Of a DNA stretch of 35,870 nt, positions 1 to 35,870 are shown piece by piece. A model generated the notes under the pieces. That model had not been told where the DNA came from. It did not search any database and saw only the letters and a list, made by a program, of their open reading frames with translations. The position numbers and the translations under genes are program-made. The number at the start of each line of letters is the position of its first letter. Positions within the stretch are counted from its first letter, which is position 1. The stretch lies in IMG/VR virus record IMGVR_UViG_3300024517_000051, positions 1 to 35,870 of that record. One strand, written 5' to 3'. This DNA comes from a virus.

Positions 1-1
1 G

Positions 2-133
2 CCGATTCGTGAAGAGCTTCAGACGTACGAAGACCCCGCTCTCTACCGTGAGCAGCGTGCTGGTATCTTCGGCTGGATGGAGCACGGCTTCGCCGTTCTT
101 GATCCTCGTCGCATTCTGATTGGCGAATTCTAA
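2..133 (+). CDS. Probable major capsid protein, C-terminal fragment
   Basis: The frame is open from the window edge to TAA at 131-133 and gives 43 residues ending FAVLDPRRILIGEF. The mix of an aromatic/Gly stretch, a VLDPRR-type turn and a short hydrophobic end resembles the C-terminus of HK97-fold capsid proteins. The position fits: a strong terminator follows, then a head-tail adaptor gene, which is the usual place of the capsid gene in the tailed-phage order. The start and the protein body lie outside the window, so the family assignment is an inference. Another abundant head protein, such as a decoration protein, is possible. Confidence 0.55.
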   Translation, partial: PIREELQTYEDPALYREQRAGIFGWMEHGFAVLDPRRILIGEF

Positions 134-154
134 GAGTTCGTCTCAGTATGACTT

Positions 155-193
155 AAAGGGGGCGGTGGGAGCAATCCCACCGCCCTCTTTTCT
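155..193 (+). terminator. Intrinsic terminator after the capsid gene
   Basis: A 16-bp stem (155-170 with 175-190) has one G-U wobble and a GCAA tetraloop. The right arm runs straight into TTTT. This is a textbook rho-independent terminator. It is followed with no gap by the late-promoter-like motif at 191, so capsid mRNA ends here and the neck operon restarts immediately. Confidence 0.9.
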
Positions 194-220
194 TAGTGTA
201 TTATCTAGTGTCAACAGACG
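191..220 (+). promoter_or_regulatory. Late promoter-like motif plus leader hairpin, copy A
   Basis: TCTTAGTGTATTATCTA lies at 191-207 and is identical over 17 bases to the copy at 3667-3683. TATTAT (199-204) could act as a -10 box. No -35 element is possible upstream because that DNA is the terminator stem. Four bases after TATTAT a short hairpin forms (209-212 with 217-220, loop AACA, one wobble). It is the weakest hairpin of the set. The adaptor gene begins at 240 with AAGAGGT at 227-233. Confidence 0.6.
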
Positions 221-239
221 TTAATTAAGAGGTATTGAA

Positions 240-1112
240 ATGGCTGGTGAAACAAAAGTCTTAACTATTGGACAAGCAGCGTCGGCTCTTGATATCTTTT
301 TATCAGCCAACGGTGCATCGGTCAGTGGGCAGTACGTCGGATTTGAGCTATTCGATGCAGCGAACGCTTCAGCAGTGAGCGGAGTCGCACTTAACCCGGC
401 GTTCGGGCAGTATGTTGGATCAGGTACGATCCCCGCAGGTTTCCAGTTAGGATCCTGGAGGGTTGATTGGACCATTATCACGCTAAATAACACTCTTGCA
501 ACCGCAACGGAACCGTTCTGCGTGCAAGACATCAATGTATCCATTGGGTTCGTTAGTCCTGAAGATAAGACTAGTGATATCTACGAAGCTGTACGACTAG
601 ACATCGGTGATCCTGACGGCAATGTTTTTAATGACGACTTTCTAGCGAGAAATCTAAAGAAAGCCGTACGCAGACTAAACCACCGTCTAGGGCTATCGCC
701 CACTCAGAGACCCAAGGGAATCCCTGGGGGCTTTGGTGGGCCTAGAATTAAGGTCTCTCCTATCGTTGCTGATACGGAGGCTGGTACAATTACTCCCAAC
801 AACGACGAGATCTGTGACCTTGTTGTTATGCAAATGGAACTCATTATTCTAGAGAGTGAAGTCAGTGCCCTTAAGAGGCTTGCAGCAACGTCTGCGTCTG
901 GTCCGTATGCGACACTGATTGCATCAGCCACGCAAGATGGTATCTCTGTAGTTAATGCTGACGGCGTTAAAGTTACCATTTCGCCTAGTCGTCTTCACGT
1001 TAGAGCTGATCTACATAAGTTCGACGTGAAGCAACGTCGCGAAGAACTTGAGATGATGATTCGTGCTTTCTTAAATAGAATGACAGGAAATTTTGGAAAA
1101 ATGATATGGTAA
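240..1112 (+). CDS. Head-tail adaptor/connector-like neck protein
   Basis: This 290-residue protein lies directly downstream of the probable capsid gene. Residues 1-105 look like a beta-rich domain: alternating short hydrophobic strands, Gly/Ala/Ser-rich turns and a WRVDWTI strand. Residues 108-150 have the pattern of adaptor proteins of the HK97 gp6/SPP1 gp15 type: an IYEAVRLDIGDPDG segment followed by a helix of the kind FLARNLKKAVRRLNHRLG. The C-terminus (about 250-290) is a basic helix, KFDVKQRREELEMMIRAFLNRM. Known adaptors are usually about 100-150 residues, so the N-terminal beta domain is an addition. The start is set by AAGAGGT six bases upstream. The role would be to extend the portal and dock the tail. 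The family assignment rests on pattern and position only. Confidence 0.55.
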   Translation: MAGETKVLTIGQAASALDIFLSANGASVSGQYVGFELFDAANASAVSGVALNPAFGQYVGSGTIPAGFQLGSWRVDWTIITLNNTLATATEPFCVQDINVSIGFVSPEDKTSDIYEAVRLDIGDPDGNVFNDDFLARNLKKAVRRLNHRLGLSPTQRPKGIPGGFGGPRIKVSPIVADTEAGTITPNNDEICDLVVMQMELIILESEVSALKRLAATSASGPYATLIASATQDGISVVNADGVKVTISPSRLHVRADLHKFDVKQRREELEMMIRAFLNRMTGNFGKMIW

Positions 1113-1201
1113 CACACAAGCTATCTTGTCATTTTTGCTCGGCTAAATTTACAGCAACAGTAGAAGAGTTCTTGATCTACCTTGAGGAGATCAAATGTTA
1201 G
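1106..1201 (+). CDS. 31-residue CxxC mini-protein
   Basis: The reading frame ATG(1106)-TAG(1199-1201) encodes MVTHKLSCHFCSAKFTATVE and a short acidic helix ending in EEIKC. It begins inside the end of the adaptor gene and stops inside the first codons of the next gene (ATGTTAG), a nested overlap typical of translationally coupled phage genes. GGAA at 1095-1098 lies seven bases upstream. A CxxC knuckle plus a terminal Cys could hold a metal or form a disulfide. Very small zinc-binding phage proteins such as Mu Com act on translation, but no homology can be claimed here. Without this gene the 83 bases between the two larger genes would be the only gap in this operon. Confidence 0.5.
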   Translation: MVTHKLSCHFCSAKFTATVEEFLIYLEEIKC

Positions 1202-1539
1202 TACACTGTAAGACACCCAAAGGCGTACTGCACCTGAATCAGTATAAGATCTACGGAAAACACACGAAGATGCCGCCCATCGACATCCCTTTCGAACTGT
1301 ACAATCAATGTAAGGACGGACTAGCAGAAGGTACATATCGCGAAGGGCATCTGCAAAAGATGTTTGGTGGCATTTTTCCTGTGATTGCCTTTACGTATAC
1401 AGAATTGCGTTGGCTTCCGGATGTAACGTTAGACAAGATTGGACCACTCATGGTATCAGGGTACGATGCAGCTTGGTCACACAAGAAGAAAGTTGATCAG
1501 ATCAAGGTCTCAATTCGCGAGAAAGCACCATGTCTTTAA
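1195..1539 (+). CDS. Hypothetical protein in neck operon
   Basis: This 114-residue protein is not recognised. It is mixed alpha/beta with conserved-looking aromatics (PFELYNQC, FPVIAFTYTELRWLP) and a basic C-terminus (SHKKKVDQIKVSIREK). GAGGAG at 1184-1189, five bases before the ATG, makes the start secure. It is flanked by overlaps on both sides (four-base ATGTTAG-type upstream; ten bases into the next gene at 1530), so it is co-translated with neck proteins. The position between adaptor and head-closure genes suggests a virion or assembly role, but nothing in the sequence shows which. It has no signal peptide or membrane segment. Confidence 0.75.
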   Translation: MLVHCKTPKGVLHLNQYKIYGKHTKMPPIDIPFELYNQCKDGLAEGTYREGHLQKMFGGIFPVIAFTYTELRWLPDVTLDKIGPLMVSGYDAAWSHKKKVDQIKVSIREKAPCL

Positions 1540-2096
1540 AGCCACTTCGACAAACAGAACAGGTCAACATTGACCACATCACTCCTTGGACTCAAGAGCG
1601 TGGTGGTTGTCTGAGTATTGTTGAATCGTCTGGCATGTACATAGCTGAATATGCACATGATCCCAGTGGCTTGTTTGCTATGGGTGTTCAGTTAAATGAT
1701 ATTGAATGGATGAACCTGTCTCGTCAGTATCATCGCACGTTCTCTCATCCTGCGGCCACTACCGACATGCCATGTGGCATCGTAGGAATAGCCACCCAGG
1801 GGGACTTTATTACTGACTGGATTCATCTGGTTGGTGCAGCAATGCCGGGTGATCCCATGTATGCTGGCCCCAGCGGAACGTTCACTAATACGTCATCGTT
1901 CGGCGGCGTTCTCATTGGTAAGTTCATCGGGGTACTGAAGCCTGATCCCCATACTGTGACTTTTCGAGGTCTTGGGTTTAGTCGCCAATACATGGATCCG
2001 TGTGATAAACAGATCAAATGGGAAAACAATCCAGCCGATGCTATACACGTAATAACACCGGGTTATATCAAGATCCGCGTTGATGTAGGAAAGTAA
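1530..2096 (+). CDS. Probable virion protein, decoration/beta-barrel-like
   Basis: This 188-residue protein is rich in Gly, Pro, Thr and aromatics with no long helix. Residues about 100-145 (GDPMYAGPSGTFTN, then a Gly-Gly turn and VLIGKFIGV) follow the 'processed, becomes visible, Gly turn, iGkvl' pattern seen in small beta-barrel capsid decoration and head-fibre proteins. The C-terminus alternates polar and hydrophobic residues (GYIKIRVDVGK), as in a final beta strand. It overlaps the upstream gene by ten bases and lies two bases from the downstream one. A decoration role is an inference from composition; a neck or tail-completion protein is equally possible. Confidence 0.4.
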   Translation: MSLKPLRQTEQVNIDHITPWTQERGGCLSIVESSGMYIAEYAHDPSGLFAMGVQLNDIEWMNLSRQYHRTFSHPAATTDMPCGIVGIATQGDFITDWIHLVGAAMPGDPMYAGPSGTFTNTSSFGGVLIGKFIGVLKPDPHTVTFRGLGFSRQYMDPCDKQIKWENNPADAIHVITPGYIKIRVDVGK

Positions 2097-2098
2097 TC

Positions 2099-2638
2099 AT
2101 GACTCTATTACCTAATAATCAAGACTTGACAGCCTCTAGTGGCATTATCAACTCTGCCTTTTTAGAGTCAGTGTATCATTCCGTAATGGATGAAGCGTTC
2201 ATAGATCTTGGTCGTACCATCACCTTGCATCTAAACCCAGAGATCGAACAAGACACTGTTACTCAATCTCAGCCAGCACCTCAGCAGTACAATCCATTTT
2301 TTGGTCGTACTCCTGTACCCAATGTCAATACGAGACACCCTGGAGTAAGGATTAGTCCTAGAGACGTGCAGTATGATGCACAGATTCGTATTGGTCCTAT
2401 TAAGGCCGCTGATGATACAGAAGGTATTGGTGATCTTTTAGATAACGAAGCTATGATTACTTTGGTAATTGAGGCTTTACCGCATATTCACGATACGCTT
2501 ACTGTGAGCATTGAAGGTCGTCGTTACTCTATCGATAACACTCGCCCTATTGGATTCAATCAACGACGCTACATTATGGTTAAGCTAACTGAAGTCCAAG
2601 AAACAGAACCCCCTTCTCCTGATATCACGATTGGCTAA
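2099..2638 (+). CDS. Head-closure-like neck protein
   Basis: This 179-residue protein begins after AGGAAAG at 2086-2092. After a short helix (FLESVYHSVMDEAFIDLG) it is a small beta-barrel pattern: RTITLHL, then a polar Pro/Gln/Asn-rich insertion (about 52-80), then RIGPIKAAD and a C-terminal meander in which EGRRYSIDNTRPIGF leads to RRYIMVKLTEV. A barrel interrupted by a long disordered loop, with a final 'ryiMvkL' strand, is how head-closure proteins (SPP1 gp16/HK97 gp10 class) appear. Those plug the channel after packaging and open on tail joining. Order in the operon fits. No motif is diagnostic, so this remains inference. Confidence 0.45.
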   Translation: MTLLPNNQDLTASSGIINSAFLESVYHSVMDEAFIDLGRTITLHLNPEIEQDTVTQSQPAPQQYNPFFGRTPVPNVNTRHPGVRISPRDVQYDAQIRIGPIKAADDTEGIGDLLDNEAMITLVIEALPHIHDTLTVSIEGRRYSIDNTRPIGFNQRRYIMVKLTEVQETEPPSPDITIG

Positions 2639-2640
2639 TC

Positions 2641-3666
2641 ATGGGACTAGAATACAAATTACGATCACAGCTCAAGCTGAACTATAAGCTTTTCGTGGAC
2701 ATGCACATGCTCCGTGAAGGAGCGTTTACGACTATTGCTTCTGGATCACAGTTCTACGATGGTCGTTCATTAAGTCTATTGCTGCCAGATACATCAGCAG
2801 ATAACACTCTGTTTGGAGTAAGTGACGGCCAAATATGGCAGTCGCCATACAGGCAATGGGTGTACGAGTCTGGTGTTCCTATCGATGGAACCAATATCGT
2901 TGCTCCTCCTATAGTTGCATCGGGCCTATATATTGAAGGTGCATTCCGTAGTAAGGATGATACTGAGTTTGGTCATACGATTGACTTTATCAATGGTAGA
3001 ATCATCTTTAACACCCCACAGTCTTTGGACCTTCAGGTCCATGGTGAGTTCTCTGCACGAGAAGTAAGGGTTGGTTTCGAGCATGATTTCAATCAGCAGT
3101 TTACTGGCAACGTTCTTGAGACGCAGTATTCTACCAACCCACTGACTTCAATGCAGTTGGTTTACCCTTCTGGCAAACTACAGACTTTTCCAGCTATCTT
3201 TATCGAAGTAGACGGCAGAACAATGGAAGGTTACGAACTAGGTAATCGTAGTGCTATTGTTGAAGACGAAGTAAAGTTCCACATCTGGGCATTGGATGAT
3301 CTGACACGAGATAACATTGTTGACATTCTGACCGGACAGTGGCGTAAGTCAGTTCCTATGGTAAACTTTAATCAGGTGCCATTACCGTTGTCTGGAATTC
3401 ACAACACCTTATCTCCTGAATACGTAGCATACCAAGACATGCTGCACAATACGACGCTGGTGACTACTGTGGGGTCTGGTACCCCTATTCAGTTTATGTC
3501 TTACATTAATGATGTAGATACCCAGAACTTGCCAGCTACAGAAGAATATGAAAGAGCATTAGTGACTTTCCGCGTCGGAGTCTATTTGAACGCTCCTGTT
3601 ACCCCCCTTGGACAGATTTTTGGCCCCATTTCCACGTTACCAACGATCCAGGATTCGGGCCTCTAA
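2641..3666 (+). CDS. Virion structural protein, neck/tail-completion position
   Basis: This 341-residue, beta-rich protein without recognisable catalytic motifs is the last gene before the major tail protein, the slot usually occupied by neck or tail-terminator proteins. It has a polar N-terminus (MGLEYKLRSQLKLNYKLF), then alternating short strands and Gly/Ser/Asp turns. Residues about 185-250 (FIEVDGRTMEGYELGNRSAI, then DEVKFHIWALDDLTRDNIVD) look like a compact alpha/beta domain that could bind a ring partner. It is much longer than typical tail terminators (about 130-200 residues). Its start is only two bases after the previous stop and lacks a strong Shine-Dalgarno site, which suggests translational coupling. 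Specific function unknown. Confidence 0.6.
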   Translation: MGLEYKLRSQLKLNYKLFVDMHMLREGAFTTIASGSQFYDGRSLSLLLPDTSADNTLFGVSDGQIWQSPYRQWVYESGVPIDGTNIVAPPIVASGLYIEGAFRSKDDTEFGHTIDFINGRIIFNTPQSLDLQVHGEFSAREVRVGFEHDFNQQFTGNVLETQYSTNPLTSMQLVYPSGKLQTFPAIFIEVDGRTMEGYELGNRSAIVEDEVKFHIWALDDLTRDNIVDILTGQWRKSVPMVNFNQVPLPLSGIHNTLSPEYVAYQDMLHNTTLVTTVGSGTPIQFMSYINDVDTQNLPATEEYERALVTFRVGVYLNAPVTPLGQIFGPISTLPTIQDSGL

Positions 3667-3712
3667 TCTTAGTGTATTATCTACTTGATGGCACCTTGTC
3701 GCGACGTGTCAT
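3667..3712 (+). promoter_or_regulatory. Late promoter-like motif plus leader hairpin, copy B
   Basis: TCTTAGTGTATTATCTA lies at 3667-3683, identical to copy A. A seven-pair hairpin follows (3688-3694 with 3706-3712, core TGGCAC/GTGTCA with one G-U wobble). The 95-base leader before the major tail protein also allows a competing long-range pairing (GGCACC 3690-3695 with GGTGCC 3736-3741) that brings the ribosome site GGGAGG (3751-3756) close to structure. There is no TTGACA-like box at the expected -35 distance. It most likely drives the abundant tail-tube gene. Confidence 0.65.
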
Positions 3713-3761
3713 ATTTACCTAACTTTGCAAAGAACGGTGCCCTGGTTATAGGGAGGAAAAC

Positions 3762-5171
3762 ATGGTTAACAATAACAGAGTCTTTTGGGCCATTGAACAA
3801 GTGGCCATTAAAGATAACTCCGCTCCCCCTACTGGGGCAGTAGCGGCTCGTAACTCGCGAGAGTTCATTACGGGTTCGCTCGCATCTGGAGTTGATGAGG
3901 TTGGAGGTCTATGGGAAGTACCCCGTGGTCTTCAAAGTATCGGCATGAGCACAACTTTCAACCTGGAACAAGTCTTCCAGCTTGGTCAGGTTGAGCTTTA
4001 TGAATATTCGGAACGTCAGCCTGACGTAGAGGTCACACTATCGAAAGCTATCGATGGTACGAAGCCTCTATTCTTCATGATTACTGACCCGACGCAAGCC
4101 AACGATATTGTTGCTCGTACGAACAACTATCGCGTTGATATTGCATTGGAAATCTACCCTGACTCGCAGTTCCGTGCTACTGGCAAGCCGCAGTCGATTG
4201 TGACTGCATCCGGTATGTACGTGTCTAACTTGTCGTACACCTACCCGATTGACGGCTTCGTTAGCGAAGACGTTACTCTTGTTGGTAACGATAAGATCTG
4301 GGGTGCCACGGTCGCTGTATCTGGTACTGCCGGAAACAACAACGGCAATGGTGGAGAACCAGTCCTTATCTGGCCTGACGATCAAGATGGCGGTAACCCT
4401 AATGCCCCCGAAGGTACTCCTTCTGGTGTGTTCGGTCACGACGGCAACACTTCTGCTCTTGAAGAAGGTGGTGCTCAGGAACTTGCAGCCGGTACAGATC
4501 GCTTCGGTGTTCTGATCGTTGGCTCTGGTATCCAGCGTCGTGAAGAGATTGACATCCGTCGTTCGGTTCTGCCGAGTGATATTCCTGGTATCATTAGTCC
4601 AGTTTCGTCTGGTATCGATGGTGCTTATGTGAATGGTGGTCAAGGTGCCCAAGGGCCTGGAACGCTACTAAACACTGATCAACTCGTGGTCGATGCTAAC
4701 ACTGATTACATCGCTGAACACGTTCAGACAATTACGGTATCGTTCTCGATTGCCCGTGATGACATTTTCGAGCTTGGTTCGAAACGTCCGTTCGTCAAAG
4801 TGCCCGCATTCCCTCTAGAGGCTACGGCTTCCATTGAGGTGATCACGGCTCAAGGTGACTTGGTAGACGCTAGATCTGATATCGACTGTGGTCCTGATAA
4901 CACGTCTGAGTCTAACACGATTATTCTTCGTACGTGTGACGGTCTCCAGGTTGACCTGGGTGACTCGAACCGTCTGACGAGTGTTGAGCTTGGTGGTGGT
5001 GATGCCGGTGGTGATAACATGACCGTGACATACAACTACAGTTCTTTCAACACGTTCAACGTGTCTCACGACTTCTTCCAGCCGAACCACCGTGTGTTGG
5101 TTTTCGAAACTGGTAACAGTCGTTTCAACGTGGGTGCTCCGAGCTTCCTGCGTTCTGATTTGGGTATCTAA
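3762..5171 (+). CDS. Major tail protein, probably two fused tube domains
   Basis: This 469-residue protein is preceded by a promoter-like motif and the strong site GGGAGG, and followed by a stable hairpin, as expected for the most abundant tail component. Residues 57-97 read LQSIGMSTTFNLEQVFQLGQ, then an acidic turn and PDVEVTLS, a pattern of tail-tube beta-sandwiches. Residues 321-360 repeat it: VQTITVSFSIARDDIFELGS, then a turn and ASIEVI. Each copy is followed by a second strand set (YVSNLSYTYPIDGF; MTVTYNYSSFNTFNV). A Gly/Asn/Asp-rich linker (about 188-245) separates them. T5 pb6, of similar length, has such a duplication and builds trimeric pseudo-hexameric rings; I infer the same here. 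The duplication is read by eye; a structure prediction would settle it. Confidence 0.75.
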   Translation: MVNNNRVFWAIEQVAIKDNSAPPTGAVAARNSREFITGSLASGVDEVGGLWEVPRGLQSIGMSTTFNLEQVFQLGQVELYEYSERQPDVEVTLSKAIDGTKPLFFMITDPTQANDIVARTNNYRVDIALEIYPDSQFRATGKPQSIVTASGMYVSNLSYTYPIDGFVSEDVTLVGNDKIWGATVAVSGTAGNNNGNGGEPVLIWPDDQDGGNPNAPEGTPSGVFGHDGNTSALEEGGAQELAAGTDRFGVLIVGSGIQRREEIDIRRSVLPSDIPGIISPVSSGIDGAYVNGGQGAQGPGTLLNTDQLVVDANTDYIAEHVQTITVSFSIARDDIFELGSKRPFVKVPAFPLEATASIEVITAQGDLVDARSDIDCGPDNTSESNTIILRTCDGLQVDLGDSNRLTSVELGGGDAGGDNMTVTYNYSSFNTFNVSHDFFQPNHRVLVFETGNSRFNVGAPSFLRSDLGI

Positions 5172-5186
5172 AAAGATACTCTCTAG

Positions 5187-5217
5187 GTGGTGGGGTGCCG
5201 GGGGGTCACCTCACCAC
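5187..5217 (+). terminator. Stable hairpin after the major tail gene (weak terminator or 3' stabiliser)
   Basis: An 11-bp GC-rich stem (5187-5197 with 5207-5217, one G-U wobble) has a nine-base loop. It begins 15 bases after the stop of the major tail gene. It is followed by TACTCTCTACT rather than a T-run, so it may only partly terminate. That would leave the tail-assembly genes downstream at lower transcript level than the tube protein. Protection of the tail-protein mRNA 3' end is an alternative. Confidence 0.55.
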
Positions 5218-5261
5218 TACTCTCTACTCCCTGGGTGCAAGGTACAATCAGATAATTGATC

Positions 5262-5297
5262 AAAGGGGCACCCGTGTATTCACGCACAGGTGTCCCT
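5262..5297 (+). promoter_or_regulatory. Hairpin over ribosome site upstream of tail-assembly gene
   Basis: AAAGGGG (5262-5268), five bases before a GTG at 5274, is a good ribosome site. Its G residues pair with 5289-5296 (GGGCACC with GGTG-T-CCC, one bulged T). An inner CGTG/CACG stem (5273-5276 with 5281-5284) closes a TATT loop that contains the GTG. The ATG at 5304 lies just beyond the hairpin. The structure could hide the upstream start and tune expression of the next gene. Confidence 0.4.
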
Positions 5298-5303
5298 ATT
5301 ATT

Positions 5304-6500
5304 ATGTCTATTCAAGAAAACATCAACAGATTACTGTGGGACAGGAGACTGATAGTGCTTCCAAAAGACATGGAGGCACCCGAGGGACTGGACTACGTTG
5401 TCCTGAAAGACCTCACGCTAGATGATCGCAACCACTATCTATTCATTCGTGATCTAGAGGAGCACAAGGCCCGCATGGAAGGCGTTCCTACAGAGGGCGA
5501 GATCATGCAGAAGGCCCGTGAGTCTGGTTACTGGACCGCAGACGACGAGGACGTAGACGAGCGTGCAGACGAACACATCGCGTTCCTAGAAGCAGAATTT
5601 AAAGCACGAGCAAAGTTCAAGTCGCGACAGAACATTATCAAGCTTCAAATCAAAGACTCTAAGGCGAAGCAGGACTACGTTAATCAAAAGCGTAACAACC
5701 TTAAGCAGCAGACTTGCGAATACCTCGCACACGAGATCGCATCATTCATGCTCCTAAGGCGGGTGGCTTTGCGTCCAGATGGCACGCCTCTCATGCCTGA
5801 CGATAATACATATCTCAATTTAAAGGAAAACTATCTTCTCCTGGTCTTCTATCTCATTTATGAGATGATGGGAGAAGGTGCGTTAGAGACAGTAGAGATT
5901 CGTGAGATTGCAAGATCAACCGAATGGCGATTGACCTGGGGACTGGCTAGAGAGAACCTGCCCAGTATTTTTGGTCGTACTGTTGGTGACCTTAACATTA
6001 ATCACAAGATGCTCATCTATTGGAGTCGTGTTTACGACTCTGCTTTCGAGTCTGCTGAACCACCCGAGTCGGACATCATTGATGATGACGATCTTTTCGA
6101 TGATTGGTTAGCCACTCGTGATCTTGAGCGTAATGATACCTACAAGAAGAATAGAACATCTGCCGATCATCATCAGGAGCAGGGCCATGTGTTAGATGGT
6201 GAGTACATTGAAAAATGTGTTTGTGGATCGAAAAAGAGAAACATGGGCAAAGGGCTAGGCGAAAAGACGCCGCACGCTGAACACTGCTCATATGGCATAT
6301 GGCGAAGTTTTTCTAAGGAAGAAAAAGAAGAACGTGCTCGTCGTGTATACGGTCGTAACTCTACGACCGTTCGTAAGATTCTTGACTCCGAACAAGATCG
6401 AGTATTGCAAAAGGGAGAGATTGAAGAACAAGATCTCCGTGGCAAGAAGACGCGATCCATGTTGGGTATGTCAACTAACGTAACCTCAGTAAAAAGATGA
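5304..6500 (+). CDS. Tail assembly protein (chaperone position)
   Basis: From ATG 5304 this is 398 residues; in-frame GTG 5274 and TTG 5256 are alternative starts, and the GTG has the better ribosome site. It is strongly helical and charged, with no export signal. The first half contains a long helix-rich module (about 45-150) with GVPTEGEIMQKARESGYWTA followed by an acidic stretch and a Lys/Arg/Gln-rich helical hairpin. The same order recurs in the protein at 7052. The second half has an acidic patch (DSDIIDDDD type), a CxC pair (EKCVCGSKKR) and a distal Cys (HAEHC). The place between tail tube and tape measure is that of tail-assembly chaperones that bind the tape measure. Function is inferred from position; the stop overlaps the next start (ATGA). 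Confidence 0.55.
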   Translation: MSIQENINRLLWDRRLIVLPKDMEAPEGLDYVVLKDLTLDDRNHYLFIRDLEEHKARMEGVPTEGEIMQKARESGYWTADDEDVDERADEHIAFLEAEFKARAKFKSRQNIIKLQIKDSKAKQDYVNQKRNNLKQQTCEYLAHEIASFMLLRRVALRPDGTPLMPDDNTYLNLKENYLLLVFYLIYEMMGEGALETVEIREIARSTEWRLTWGLARENLPSIFGRTVGDLNINHKMLIYWSRVYDSAFESAEPPESDIIDDDDLFDDWLATRDLERNDTYKKNRTSADHHQEQGHVLDGEYIEKCVCGSKKRNMGKGLGEKTPHAEHCSYGIWRSFSKEEKEERARRVYGRNSTTVRKILDSEQDRVLQKGEIEEQDLRGKKTRSMLGMSTNVTSVKR

Positions 6501-7048
6501 AAACTAACCCCTCAAGAGAGCAATTAAGCAAGAGTTTAGATCGTAGGATTAAACACCTCATGATCAGGACTCTGGAGAAATTTGAAGACACGTTTCCGGA
6601 TCTGGATGAAACCAGAGAAGGAAGGATTTTCAAAGGAGATATCCGTAACGCATTCAATGACGTGATGCGAGCACAGCGAGACGAGCTACGCGATTATGAC
6701 GTAGACTATCGTCCGTTAAAAGTGAATGATGACAACACGTTGGCCATGACGCAGACGTTCATGAAGGCCGTACAGAGAGTCACATTAGGGTTTACAGAAA
6801 CGAACGAAGTCCCCTATGTAGAGATCCATGCGTCTACTGACAAAGGCAATATTTTGGAAGCATTGAGAGCCGAAATGGGGACTGGGGTTGTTTCTGAGTC
6901 CCTTGATGGTTTAATGTTGCAAATTGTTGGTGTTCAAAGCTGCGTAGAATGTGTATTACATATATTGGATAGGTACCGTTTACACGGGACCGTGGAGCCT
7001 AAGTACGCCGAGTGGCGGGATCAGGTCGTTAAAATTTATAGGAGCTAG
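6497..7048 (+). CDS. Hypothetical protein in tail-assembly block
   Basis: This 183-residue protein shares the ATGA overlap with the upstream gene. It is mainly helical: a basic N-terminal helix (SKSLDRRIKHLMIRTLEKF), an acidic Arg/Asp-rich middle (QRDELRDYDVDYRP), a mixed strand/helix domain (VPYVEIHASTDKGNILEALRAEM) and a C-terminal helix with two Cys (SCVECVLHILDRY). No family is recognised. The tight overlap implies coupled synthesis with the putative assembly proteins on both sides. A -1 frameshift fusion with the upstream gene is conceivable at the A-run 6491-6495, but that run is not a canonical slippery heptamer. Confidence 0.7.
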   Translation: MKTNPSREQLSKSLDRRIKHLMIRTLEKFEDTFPDLDETREGRIFKGDIRNAFNDVMRAQRDELRDYDVDYRPLKVNDDNTLAMTQTFMKAVQRVTLGFTETNEVPYVEIHASTDKGNILEALRAEMGTGVVSESLDGLMLQIVGVQSCVECVLHILDRYRLHGTVEPKYAEWRDQVVKIYRS

Positions 7049-7051
7049 GTG

Positions 7052-7834
7052 ATGGTAGAACGTACTTTTAAAGCCGTAGATCGCAATGGTAATGTTTGCG
7101 ATTTCGAGCTAAAGCCCACAACGGTAGGCATCGAGAACGAAGGCGAGCGTCAGTATCGTATTGCGTACAGTAAATCTCTTGCGGAGGGTGTATTCCCACG
7201 CGAGAAGCTTCGTGAGATCATGCGTGAGTTTGGTATGTGGACCGAGCACGACGAAAGCGAACTTAAGAAAACAGTTGGCAAAATTGCACTCCTTCAGATC
7301 GAACTGAAGAACGCGGAGTCTGAGGGCGACACAGACGCCTGTGGTGACATCGCTAAGAAAATTGGTCTTGAACGTAGACGTATGTGGGAGCTGTTCCTGG
7401 TTCAGCAGACGGTTTACATGAACTCGGCAGAAGGTGTTGCCGAAATGATTAAGACTGAAACGGTTATGGCTGCTTGCACAGTGTTAGTTTCTACTGGTAA
7501 ACGCTACTGGTCTGATTATGCTGAGTACGTACGAGAGCGTGATATGAATACCAAATCTACTGTGTATTCTCAAGTAGTAGGATTACAAGCTGGACTACTT
7601 GACGAAGCTCGTCTTGGTCTCTTGAACGAGTACCCTGAGGCCACATATCTCAAGACTCAAGAAGAAGCGATGCTAGATCGTGAAATTGAGGAAGAGGTTT
7701 TGAAGACCCTGCATACTCGTGCAGATAAGGCTATCGCAGCAGACAAGAAGAAAACTAGCAAGAAGAAGGTTAGTAAAAAGAAGAAGGTAAGTCGTGGCAA
7801 GAAACTGGAAACTAAAACTGATTCGACCAAGTGA
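7052..7834 (+). CDS. Tail assembly protein, paralogue-like of the gene at 5304
   Basis: ATG 7052 is chosen over the GTG three bases earlier because AGGAG (7040-7044) is then seven bases away. The 260 residues start with a small beta segment (RTFKAVDRNGNVCDFELKP). A helical module then follows the same order as in the 5304 product: EGVFPREKLREIMREFGMWT, an acidic turn, and a charged helical hairpin. A middle helix bundle (AEMIKTETVMAACTVLVSTG) precedes a Lys-rich tail (repeated KKK/SKKK near 235-255). This resembles chaperone organisation with a flexible basic end. The Lys codons also carry the ribosome site of the next gene. Function is inferred from location. Confidence 0.55.
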   Translation: MVERTFKAVDRNGNVCDFELKPTTVGIENEGERQYRIAYSKSLAEGVFPREKLREIMREFGMWTEHDESELKKTVGKIALLQIELKNAESEGDTDACGDIAKKIGLERRRMWELFLVQQTVYMNSAEGVAEMIKTETVMAACTVLVSTGKRYWSDYAEYVRERDMNTKSTVYSQVVGLQAGLLDEARLGLLNEYPEATYLKTQEEAMLDREIEEEVLKTLHTRADKAIAADKKKTSKKKVSKKKKVSRGKKLETKTDSTK

Positions 7835-8441
7835 ATCCGTTAAGATAGCGGTTAACAAAGGTTGGGCCGATGCCCTTAAAGACCTGGAAACCTGGATGCA
7901 GAGCGATCTGGTTCGGGCTATGGTCTATGGTGGTCTCGGCATCCAGGGTATTGCCCAAACGCCATTTTACAAGTTTGTCTCAAGTCAAGATGGTCTTAGT
8001 CAATTAGGTATTGAAAAGACAGAGCCGCCGAAGTTGTTACGAGCTTATCTAAGTACCATCAAGATTATCCGTAAGAACAATCAAGTCAACATAAAGTTTG
8101 GTGACATGGCACTGTTGAAACTAGCTACGCCTCATCCCGCATCTGGCACAGGTCATCTACAAATTGAGTCTTGGCTAGAATGGGTGTTTGATAAGAAAAA
8201 AGTTGCTAGCGGTTTTGTGCCTCGTAACAGAATGCCTGTTGCAATCCAAAAGAGAATTAGAGTTCAAAGTGCTCCCGGCGGTTTGATGTTATCAAAAGGT
8301 ACTTTTGGTAGCACTGGCTTATGGAGGTTTCCAACTCAGTTGGCAGATTTTGAGGTAAAGTGGTTACGTGAAAACGTTTCTACGATTGAGAAATTAGTTC
8401 AAGAGCGAGCTATTGTTTCACTAACCAAGAGTTTTAAGTAA
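7794..8441 (+). CDS. Hypothetical protein immediately before tape measure
   Basis: GTG 7794 is the start: an in-frame TAA at 7788 rules out anything earlier, and AGAAGG (7782-7787) lies six bases upstream inside the Lys-rich end of the previous gene. The 215-residue product overlaps that gene by 41 bases and touches the tape measure start by one base (TAATG). It has an amphipathic N-terminal part (SESVKIAVNKGWADALKDLE), several strands (TIKIIRKNNQVNIKFGDMAL), and a WLEWVFDKKKVASGFVPRNR segment reminiscent of small tail proteins. It is not recognised. Its location suggests a minor tail or tape-measure-associated role. Confidence 0.65.
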   Translation: MARNWKLKLIRPSESVKIAVNKGWADALKDLETWMQSDLVRAMVYGGLGIQGIAQTPFYKFVSSQDGLSQLGIEKTEPPKLLRAYLSTIKIIRKNNQVNIKFGDMALLKLATPHPASGTGHLQIESWLEWVFDKKKVASGFVPRNRMPVAIQKRIRVQSAPGGLMLSKGTFGSTGLWRFPTQLADFEVKWLRENVSTIEKLVQERAIVSLTKSFK

Positions 8442-11400
8442 TGGCAAAAGTACAATTAGATGCTATACTAAAGCTGGTTGACGTTCAGATCAATCCACAG
8501 GTATTCCGTAAAATCAGCCAAGCTGTTGCGGGACTGCCCCCTTCGTTACAAAAAACAGATACTCATCTTAAGAGTGCAAACAAGAGTGCCCAGGGTCTCA
8601 ATAGAAGTCTCAATAAAACTAAGCAGCAATTAAACGGAAACGAACGTGCTGCCAGATTGTTCTTGCAGCGTATGGCACAGTTTGCTATTCTGTTGCCCAC
8701 GTTCGCCACATTGAACCGTGCCCTACAGGGTAGCGTCAAGTTCTTGTTTGAGTTCGATAGTGCGTTACGAGACATTGTGCGTATTGACGTTGGTGGTCTA
8801 AAAGACCGCATGGAAGAGATTGGAGATGCCGCTCTCAAAACTGCTGTTGATTTTGGAGTCACGGGAACTGAAGTTCTAGGTGTAACCCGTGTTTTCAAGC
8901 AAGCTGGTGATTCGATTGAAGACTCACAAGCTCGTGCTCGTACTGCTATTTTGGCAACGCAAATTTCAACGTTGTCTTCTGCTCAGGCTACCGAAGTTTT
9001 CATTGCGTCTGCTCGTCAGTTTGGTAAGGTTGGAAAAGACTCTGCTGCTGTTCTTGATAAGCTAGCCAAAGTTGAAGACATTGCTGCGGTTAACGCTGGT
9101 GATGTCGCTGATGCGTTCCGTACTGGTGGTAACGCTCTTGCTGAATTTACTGGTAGCATCGATGATTCTATCGGACTGATTGCGGCCCTTAGAGATCAGA
9201 CACGTAAGTCTGGTCGTGAAATTGGTACGTTCTTCAAGACGCTGCAAACACGAGTGTTTGCGGTAGGTGATGCTCGTAGTGCTGTTGAAGGACTAGGAGT
9301 TTCAGTGGAGAATCTTGATGGTAGCTTGCGTCCCACGATGGCGGTCTTGAACGATCTTAAGGCTGCCTTCGATGGTCTTACTCAAGCACAGAGAACCAAC
9401 GCCGCTAAGTCTATTGCTGGTATTCGTCAGTTCGAGGGCTTGATCGCTACGCTTAACTCCTTGGAGAAGGCGAATGAGTTCGCAAAAGAATCTTCTGAGG
9501 CTGCTGGTACCGCCGATGAAAAGCGTGCTATCACTGATGCGAAGCTAGAGCGTCAACTTGGTAAGTTGGTAGCTCAAGGACAATTGCTTGCTGAAGCCAT
9601 GGGTGATGCTGGACTAGAAGACGCCCTATCTAACGTGCTGAGTATTGCCACAAGTATTTTGAAGGTCTTCACTTCAATCACTGATGTTACCGCTGATATC
9701 GGAGGCAACATTACTCCTCTACTAGCGTTAGGTGGTGTGGCTCTTGGTCGTGGAGTATTTGGTCTTGGCGGTAAAGGCGGTGCTGCTGGTGGTGGCGGTG
9801 TCGGTGGTGGTAAAAGCAAGGGACCGATTCCTGGACTTAGTGATAAGTTCATTGGTCCGTTAAATGAGTCACAAAAGTCAATCGTTGGTTTTGGTACGCA
9901 GCTTGGTCGTGCGAAAAACGCTGTTGTCGCTCAAACCCTTGCTGTCAAAGCTTCTGTAACCAAGAGAATGGCTTTACATAGGGGCGAAGAAGCAACCTTC
10001 AAAGCTTCTCAAAGAGCTTTCTTGGATCATACTCGTGCTGTTAGAAGCAACATGAGTGCTATTAAGTCGTCTAGTATGGCTAAGACCAAAGCTGGCGGCG
10101 GACTTGGAGGAGCACTCCAGACCGGCGAAGGAACATTACTGTTGTCTTTGATTGGTACTCAGCTACCCGCTTTGTTCGGGAGTATGTCTGAGGGATTACG
10201 TGATTCAAACAATAACCTTGCTGGATTTAGTGCAGATCTATTAGACGCTAGTAGTAGCGGTCTATCAATGGGTGCTCAATTCCTTATTCTTGGCAAGAAG
10301 GCTGGTGCAGCAGGCTTGATGATTGGTTCACTTACTGCCGCTTATGCAAAACTGAAACCTTATATTGAGGACGAATTTAACGCAAGAGACGAACTGAGTA
10401 AACAGGCCGCAGGTCAAGCGGCAGAGACAGGACTAAGAGCTAAGTTTAGTGGCGATACAGACGCATCTAAAAAAGCGGCAGAACAAGTAGTAGAATCATT
10501 TGCTGTTGCGTTTGGTGCTATCAATGATATGGGCGAAGCTCAAGCGAGTGCGTTCACCGACCTTGCTGGTAAACTCAATGTTGACGAAGCGGTGCTTAAA
10601 GACACTCTGTTAACGAAATCAGCAAACGCTGTTGCACAAGTGGAGCTTTCTCTAGATGGTGTTGCTGGAGCCGCCAAAGACGCAGCAACAGATATTAGTA
10701 ACATTGGTAATCCGCTTCTCATCGCTTCTGACCTTTTTGGAAAATTAAATCTCTCAAGAATGCGAGATAACAATCAAATTATAGCAATGCAGGCTGATCA
10801 AGATGCTGCTATTAGAGACGTTATCAGAAATAGTGCAGATTACATTTTACAACTTGCAGACGAGGGCGACGTAAGAGAAGAGGCGACCGATCTAATCGAA
10901 CAAAGTAACGCAGGAGCCCTAAATGCGGCTCAGGCGTTTAGTAAACTTACAGCCGTTCTGGCTGCTTCTGGTCGTGCCGTCAACGAGGCCACTGGCAAAT
11001 TTGAAGCAGTAGCAATCTCCTTTTCAGAAATTGTTAAACTCAATCAAACCAAAGCATTGGCTGATGAAATTCGTACACTTGGACTAGAGATTGAACTAGC
11101 CAAGCTTGGACCTGATGCGTTGTCAGATTCATTAGTACGTCTTCAGCAAGAATTCCTGCTAACTGAACGCGAGTCTACCAACAACATTAGTAGACTGAAC
11201 GAAGAACTAGTAACGTTGTTTACAGAAATGCCAGGGTTCGCTCAGAAGTCTGCCAATGAAGTATTTGGTGCTATCAACGATGGTATCAGTGTTGATTCAA
11301 GTAAAGTTAAGGCACTTGAAGATCTAATCTTTAATCGTGGCGATCCAGAGACCGGCGAAGGTTTTTCTAAGGTGTCAAGCGAACAAAACGCAGCCATTAA

Positions 11401-13843
11401 GGACTTCCTAAAGAACATCAGGGGTAGACTGTCAGAAGAGAAGAAGATTCTTGATGCGGACAACGCTCAGAAGGGCGAAGCAAGTTCCAGGGCTCGTGAC
11501 TTACTTCAGTCTGAGGCTCAGGCTGCACAGAACGCATTCGAGTCCACTCGCAAGTTTACTGCTGAGCTACAGAAGTTCGGTGATGCCGTAAACACCGATG
11601 TACTTTCTGCTTTTCAAGATATTGGTTTAGGTGATATTGACGAAGTACTTGGTGGTACTTCTGGTCTTGGGGAAGGTATGCAGCAACTTATCATGAGTGC
11701 TTTTGCTGACCCTATCGTTAAGGCTGAGATTGCACTTAAGGCTGCTACTGAAGGCACACAGGCTGAACTGGATGTTTTGGCTAGTCGTCTTGACAACGTT
11801 AATCAAAAGCTATCTGATCAGGCTAATCATGCTGAGTTTGCTGCCTTGACAGCTTCCAAGCTTGCTCTTGAGCTGGAGATGGAACAGGCTGTTCAGAACG
11901 GTGCGGTTGAATCAACACAGCTTAAAGTAAAGATACTTGAAGCTGAACGTGAAGCAGAAGAAGATGCTGCCGAGGCGGCTGCTAAACGAGTTGAGTTACT
12001 GGATAAGCTGGCAGATGCGTCTCGTTCGTTTGATAAAGAACTCAAGGATATCGAACGTTCTTTTGAAGATTTCCAAAAGCAAAAGATTGCTGATCTGCTG
12101 AGCCAAGAGACTGATGCTCGTAGTGAGCTAAAGGATGCTCAGCAAGAAGTTCTATCTACTACTCAGGCTCTTGCCGAAGCATACGATTCCCTACTGAAAG
12201 CTCAACTAGAGTTCAACGGTGCTATTGCTGAAGCAAAAGTAAAGAGCGGACTGTTAGCTCGTGACATTGGAATGTTAACGGGTAGTATCTCTACGTTTAG
12301 TGGATCTCTATCGTCACTGAGTGGTGCGTTTGATAGTGCCCTGAATGACGCTAACATTACGCTAGAAAAGAGAATTTCGCTTGAGCGTCAACTGGCAGAA
12401 GAAACCCTGAGCTTCCTACAGCAAGCTCAAAGTGAAATCGTACAGGCTGGTCTTGGTATCTTCGGACAGACTGGTGGTGAGAACCAAGCTCTTGGTGAAG
12501 GTATCCAGGGACTACAGTTTATTGCCGATCAGCTAGGTGGTTCATTTGAAAGCTTCTTGAACTTGACTCAAGGAGAATTGTCATCCGTAAGTGAAACCCT
12601 ACTTGGTCTTCCGGTAGAGTTCCGTCAGACCATTCTTGATGCCTTGTCGTTCTTGCCTAGCACTGCTGATATCGGTGGCTTCTCTGTTGAGCAATTAACT
12701 CAGGCTATTGGTCAGATTGGTGCGGGTGTTGATCCCGAAGCTGGTCTGCCGTCTATCGAAGAACTAAATGGTCAACAAGTTGAACAACTGACAAAGCTTC
12801 AGGAGCTTGCTCTCCAGGATGCTCAGTTGCAGTTTGCTCAGGTGATTGCAGCACAAGAACAGGTTGCCGCAGCGGAAGAAGCCGCTGAGGCTGCCAAGTT
12901 GCTAGAGGAACGTGCTTCTGAAAACCTGGAAGCTGTACGTGACGCCGTACTAGAAGAGAAGGCGGTCCTGGATCTTGCCAACGATGAACGTCGCGAACTG
13001 ATGGCTGCTGTTGTTGCCGCAGACGACAAGAATACTTTAATGCAAATCGAGAAGGAGGCACAGTTGTTCGCTGAACAGAATGCCGCTTTCCGTGAGGTTG
13101 GAGATATCATCGTACAGGGTATTAGCTCTGCTATTGGTGGTAGGCTTGCTGTCATCGAGGCTGCTGCTGCCGTTGGTGGTGCAGCCAGAGGACATATCCC
13201 GAACTTTGCTGGTGGTAACCTAACACCTAAGGAGGCCGCTGGTCTACTGCGTGCTGGTGCTCGTGAAAAACGTGCTATGCCCGGTGGTGCCGGTCTGGCC
13301 GTTGCCAACACTAGTGAAGCCATCATTCCCATGAACCGTGGATTCATTCCGAACTTTGCCGAAGGCAACAGTGATATCTCTGCTGGCATCTCTGCCATCA
13401 AGAGCATCAACGAAACTGTTGTTGCCGCTATCGCTCGCTCTGTAACAGCCGCCTTGACCGACCTGAACGGCGGTGGTGGTGGAACAGAAGAGTTGCTTGG
13501 AGAAGTTATCAGTCAGCTTAGTAACCTGAATAGTGTCAATGAAGACATTAGTGCTAGCAATAGTACTGTTGCTTCTAACACATCAGATACCGGAACCGGC
13601 GGAACTACAACGGCAACGGCAGCCAGCACAGAAAAGGTTGAGATTGTCTTACAAACGAACCAGAATAACACAGTCAGTATTACTGGCCTAGAGAGCTTGC
13701 GTTCCGAGTTGGAAGTTGCTGTTGCCGATGCAACCGCCAGTCAGGTTGACGAACAGACGACAGCGTTGTTTGAGCAGCTACAGGAAATCATCACTGCACT
13801 ACAGGAACGCGGGATCTTGAGTTCCTTCGGTCAAACGAGGTAA
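8441..13843 (+). CDS. Tape measure protein
   Basis: At 1800 residues this is the largest gene of the window. The Ala/Gln/Glu/Leu-rich helical composition is typical of tape measures. Residues about 70-400 match the conserved N-terminal tape-measure module: GDVADAFRTGGNALAEFTGS, a RDQTRKSGREIGTFFKTL helix and the LDGSLRPTMAVLNDLKAAF pattern. A Gly-rich hinge sits at about 431-465, hydrophobic Ala/Gly helices near 620-640 could insert in the host membrane, and coiled coils are evident at about 1150-1260 and 1450-1525. Two copies of a GxIPNFA motif lie at 1584-1590 and 1634-1640. By the usual 1.5 angstrom per residue rule the tail would be about 270 nm. Starts by TAATG overlap. It sets tail length and guides DNA ejection. 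Confidence 0.95.
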   Translation: MAKVQLDAILKLVDVQINPQVFRKISQAVAGLPPSLQKTDTHLKSANKSAQGLNRSLNKTKQQLNGNERAARLFLQRMAQFAILLPTFATLNRALQGSVKFLFEFDSALRDIVRIDVGGLKDRMEEIGDAALKTAVDFGVTGTEVLGVTRVFKQAGDSIEDSQARARTAILATQISTLSSAQATEVFIASARQFGKVGKDSAAVLDKLAKVEDIAAVNAGDVADAFRTGGNALAEFTGSIDDSIGLIAALRDQTRKSGREIGTFFKTLQTRVFAVGDARSAVEGLGVSVENLDGSLRPTMAVLNDLKAAFDGLTQAQRTNAAKSIAGIRQFEGLIATLNSLEKANEFAKESSEAAGTADEKRAITDAKLERQLGKLVAQGQLLAEAMGDAGLEDALSNVLSIATSILKVFTSITDVTADIGGNITPLLALGGVALGRGVFGLGGKGGAAGGGGVGGGKSKGPIPGLSDKFIGPLNESQKSIVGFGTQLGRAKNAVVAQTLAVKASVTKRMALHRGEEATFKASQRAFLDHTRAVRSNMSAIKSSSMAKTKAGGGLGGALQTGEGTLLLSLIGTQLPALFGSMSEGLRDSNNNLAGFSADLLDASSSGLSMGAQFLILGKKAGAAGLMIGSLTAAYAKLKPYIEDEFNARDELSKQAAGQAAETGLRAKFSGDTDASKKAAEQVVESFAVAFGAINDMGEAQASAFTDLAGKLNVDEAVLKDTLLTKSANAVAQVELSLDGVAGAAKDAATDISNIGNPLLIASDLFGKLNLSRMRDNNQIIAMQADQDAAIRDVIRNSADYILQLADEGDVREEATDLIEQSNAGALNAAQAFSKLTAVLAASGRAVNEATGKFEAVAISFSEIVKLNQTKALADEIRTLGLEIELAKLGPDALSDSLVRLQQEFLLTERESTNNISRLNEELVTLFTEMPGFAQKSANEVFGAINDGISVDSSKVKALEDLIFNRGDPETGEGFSKVSSEQNAAIKDFLKNIRGRLSEEKKILDADNAQKGEASSRARDLLQSEAQAAQNAFESTRKFTAELQKFGDAVNTDVLSAFQDIGLGDIDEVLGGTSGLGEGMQQLIMSAFADPIVKAEIALKAATEGTQAELDVLASRLDNVNQKLSDQANHAEFAALTASKLALELEMEQAVQNGAVESTQLKVKILEAEREAEEDAAEAAAKRVELLDKLADASRSFDKELKDIERSFEDFQKQKIADLLSQETDARSELKDAQQEVLSTTQALAEAYDSLLKAQLEFNGAIAEAKVKSGLLARDIGMLTGSISTFSGSLSSLSGAFDSALNDANITLEKRISLERQLAEETLSFLQQAQSEIVQAGLGIFGQTGGENQALGEGIQGLQFIADQLGGSFESFLNLTQGELSSVSETLLGLPVEFRQTILDALSFLPSTADIGGFSVEQLTQAIGQIGAGVDPEAGLPSIEELNGQQVEQLTKLQELALQDAQLQFAQVIAAQEQVAAAEEAAEAAKLLEERASENLEAVRDAVLEEKAVLDLANDERRELMAAVVAADDKNTLMQIEKEAQLFAEQNAAFREVGDIIVQGISSAIGGRLAVIEAAAAVGGAARGHIPNFAGGNLTPKEAAGLLRAGAREKRAMPGGAGLAVANTSEAIIPMNRGFIPNFAEGNSDISAGISAIKSINETVVAAIARSVTAALTDLNGGGGGTEELLGEVISQLSNLNSVNEDISASNSTVASNTSDTGTGGTTTATAASTEKVEIVLQTNQNNTVSITGLESLRSELEVAVADATASQVDEQTTALFEQLQEIITALQERGILSSFGQTR

Positions 13844-13846
13844 GCT

Positions 13847-15352
13847 ATGAACGTATTATCAGAAGTCAATAATCCGCCCTTAGCAGCAGTAGAAGTATTC
13901 TATAACGGCTGTCAGCTAACCCCGGCTCCGCTCATCGACTGGAAGGTAGAAGGTCAATTTGATGATTCGGGAACTCGTACATCCGACCTCAATAGACTAA
14001 CTCTTACTGGTACCATTCTCGTAACACCTTCTGGTAGTTACGAGGCAATGTATGAGAAGCAGGAAGAACTGCGTACAGCGTTCAGCGTAGACGAGAAGGA
14101 CTTCGTGATCTTGGCTGGCCCCGCCAACAAGACGCTTGCCGAAGGCACAATCATCTGTTCTGGTTTAAAGCCGAAGGTGACTAGCCTTAACATCCCGGCG
14201 GATACTCAGTTTCAACGTATTGACTATACTATCGAGCTAGAAGACCAAGTAACGGTTTCTGGTGTCAGTGGTGTCACGTCTAGCCTTAGTGATCAGTGGA
14301 GCTTCTCAGAAGATCCTGATACGTGTACTGTCAATGTTACTCACCAAGTCAACGCCGAAGGTATTGACGGTGAATCTGACAAGTTCGAACAAGCCCTACG
14401 TGCTGTCAAGCTTCGTCTTGGTATCGATAAGCTTCCGCTTACTCTACCGTGCTTTGTGGAGCCAAACGCATCTGGTCTGTTTGGAATACCTCATCCGTCT
14501 CTAGCGGACGGTGGACCAATCTTTGAGGTATCCGTACAGCGTGAAGAAGTAGCTGATGTAGCTAATGGCACTTACTCTGCCACAGAGATCTTTACGATTG
14601 TCAGTGGTGTACCGTTCTATTTCACGCAGAAGACAGAATCGTTCGAAGAGGACATTAAGGGGATTGCGACAGTAACACTAGCTGGTACCGTTCAAGGACT
14701 AGGTAGAACCCTAATGGCCAGTGAGCCGGAAGGTGGTCCTGGTTTTGCTCGTGCCTGCTCTGGCTTCATTAATAGTGTACGTCCTCAGTTAAAGTGGCAA
14801 GCTTCTGGCGTATATGATAAGTACAAAGAAGGAAGTTCTGGTAGTGGTTTAGCACTATTCAATCCAACATCATTCTCTACTACTCAGAACAAGTGTCGTG
14901 GTACTGTTGATTTTTCTATCACGTACACCGATGACCCAACAGCCAACCTGCCAAGTGGCATTGTTAGTAGAACGTGTAGTGTCAATACGGTAGAAGGTAT
15001 TCAATTACAAGCAAGTCATGCTATTCCCTTTAGACGACTTGGTAATGTCATTCAGGATATCAAGACAACTACAGAGGGCAGCATCTCTATTCAGTGTCAG
15101 GTACAGGCCAAGAACACTGGTAACTCAACCGTTGATACTAATTTGGCTATCAGCTTTGTGCAGAGTGAGATCAATAGACTAAAAGCATTGCACGCTAATC
15201 CTGCTGACTTTGTGACATTGCGTATCGGAAACCTTAGTCAACAGTTTAGTGATACTGATTTAACAAGCAACGTAACACTAGATTTTAATTTCACTGTTGA
15301 CCTTGCGAACGTGCCTGATGTGAACTCTGATATCTCACTGAGGACTCTATAA
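13847..15352 (+). CDS. Distal tail-like structural protein
   Basis: This is the first gene after the tape measure, the position of the distal tail protein (Dit) in siphophages. The 501-residue protein is almost all beta and has GAGGT at 13838-13842 before its ATG. The N-terminal part (PLIDWKVEGQFDDSGTRTSD, then LTLTGTILVTPSG) looks like a strand-turn-strand sandwich. Related strand patterns recur in the middle (ATVTLAGTVQG, about 277-287) and near the end (GSISIQCQVQAKNTG; DFVTLRIGNLSQQF compared with DFVILAGPANKTL), suggesting two or three repeated beta domains. Longer than classical Dit proteins. It would form the ring where tube meets tip. No diagnostic motif, so the name is positional. 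Confidence 0.5.
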   Translation: MNVLSEVNNPPLAAVEVFYNGCQLTPAPLIDWKVEGQFDDSGTRTSDLNRLTLTGTILVTPSGSYEAMYEKQEELRTAFSVDEKDFVILAGPANKTLAEGTIICSGLKPKVTSLNIPADTQFQRIDYTIELEDQVTVSGVSGVTSSLSDQWSFSEDPDTCTVNVTHQVNAEGIDGESDKFEQALRAVKLRLGIDKLPLTLPCFVEPNASGLFGIPHPSLADGGPIFEVSVQREEVADVANGTYSATEIFTIVSGVPFYFTQKTESFEEDIKGIATVTLAGTVQGLGRTLMASEPEGGPGFARACSGFINSVRPQLKWQASGVYDKYKEGSSGSGLALFNPTSFSTTQNKCRGTVDFSITYTDDPTANLPSGIVSRTCSVNTVEGIQLQASHAIPFRRLGNVIQDIKTTTEGSISIQCQVQAKNTGNSTVDTNLAISFVQSEINRLKALHANPADFVTLRIGNLSQQFSDTDLTSNVTLDFNFTVDLANVPDVNSDISLRTL

Positions 15353-15912
15353 TGGTTAACTTCCCTGATGTAGAATGGATCTTGCAAGATCCCGCAACAG
15401 ATCCTTCTGGTCAACGCGATCAGAAGTCTGGTGGAGCAGGATTCTTGAAGCTACTTAGTACAGCCGCAGATGGCGTGCTAGATTATGGTCAGTTGAACAC
15501 TACTGGCTCTGGTGCCATTACAGACACCTCGCTTGCTTACGCTCGCGTGAATGACTTTGGTGACGCCAGCGGTGTGTTCAATATGCGTGTGTTTATGTCC
15601 AATACGACCGCTTGGGGTGCTGGAACATACAGATTTTTAGAGCAGAAACAACTACATTTTATTCCAAACTTGACACTAGATTCATCTGCTGACAATACAC
15701 CTACAGTAGTTCCGGCTTCACCGAATCTATCTGGTACCATTACTGAACCAGAGTGGCCGCTAGGTAAGCCGTGGATGAGTGGTTTACTTGACAATGACGT
15801 TAGCCAGTACGTGCATCTTGCCCTTGAGGTTGGTGTCGATGTTCCGATTGGCACCTACGGTGGTGCTGGTGCTGGAACGTTCAGATATCGTTTACTGTAT
15901 GACTTCTCATGA
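15352..15912 (+). CDS. Small virion protein, paralogue of the gene at 16085
   Basis: This 186-residue beta-rich protein starts by TAATG overlap. The N-terminus (VNFPDVEWILQDPATD) is followed by Gly/Ser-rich turns. Residues about 75-85 read GVFNMRVFMSN, and the C-terminus about 150-186 reads YVHLALEVGVDVPIGTYGGA and ends in a final strand RYRLLYDF. The same two blocks occur in the 217-residue protein two genes downstream (SDLRLFVSD; YLNLVIPLGTPLGSYG), so the two are probable duplicates. The place among tail-tip genes suggests a structural or accessory tail role. Family not recognised. Confidence 0.7.
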   Translation: MVNFPDVEWILQDPATDPSGQRDQKSGGAGFLKLLSTAADGVLDYGQLNTTGSGAITDTSLAYARVNDFGDASGVFNMRVFMSNTTAWGAGTYRFLEQKQLHFIPNLTLDSSADNTPTVVPASPNLSGTITEPEWPLGKPWMSGLLDNDVSQYVHLALEVGVDVPIGTYGGAGAGTFRYRLLYDFS

Positions 15913-16088
15913 GCGACATTCGACTACGCAAGGTTGGTGAGCCGGAATCGGAAAAGAACACGTTGCCGCGTGGTGTCAAAGCCATGATGCTAGGTGATCG
16001 TCTTATTTTCGTGCGTAGAGTCGGTGGAAGATTCATACCTTTATCAGAGACAGAACAAGAACAGCTTAAAAAGAAGCATGTATTATGA
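15909..16088 (+). CDS. Small basic protein (59 residues)
   Basis: ATG 15909 overlaps the upstream TGA (ATGA) and the TGA at 16086-16088 overlaps the next ATG (16085, again ATGA), so it sits as a bead between two paralogous genes with no spare base. The product is very basic (IRLRKVGEPESEKNTLPRGV, later DRLIFVRRVGGRFIP and a QEQLKKKH tail), with a short beta-hairpin-like centre. The exact overlaps at both ends make it a credible coding gene despite its size. Function unknown; it may be a tail-assembly adaptor or glue protein. Confidence 0.7.
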   Translation: MSDIRLRKVGEPESEKNTLPRGVKAMMLGDRLIFVRRVGGRFIPLSETEQEQLKKKHVL

Positions 16089-16738
16089 GTGGTGATTTTC
16101 CCTTTATCCGAGTATTCTCCTGGGATACAGATGAGATAGCGAGTCCGGTTGGTAATCGGACTACGCCGGGGGGATCTTTTGCATTCAAGAACATCGTGTC
16201 TTCTGGTTGCTCTACTGCTAATCCTAGTAGTCCTACCACCACGTCTGGCGTATTGATGTTTGAGGAGACACAATTTGATCTTACGAATGCTCCTCTGCCG
16301 TCGCACTTAGAATCTAAAGTAGCAGCAATTACATTTAATGTTGCCACCAGCGGTACGGCTATTTCAGACCTTCGCTTGTTCGTGTCTGACGACAGTGCTT
16401 TTCAAGGAAGTGCAGACGAAGGACTAGACAGAGCATTCGTACAGTTCGCTGCCAGTGGTAGCTTCTGGGCTTATAGCAGTGAGATGCCTTCGGGGGCCGT
16501 AGAGCGTCTTCCGCTTGTGGTTCCTGCTATTGCAAACGTACTACGACAAGATGGCACCGCTGGGCTTGTTGGAGAGACCGACGCAAATTCATCTGAGTTT
16601 GTGTACTTGAATTTGGTGATACCTTTGGGCACGCCGTTGGGCTCCTACGGGGTATGTGGATCTGGGCTGCTGAGGCTTGGATTAACTTTTAACTATTGGT
16701 GCAACGACTTCATTTTGGAGTTCGGAGACAATGGTTAG
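16085..16738 (+). CDS. Small virion protein, paralogue of the gene at 15352
   Basis: This 217-residue beta-rich protein shows C-terminal similarity to the gene at 15352 (FVYLNLVIPLGTPLGSYG followed by alternating hydrophobics LRLGLTFNYW). A mid-protein strand ISDLRLFVSDDSAF matches NMRVFMSN there. The N-terminus (FPFIRVFSWDTDEIASPVGN) differs. The stop TAG lies inside the late-promoter-like motif of the next transcription unit. The duplication with divergent N-termini suggests two related tail-tip or accessory subunits. No enzyme motif is visible. Confidence 0.7.
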   Translation: MSGDFPFIRVFSWDTDEIASPVGNRTTPGGSFAFKNIVSSGCSTANPSSPTTTSGVLMFEETQFDLTNAPLPSHLESKVAAITFNVATSGTAISDLRLFVSDDSAFQGSADEGLDRAFVQFAASGSFWAYSSEMPSGAVERLPLVVPAIANVLRQDGTAGLVGETDANSSEFVYLNLVIPLGTPLGSYGVCGSGLLRLGLTFNYWCNDFILEFGDNG

Positions 16739-16767
16739 TGTATTATTTGCTGGGCCATCCCGGTCCA
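16735..16767 (+). promoter_or_regulatory. Late promoter-like motif plus leader hairpin, copy C
   Basis: TTAGTGTATTAT (16735-16746) overlaps the stop codon of the preceding gene. Four bases later TGGGCC (16751-16756) pairs with GGTCCA (16762-16767) around an ATCCC loop, including one G-U wobble. AGGAGGT (16789-16795) and the ATG of the 61-residue gene follow. The motif matches copies A and B over twelve bases, while the hairpin sequence differs but keeps pairing. Confidence 0.6.
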
Positions 16768-16800
16768 TTCGACGTTCGAAAAACATGTAGGAGGTAAGCT

Positions 16801-16986
16801 ATGGCTACTTTTAACGCTACTAGCAGCACGAACAACGCAAACCAAGTCCTTTGGGGCTGGAGCACTAAGCTCGTATGGCACACCGACCGCAAGGTCACTG
16901 GTGCTGCTCGCGGTGCGGAAGTCCAGGCTGTAGAGAATCTTGGTGTTGGTGTTGCAAGTGGGGATCCTTTCACTTTACTAACGTAA
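16801..16986 (+). CDS. Small, probably highly expressed protein (61 residues)
   Basis: The gene has the perfect ribosome site AGGAGGT five bases before ATG, its own promoter-like motif 55 bases upstream, and a strong hairpin 22 bases after its stop, so it forms a one-gene transcription unit inside the tail block. The product starts MATFNATSSTNNANQVLWGW and continues with a basic middle (HTDRKVTGAARGAEVQ) and a Gly/Val-rich end. It looks like a small beta-rich structural subunit rather than a regulator. The expression signals suggest a multi-copy protein, perhaps decorating tail or head. No homologue is recognised. Confidence 0.75.
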   Translation: MATFNATSSTNNANQVLWGWSTKLVWHTDRKVTGAARGAEVQAVENLGVGVASGDPFTLLT

Positions 16987-17007
16987 TCTGATTGATTCCT
17001 GACAAAA

Positions 17008-17043
17008 TAAGGGCTGTCATCCGTTTCTGGATGACAGCCCTTA
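17008..17043 (+). terminator. Terminator hairpin after the 61-residue gene
   Basis: A 15-bp perfect stem (17008-17022 with 17029-17043) has a GTTTCT loop. It is preceded by an A-rich stretch and followed by TTTATTATTA rather than a pure T-run. It isolates the small gene at 16801, and its right arm merges with the next promoter-like motif. Confidence 0.8.
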
Positions 17044-17084
17044 GTTTATTATTAGATGGAACGTAGCCAAGTGGTTTAGTTCCA
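17041..17084 (+). promoter_or_regulatory. Late promoter-like motif plus leader hairpin, copy D
   Basis: TTAGTTTATTAT (17041-17052) differs from the other copies at one base. It starts in the last bases of the terminator. Four bases later TGGAAC (17057-17062) pairs perfectly with GTTCCA (17079-17084) around a 16-base loop. The ribosome site (AGGAGTAAGGA, 17085-17095) follows directly, so the hairpin ends where the ribosome must land. Confidence 0.6.
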
Positions 17085-17097
17085 GGAGTAAGGATAA

Positions 17098-17583
17098 ATG
17101 GTAAAAGCAAGCTTTGAGCATGAAGGCAATTCTGGCCTTCTAACGGTTGTAACACACTTCAACAAAACCATCGAGATTGCGTGCGAGAAACGGGACGACG
17201 AAAAGTTCCGTCTAGGCGGCACAGCGATCAACGAGGTTATTGTTTATGAAGGGCTCATGCTTCGTATGCCTGAAGACCCGCTCTCTGCTCATTTTAGAGC
17301 ATTTCGTTCAGAAGAAGTTTACTTTGAGAGCACTGGTGTTCTGTCTCCGGAAGAATGGGACGCAGCCGACCTACACTGTTATGTGACTGAATATTACAGT
17401 CTTGATATGGAAGGTAAGGCTCCTGGCTGGTTTGTCAGCAAGGCTCCGATTAGCGATTCTCATTATCTGTTTGTCAATATGGATATAACAGACGGTGGTG
17501 GCAACGTGGTTAAGCGGTATAGAATTTCTCCATTTACCGGAGAGTATAAAGTGATGGAGGGACTACATGCCCAACCTAATTAA
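17098..17583 (+). CDS. Hypothetical virion-associated protein
   Basis: This is the first gene of the tail-fibre transcription unit. The 161-residue protein is acidic and of mixed alpha/beta type, with no signal peptide or catalytic motif seen. Features are an alternating-strand N-terminus (GLLTVVTHFNKTIEIACEKR), a middle segment FRSEEVYFESTGVLSPEEWD and a beta end (HYLFVNMDITDGGGNVVKRY). The last 17 bases overlap the giant adhesin gene, which has its ribosome site GGAGGG here. Such tight linkage suggests a tail-tip assembly partner or chaperone for the downstream protein. The function is not known. Confidence 0.7.
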   Translation: MVKASFEHEGNSGLLTVVTHFNKTIEIACEKRDDEKFRLGGTAINEVIVYEGLMLRMPEDPLSAHFRAFRSEEVYFESTGVLSPEEWDAADLHCYVTEYYSLDMEGKAPGWFVSKAPISDSHYLFVNMDITDGGGNVVKRYRISPFTGEYKVMEGLHAQPN

Positions 17584-20500
17584 TGATGGCTCCCTTGTAG
17601 GATTCTGGCCTCTACACGAACCGAGTGGAGCACCGTTTTTCAAGAATTATTCGCCCGCATACGCGAAGTATCCCAGTGGTATTTCGTTTGATATGCAAGT
17701 GGTTACTGCCGCCAGTGTTGCAAGAGAAGAACAGTCGTCGTTTTGGCCCGGAGGCATAGAGTTCATGAATCCCGAATCTGGTACTTTGATTCGTGGGTAT
17801 AGTGTCGGTGGTCACTGGAAAACCAATATTGATTCATCGCCCTTTAGTAAATATCTAGCCATGGGCGGTGGCGGTAGACAACAATCAGAACAATGTTTGT
17901 CATTGCCTATTGCGAATAGTGGATTCACTGTTGGCGTTTGGGCGTATCCTAATAGTGATGGTTATGCCGTTGATGCAACGACATTTACTTCAACTGCATC
18001 AAACCTAAGTGCTAATAACACATGGTCTGTAGCGATGGCGAGAGCCCACGCTCTTATTGGACAATTTTCAGCATATACCAATATTGGTGGTTGGTATATG
18101 GGGGTATCTGGTCTTTTGGATCATGGTGCTCAATATAACAATCATGCTGGTGAAGGATTGGGTGCTTATGTTTCCATGACAAAAGCCAGTAACTCTGCTC
18201 CAGATTTACTTCTGGAAGTTCCTATTGAGTCGGGTCGTTATACTCACTTAACGATGTCGTATCGTCGCGATCCTGCTGGGGGATCAGTTCATCAATTAGT
18301 TCTCTACAAAGACGGTCGTGTTGCGGCTAGTGGTACAACTAATGATAATTTATCGTTATCAAACACTAATCTTATCAGTAGCACTAATAGTCGTGCGTTA
18401 GCTATTGGTGCATGTGACCCAGAAGTAACAACAGGTTTTGCTAATCACTATGACAATACAAGTGGTTGGAATAATTTAGTCTCTGGTGTTTATCACTTCC
18501 GTCGTGTCTTAGACGAAGGTGAAATTCTGGATATGCATGAACGTGGTGGTCTTGCTTTTGAAGAAGCTCTTGTGCTTCCTACAGAAGAGGTTACGTTAAC
18601 TGATCCTGATTTAGTGGCATATTATCCTGTGTTTGAAACGCTGTATGGTGACGTTAGCATGCATCACAGGCCGCTAATTAGTAACTTTGACATGGGATAT
18701 GCTGGTCTAGGAACAGTACCTACCACTGGTCCGTTTGGTGGTGGCAGCATCTATAACGATAGTGCAAATGACTCTATTGTTCATGCTGCCAATAGTGGCG
18801 TATGTTACGATCTTCTAAGTAACGGTAGTTGGACTATTGGCCTAAATGTTTCTACTCTTAATGGTTCTACTAGAGAATCAAACATGTTGTTCTCTTGGGG
18901 TTCCGTAACAGCAGAAGAGACTTCGGCTTTACCTGTTACTCATCCATTGAGTAGTAATACAGCGGGCATTTGTTGCACGTCTAGTGGAGTTACTAATCAA
19001 CACCGTCACGTTATTGAGATATATTCAATTGGATCGGAATCTGATACTCCGTCCATTCTTGTATTTAACATTGATGGCTTTAAAGAGTTTTATGATGGGG
19101 CCGTTAGCCATTTAAGCCTTGCGTATGATGACAGCACAAAGGGTGTAGCCGCATATCTGAATGGCGTACAACAAGGTAGTGGTACATTACCGCACTCGTT
19201 AACAGATCAGTTAATGCGTGTCACTGGTAGTGGGTATCCGCTATTATTTGGCAATGGTGTTCAAGATACAATTCTTGACAATTCTACTCGTGGAGTACAT
19301 GACAACGCTAGTACTGATGCTTCCCTTGGACAAATGTTCATGGTCAAAAGAGCTTTGTTGCCAGCAGAAATACGTGCTATTGCTACAAGTGGAATTGACT
19401 TTACGCCTATTTATCGTTCTCATCATGATACGAGATTGGTTGGGTATTGGCCAGCTAGTGATTTCAAGATGGGCGATATCATTGTATCTGATCAAGCACG
19501 CTGTTGGAAAGAAGTGCCGGGTGATCTGGTTCGTGGTGATGCTTTTGCTAAGCAAGACCGTTGGTATGGTCGTGACTTGACAACCAACAGTACAAACATT
19601 TGGTACAACAACGGTGTTGCAAGATATGACCAATTTGGCATTAGGGATCTTCCGCCCGAATTAGCTAGTGAAGGTAATCTTGGTATTACTTCTGGTACAT
19701 ATACAGTTAGAGGTGGCAGTGCTGGTACGGCAGACGTTCCGGACGCCAATGATGTTCAGTCGTCTATTGGTAACGTATCGTCTAGACATAAAGCTAACTT
19801 TGAAAGACGTAACGGAACCCTGGTAAAACCTCAAAGTCAGCTTAATGAATTTGTACTATCGTATGAAGTAACTCCCAGTGGCGACATTCCCGCAACTGTT
19901 GTTGGTCTTAATAGTATCGCTGGGGGTCCAGCACATAATTCTTTACTACACATGTATGGTGTAGATGGTGGCAGTGATACCAGATCATACCTAACCACAC
20001 TAGAAGCCGGATCTGGTTCTGGCGTAAGCTTGGTGTGGTTAGGAGAGGATGCTACTCCGTTAGTGTCTGGCAACTTGCCGTATGGTGTACCTAGTCGTGT
20101 ATTACTACATGGTAAATTTGACATACCTAATCAAACAAATACGCCATTTAATACTGCGGGTGCTGCCCCCTACAGTGTTAGTTTGTGGATTGACGGCGAG
20201 TTGATCCATAGACGCCATATGACTGCTAGTTCTGCTGCACTATGGAGTGCAAGTGTTCCAATTGACTTAACGCCCATGTTGTCGTTTGGTGGTATTGTTG
20301 GTAACACGCTTAGTTATACAACTCAGTTTACTAATCTAGATAGTGGCTTAGGTGACATTTATCTACGCAACATGTTTATGATGCGTGGTGTGTTTTTTAA
20401 AGATGAAATTGAAGCACTAGCGACTAGCGGCATTCAAACAAAAACCATTAGTGGATTTTCTAATCAGCAGCCAACGACACAGGTTAGTATTGCTGACTCT

Positions 20501-22558
20501 AATCTCGTAGGATACTATAGATTCAATGGTTTTGCTGGTGGAGGTTCTGGAACATCAGATCTTAGCTTGAATGCCAATCATCTATTTGGAGCACAGCAGA
20601 GTCTATATGAAAACAGTCCAGGTACCGCTAACGAGGGTGCCGCCAATCTTCGTGTGATTGCGGGACCGTTAGCACAATCTGATCTTGGTATTCAGTGTAG
20701 TGGATTTACATACCACGATGATAATCCACCCACAACTTCATCTCCTCACAATATGCCGCCTTTCATGGCGTCAGGCACTAGGTTTAATTCACCAGATAGT
20801 AGTTTTTCAGTTGGTTTCTTTTATATCAAGAAGAACGACGTAGCAGCTAGTCACTTTGATGCTATTGTTTCTTATGGTACAACTCCTGGTGGGCTGAGTG
20901 CTGATACTGGCACAGACGTTAACTTTGGATGGATGATTGGCCAGGACTCGTCAGAAAATATGAAGATGGTTATTTCTCTAGATGGAAATATGTATCTTGA
21001 TAACTCTAGTAATGCCGCTCAAGCTGGTCAGCTTGTTGTGGGTACTTTTGGAGAAGGCGGTTCTCTTTATGAAGACTTCAGACAATGGGAACAGTATCGT
21101 GCTGGTCACCATCAGATGCCCCGTCTTGACTCATGGAGTCACTATTGTTGGGTGTACGATTCAGACGCAAGAATAGTTAATCATTATGTCAATGGTACAT
21201 TGATTGACTTTAAGGCAATGAAGGACGGGAAGAACCCGCAGATTCCTGCTGAAGAAGCTCGTTACTTAACGTTCATGCAGCACACGTCTGATCCGTGGGT
21301 AAATGCCGCAACGGTTTGTCATGACCAAGTGGGCGTTATGACTGATTTCTTCTATTTTGATGATGCATTAACAGAAGAAGAAGTTAGGTATATTTCACGA
21401 AACGGTATTGATAGTGCTACTGGTACAGTGACCAGTGGCGTTATTGGTGGCTATGTGCGTGGTCAAGACACTGGATCTGGTATCGTTGGCGGCTTTACTC
21501 GTGGTCAAGATACTGGCTCTGGCTTATTCGGTGGTTTCATGCCTGGTGGCGTTGAGAGTAGTGGTCTGTTCGGTGGTTATGTGTCTGGTGTTGTCTTTGG
21601 TGATGGTACTGTTGGTGGTTGGATTCGTGGTCTAGATGACGTATCTGGTATCATGGGTGGCTACATGCTCGGCGTTGATGTTGGATCAGGTTCTATCGCT
21701 GGTTACATTCGTGGTCAAGAGGTTGGATCGGGTCACTTTGGCGGAATGATCTTTGCCTCTGAGGTGTCTAGTGGTGTCCTTGGTGGACTTATGTTCGCGT
21801 CTGACCAAGCCAGTGGAGTCTTTGGTGGCTTCATGCTAGGTGGTCTACAGAGTAACTTTGAGTTTGACGCTGGATTCACTGTTGACGTACTGGCAGCAAA
21901 AGACTTTGATGCACAGCTTGAAATTGCGAAAACGGTTGCCTCGGACTTTGATGCTAAGGTTGTCATTTTCCAAGACGAGATACCTCCTCTAGTAGACATC
22001 ATCATTCCCGATGCGTCTGTTAGTGGTTTGGTTCCTCCGTTCAATCAGTACTTCATTGCCAAGGCTTCTGGTCAACAAGGCAAGACTATCAATTCTACTA
22101 AGTGGACGTTTGGTGACTTTACCCCGACTGAAACGGTTGCGGAAAGTGGTGCTGGGTGTTATCCCGTTCAGCACATGTATGCGTCTAGTGGATTCTTCAT
22201 TGCGAAGTTTGAAGCCATTGATTCTGATGGCATGCACTCTTCTGCTACAAGAATCATCAGTGCCGCGTCTGGTATTGATCCGGTTCTGATTAGTCTGTCT
22301 GGTGTACCTCGTTCTGGTAATGCTGGCTTGATTGTTGATTTCGATACGGATATCAATATCCTGCCGCCTGGAGTAAGTGTCTCAACTCAGTTGCTCCACT
22401 TCGATGATGGACAGACGACTATTGCATTTAGCCCGACACACAACTATACGCAACCTGGAACGTACAAGCCGATCTGGTGTGTACGAGACTCGCGTGGTGT
22501 GATCTGGTGTGACAGCCTGGAGGCAGGTAATGACTTCCTCGAAAGTGGAGGGGCGTAA
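17567..22558 (+). CDS. Giant tail adhesin: four LamG-like domains, 14-residue repeats, two PKD-like domains
   Basis: This 1663-residue protein starts after GGAGGG. Four related modules begin with a 'dLVgyWp/YYp' strand: residues about 6 (LVGFWPLHEPSG), 349 (LVAYYPVFE), 623 (LVGYWPASDF) and 978 (LVGYYRFNGF). Each ends with an 'r.l..eEi..i...Gi' helix (VLDEGEILDMHERG; ALLPAEIRAIATSGI; VFFKDEIEALATSGI; ALTEEEVRYISRNGI). This is the concanavalin A-like LamG_3 pattern, which binds glycans in other proteins. Residues 1290-1429 are ten tandem 14-residue Gly-rich repeats. Then come a linker with a repeated DFDA and two PKD-like domains (about 1482-1570 with TKWTFGDF; 1573-1655 with LLHFDDGQ). I infer a receptor-binding fibre or tip protein; the receptor is unknown. 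Confidence 0.85.
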   Translation: MPNLINDGSLVGFWPLHEPSGAPFFKNYSPAYAKYPSGISFDMQVVTAASVAREEQSSFWPGGIEFMNPESGTLIRGYSVGGHWKTNIDSSPFSKYLAMGGGGRQQSEQCLSLPIANSGFTVGVWAYPNSDGYAVDATTFTSTASNLSANNTWSVAMARAHALIGQFSAYTNIGGWYMGVSGLLDHGAQYNNHAGEGLGAYVSMTKASNSAPDLLLEVPIESGRYTHLTMSYRRDPAGGSVHQLVLYKDGRVAASGTTNDNLSLSNTNLISSTNSRALAIGACDPEVTTGFANHYDNTSGWNNLVSGVYHFRRVLDEGEILDMHERGGLAFEEALVLPTEEVTLTDPDLVAYYPVFETLYGDVSMHHRPLISNFDMGYAGLGTVPTTGPFGGGSIYNDSANDSIVHAANSGVCYDLLSNGSWTIGLNVSTLNGSTRESNMLFSWGSVTAEETSALPVTHPLSSNTAGICCTSSGVTNQHRHVIEIYSIGSESDTPSILVFNIDGFKEFYDGAVSHLSLAYDDSTKGVAAYLNGVQQGSGTLPHSLTDQLMRVTGSGYPLLFGNGVQDTILDNSTRGVHDNASTDASLGQMFMVKRALLPAEIRAIATSGIDFTPIYRSHHDTRLVGYWPASDFKMGDIIVSDQARCWKEVPGDLVRGDAFAKQDRWYGRDLTTNSTNIWYNNGVARYDQFGIRDLPPELASEGNLGITSGTYTVRGGSAGTADVPDANDVQSSIGNVSSRHKANFERRNGTLVKPQSQLNEFVLSYEVTPSGDIPATVVGLNSIAGGPAHNSLLHMYGVDGGSDTRSYLTTLEAGSGSGVSLVWLGEDATPLVSGNLPYGVPSRVLLHGKFDIPNQTNTPFNTAGAAPYSVSLWIDGELIHRRHMTASSAALWSASVPIDLTPMLSFGGIVGNTLSYTTQFTNLDSGLGDIYLRNMFMMRGVFFKDEIEALATSGIQTKTISGFSNQQPTTQVSIADSNLVGYYRFNGFAGGGSGTSDLSLNANHLFGAQQSLYENSPGTANEGAANLRVIAGPLAQSDLGIQCSGFTYHDDNPPTTSSPHNMPPFMASGTRFNSPDSSFSVGFFYIKKNDVAASHFDAIVSYGTTPGGLSADTGTDVNFGWMIGQDSSENMKMVISLDGNMYLDNSSNAAQAGQLVVGTFGEGGSLYEDFRQWEQYRAGHHQMPRLDSWSHYCWVYDSDARIVNHYVNGTLIDFKAMKDGKNPQIPAEEARYLTFMQHTSDPWVNAATVCHDQVGVMTDFFYFDDALTEEEVRYISRNGIDSATGTVTSGVIGGYVRGQDTGSGIVGGFTRGQDTGSGLFGGFMPGGVESSGLFGGYVSGVVFGDGTVGGWIRGLDDVSGIMGGYMLGVDVGSGSIAGYIRGQEVGSGHFGGMIFASEVSSGVLGGLMFASDQASGVFGGFMLGGLQSNFEFDAGFTVDVLAAKDFDAQLEIAKTVASDFDAKVVIFQDEIPPLVDIIIPDASVSGLVPPFNQYFIAKASGQQGKTINSTKWTFGDFTPTETVAESGAGCYPVQHMYASSGFFIAKFEAIDSDGMHSSATRIISAASGIDPVLISLSGVPRSGNAGLIVDFDTDINILPPGVSVSTQLLHFDDGQTTIAFSPTHNYTQPGTYKPIWCVRDSRGVIWCDSLEAGNDFLESGGA
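21434..21853 (+). repeat. Ten tandem 42-bp units coding 14-residue repeats
   Basis: Inside the adhesin, ten consecutive units of exactly 14 residues follow the pattern S-G-x-(I/V/L/F/M)-G-G-(Y/F/W/M/L)-(M/V/I/T)-x-G-x-x-x-x; examples are SGVIGGYVRGQDTG and SGIMGGYMLGVDVG. One unit starts with D instead of S, one has AG for GG, and units eight and nine replace the late Gly with Ala. No insertion or deletion breaks the phase. DNA identity between units is only partial, so the array is old and kept by selection on the protein. Confidence 0.9.
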
Positions 22559-22561
22559 GGT

Positions 22562-25500
22562 ATGAGTATTATTGTTTCAGACGGCATTGTTGTTAGTGGT
22601 GTAGGTGTACCCCTTAACGGCATCGAGTGGCCCTCTGGTCAGTTCGGCAGCAACGAACCAGGATCGCAGCTATGTGCGTTCCTGTCGTCGGTGAATGCCA
22701 CATTTGGTTTCAATCTAACACCGCACTCGTTCCAGACGGAATGGGTGCCGTGTGGAGATCCGTGTACATTCCACGGTGCTTCCGGCCAACTGCCAGATAT
22801 CGGGCACTCTCTAGAACTCTTCGTAGGTGATTTCTTTTTTCGAGGAAAGGTTACTCACTCTGATTATACAGCTAGCACTGGTGGTACCATTGTCAGTGTT
22901 ACAGTAGAAGACAATAGACACGAACTGAGACGAGTCAAGATTCATACGGAAGACCTAGGGGAAGATGCACCCAGTGGTGTTGTGTCTGTAGCTAGAGGGT
23001 ATCGAGTAGTCAATGGTCTAACTGATGTTGGCGGTGACCCTAACGATCCTAACATTAAAGAGTATCGTCGTATCTTACAGTTCGGTGCTACATACAGTCA
23101 GGTTTTAGAGGCTATTGACCTACATTTCAATGAGGGCAAGTGCTCTGTTCCCGTGTCTGATCTGCCTACAGTGGAGCAGCTTGAAAAGAACATTGGCGGT
23201 AGTGTTGAGGCCCTTCGTTTCCAGTTTAACTTAACGCAATTGGACGAGGTGTTATCTCGTATCCTTCTAGATACTGGCTATGATTGGTACTGGAGTATGG
23301 ATGCTCAGCGTATCAACCTGATCAATAAGAAAACAACGTTTGATATCAGTGAGTCAGACATCCTTGATCTGGTATCTGAGTTTGGTAGTACCAGTGGATT
23401 GAATGAAACAAAGCAGCTTGGTTTTGGCCAGGATGTTGTACCTGACCCTACACGCTTCCGTGTCTTGGGTGGTCACCAAGAAGGCTTCATCAACTCGCAT
23501 CTGTTAAGTCCTATTGATGGTCTTGACACGTTGGCCTTAGATAATATTATTGACGTAGACAGCACGCAAGATGGCGTGGTGTTTGAGCCAGCATGGAACA
23601 AGCTAACTGTTGGCTTCTATGATGCTGACGGTTTCTACCGTACGTATATCCCTCAGGAAAAAGAACTACAGCTTGCCTTGGCGGGTATTGAACAGTGGAC
23701 ATACTACAAGATTTATCAAACAACGAGTCCGCTCAGTGATCCTGCTGGTTATGGTTTCACGTCTGATGCTGGGTCTATTGCTGCCCAACATTCATCATTT
23801 CAAAGTCGTTTCGATCCGGTGATGCCGTTGGCTGGTCTAGCGACTGGTGCTGCTGAGTCTGGCATTCGTGTTATCAACAACCGTAGAGACGAAGAACAGA
23901 ACTGGGTACTGTCTTTTTATGCAAGACTACGTGATCATGCATCTAGACATTACGGTCGTTCGTATGTTCTTGAAGGACTGTTGTTTGACGATGCCGAAGG
24001 ACTGTACAATCTCGTTGGTGCCGCATGGGCTAACGTCGAGAACCAAGTAGAGGGATTCACCTTGTCTCCTTCTGGTACTGTAGGATCCAGTGGTGTTTTC
24101 GTTGAAGACTACGAGATCAATAGAGACCTGGGTCCGGTCAGTCCGTTTATCACTGATGACTTCCGTGTCAGTGCTCACTGTCGTTTGCCATCCGATACGG
24201 TCTATGGACCACAGGGCGATAGTAACCCTGCTGGTTTTGGCAACTGGACAGAAGACGCACCTCCGTTTAACCCTACCGGAGATGGTAGCCACTATATTCC
24301 TGTAGAGTTGACTATCGTGGGTAACCGCGTTATCAATCCTCGCAGCGACGAACTATACTCTTTTGAAGACTATCCTGAAGGAACCATTTGGTGTCAATTA
24401 CCCATCAACGCTGGAGCCTCTGGCGGTCTGTCGATTGACAACACAATTTCTTCACTGGCCACACTAGTAACTACTAACGCAAAGCTAGACGCTGAGACAA
24501 CACTAGACATCATCAACCCTGCGGTTGTTCTTAATGTTTACAGTGCTCTATCCGGCGTAGCTATTCCTGTGCAGGCTCGTAATCGTTATGGACAGTCTTA
24601 CCCGAGTCAGTGGGTACTAGGCGACCTTCATTACGAGCGTGACGAAGATGTACAATTAGACGATCAGTTTGTGCCTTGGGCATTCTCTCCTGTGGGTGAT
24701 GAAACGTCTCTACAGGTTATGACTGATCGTGCAGTCCGCAGAGCTGAGGGCAAAATTGTTCCCAAGAGTTCCTCACGCTATGCCGACTTCAATCAGGTTG
24801 GATTGCCGCTTCTGTCGTTTGATGCTTTTGCCGAACAAGGCATTGGTCCTTCGGGATCATATGGAGAGATCAGTCACGGCGTGAGCGAAACCAATATCTC
24901 ATTTGGCACCGAGGGATTCCTGACTAGATACAAGATCCAGTCGTACTTCCCGAAGTTCGGTCGTGAGGCTCCGCTAGGTGAACGTGTGCGTGCTGTCCTG
25001 AATGGTATTCTGAATCCCATTGACTTCAGCGACTTGGCACTACTCAATCCTAACCCTGGACCTCCGACCAATCCAACCCTTCCGGGTGATCCGTTTGTTC
25101 CGCCGCTGTTCTTTGATCGCGAAGAACGAGCAGTTCGCGTCACGATTACTGAAGTGAACAATGTATTTACTCTTTCTAGCACTGCTGGAAGTGAAGTAGA
25201 CGAACGTTATAGAGGTATCGATCAAAACCTATATACGAAACCATCACCTAATGCTGGTGCTAATGTTGATTTCCAAGAAGGTGCGATTTGCATTGACGGC
25301 TTCTTGAACATTAACGATGAGGCCATGTATCATACAGACGAGTTTGAGCTACCCGGAGGGAATACTATCCTCAGGTACTTTACTCAAGGTCGTCCGTTTG
25401 GTAACGGTACGATTGTTGAAGTTGAACGCACTAACGTAGCTGACAGTACTACGTATGATGTTACGATTGTTGACCCTACTGCTTTAGCAGAAGGAACAGA

Positions 25501-25912
25501 GCGTGCTGTATTTGGCGTTGAGGTTCTCAATGGCTCTGTCGCCGTAGGCGACAAGACCACTCTTGCCGTGCAGGGGGATGCACCAGTTTCTCCTGGCACA
25601 AACAACGGCACAATTTTCATTAATGGTACTGTTTCTGATTCCGCTGGTGTTACTCCGGTTGAAATTGTGTCTGTTTCGAGTATTGGTACAGCTAATGCAA
25701 AAGCGACATGCAAACAGTTAGATTCCTTAGGGTGCCTTGCGTCGTCTGGCACAACATACACAGATGTTATCCCTATCCCCTTTAGGCAGTTTGCTTCGTC
25801 TGGAGATCGAGGCTTCTTGGCTAGTGCCGTTGTACCTAGTGGTGGCTTTGGTGCCAGTGCAACCGTTAGCTTCATTGAGATCGTGAAGCCTGCCTTCTTC
25901 CGCCACAGTTAA
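22562..25912 (+). CDS. Tail-tip hub-like protein
   Basis: This 1116-residue protein starts three bases after the adhesin gene. The N-terminal 350 residues resemble hub proteins of the Tal/gp27 class: a polar beta segment with CGDPC, then HSLELFVGDFFFRGKVTHSD and the strand VSVTVEDNRHELRRVKIH, then a domain with a typical helix (LTQLDEVLSRILLDTGYDWY) and an 'INLINKKTTFDISESDI' strand set. The rest (400-1116) is long, beta-rich and Gly/Pro-containing (for example LNPNPGPPTNPTLPGDPFVP near 840), likely successive fibre or Ig-like modules. Such hubs close the tube and interact with the tape measure end. Hub assignment is from pattern; no lytic domain is visible. Confidence 0.6.
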   Translation: MSIIVSDGIVVSGVGVPLNGIEWPSGQFGSNEPGSQLCAFLSSVNATFGFNLTPHSFQTEWVPCGDPCTFHGASGQLPDIGHSLELFVGDFFFRGKVTHSDYTASTGGTIVSVTVEDNRHELRRVKIHTEDLGEDAPSGVVSVARGYRVVNGLTDVGGDPNDPNIKEYRRILQFGATYSQVLEAIDLHFNEGKCSVPVSDLPTVEQLEKNIGGSVEALRFQFNLTQLDEVLSRILLDTGYDWYWSMDAQRINLINKKTTFDISESDILDLVSEFGSTSGLNETKQLGFGQDVVPDPTRFRVLGGHQEGFINSHLLSPIDGLDTLALDNIIDVDSTQDGVVFEPAWNKLTVGFYDADGFYRTYIPQEKELQLALAGIEQWTYYKIYQTTSPLSDPAGYGFTSDAGSIAAQHSSFQSRFDPVMPLAGLATGAAESGIRVINNRRDEEQNWVLSFYARLRDHASRHYGRSYVLEGLLFDDAEGLYNLVGAAWANVENQVEGFTLSPSGTVGSSGVFVEDYEINRDLGPVSPFITDDFRVSAHCRLPSDTVYGPQGDSNPAGFGNWTEDAPPFNPTGDGSHYIPVELTIVGNRVINPRSDELYSFEDYPEGTIWCQLPINAGASGGLSIDNTISSLATLVTTNAKLDAETTLDIINPAVVLNVYSALSGVAIPVQARNRYGQSYPSQWVLGDLHYERDEDVQLDDQFVPWAFSPVGDETSLQVMTDRAVRRAEGKIVPKSSSRYADFNQVGLPLLSFDAFAEQGIGPSGSYGEISHGVSETNISFGTEGFLTRYKIQSYFPKFGREAPLGERVRAVLNGILNPIDFSDLALLNPNPGPPTNPTLPGDPFVPPLFFDREERAVRVTITEVNNVFTLSSTAGSEVDERYRGIDQNLYTKPSPNAGANVDFQEGAICIDGFLNINDEAMYHTDEFELPGGNTILRYFTQGRPFGNGTIVEVERTNVADSTTYDVTIVDPTALAEGTERAVFGVEVLNGSVAVGDKTTLAVQGDAPVSPGTNNGTIFINGTVSDSAGVTPVEIVSVSSIGTANAKATCKQLDSLGCLASSGTTYTDVIPIPFRQFASSGDRGFLASAVVPSGGFGASATVSFIEIVKPAFFRHS

Positions 25913-25916
25913 TCAA

Positions 25917-28040
25917 ATGGTATTAGAATCAGGAATATTACCTTACGACTATGACGCTGGTCGTGGACCCTTCAGGGTTGAGACTCCATCTTGTAATGGT
26001 TCACCTATTGGTCTATCTGGTACTTTACTAGAGCAAGCACAGTTTGCTGTGACGGCAGAACTTCGTCGTTGGCGAGGTAATGATGATCCATCTGCTCTGA
26101 GTGATTTTAACGTCTATCGACACGAGGACTCTCCCGCTAGTGGGCCGTATGAACCCACTACAAGTGGTGCTAATCTTGCATCAAGTTCTAATCCCGGCAG
26201 CATGATTTTTGTTGATCATATTCTTGAGACAAGAGCTGCCATGGAGGATATTTTTGAGTACATGGCTTATGATTCTTCGTATAATGAAGAACAGATGTTG
26301 ACTTCTTGGTTGAGTGCGTTATACCCGAATAACCCAAGTGGTCAACTTGGTTTTTATACACACAGATCTCCTTCTGCTGTTGGTGCTATCACTGAGATTT
26401 CAGATGAAGTACTTGGGTCTTCTGGCGTACTGTATGACGTGGACATTGGAGAGGTTATGTATAATCCTTTCCCGCATATTGGTCAACACTCTTACGGTAA
26501 CGCTCACGGTACTGGTCCTGCTGGTGAGAACGCTGTTTTTGATATTAGAATCGAACCGTTTTTCCCTGCGTTTCAAAAAACAAACGGTACGCTAATTGGC
26601 TTAAATGGTCGTGAGCCTGACCCTATCAATGTTGATAACAATGGGGGAGCAATTTACGACGTTGATCCCATATCGTCTGGCACTGTACGTTTAGATGGTT
26701 ACATGCTGACGGGAAACTCCGAATACTATCTTGGTCGTAACGGAAACAATTTTGATCGAGTAGAAGACTTTACGCCGTTTGCGGACAGTACACGTAGTCC
26801 GGATGTTTTTGCAGAGCGTGGCATGTCAACGACTCGTGAATACCTAACTCCCACGACAGAAGGGTCTGGTATTTATCGTGTTGCTGTTAGAAATCCTCGT
26901 TCGGTATTTCCAAACACCACTATTGAATCGGGTGTTACTAGCTTCTGGCCTACGTTTGAAGACTATTGGCCTTCTGGCCAAAATAGTTCTGCTGGCAATC
27001 TCAACTTAGGATACGAAGTTTTTGATGATGCTCTTTGGATGACCGACATTCCGTTTGCTGGTGCTACCAATGTATCTCGTTATCCATCAGGTCTTGCTGT
27101 GTTGTCTCCGTTTACAGGACATCGTATGTGGACGAGATTTGCCGAATTAGTTAATGAAACTCATGCGACTCTTGGTAAGGAAAACAATTGGCCATTACAG
27201 ACGGGATTAGAATATCCTAGTAGTAATACGGTCATCAGAATATCTGAAGAGTTTGAGTTTATGGAACATCCAGATGGTAGTTTCATGAACGCTGCTTCTG
27301 GACGTATTGCTTTTATTGAGTATGATGATAATCTAGACTATGTGGACACTCACATGTCTACTAGTACTACTACCGTAGGCATTCCAGATTTTTTCCCAAC
27401 AGGTGGAACAACTACCACTGACCTTCGTGACATGTGTTTTGATGGAACCTTTTATTGGGTTACTAACGGACAGCATGTTGGTTTCGACTTGTGGAAATTC
27501 GATGATACGTTTTCTTTTATTGATAAGTATAACAACAGACCAGCCGCTTGGGTTGGTCCCCATACACTGTTTGGATTAAGTAGATGGAGTGTTGGTGCTA
27601 TCGGTGGATCTCCATATGTATATCACGGATACTCTGGTGTTAGTTTGTCTTTGTCTGGTCCTATTACACAAAGCGGTATATTCCCTTTAGAGAATTTCAC
27701 AGGAAGTCCTGGTGATCCAGGAGAACATGCTGCTGGTGGGTTTGACCTTGGGCAACGTAAAGACATTGATGGTGCGGCATTCTTTGGATTCCAGAGGTTT
27801 GCCAGAATCATGGACTTGTACGAAGTCACCAACGGCACGCACACGCCCAATGGTGTTTATGCAATCGTTAGATGGAACAATGATTTTTCTGTATTGAGTG
27901 ATGGTATTATTGCCTTGGTACGCATTGAAGAAGAACCAAACAGGTGGGCCGTAAAGGCGGCTTACAAACTGTCAAATAGTTCAAACGGTTTTTTCCCAGG
28001 TGACCCACAGCGAATGGAGATCTTTCACAAAGACATCTAG
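25917..28040 (+). CDS. Tail-tip/fibre structural protein
   Basis: This 707-residue protein, four bases after the hub stop, is rich in aromatics, Gly, Ser and Asn, with few long helices. Motifs include the N-terminal ESGILPYDYDAGRGPFRVET, a short helix LEQAQFAVTAELRRWRG, and a C-terminal half with propeller-like blades (FDGTFYWVTNGQHVGFDLWK, then FDDTFSFIDKY, SVGAIGGSPYVYHGYSGV, GVYAIVRWNNDFSVLSDGI). A beta-propeller or beta-sandwich receptor-binding or accessory function is plausible. The last base of its stop is followed by a diverged promoter-like motif. No enzyme motif seen. Family not recognised. Confidence 0.65.
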   Translation: MVLESGILPYDYDAGRGPFRVETPSCNGSPIGLSGTLLEQAQFAVTAELRRWRGNDDPSALSDFNVYRHEDSPASGPYEPTTSGANLASSSNPGSMIFVDHILETRAAMEDIFEYMAYDSSYNEEQMLTSWLSALYPNNPSGQLGFYTHRSPSAVGAITEISDEVLGSSGVLYDVDIGEVMYNPFPHIGQHSYGNAHGTGPAGENAVFDIRIEPFFPAFQKTNGTLIGLNGREPDPINVDNNGGAIYDVDPISSGTVRLDGYMLTGNSEYYLGRNGNNFDRVEDFTPFADSTRSPDVFAERGMSTTREYLTPTTEGSGIYRVAVRNPRSVFPNTTIESGVTSFWPTFEDYWPSGQNSSAGNLNLGYEVFDDALWMTDIPFAGATNVSRYPSGLAVLSPFTGHRMWTRFAELVNETHATLGKENNWPLQTGLEYPSSNTVIRISEEFEFMEHPDGSFMNAASGRIAFIEYDDNLDYVDTHMSTSTTTVGIPDFFPTGGTTTTDLRDMCFDGTFYWVTNGQHVGFDLWKFDDTFSFIDKYNNRPAAWVGPHTLFGLSRWSVGAIGGSPYVYHGYSGVSLSLSGPITQSGIFPLENFTGSPGDPGEHAAGGFDLGQRKDIDGAAFFGFQRFARIMDLYEVTNGTHTPNGVYAIVRWNNDFSVLSDGIIALVRIEEEPNRWAVKAAYKLSNSSNGFFPGDPQRMEIFHKDI

Positions 28041-28076
28041 TGTACTCTTTAAAGACGTTGGTATTAGCCATAGTCT
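28037..28076 (+). promoter_or_regulatory. Diverged late promoter-like motif plus leader hairpin, copy E
   Basis: CTAGTGTACTCT (28037-28048) matches the TTAGTGTATTAT consensus at 9 of 12 positions. Four bases later comes a hairpin: AGAC (28053-28056) with GTCT (28073-28076), an internal loop, then TGGT (28059-28062) with GCCA (28067-28070) around ATTA. The sequence match alone would be weak; the identical spacing to a hairpin and the position before an isolated structural gene support it. Confidence 0.4.
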
Positions 28077-28090
28077 ATGTCTCGGGGCTG

Positions 28091-28129
28091 TGTTCCGTTT
28101 AAAGGATAACTGCTTCTTGAAAAGGAACA
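28091..28129 (+). promoter_or_regulatory. Hairpin sequestering the ribosome site of the 28136 gene
   Basis: TGTTCCGTTT (28091-28100) pairs with AAAAGGAACA (28120-28129): nine base pairs with one G-A mismatch. The right arm contains the Shine-Dalgarno sequence AAAAGGA, so a closed stem would block translation initiation at 28136. The loop contains a second AAAGGA that is too far upstream to serve this start. It may regulate timing or level. Confidence 0.4.
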
Positions 28130-28135
28130 AATACA

Positions 28136-28846
28136 ATGGTATCAGGAATTAGATTTTTCGGTGGATCCGGAACAATGGGTCAATTGACCACGGGGCGTCT
28201 CACGCCAGCAGCATATTACGCTTCGGCGGATACATTGCCAGTTGATCGTGCTCGTCCCAATTTGGAGATTTTCCAAATGGAAGCAGGGGCAGATGGTAGC
28301 CCCAACCGCTTAGGTTTCTTTGGTGCTAATGGTGCTCCAAACAGTGCGGTTATTGTTGGACAATATCAAGACTCGACGTTCAGGACTGACGCTCTAGGTG
28401 CTGATCTTGGTCGAATGATCAATGCAAAATACACTGGTGCTAGCTCGGTAGAACACTCAGGAGTTGCATATACGGCTGGAACGTTTGTGGATATTCCGTC
28501 TGAGTCTGGTACTCTCCTGTGTCGCTTTGTGGAGCCTAATGGAACGGCAGTCATCACACAAACGGCAACGTTCCGTGCAGTAGATTTTACTGCTGCTTCT
28601 GGCGTACCGGATATCTCGGATCTGGCTACCGGAATCACGATTCAGGCTGCTCAGTTAGCAGATACCGATGGTTACGCTGGTGCTACGGCATGGTCAGAAA
28701 TTTCTGACGGTGGTGCCGCATTGAGTCTTCAAGACCAGAGTGCCGAGGCAAACGTACACGATTTCCACCTGATGTTAAGTGGTACACCAACCACTGCTGG
28801 TCGAAAGACTAACTTCGGGTACCTTGTCCAGCTTGAGTTCCTGTAA
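28136..28846 (+). CDS. Isolated virion protein, probably abundant
   Basis: This 236-residue, beta-rich protein is rich in Ala, Gly, Thr and Ser with almost no Lys. It begins MVSGIRFFGGSGTMGQLTTG and ends in alternating strands (TNFGYLVQLEFL). It sits alone between a leader of 95 bases and a strong terminator, a layout shared with the 61-residue gene at 16801 and typical of multi-copy virion components. It has no catalytic motif or membrane segment. It could be a decoration, tail-fibre tip or outer tail protein. It is the last morphogenesis gene before the switch to replication genes. Confidence 0.7.
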   Translation: MVSGIRFFGGSGTMGQLTTGRLTPAAYYASADTLPVDRARPNLEIFQMEAGADGSPNRLGFFGANGAPNSAVIVGQYQDSTFRTDALGADLGRMINAKYTGASSVEHSGVAYTAGTFVDIPSESGTLLCRFVEPNGTAVITQTATFRAVDFTAASGVPDISDLATGITIQAAQLADTDGYAGATAWSEISDGGAALSLQDQSAEANVHDFHLMLSGTPTTAGRKTNFGYLVQLEFL

Positions 28847-28867
28847 GAGTTATTTAGTTCATAACAT

Positions 28868-28901
28868 GAGGTCACAAGTTTCAACTTGTGGCCTCTTTTT
28901 T
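28868..28901 (+). terminator. Intrinsic terminator between virion and replication blocks
   Basis: A 12-bp stem (28868-28879 with 28884-28895, one U-G wobble) has a TTCA loop and is followed by six T residues (28896-28901). It ends the morphogenesis transcripts just before the promoter of the replication operon. Confidence 0.92.
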
Positions 28902-28902
28902 G

Positions 28903-28930
28903 TTTCCACTCGTACGTTTTCGCGTATAAT
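28903..28930 (+). promoter_or_regulatory. Sigma70-type promoter for the replication operon
   Basis: A perfect -10 box TATAAT lies at 28925-28930. A 4/6 -35 box TTTCCA (28903-28908) sits 16 bases upstream. It is immediately downstream of a terminator and 52 bases before the first replication gene. It is unlike the TTAGTGTATTAT motifs of the structural genes, which fits early or middle expression by host RNA polymerase. Confidence 0.7.
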
Positions 28931-28982
28931 GTGTGTACCCATCCGTTGTGCTGGATAGTCCACCTACGGTTTTGGAAGAAAC

Positions 28983-29441
28983 ATGACATTAGCATTTAGC
29001 TCGAAACACCCTCACGTCCCCAATCCCAAGAGTGATCCGAACGCAAGCCGTTGGATAGCCTCTCTGTCAGACGGAACCACCGTCTTTGAAGACCTCACGC
29101 CCGGTGCTAGATCTGCGTGGATGCGTCTTAGGGATTACATCGAGGTCCACAAGCTCAAGGTCACGAACCTGAGACTTGAGGCGTATGGCCGCAATGTTGT
29201 ACTGGTTCCGTATAAAGACGGAGAAGGGAACGCTCAGGTTAATGGCTACTGGCACAGTAAGCAGATCAATGCCCTACTACACACGAGCGGCGTAACCGAA
29301 ACAGAGTGTCGTGGTATTGGTATTTTGAAGGGAAAAGAAATCTGGATCACCTGGGTACAAGAACAGGGGACAACCAGACAAGAAGTTAGAGAATACAAGT
29401 CTGGCGACAAAGCGGTCATTGTCAATGATCCCTCGGTATGA
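28983..29441 (+). CDS. Hypothetical protein, first gene of replication operon
   Basis: This 152-residue protein has GGAAG (28974-28978) four bases before the ATG. The first part reads NASRWIASLSDGTTVFEDLT followed by a helix ARSAWMRLRDYIEVHKLKV. Then comes a basic beta region (LRLEAYGRNVVLVPYKDGEG, a GYWHSKQINAL segment, KGKEIWITWVQEQG). The compact alpha/beta layout with basic and aromatic residues would suit nucleic-acid binding, but no family is recognised. The ATGA overlap with the next gene and position at the head of the operon suggest an early replication-accessory role. Confidence 0.75.
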   Translation: MTLAFSSKHPHVPNPKSDPNASRWIASLSDGTTVFEDLTPGARSAWMRLRDYIEVHKLKVTNLRLEAYGRNVVLVPYKDGEGNAQVNGYWHSKQINALLHTSGVTETECRGIGILKGKEIWITWVQEQGTTRQEVREYKSGDKAVIVNDPSV

Positions 29442-29869
29442 AGTACCCTTCTCTTACTACTCCGGACGTTGAGCACGACGGGGCCAACCTACTCGCAGAA
29501 TTCATTTGGTTGAATCGCGACATTCGTGCTGACATTTACCCGTGGCGAGGTCATAATGGTAAGGAGTGGGGACGGCTAGTTGCTGCTTTGAAAAAACTAA
29601 TGGGGGATTCCTATGGTTTATCAGCAGGACAACTGGCCTTTTACATTTGGAAATGTAAGCCGCACCACATCAGCCCACAGCAGTTCGCCAAGATGGCAGT
29701 TGTTGCCCGTCAGCTTTTCGAGTCATACGACTTGGAGCAAGTATCACGATTCTACACAGACTGGCAAAAGGAACTCGCCTCGTCCGGTCTTGAAAAAGTT
29801 AAGTACAAAGAAGCAAAACCGAAAACACTGTTTTCATTTTTGAGAGAACTAGAGAATGGCAAAGCGTAA
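29438..29869 (+). CDS. Hypothetical protein in replication operon
   Basis: This 143-residue helical protein starts in an ATGA overlap and ends 14 bases inside the recombinase gene. It contains HDGANLLAEFIWLNRDIRAD, a WGRLVAALKKLM helix, an IWKCKPHHISPQQFAKM segment and a C-terminal acidic/basic helix (TLFSFLRELENGKA). The Trp/His-rich middle is distinctive, but I do not recognise the family. The tight overlaps imply coupled expression with the recombinase. A mediator or accessory protein of recombination is an attractive guess without direct evidence. Confidence 0.75.
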   Translation: MKYPSLTTPDVEHDGANLLAEFIWLNRDIRADIYPWRGHNGKEWGRLVAALKKLMGDSYGLSAGQLAFYIWKCKPHHISPQQFAKMAVVARQLFESYDLEQVSRFYTDWQKELASSGLEKVKYKEAKPKTLFSFLRELENGKA

Positions 29870-31043
29870 GAAACCTGGACTGAACATTGATATCGGGGAG
29901 CAGACGACTCCCACCTTTGGCTTTTTCAAGCAGGAGGTAGAACAAGATGGCGTACAAGCCATGTCGGCAGAGGAGGTTGGTGATCCCAATCCTAATCGTA
30001 GTGGGTCATATAACTTAGACTACGATTTAGCTGTGCCATTTCCTGAGGGGCGTATCACCGAGATCTTCGGTGCAGAGGGAACCTGCAAGACAACGTTGTC
30101 ACTAGAGGTAGCTGGTCGTGCTATCCAGGCTGGCAAGACTGTACTATATGTCAACATGGAGAGAAACCTGAACCTATCTCTTATGCGGACGGTTCGAACG
30201 CTTCGTCCCTATCTTGATATTGCCGTTGAGCACGCAACAGCCCTGGCCGCTGGCAAGAAGTCTCCGCATCCCGAATGTCCCCTATGGATCGTCAATGCTT
30301 CCAATGGTGAGCAGGCTTTTGAAGCAATGCGTAAGTTTGCCGGTATGGTTCCTAACGGAGTGGCCATCCTAGACTCTATCGACGCCGCTCAACCGCAGTC
30401 AGTGATGGCTGGAGAGATCGGTGACTCTACCGTGGGCAAGCTGGCCAAGCTCATGTCTGATGCCATGCGTAAGCTCATCGGTGTGTCTGAGCAAAACAAG
30501 GTCGCCCTCGTGTTCGTCAATCAGATCCGCGATAAGATCACCATGTATGGTGACCCTACGGATACCCCTGGCGGCTATGCTCTTAAGTTCTATGCTTCGC
30601 AGCGTATCCGACTCTTCACGCCCCGCAAGACCGATTGGATCCTGGACTCTGACAAGGAGCGTATCGGCAGCCTAATCAGATACAAGGTAATCAAAAACAA
30701 GGTAGCCCCCGATGGTAACGAAGGTGTGTTCCCTATCCTTTTCAAGAACGGTATTTTCCGCGAGCAGGAACTTGTGACTCAGGCGTGCAACTTTGGTGTC
30801 CTGCGTATGGGTGGCAAAGGTGGCAAGCAAGTCTTCCTGCCTAAGATCGACCGTGACACTGGTGAGTACATTATGGATGGCGAGGAAATCGCCTCCACTT
30901 GTATGAGTCAGTTCAATGCTGCTCGCAGACTCTTGATGGACAGTGTACTATTCAACAAGCTGGACGCAGAAGTACAAAGCTTATTCATTCCTGGTGGACA
31001 TGATCCCATTGAAGATCTAGTAGATGAAATTCAAGACGCTTAA
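29856..31043 (+). CDS. RecA/UvsX-like recombinase with unusual Walker A
   Basis: This 395-residue protein shows the RecA core in order: Walker A GAEGTCKTT at 72-80, the Glu after strand 2 (NMERNL, E102), Walker B VAILDS (169-174, D173), and the L2/NQIR region VNQIRDKITMYGDPTDTPGG (221-240) followed by YALKFYASQRIRL, nearly as in bacterial RecA. The N-terminal 50 residues are polar, and the C-terminus is acidic (HDPIEDLVDEIQDA), again as in RecA. The enzyme would form filaments on single-stranded DNA and drive strand exchange during recombination-dependent replication. The Gly that normally precedes the Walker Lys is Cys77 here (codon TGC at 30084-30086). It overlaps genes on both sides. Confidence 0.93.
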   Translation: MAKRKKPGLNIDIGEQTTPTFGFFKQEVEQDGVQAMSAEEVGDPNPNRSGSYNLDYDLAVPFPEGRITEIFGAEGTCKTTLSLEVAGRAIQAGKTVLYVNMERNLNLSLMRTVRTLRPYLDIAVEHATALAAGKKSPHPECPLWIVNASNGEQAFEAMRKFAGMVPNGVAILDSIDAAQPQSVMAGEIGDSTVGKLAKLMSDAMRKLIGVSEQNKVALVFVNQIRDKITMYGDPTDTPGGYALKFYASQRIRLFTPRKTDWILDSDKERIGSLIRYKVIKNKVAPDGNEGVFPILFKNGIFREQELVTQACNFGVLRMGGKGGKQVFLPKIDRDTGEYIMDGEEIASTCMSQFNAARRLLMDSVLFNKLDAEVQSLFIPGGHDPIEDLVDEIQDA

Positions 31044-31440
31044 TGGCCGCGAGATTCGTATGGAGATTCTACCCGAAAGGTATCCCGTACGGACACGCGA
31101 ACAGTGCAAGTCGGCTGGGCAGTACATGCTCGGTCGCTTGCTACGTAGCATCTATGGTTTTCACGCATTGATTTTGGAAGAGTTTCCTCTACCGGAAGAA
31201 CGACTTTACTTAGATTTTTTCATGCCGCATAACAAACTGGGCTTTGAGTATCAAGGCATACAACACGATAAGTTTGTTAAGCTATTCCACAGTGACAAGA
31301 AAGGGTTTGAAAAATCTAAGGCACGAGACGCCAGAAAGAGACTCTGGTGCGAGACAAACGAAATTACATTAATCGAAGTACGTGGTAACGTGTCTGTCGA
31401 AGAACTACAAAAACTAATCGAAGAAGCACGAAATGAGTAA
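31024..31440 (+). CDS. Vsr-like PD-(D/E)XK nuclease
   Basis: This 138-residue protein starts inside the recombinase end (20-base overlap). The core RLYLDFFMPHNKLGFEYQG (about 60-78) gives D64 and E75-x-Q77, followed by H81, a Lys/Arg-rich helix (EKSKARDARKRLWCETN, about 96-112) and the strand ITLIEVRG. This is the pattern of small nucleases of the Vsr/DUF559-like branch of the restriction-endonuclease fold. The expected final catalytic Lys is Gln77 in this reading, as in some members. ATG 31060 is an alternative start. Placed between recombinase and helicase, it probably cuts branched, mismatched or end DNA; the exact substrate is unknown. Confidence 0.75.
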   Translation: MKFKTLNGREIRMEILPERYPVRTREQCKSAGQYMLGRLLRSIYGFHALILEEFPLPEERLYLDFFMPHNKLGFEYQGIQHDKFVKLFHSDKKGFEKSKARDARKRLWCETNEITLIEVRGNVSVEELQKLIEEARNE

Positions 31441-32881
31441 CGTTGCAGCAGAGAAGATATTCCTAGCAGGAGTTGTACAGCATCCAGACAAGCTGTTTGA
31501 GTTTGTTGAATATCTTGGAGAGGAAGACTTTCAACATACGGCTACCCGTATGACCTTTGAGGCACTACGGTCTCTGGTTATTGATAAAGAAGCTCAGAAG
31601 GTCACGAAGGCCAAGCTTGTGGCGGAAGCTAAAGCATTGGGTCATCATAACTACTTGTCTGCCACGAGGAACGGTGAGTGGATTGATGAACTGATTGCCG
31701 AAGAAGTGAGCATTGGTGAGGTTGACAATCATTTTCTTGAGGTCAAGAGACAGGCACTCAAGGACCAATATACTCAAGCCTTTGTTGAGCAAAGAGACTA
31801 TCTATCAGCGACCAACGATTCGTTGTCAGTGATGATTGGTAAGGTTGAAAACGCCATCATCAGTAAGGTCAATATTATCGACAAGGGCGAACACGCCATT
31901 GAAGATATTCGTGAAGGGTTTGAAGAGTTCATTAATACTCTTGCTGATGACCCTGGACATATGGGGCTTGATCTAGGTTATCCTTTGTGGCAAGAGTGTA
32001 TCGGTCAACTGAGAAATGGCTCTATGACATTCTTGGTTGGTACTACTGGCAGTGGTAAGTCTCAGTTTGGTATGCGTGCCGCTGTCACCGCTGCACGCAA
32101 GGGGCTACCAGTTCTTTATCTTGATAGCGAGCTAAGCAAGCAAGACCAGTGGGTGCGTATTGCAGCCATGGTTGCTAGGGTTCCGTCAGAGTATATTGAA
32201 ACTGGTTTCTGGCGTATGTCAGAAAAAGAACTAATTGATAACAACGTCACAGATCCGAAGATTCGTGATGAGATCATGGCTCATGGTCGCAAGCTTAAAG
32301 AGCCGCGTCTTTGGGAAGCAGTGAAGAAGATGCCTATTTTCTATCAGTCGATTAGTGGTCTCAGCGTTCCTGACGTGCTACCGCATATCAGAAGGTGGCT
32401 ACTGACCCACGTTAAGCCCGACCGTGATACTCGTGTACCGCAGTGCTTGATTGTGTATGACTATATCAAGCTGGCTATGACCAACGAGATTAGTCGTGGT
32501 GTCCTGCAAGAATGGCAACAGAATGGTTTACACATTGCGGCGTTGCATGACTTTATCAACAAGTACAATGTGCCGCTTATTGGGTTTGGCCAAACTAACA
32601 ACGAATTGATCTCTGGAATCAAGGCTGTCGCTGGTGGTAAACGCATCAGTGAGAACGTAGATTCTGTCAGTTACCTCAAAAGAAAGACTGACGCTGAACG
32701 TGCTGACGATGGCAACGGTACTCACAAGATGGAGAACTTTAAGTCTAGGTTTGGCAAAGGACTATGGGGTAGTTACATTAATTACAACGCAGACCTTAGT
32801 TGTGGTTATTTCGAAGAACTGGAGATTGGTCATGTAACACCTCCTCAACAAGATAGTGACGACGATGACGACGACGAATGA
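31433..32881 (+). CDS. Replicative DNA helicase, DnaB/gp41 family
   Basis: The 482 residues show an N-terminal helical domain (AAEKIFLAGVVQHPDKLFEF, then EEDFQHTATRMTFEALRSL) and a RecA-like motor. The motor has Walker A GTTGSGKS at 203-210, the catalytic Glu in YLDSELSKQD (E233), Walker B-type CLIVYDYIKLA (338-348), the sensor region PLIGFGQTNNEL with Q387, and KRISENVDSVSYLKRK near 403-418. It unwinds DNA 5' to 3' as a hexamer at the fork and would load with the primase encoded next. The C-terminus ends in an acidic run, and those codons overlap the primase start. Length is normal for the family. Confidence 0.93.
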   Translation: MSNVAAEKIFLAGVVQHPDKLFEFVEYLGEEDFQHTATRMTFEALRSLVIDKEAQKVTKAKLVAEAKALGHHNYLSATRNGEWIDELIAEEVSIGEVDNHFLEVKRQALKDQYTQAFVEQRDYLSATNDSLSVMIGKVENAIISKVNIIDKGEHAIEDIREGFEEFINTLADDPGHMGLDLGYPLWQECIGQLRNGSMTFLVGTTGSGKSQFGMRAAVTAARKGLPVLYLDSELSKQDQWVRIAAMVARVPSEYIETGFWRMSEKELIDNNVTDPKIRDEIMAHGRKLKEPRLWEAVKKMPIFYQSISGLSVPDVLPHIRRWLLTHVKPDRDTRVPQCLIVYDYIKLAMTNEISRGVLQEWQQNGLHIAALHDFINKYNVPLIGFGQTNNELISGIKAVAGGKRISENVDSVSYLKRKTDAERADDGNGTHKMENFKSRFGKGLWGSYINYNADLSCGYFEELEIGHVTPPQQDSDDDDDDE

Positions 32882-33938
32882 AAAGAAGCAAACGATTCGT
32901 AACCATGCGAATCGCAACATTACTTATCTGCTAGACAGACTAGAGATTGAGTTTGATGATCGTGGAGACGGTCTAATTCAATCTACGTGTCAGTGCATGC
33001 AGCACGGGGGAGACCGTAACAACGTGACGGCATGGAGTTGGCGAACCGATCTTGGTAAATGGGTATGTTGGACGCATCACTGTGAGGAGAGTCGTGGCAA
33101 TGATATCTTCGGCTTAGTGAGTAGTGTTAAAGGTATCAACTTTCGTGAGACCGTTGAATGGATTACCACACAGCTTGAGAACAAAAACGTGGACCTTGAT
33201 GAGAAGGTATCTGATCCAATCAATATTCATCGTGGTAACAAGTTACACATTCATGAACCGCTAAAAGAGGATAACCTAAAGTTCCTCATGCCGGATCCTC
33301 AGTATCTACTGAATCGTGAGTTTGATCTAGAATCATTGCGTAAATACGAGGTTGGCCTTTGGAGTCGTCTTGGTACGTACATGCATGATCGTGTCGTGTT
33401 CCCTGTTAGAGATCACGAAGGTCACTTGATTGGATATACAGGACGTACCATTCATACTCCTGAGTATTTCAAGCAGCGTGACCTCAAGTACATGAAGTGG
33501 GTACATGGTCGCCATTACAACAGATGGCCTCAGCGTGGAGACTTGTTTACTAGCTCCATTCTGTATAACCTACATAATGCTAAACGATACTTGGGCATGA
33601 GCAAAAAGCTCATTCTGGTTGAAGGACCGCTAGATGGTATGAAGTTGGATGAAGCGGGGATCCACAACTGGGTTGCCACACTTGGTACTAGCTTCTGTCA
33701 TGCTCACAGAACACTACTAATCAAGTATGGTGTTACGGATCTGTATGTTGCGTACGACAATGATGATCCTGCTAAATACAAGAGTGGAGAAAGCCCCGGT
33801 GAAAAAGGATGGGAACGCATGGAGCGTATTGTTGGTGACCTTTTTCAGTTGCACAGGGTTCTCCTGCCACACGATAAAGACTGTGGCGATCTAAGCACAA
33901 CTTTACTTCAAGAAATTTTTAAAGGTATCTCATGTTAA
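32865..33938 (+). CDS. DNA primase with zinc finger and TOPRIM domain
   Basis: ATG 32865 is taken as start (357 residues); GTG 32856 in the same frame is an alternative, and neither has a strong ribosome site, pointing to coupling with the helicase. A zinc-binding head is visible: CQCMQH (C42, C44, H47) and WVCWTHHC (C68, H71/H72, C73). The catalytic TOPRIM domain has LILVEGPLDGMKL (Glu253, Gly, Asp257) and LYVAYDNDDPA (Asp298, Asp300), then KDCGDLST near the end. This is the DnaG/T4 gp61-like arrangement that makes RNA primers on the lagging strand. A conserved-looking middle (HDRVVFPVRDHEGHLIGYTG) matches DnaG-type 'R.i.Pi.d..G..igf.gR'. Confidence 0.92.
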   Translation: MTTTNEKKQTIRNHANRNITYLLDRLEIEFDDRGDGLIQSTCQCMQHGGDRNNVTAWSWRTDLGKWVCWTHHCEESRGNDIFGLVSSVKGINFRETVEWITTQLENKNVDLDEKVSDPINIHRGNKLHIHEPLKEDNLKFLMPDPQYLLNREFDLESLRKYEVGLWSRLGTYMHDRVVFPVRDHEGHLIGYTGRTIHTPEYFKQRDLKYMKWVHGRHYNRWPQRGDLFTSSILYNLHNAKRYLGMSKKLILVEGPLDGMKLDEAGIHNWVATLGTSFCHAHRTLLIKYGVTDLYVAYDNDDPAKYKSGESPGEKGWERMERIVGDLFQLHRVLLPHDKDCGDLSTTLLQEIFKGISC

Positions 33939-34897
33939 AACTCAAGTCCATTTCACCCTCACGCATCAAAACTTTTGAGATGTGTAAGTTTAAGTATTGG
34001 TTAACGTACAATACCGATCTTGCACTTAAGACCAACTGGGGTGCTTGTCATGGTTCTCTTATCCATGATGTTTTGGAGCAGTATTCCAATGGTAGTGATC
34101 CAGACTGGGTAGCCAGACTGTATCGTGGTTATGGTGGAGTACTAGAAACGCTAGATCGTTACCAGAAGCCAGAGGTCATGGAAAGCCCATTGGTATGGGC
34201 TAAAGAAAAAGACTACGCCAACAAGAGACCGCTGTGTGACACATGTCCTTACGCTTCAAAAGAAGATAACACATGTAGCATTTCGCAAAAGCCCCTAGAC
34301 GCATTGCCGGGTTGTCCTCGCGATCTGTTTGATGGATCAATCAAGATGTGCGAGACACAGATTGAGCGTTACAAAGACATGTGGGATAAGACCCTGCGGA
34401 ACCCAGAAGGGGAAGTAGTTGGGTACGAGTATGGCTATAGGATTAACATTCCTGGTACAGACGTTCCGATTATTGGTTACATGGACCTTGTGATCGAAGA
34501 AGACCCCGAAACCATCCATGTGATTGACTACAAGACCGGCACATGGACACAAGACTACTTGCAGTGTCGTGAAGACATTCAAGTGAAGATGTATTCCCTT
34601 GCTTCTCGTCGTGAGTTCATTGACGACATTAGTAACAAGGGTTACAATTACAAGAACGTGATCTTGACGTTTGACTACTTCACTAAGAATCCTATCACTG
34701 TAGCATTTACAGAAGAAGAGGATCTAGCGACAGAAGAATGGGTTAAGAACAAGGTAAAAGAGATCGAGTCTACTGCTTATATCGACCGTATCGTTAGAGA
34801 CAACAGTGACTTTGAAAAGAGGTGGGCTTGGAAGTGTCGTTCGTTATGCGACACTGGCGTTTGTTCTAGTCAATGGAATGGGAAGTTTAAAACATAA
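33932..34897 (+). CDS. Cas4/RecB-like PD-(D/E)XK exonuclease with extra cysteines
   Basis: The 321 residues carry the RecB-family nuclease core: SPSRIKTFEMCKFKYWLTY (C18), GSLIHDVLEQY (H45), IGYMDLVIEE (D185), VIDYKTG (D199-x-K201), and a later QVKMYSLASRR helix. The C-terminal CRSLCDTGVC (C302, C306, C311) with C18 can hold an iron-sulfur cluster, as in Cas4/AddB-type enzymes. An insertion (about 100-128) adds CDTC, C115 and C128, a possible second metal site. The protein would resect DNA ends in replication or recombination. There is no CRISPR array or other cas gene, so the CRISPR name is only for the family. Confidence 0.88.
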   Translation: MLKLKSISPSRIKTFEMCKFKYWLTYNTDLALKTNWGACHGSLIHDVLEQYSNGSDPDWVARLYRGYGGVLETLDRYQKPEVMESPLVWAKEKDYANKRPLCDTCPYASKEDNTCSISQKPLDALPGCPRDLFDGSIKMCETQIERYKDMWDKTLRNPEGEVVGYEYGYRINIPGTDVPIIGYMDLVIEEDPETIHVIDYKTGTWTQDYLQCREDIQVKMYSLASRREFIDDISNKGYNYKNVILTFDYFTKNPITVAFTEEEDLATEEWVKNKVKEIESTAYIDRIVRDNSDFEKRWAWKCRSLCDTGVCSSQWNGKFKT

Positions 34898-35484
34898 TGA
34901 GAGCACGTATTGGTAAAGATTGGATTGATGCATATTTTGACTATGGTGTAGACCGTACCAATAGACGTATCTTTATGTTTGATGGTGTTGACGAAACATC
35001 TATTGGTACAGTTATTAAGGGTCTGTATTACATGAATGCAGAGTCAACGGAAAAGCCTATTGAACTATTCATTGGTTCATTTGGTGGTAGCGAGTACGAA
35101 ATGTATGCATTGTACGACGTGATCGGTACTCTTCAGGCACCAGTACATATTACTGCTATTGGCAAATGTATGAGTGCTGCACCATTGTTGGTTGCTCGTG
35201 GCGAACCAGGACATAGATACGCTACTCCAAACACTTGGTTCATGGTCCATCAGTCGTGGGACGAGTTTGGCATGAAGCGTACGGATGAACTAAAAAAGGA
35301 CTTAGTTCATTATGATGCAATGGCAAAGAGTTGGTATGCTCTTATGGAAAAGCACACCAGCCAAAAGGCCACGTTCTGGAAGAAGCATTGCGAACAGGTT
35401 GGTGACAAATACTTTAGTTCTGAGCAGGCCCTAGAGTGGGGTATCATTGATCACATTTGGGATCAGAAAGACGGAGAAGAGTAA
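34897..35484 (+). CDS. ClpP-like serine protease
   Basis: The 195 residues follow ClpP closely: RRIFMFDGVDETSIGTVIKG, PIELFIGSFGGSEYEMYALY (oxyanion Gly pair; the NSPGG of ClpP is GSFGG), a Ser in GKCMSAAPLLVARG (S93), His in FMVHQS (H118) and the Asp before YFSS (D170, GDKYFSSEQALEWGIIDHIW). All three catalytic positions are present, and the length equals bacterial ClpP. It may form a barrel and degrade host or phage proteins, or work with a host Clp ATPase. A capsid-maturation role is less likely because it sits among replication genes, though ClpP-like prohead proteases exist. Linked by TAATG overlaps on both sides. Confidence 0.9.
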   Translation: MRARIGKDWIDAYFDYGVDRTNRRIFMFDGVDETSIGTVIKGLYYMNAESTEKPIELFIGSFGGSEYEMYALYDVIGTLQAPVHITAIGKCMSAAPLLVARGEPGHRYATPNTWFMVHQSWDEFGMKRTDELKKDLVHYDAMAKSWYALMEKHTSQKATFWKKHCEQVGDKYFSSEQALEWGIIDHIWDQKDGEE

Positions 35485-35870
35485 TGGCTAAACATATTGT
35501 AGTAATAGGCTGCTGGGAGAAGGGTCACGTAACAGAGTTACTGATGACCAAGAAGCAAGAGGAGACGCTTTGTAGAAAGATTGACAAAATGAAAGCCGTC
35601 TGTCCCGTGTGTCGTGACGAAGGGGTTGGCAATCAGTCAATCACAATCCTGCGTGGTGAGACACGGTTCACGCTAGATAAGTCGTACCAGTGTCGCCATG
35701 GTCACATGACGAACGTGGGGGCATTTTCTAATGGCATGTTACACGTTAAGTCCAGTTCAGGCAGAAGCGATTTCGAGAACATAGAAGGAACCATCGAAGA
35801 ACTAGAGGAACTGATTGACAAAAAGACGATTTCGTGTCATCATGTAGATGAGAAAGGCCAACAGTGTGGC
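35484..35870 (+). CDS. Zinc-ribbon-containing protein, partial
   Basis: The frame opens at ATG 35484 (overlapping the protease TAA) and stays open for 129 codons to the window end. It starts MAKHIVVIGCWEKGHVTELL and is followed by CPVC (about residues 40-43) and CRHGHM (about 74-79), a treble-clef-like pair of metal ligands, then an acidic helix and a third group CHH...C near the end. A zinc-binding protein is likely, possibly nucleic-acid or transcription related. The C-terminus lies outside the window, so length and function cannot be stated. Confidence 0.7.
   Translation, partial: MAKHIVVIGCWEKGHVTELLMTKKQEETLCRKIDKMKAVCPVCRDEGVGNQSITILRGETRFTLDKSYQCRHGHMTNVGAFSNGMLHVKSSSGRSDFENIEGTIEELEELIDKKTISCHHVDEKGQQCG

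Follow-up and report, generated by a model that had tools for sequence, protein, structure and literature searches.

A viral gene for a very probable tail-tube subunit with two fused tube domains

How does a virus build the tube of its tail when the major tail protein appears to contain the same domain twice? This question is raised by a gene at positions 3762-5171 of the window, by which we mean the whole 35,870-base stretch of virus DNA analysed here. The open reading frame begins with ATG, is preceded by a good ribosome-binding site (GGGAGG), and encodes 469 residues that an earlier note on this DNA had read as an internally duplicated tail protein. We conclude that its product is very probably a subunit of the tail tube in which two tube domains are fused, with the following parts:

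3762..5171, + strand: two-domain tail tube (major tail) protein gene, 469 aa (very probable; open reading frame, translation, predicted fold, relatives)
3918..4307, + strand: tube domain 1, residues 53-182 (predicted strands)
3930..4052, + strand: copy 1 of the repeat segment picked in the earlier note, residues 57-97 (profile match, predicted fold)
4308..4523, + strand: variable Gly/Asn-rich insert, residues 183-254 (length table, low pLDDT)
4524..4595, + strand: conserved core of the inter-domain region, residues 255-278 (alignment of 86 members)
4596..4712, + strand: second variable stretch, residues 279-317 (length table)
4713..5072, + strand: tube domain 2, residues 318-437 (predicted strands)
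4722..4841, + strand: copy 2 of the repeat segment picked in the earlier note, residues 321-360 (profile match, predicted fold)
5073..5168, + strand: C-terminal extension, residues 438-469 (predicted fold, length table)

The window protein itself had no matches in Pfam, PHROGs or PDB sequences, and a PDB search with a sequence profile returned unrelated matches alone (E 0.39 or worse). Relatives were found in viral contigs, where successive scans with the family gave 17 loci, then 35, and, once the alignment had been widened, 398 relatives, the best 80 of which were retained. A scan of a genome collection added three, one of them on a contig of 158 kb from a Hydrogenophaga bin. The proteins from 118 of the 119 loci are 332-472 aa long; the exception (L013, 241 aa) begins at a contig end. 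An alignment of 86 non-redundant family proteins (A3) was used for the analyses below.

AlphaFold2 run on A3 produced a model (pLDDT 76.9, pTM 0.80) with two tube domains. An N-terminal strand (residues 12-18) is followed by domain 1 (strands 57-65, 68-72, 79-84, 88-96, 125-131, 145-161, 168-175 and 177-182, with pLDDT mostly 80-96) and by domain 2 (strands 320-329, 332-336, 343-348, 353-362, 388-391, 395-398, 403-411, 420-429 and 433-436), the order of strands being identical in residues 57-182 and 320-436. The low-confidence stretches of the model lie within residues 191-253 and 286-303. Prediction of the monomer structure, a check named in the earlier note, thus yielded two tube domains and not one.

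Comparison of the model with known structures led to the same kind of protein. The top nine Foldseek matches, 293-466 aa long, are all tail chains of SH-Ab15497, T5, DT57C and P74-26, the best of them, aligned over both halves, being the SH-Ab15497 chain 8XAN (E 5.8e-11), a major tail protein according to its PDB title. In VIA-align, P74-26 gp93 (8ED0) ranked first (Z 19.2, 291 residues, 3.5 A, model residues 8-439 against chain residues 2-347), followed by 8XAN (Z 17.7) and T5 (9INY, Z 16.8), with almost the whole length matched; HFTV1 (9FKB, chain BA) scored Z 8.6. The one-domain tube proteins listed reached at most Z 7.4 and were confined to residues 1-254. In BFVD, 107 matches were obtained at E 0.001 or better, many of them from uncultured phages, so this fold is common among predicted viral proteins.

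The window sequence by itself is thin evidence for a duplication. When residues 1-182 were aligned with the rest of the protein, the Smith-Waterman score was 38, which 37 of 200 shuffles reached, and hhalign on single sequences did no better at finding an internal repeat. The two segments that the earlier note had paired (residues 57-97 and 321-360), both of which are present in the protein as quoted, were equalled by 7 of 2000 shuffles, although they had been preselected for likeness; aligned by themselves, their best local alignment is off the register given in that note, whereas the alignment of the two halves, insignificant as it is, does place the hairpins in it.

The signal becomes clear in the family. 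No shuffle out of 200 was as good as the real half-against-half alignment in 34 of the 86 members, and at most ten were in 70 (best Z 9.0); in the best-scoring member the hairpins of the two halves again align in the register proposed earlier. The family profile of the N-terminal half matched that of the C-terminal half with an hhalign probability of 92.9% (score 44.8, 38 columns), compared to scores of 15.1 for the reversed profile and 20.4 for the top of 60 column shuffles, and a profile of the middle region matched neither half. The evidence for duplication therefore rests on the protein family, not on the window sequence alone; on that basis the duplication is confirmed, and the profile alignment reproduces the pairing of the two segments. 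The confident sequence correspondence covers the first hairpin, the part most alike between the two copies. As for the claim that the following strands correspond as well, their parallel order in the predicted structure bears it out, but in sequence they can be aligned only loosely.

These results also bear on a reading in which only the first half is a tube domain, the second being another, decorative beta-sandwich, and the rings are hexamers of the whole protein. Such an arrangement would fit the restriction of one-domain tube proteins to the first half of the model and the insignificant repeat signal in the window protein. It is nevertheless extremely unlikely, given that the profile of the C-terminal half matches that of the N-terminal half, that two-domain tube proteins align across both halves, and that the strands follow the same order in each.

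The genes around the tube gene indicate what it is part of:

2641..3666, + strand: tail terminator, directly upstream of the tube gene (AlphaFold2, VIA-align, synteny)
5256..6500, + strand: conserved downstream gene, start uncertain (ATG at 5304), with a relative in 87 of 119 loci
8441..13843, + strand: tape measure protein, 1800 aa (phrog_4211 E 3e-40, PF10145 E 5.1e-20)

The model of the upstream product (pTM 0.78) aligned best with the phiCD508 neck (VIA-align Z 13.0) and with the T5 terminator p142 (Z 12.7), while in Foldseek it reached only weak E-values (1.1e-3 at best). A relative of this gene occurs in 115 of 119 loci. Its fold also carries an insertion of roughly 150 residues (about residues 26-183), lying between the first helix and the sheet. 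Downstream of the tube gene come the conserved gene, which probably encodes a tail assembly chaperone, judging solely by its position, then small genes and the tape measure gene. The reading frame just ahead of the latter (7794-8441) opens at 7791, has GTG as its sole start and shares 41 bases with the preceding one, which is read in a different frame; translation there may thus involve a frameshift or a weak restart.

The tube gene thus sits between tail terminator and tape measure. Neither of the sheath families PF04984 and PF17482 was found in the 22 relatives of 151-183 kb (0/22 each), while each was detected in 3 of 14 control genomes. This layout, with no sheath in the relatives, is that of a long non-contractile tail of the siphovirus type. 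A contractile tail in which the upstream gene would encode a small sheath was ruled out by the terminator fold together with the negative sheath searches.

Gene position is likewise informative about whether the protein could be a duplicated trimeric component of the tail tip or hub, such as T5 p140 or the hubs of myophages. Hub and spike proteins also have two tube-like domains, linked in another way, as far as the available text of PMC5717097 describes them, and a T5 tail-tip chain (9ioz_A) has the same fold as our model (Z 15.2). Yet the gene directly follows the terminator and precedes the tape measure, unlike the tip or baseplate module, which comes after the tape measure; tube proteins outrank tip proteins in VIA-align; and 107 of 109 records, all picked for carrying the gene, have it once, with no second full-length member to serve as the tube. 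We therefore hold a tip or hub role to be highly unlikely. The two remaining records encode a second, shorter full-length paralog (G059:C1:15832-16770, with two internal stops, and G061:C1:21222-22163). A tube protein of two domains in a long non-contractile tail, three chains of which would close a pseudo-hexameric ring, is by our assessment the strongly favoured reading.

T5, phiCbK and P74-26 have been cited as phages with threefold tubes (in the accessible parts of PMC8718954, PMC10034513 and PMC5717097), and that of T5 is termed pseudo-hexameric and attributed to duplication and fusion (in the text available from PMC5717097 and PMC8718954). The earlier note had called the window's tube T5-like. 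For the kind of protein, a duplicated tube domain, the fold, the family profile and the location of the gene all support this, and rings of the pb6 kind (T5 and DT57C) are, in the known case, threefold and pseudo-hexameric; but P74-26 is the closer match (Z 19.2 versus 16.8). Moreover, pb6 ends in an Ig-like domain, which is absent from the window protein, where merely 32 residues follow the second tube domain and form no sandwich in the AlphaFold2 model (3-32 residues across the 86 members). An Ig-like domain is missing from some T5-like tube proteins, according to the portion of PMC5717097 at hand, and gp93 is likewise described without Ig domains in the available text of PMC10034513. The agreement in length with pb6, offered earlier as a sign of kinship, proved a coincidence and carries no meaning, because the surplus of pb6 over the roughly 374 residues of its tube domains is the C-terminal Ig domain (as given in the accessible part of PMC8718954), whereas here it lies in loops that surround and connect the domains, and the shortest relatives have 332 aa.

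Like the window protein, gp93 of the Thermus phage P74-26 has two tube domains per chain. With 348 aa it is near the short members of the family (332-347 aa) and does not have the long insert of the window protein; identity in the structural alignment is 9%, and the P74-26 genome measures 83 kb. The SH-Ab15497 major tail protein (306 aa) is 10% identical; a literature search turned up no paper on the structure of this tail. No direct sequence link to pb6 or gp93 emerged from hhalign (0.1% and 0.3%, respectively). Ten PHROG families were matched among the 86 members, phrog_3575, to which pb6 belongs, not being one of them; it was not matched by the window protein either. The gp93 family, phrog_290, was matched by one member of 86 (L109, residues 133-267 against 142-257, E 2.8e-5), with no match for the window protein and none in 22 related genomes at E 0.1, a search in which P74-26 itself was positive.

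Whether the fusion was shared with these phages or happened separately can be approached through the same comparisons. In a variant of our reading, the family's fusion would be independent of, and younger than, those of T5 and P74-26, and threefold tubes would have been reached separately. The repeat is legible in the sequences of the family, whereas in pb6 and gp93 it is not (153 and 82 of 200 shuffles, respectively, did as well), nor do the half-profiles of either protein match each other; and the halves of the family match one another better than any half from T5 or P74-26, cross-family half profiles remaining unmatched. Slower divergence would give the same picture, however, and the alignments for pb6 and gp93 have little depth. 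In addition, the L109 match, although found in 1 of 86 members, spans the fusion junction and for that reason suggests shared descent with gp93. An independent fusion is thus possible but doubtful.

The region between the domains has 135 residues (183-317) in the window protein, compared to 52-137 (median 74) in the 86 members. The earlier note had described a long Gly/Asn-rich linker at residues 188-245; this covers only the first variable part of a larger region that contains a conserved core. This first insert has 72 aa here (range 14-74, median 29), and is followed by the core of about 24 residues, in which R260, P271 and G276 are invariant, and by the second variable stretch of 39 aa (range 7-45, median 15). 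The region reaches at least 126 residues in 17 of 86 members. A concerted lengthening of loops in both copies was considered and rejected: the raw correlation of 0.74 shrank to 0.20 once phylogenetic contrasts were used and nearly vanished without three of them, and the expansion therefore belongs to one clade, the window's own and its nearest relatives. An equivalence between the N-terminal strand and the linker core was also unsupported (score 6.9, probability 0.4). The inter-domain region and the loops are probably a flexible decoration on the outer surface.

Proteins of this tube kind are already known; the sequence family found here is not clearly described by a PHROG, Pfam or cultured-phage record. 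Five members, including the window protein, had no match in 50,697 phage records, and a literature search, in which the family, having no name, could not be sought by name, yielded no paper on it. A further PHROG, phrog_985 (141 aa, 'virion structural protein'), was weakly matched by 19 of the 86 members (E 1.1e-4 at best) over a short stretch that, where seen, is the first hairpin of domain 1, and not matched by the window protein; it could be a one-domain relative.

A search of 109 virus records (22, 50 and 37, picked for the gene) with the A3 profile recovered the full protein in all of them and had no match whatsoever in T5 and P74-26. It also uncovered six short pieces of the tube protein elsewhere in 5 of the 109 records, inside unrelated proteins:

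L157:1498-2076, tube-protein piece
L158:2030-2635, - strand, tube-protein piece
L159:1579-2295, - strand, tube-protein piece
L160:1448-1549, tube-protein piece
L161:1387-1662, tube-protein piece
L162:1666-1944, tube-protein piece

Three correspond to the domain 2 hairpin (in G019, E 5e-15; G020, 4e-13; G094, 9e-9) and three to the end of domain 1 (in G020, 8.5e-7; G055, 6.8e-5, with an internal stop; G063, 0.01). Both parts are among the best conserved of the tube protein, which biases their detection. In G019 the piece is N-terminal in a MazG protein (PF03819 E 2.6e-9), and an identical one occurs in the contigs L163 and L164; by contrast, 78 other MazG relatives, among the matches listed, align from residue 80 on only. 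The other carriers are a protein with a Tat-like start and small reading frames, and both carriers in G020 are almost unique. Compared as DNA, the pieces either share short stretches of about 71-86% identity with tube genes already known or gave no match, and the differences concentrate at third codon positions (for example 14, 10, 28), which fits constraint on the protein and equally capture from an unsampled tube gene. The idea that the two kinds of piece, inter-ring hairpin and domain 1 end, are portable modules that dock their carriers onto tube rings is improbable; if true, docked carriers could act as a cap, an assembly brake or a cargo tag.

Elsewhere in the window, a homing-endonuclease-like gene (31024-31440, phrog_9084 E 2.9e-14) is flanked by RecA-like and DnaB-like genes, and a gene for a ClpP-type protease (34897-35484, PF00574 E 3.5e-32) lies at the end of the record. 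Over the open reading frames of the window, the dipeptide Ser-Gly is 1.76 times as frequent as expected (145 found) and Gly-Ser 0.92 times; the Ser-Gly ratio is 1.67 in distant relatives, 1.32 in close relatives, 1.22 in T5 and 1.52 in P74-26.

As the family profile and the predicted fold show, one chain contains two tube beta-sandwich domains that stem from an old duplication and fusion. By analogy with P74-26 and T5, a ring of six pseudo-equivalent domains would be closed by three such chains, and rings would stack around the tape measure protein, with the long hairpin of every domain docked into sockets on the following ring. Nearly all inter-ring contacts in P74-26 are made by Loop1 and Loop2, as stated in the available part of PMC10034513, and the turn regions 66-87 of copy 1 and 330-352 of copy 2 are the likely counterparts of such inter-ring loops. 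Viral contigs contain at least 398 stretches that code for related proteins, many of them within records measuring 150-183 kb, which makes fused tubes look widespread in uncultured phages. Since the repeat can still be read in its sequences, the family would be suited to dating the fusion and to testing single versus multiple origins of threefold tubes.
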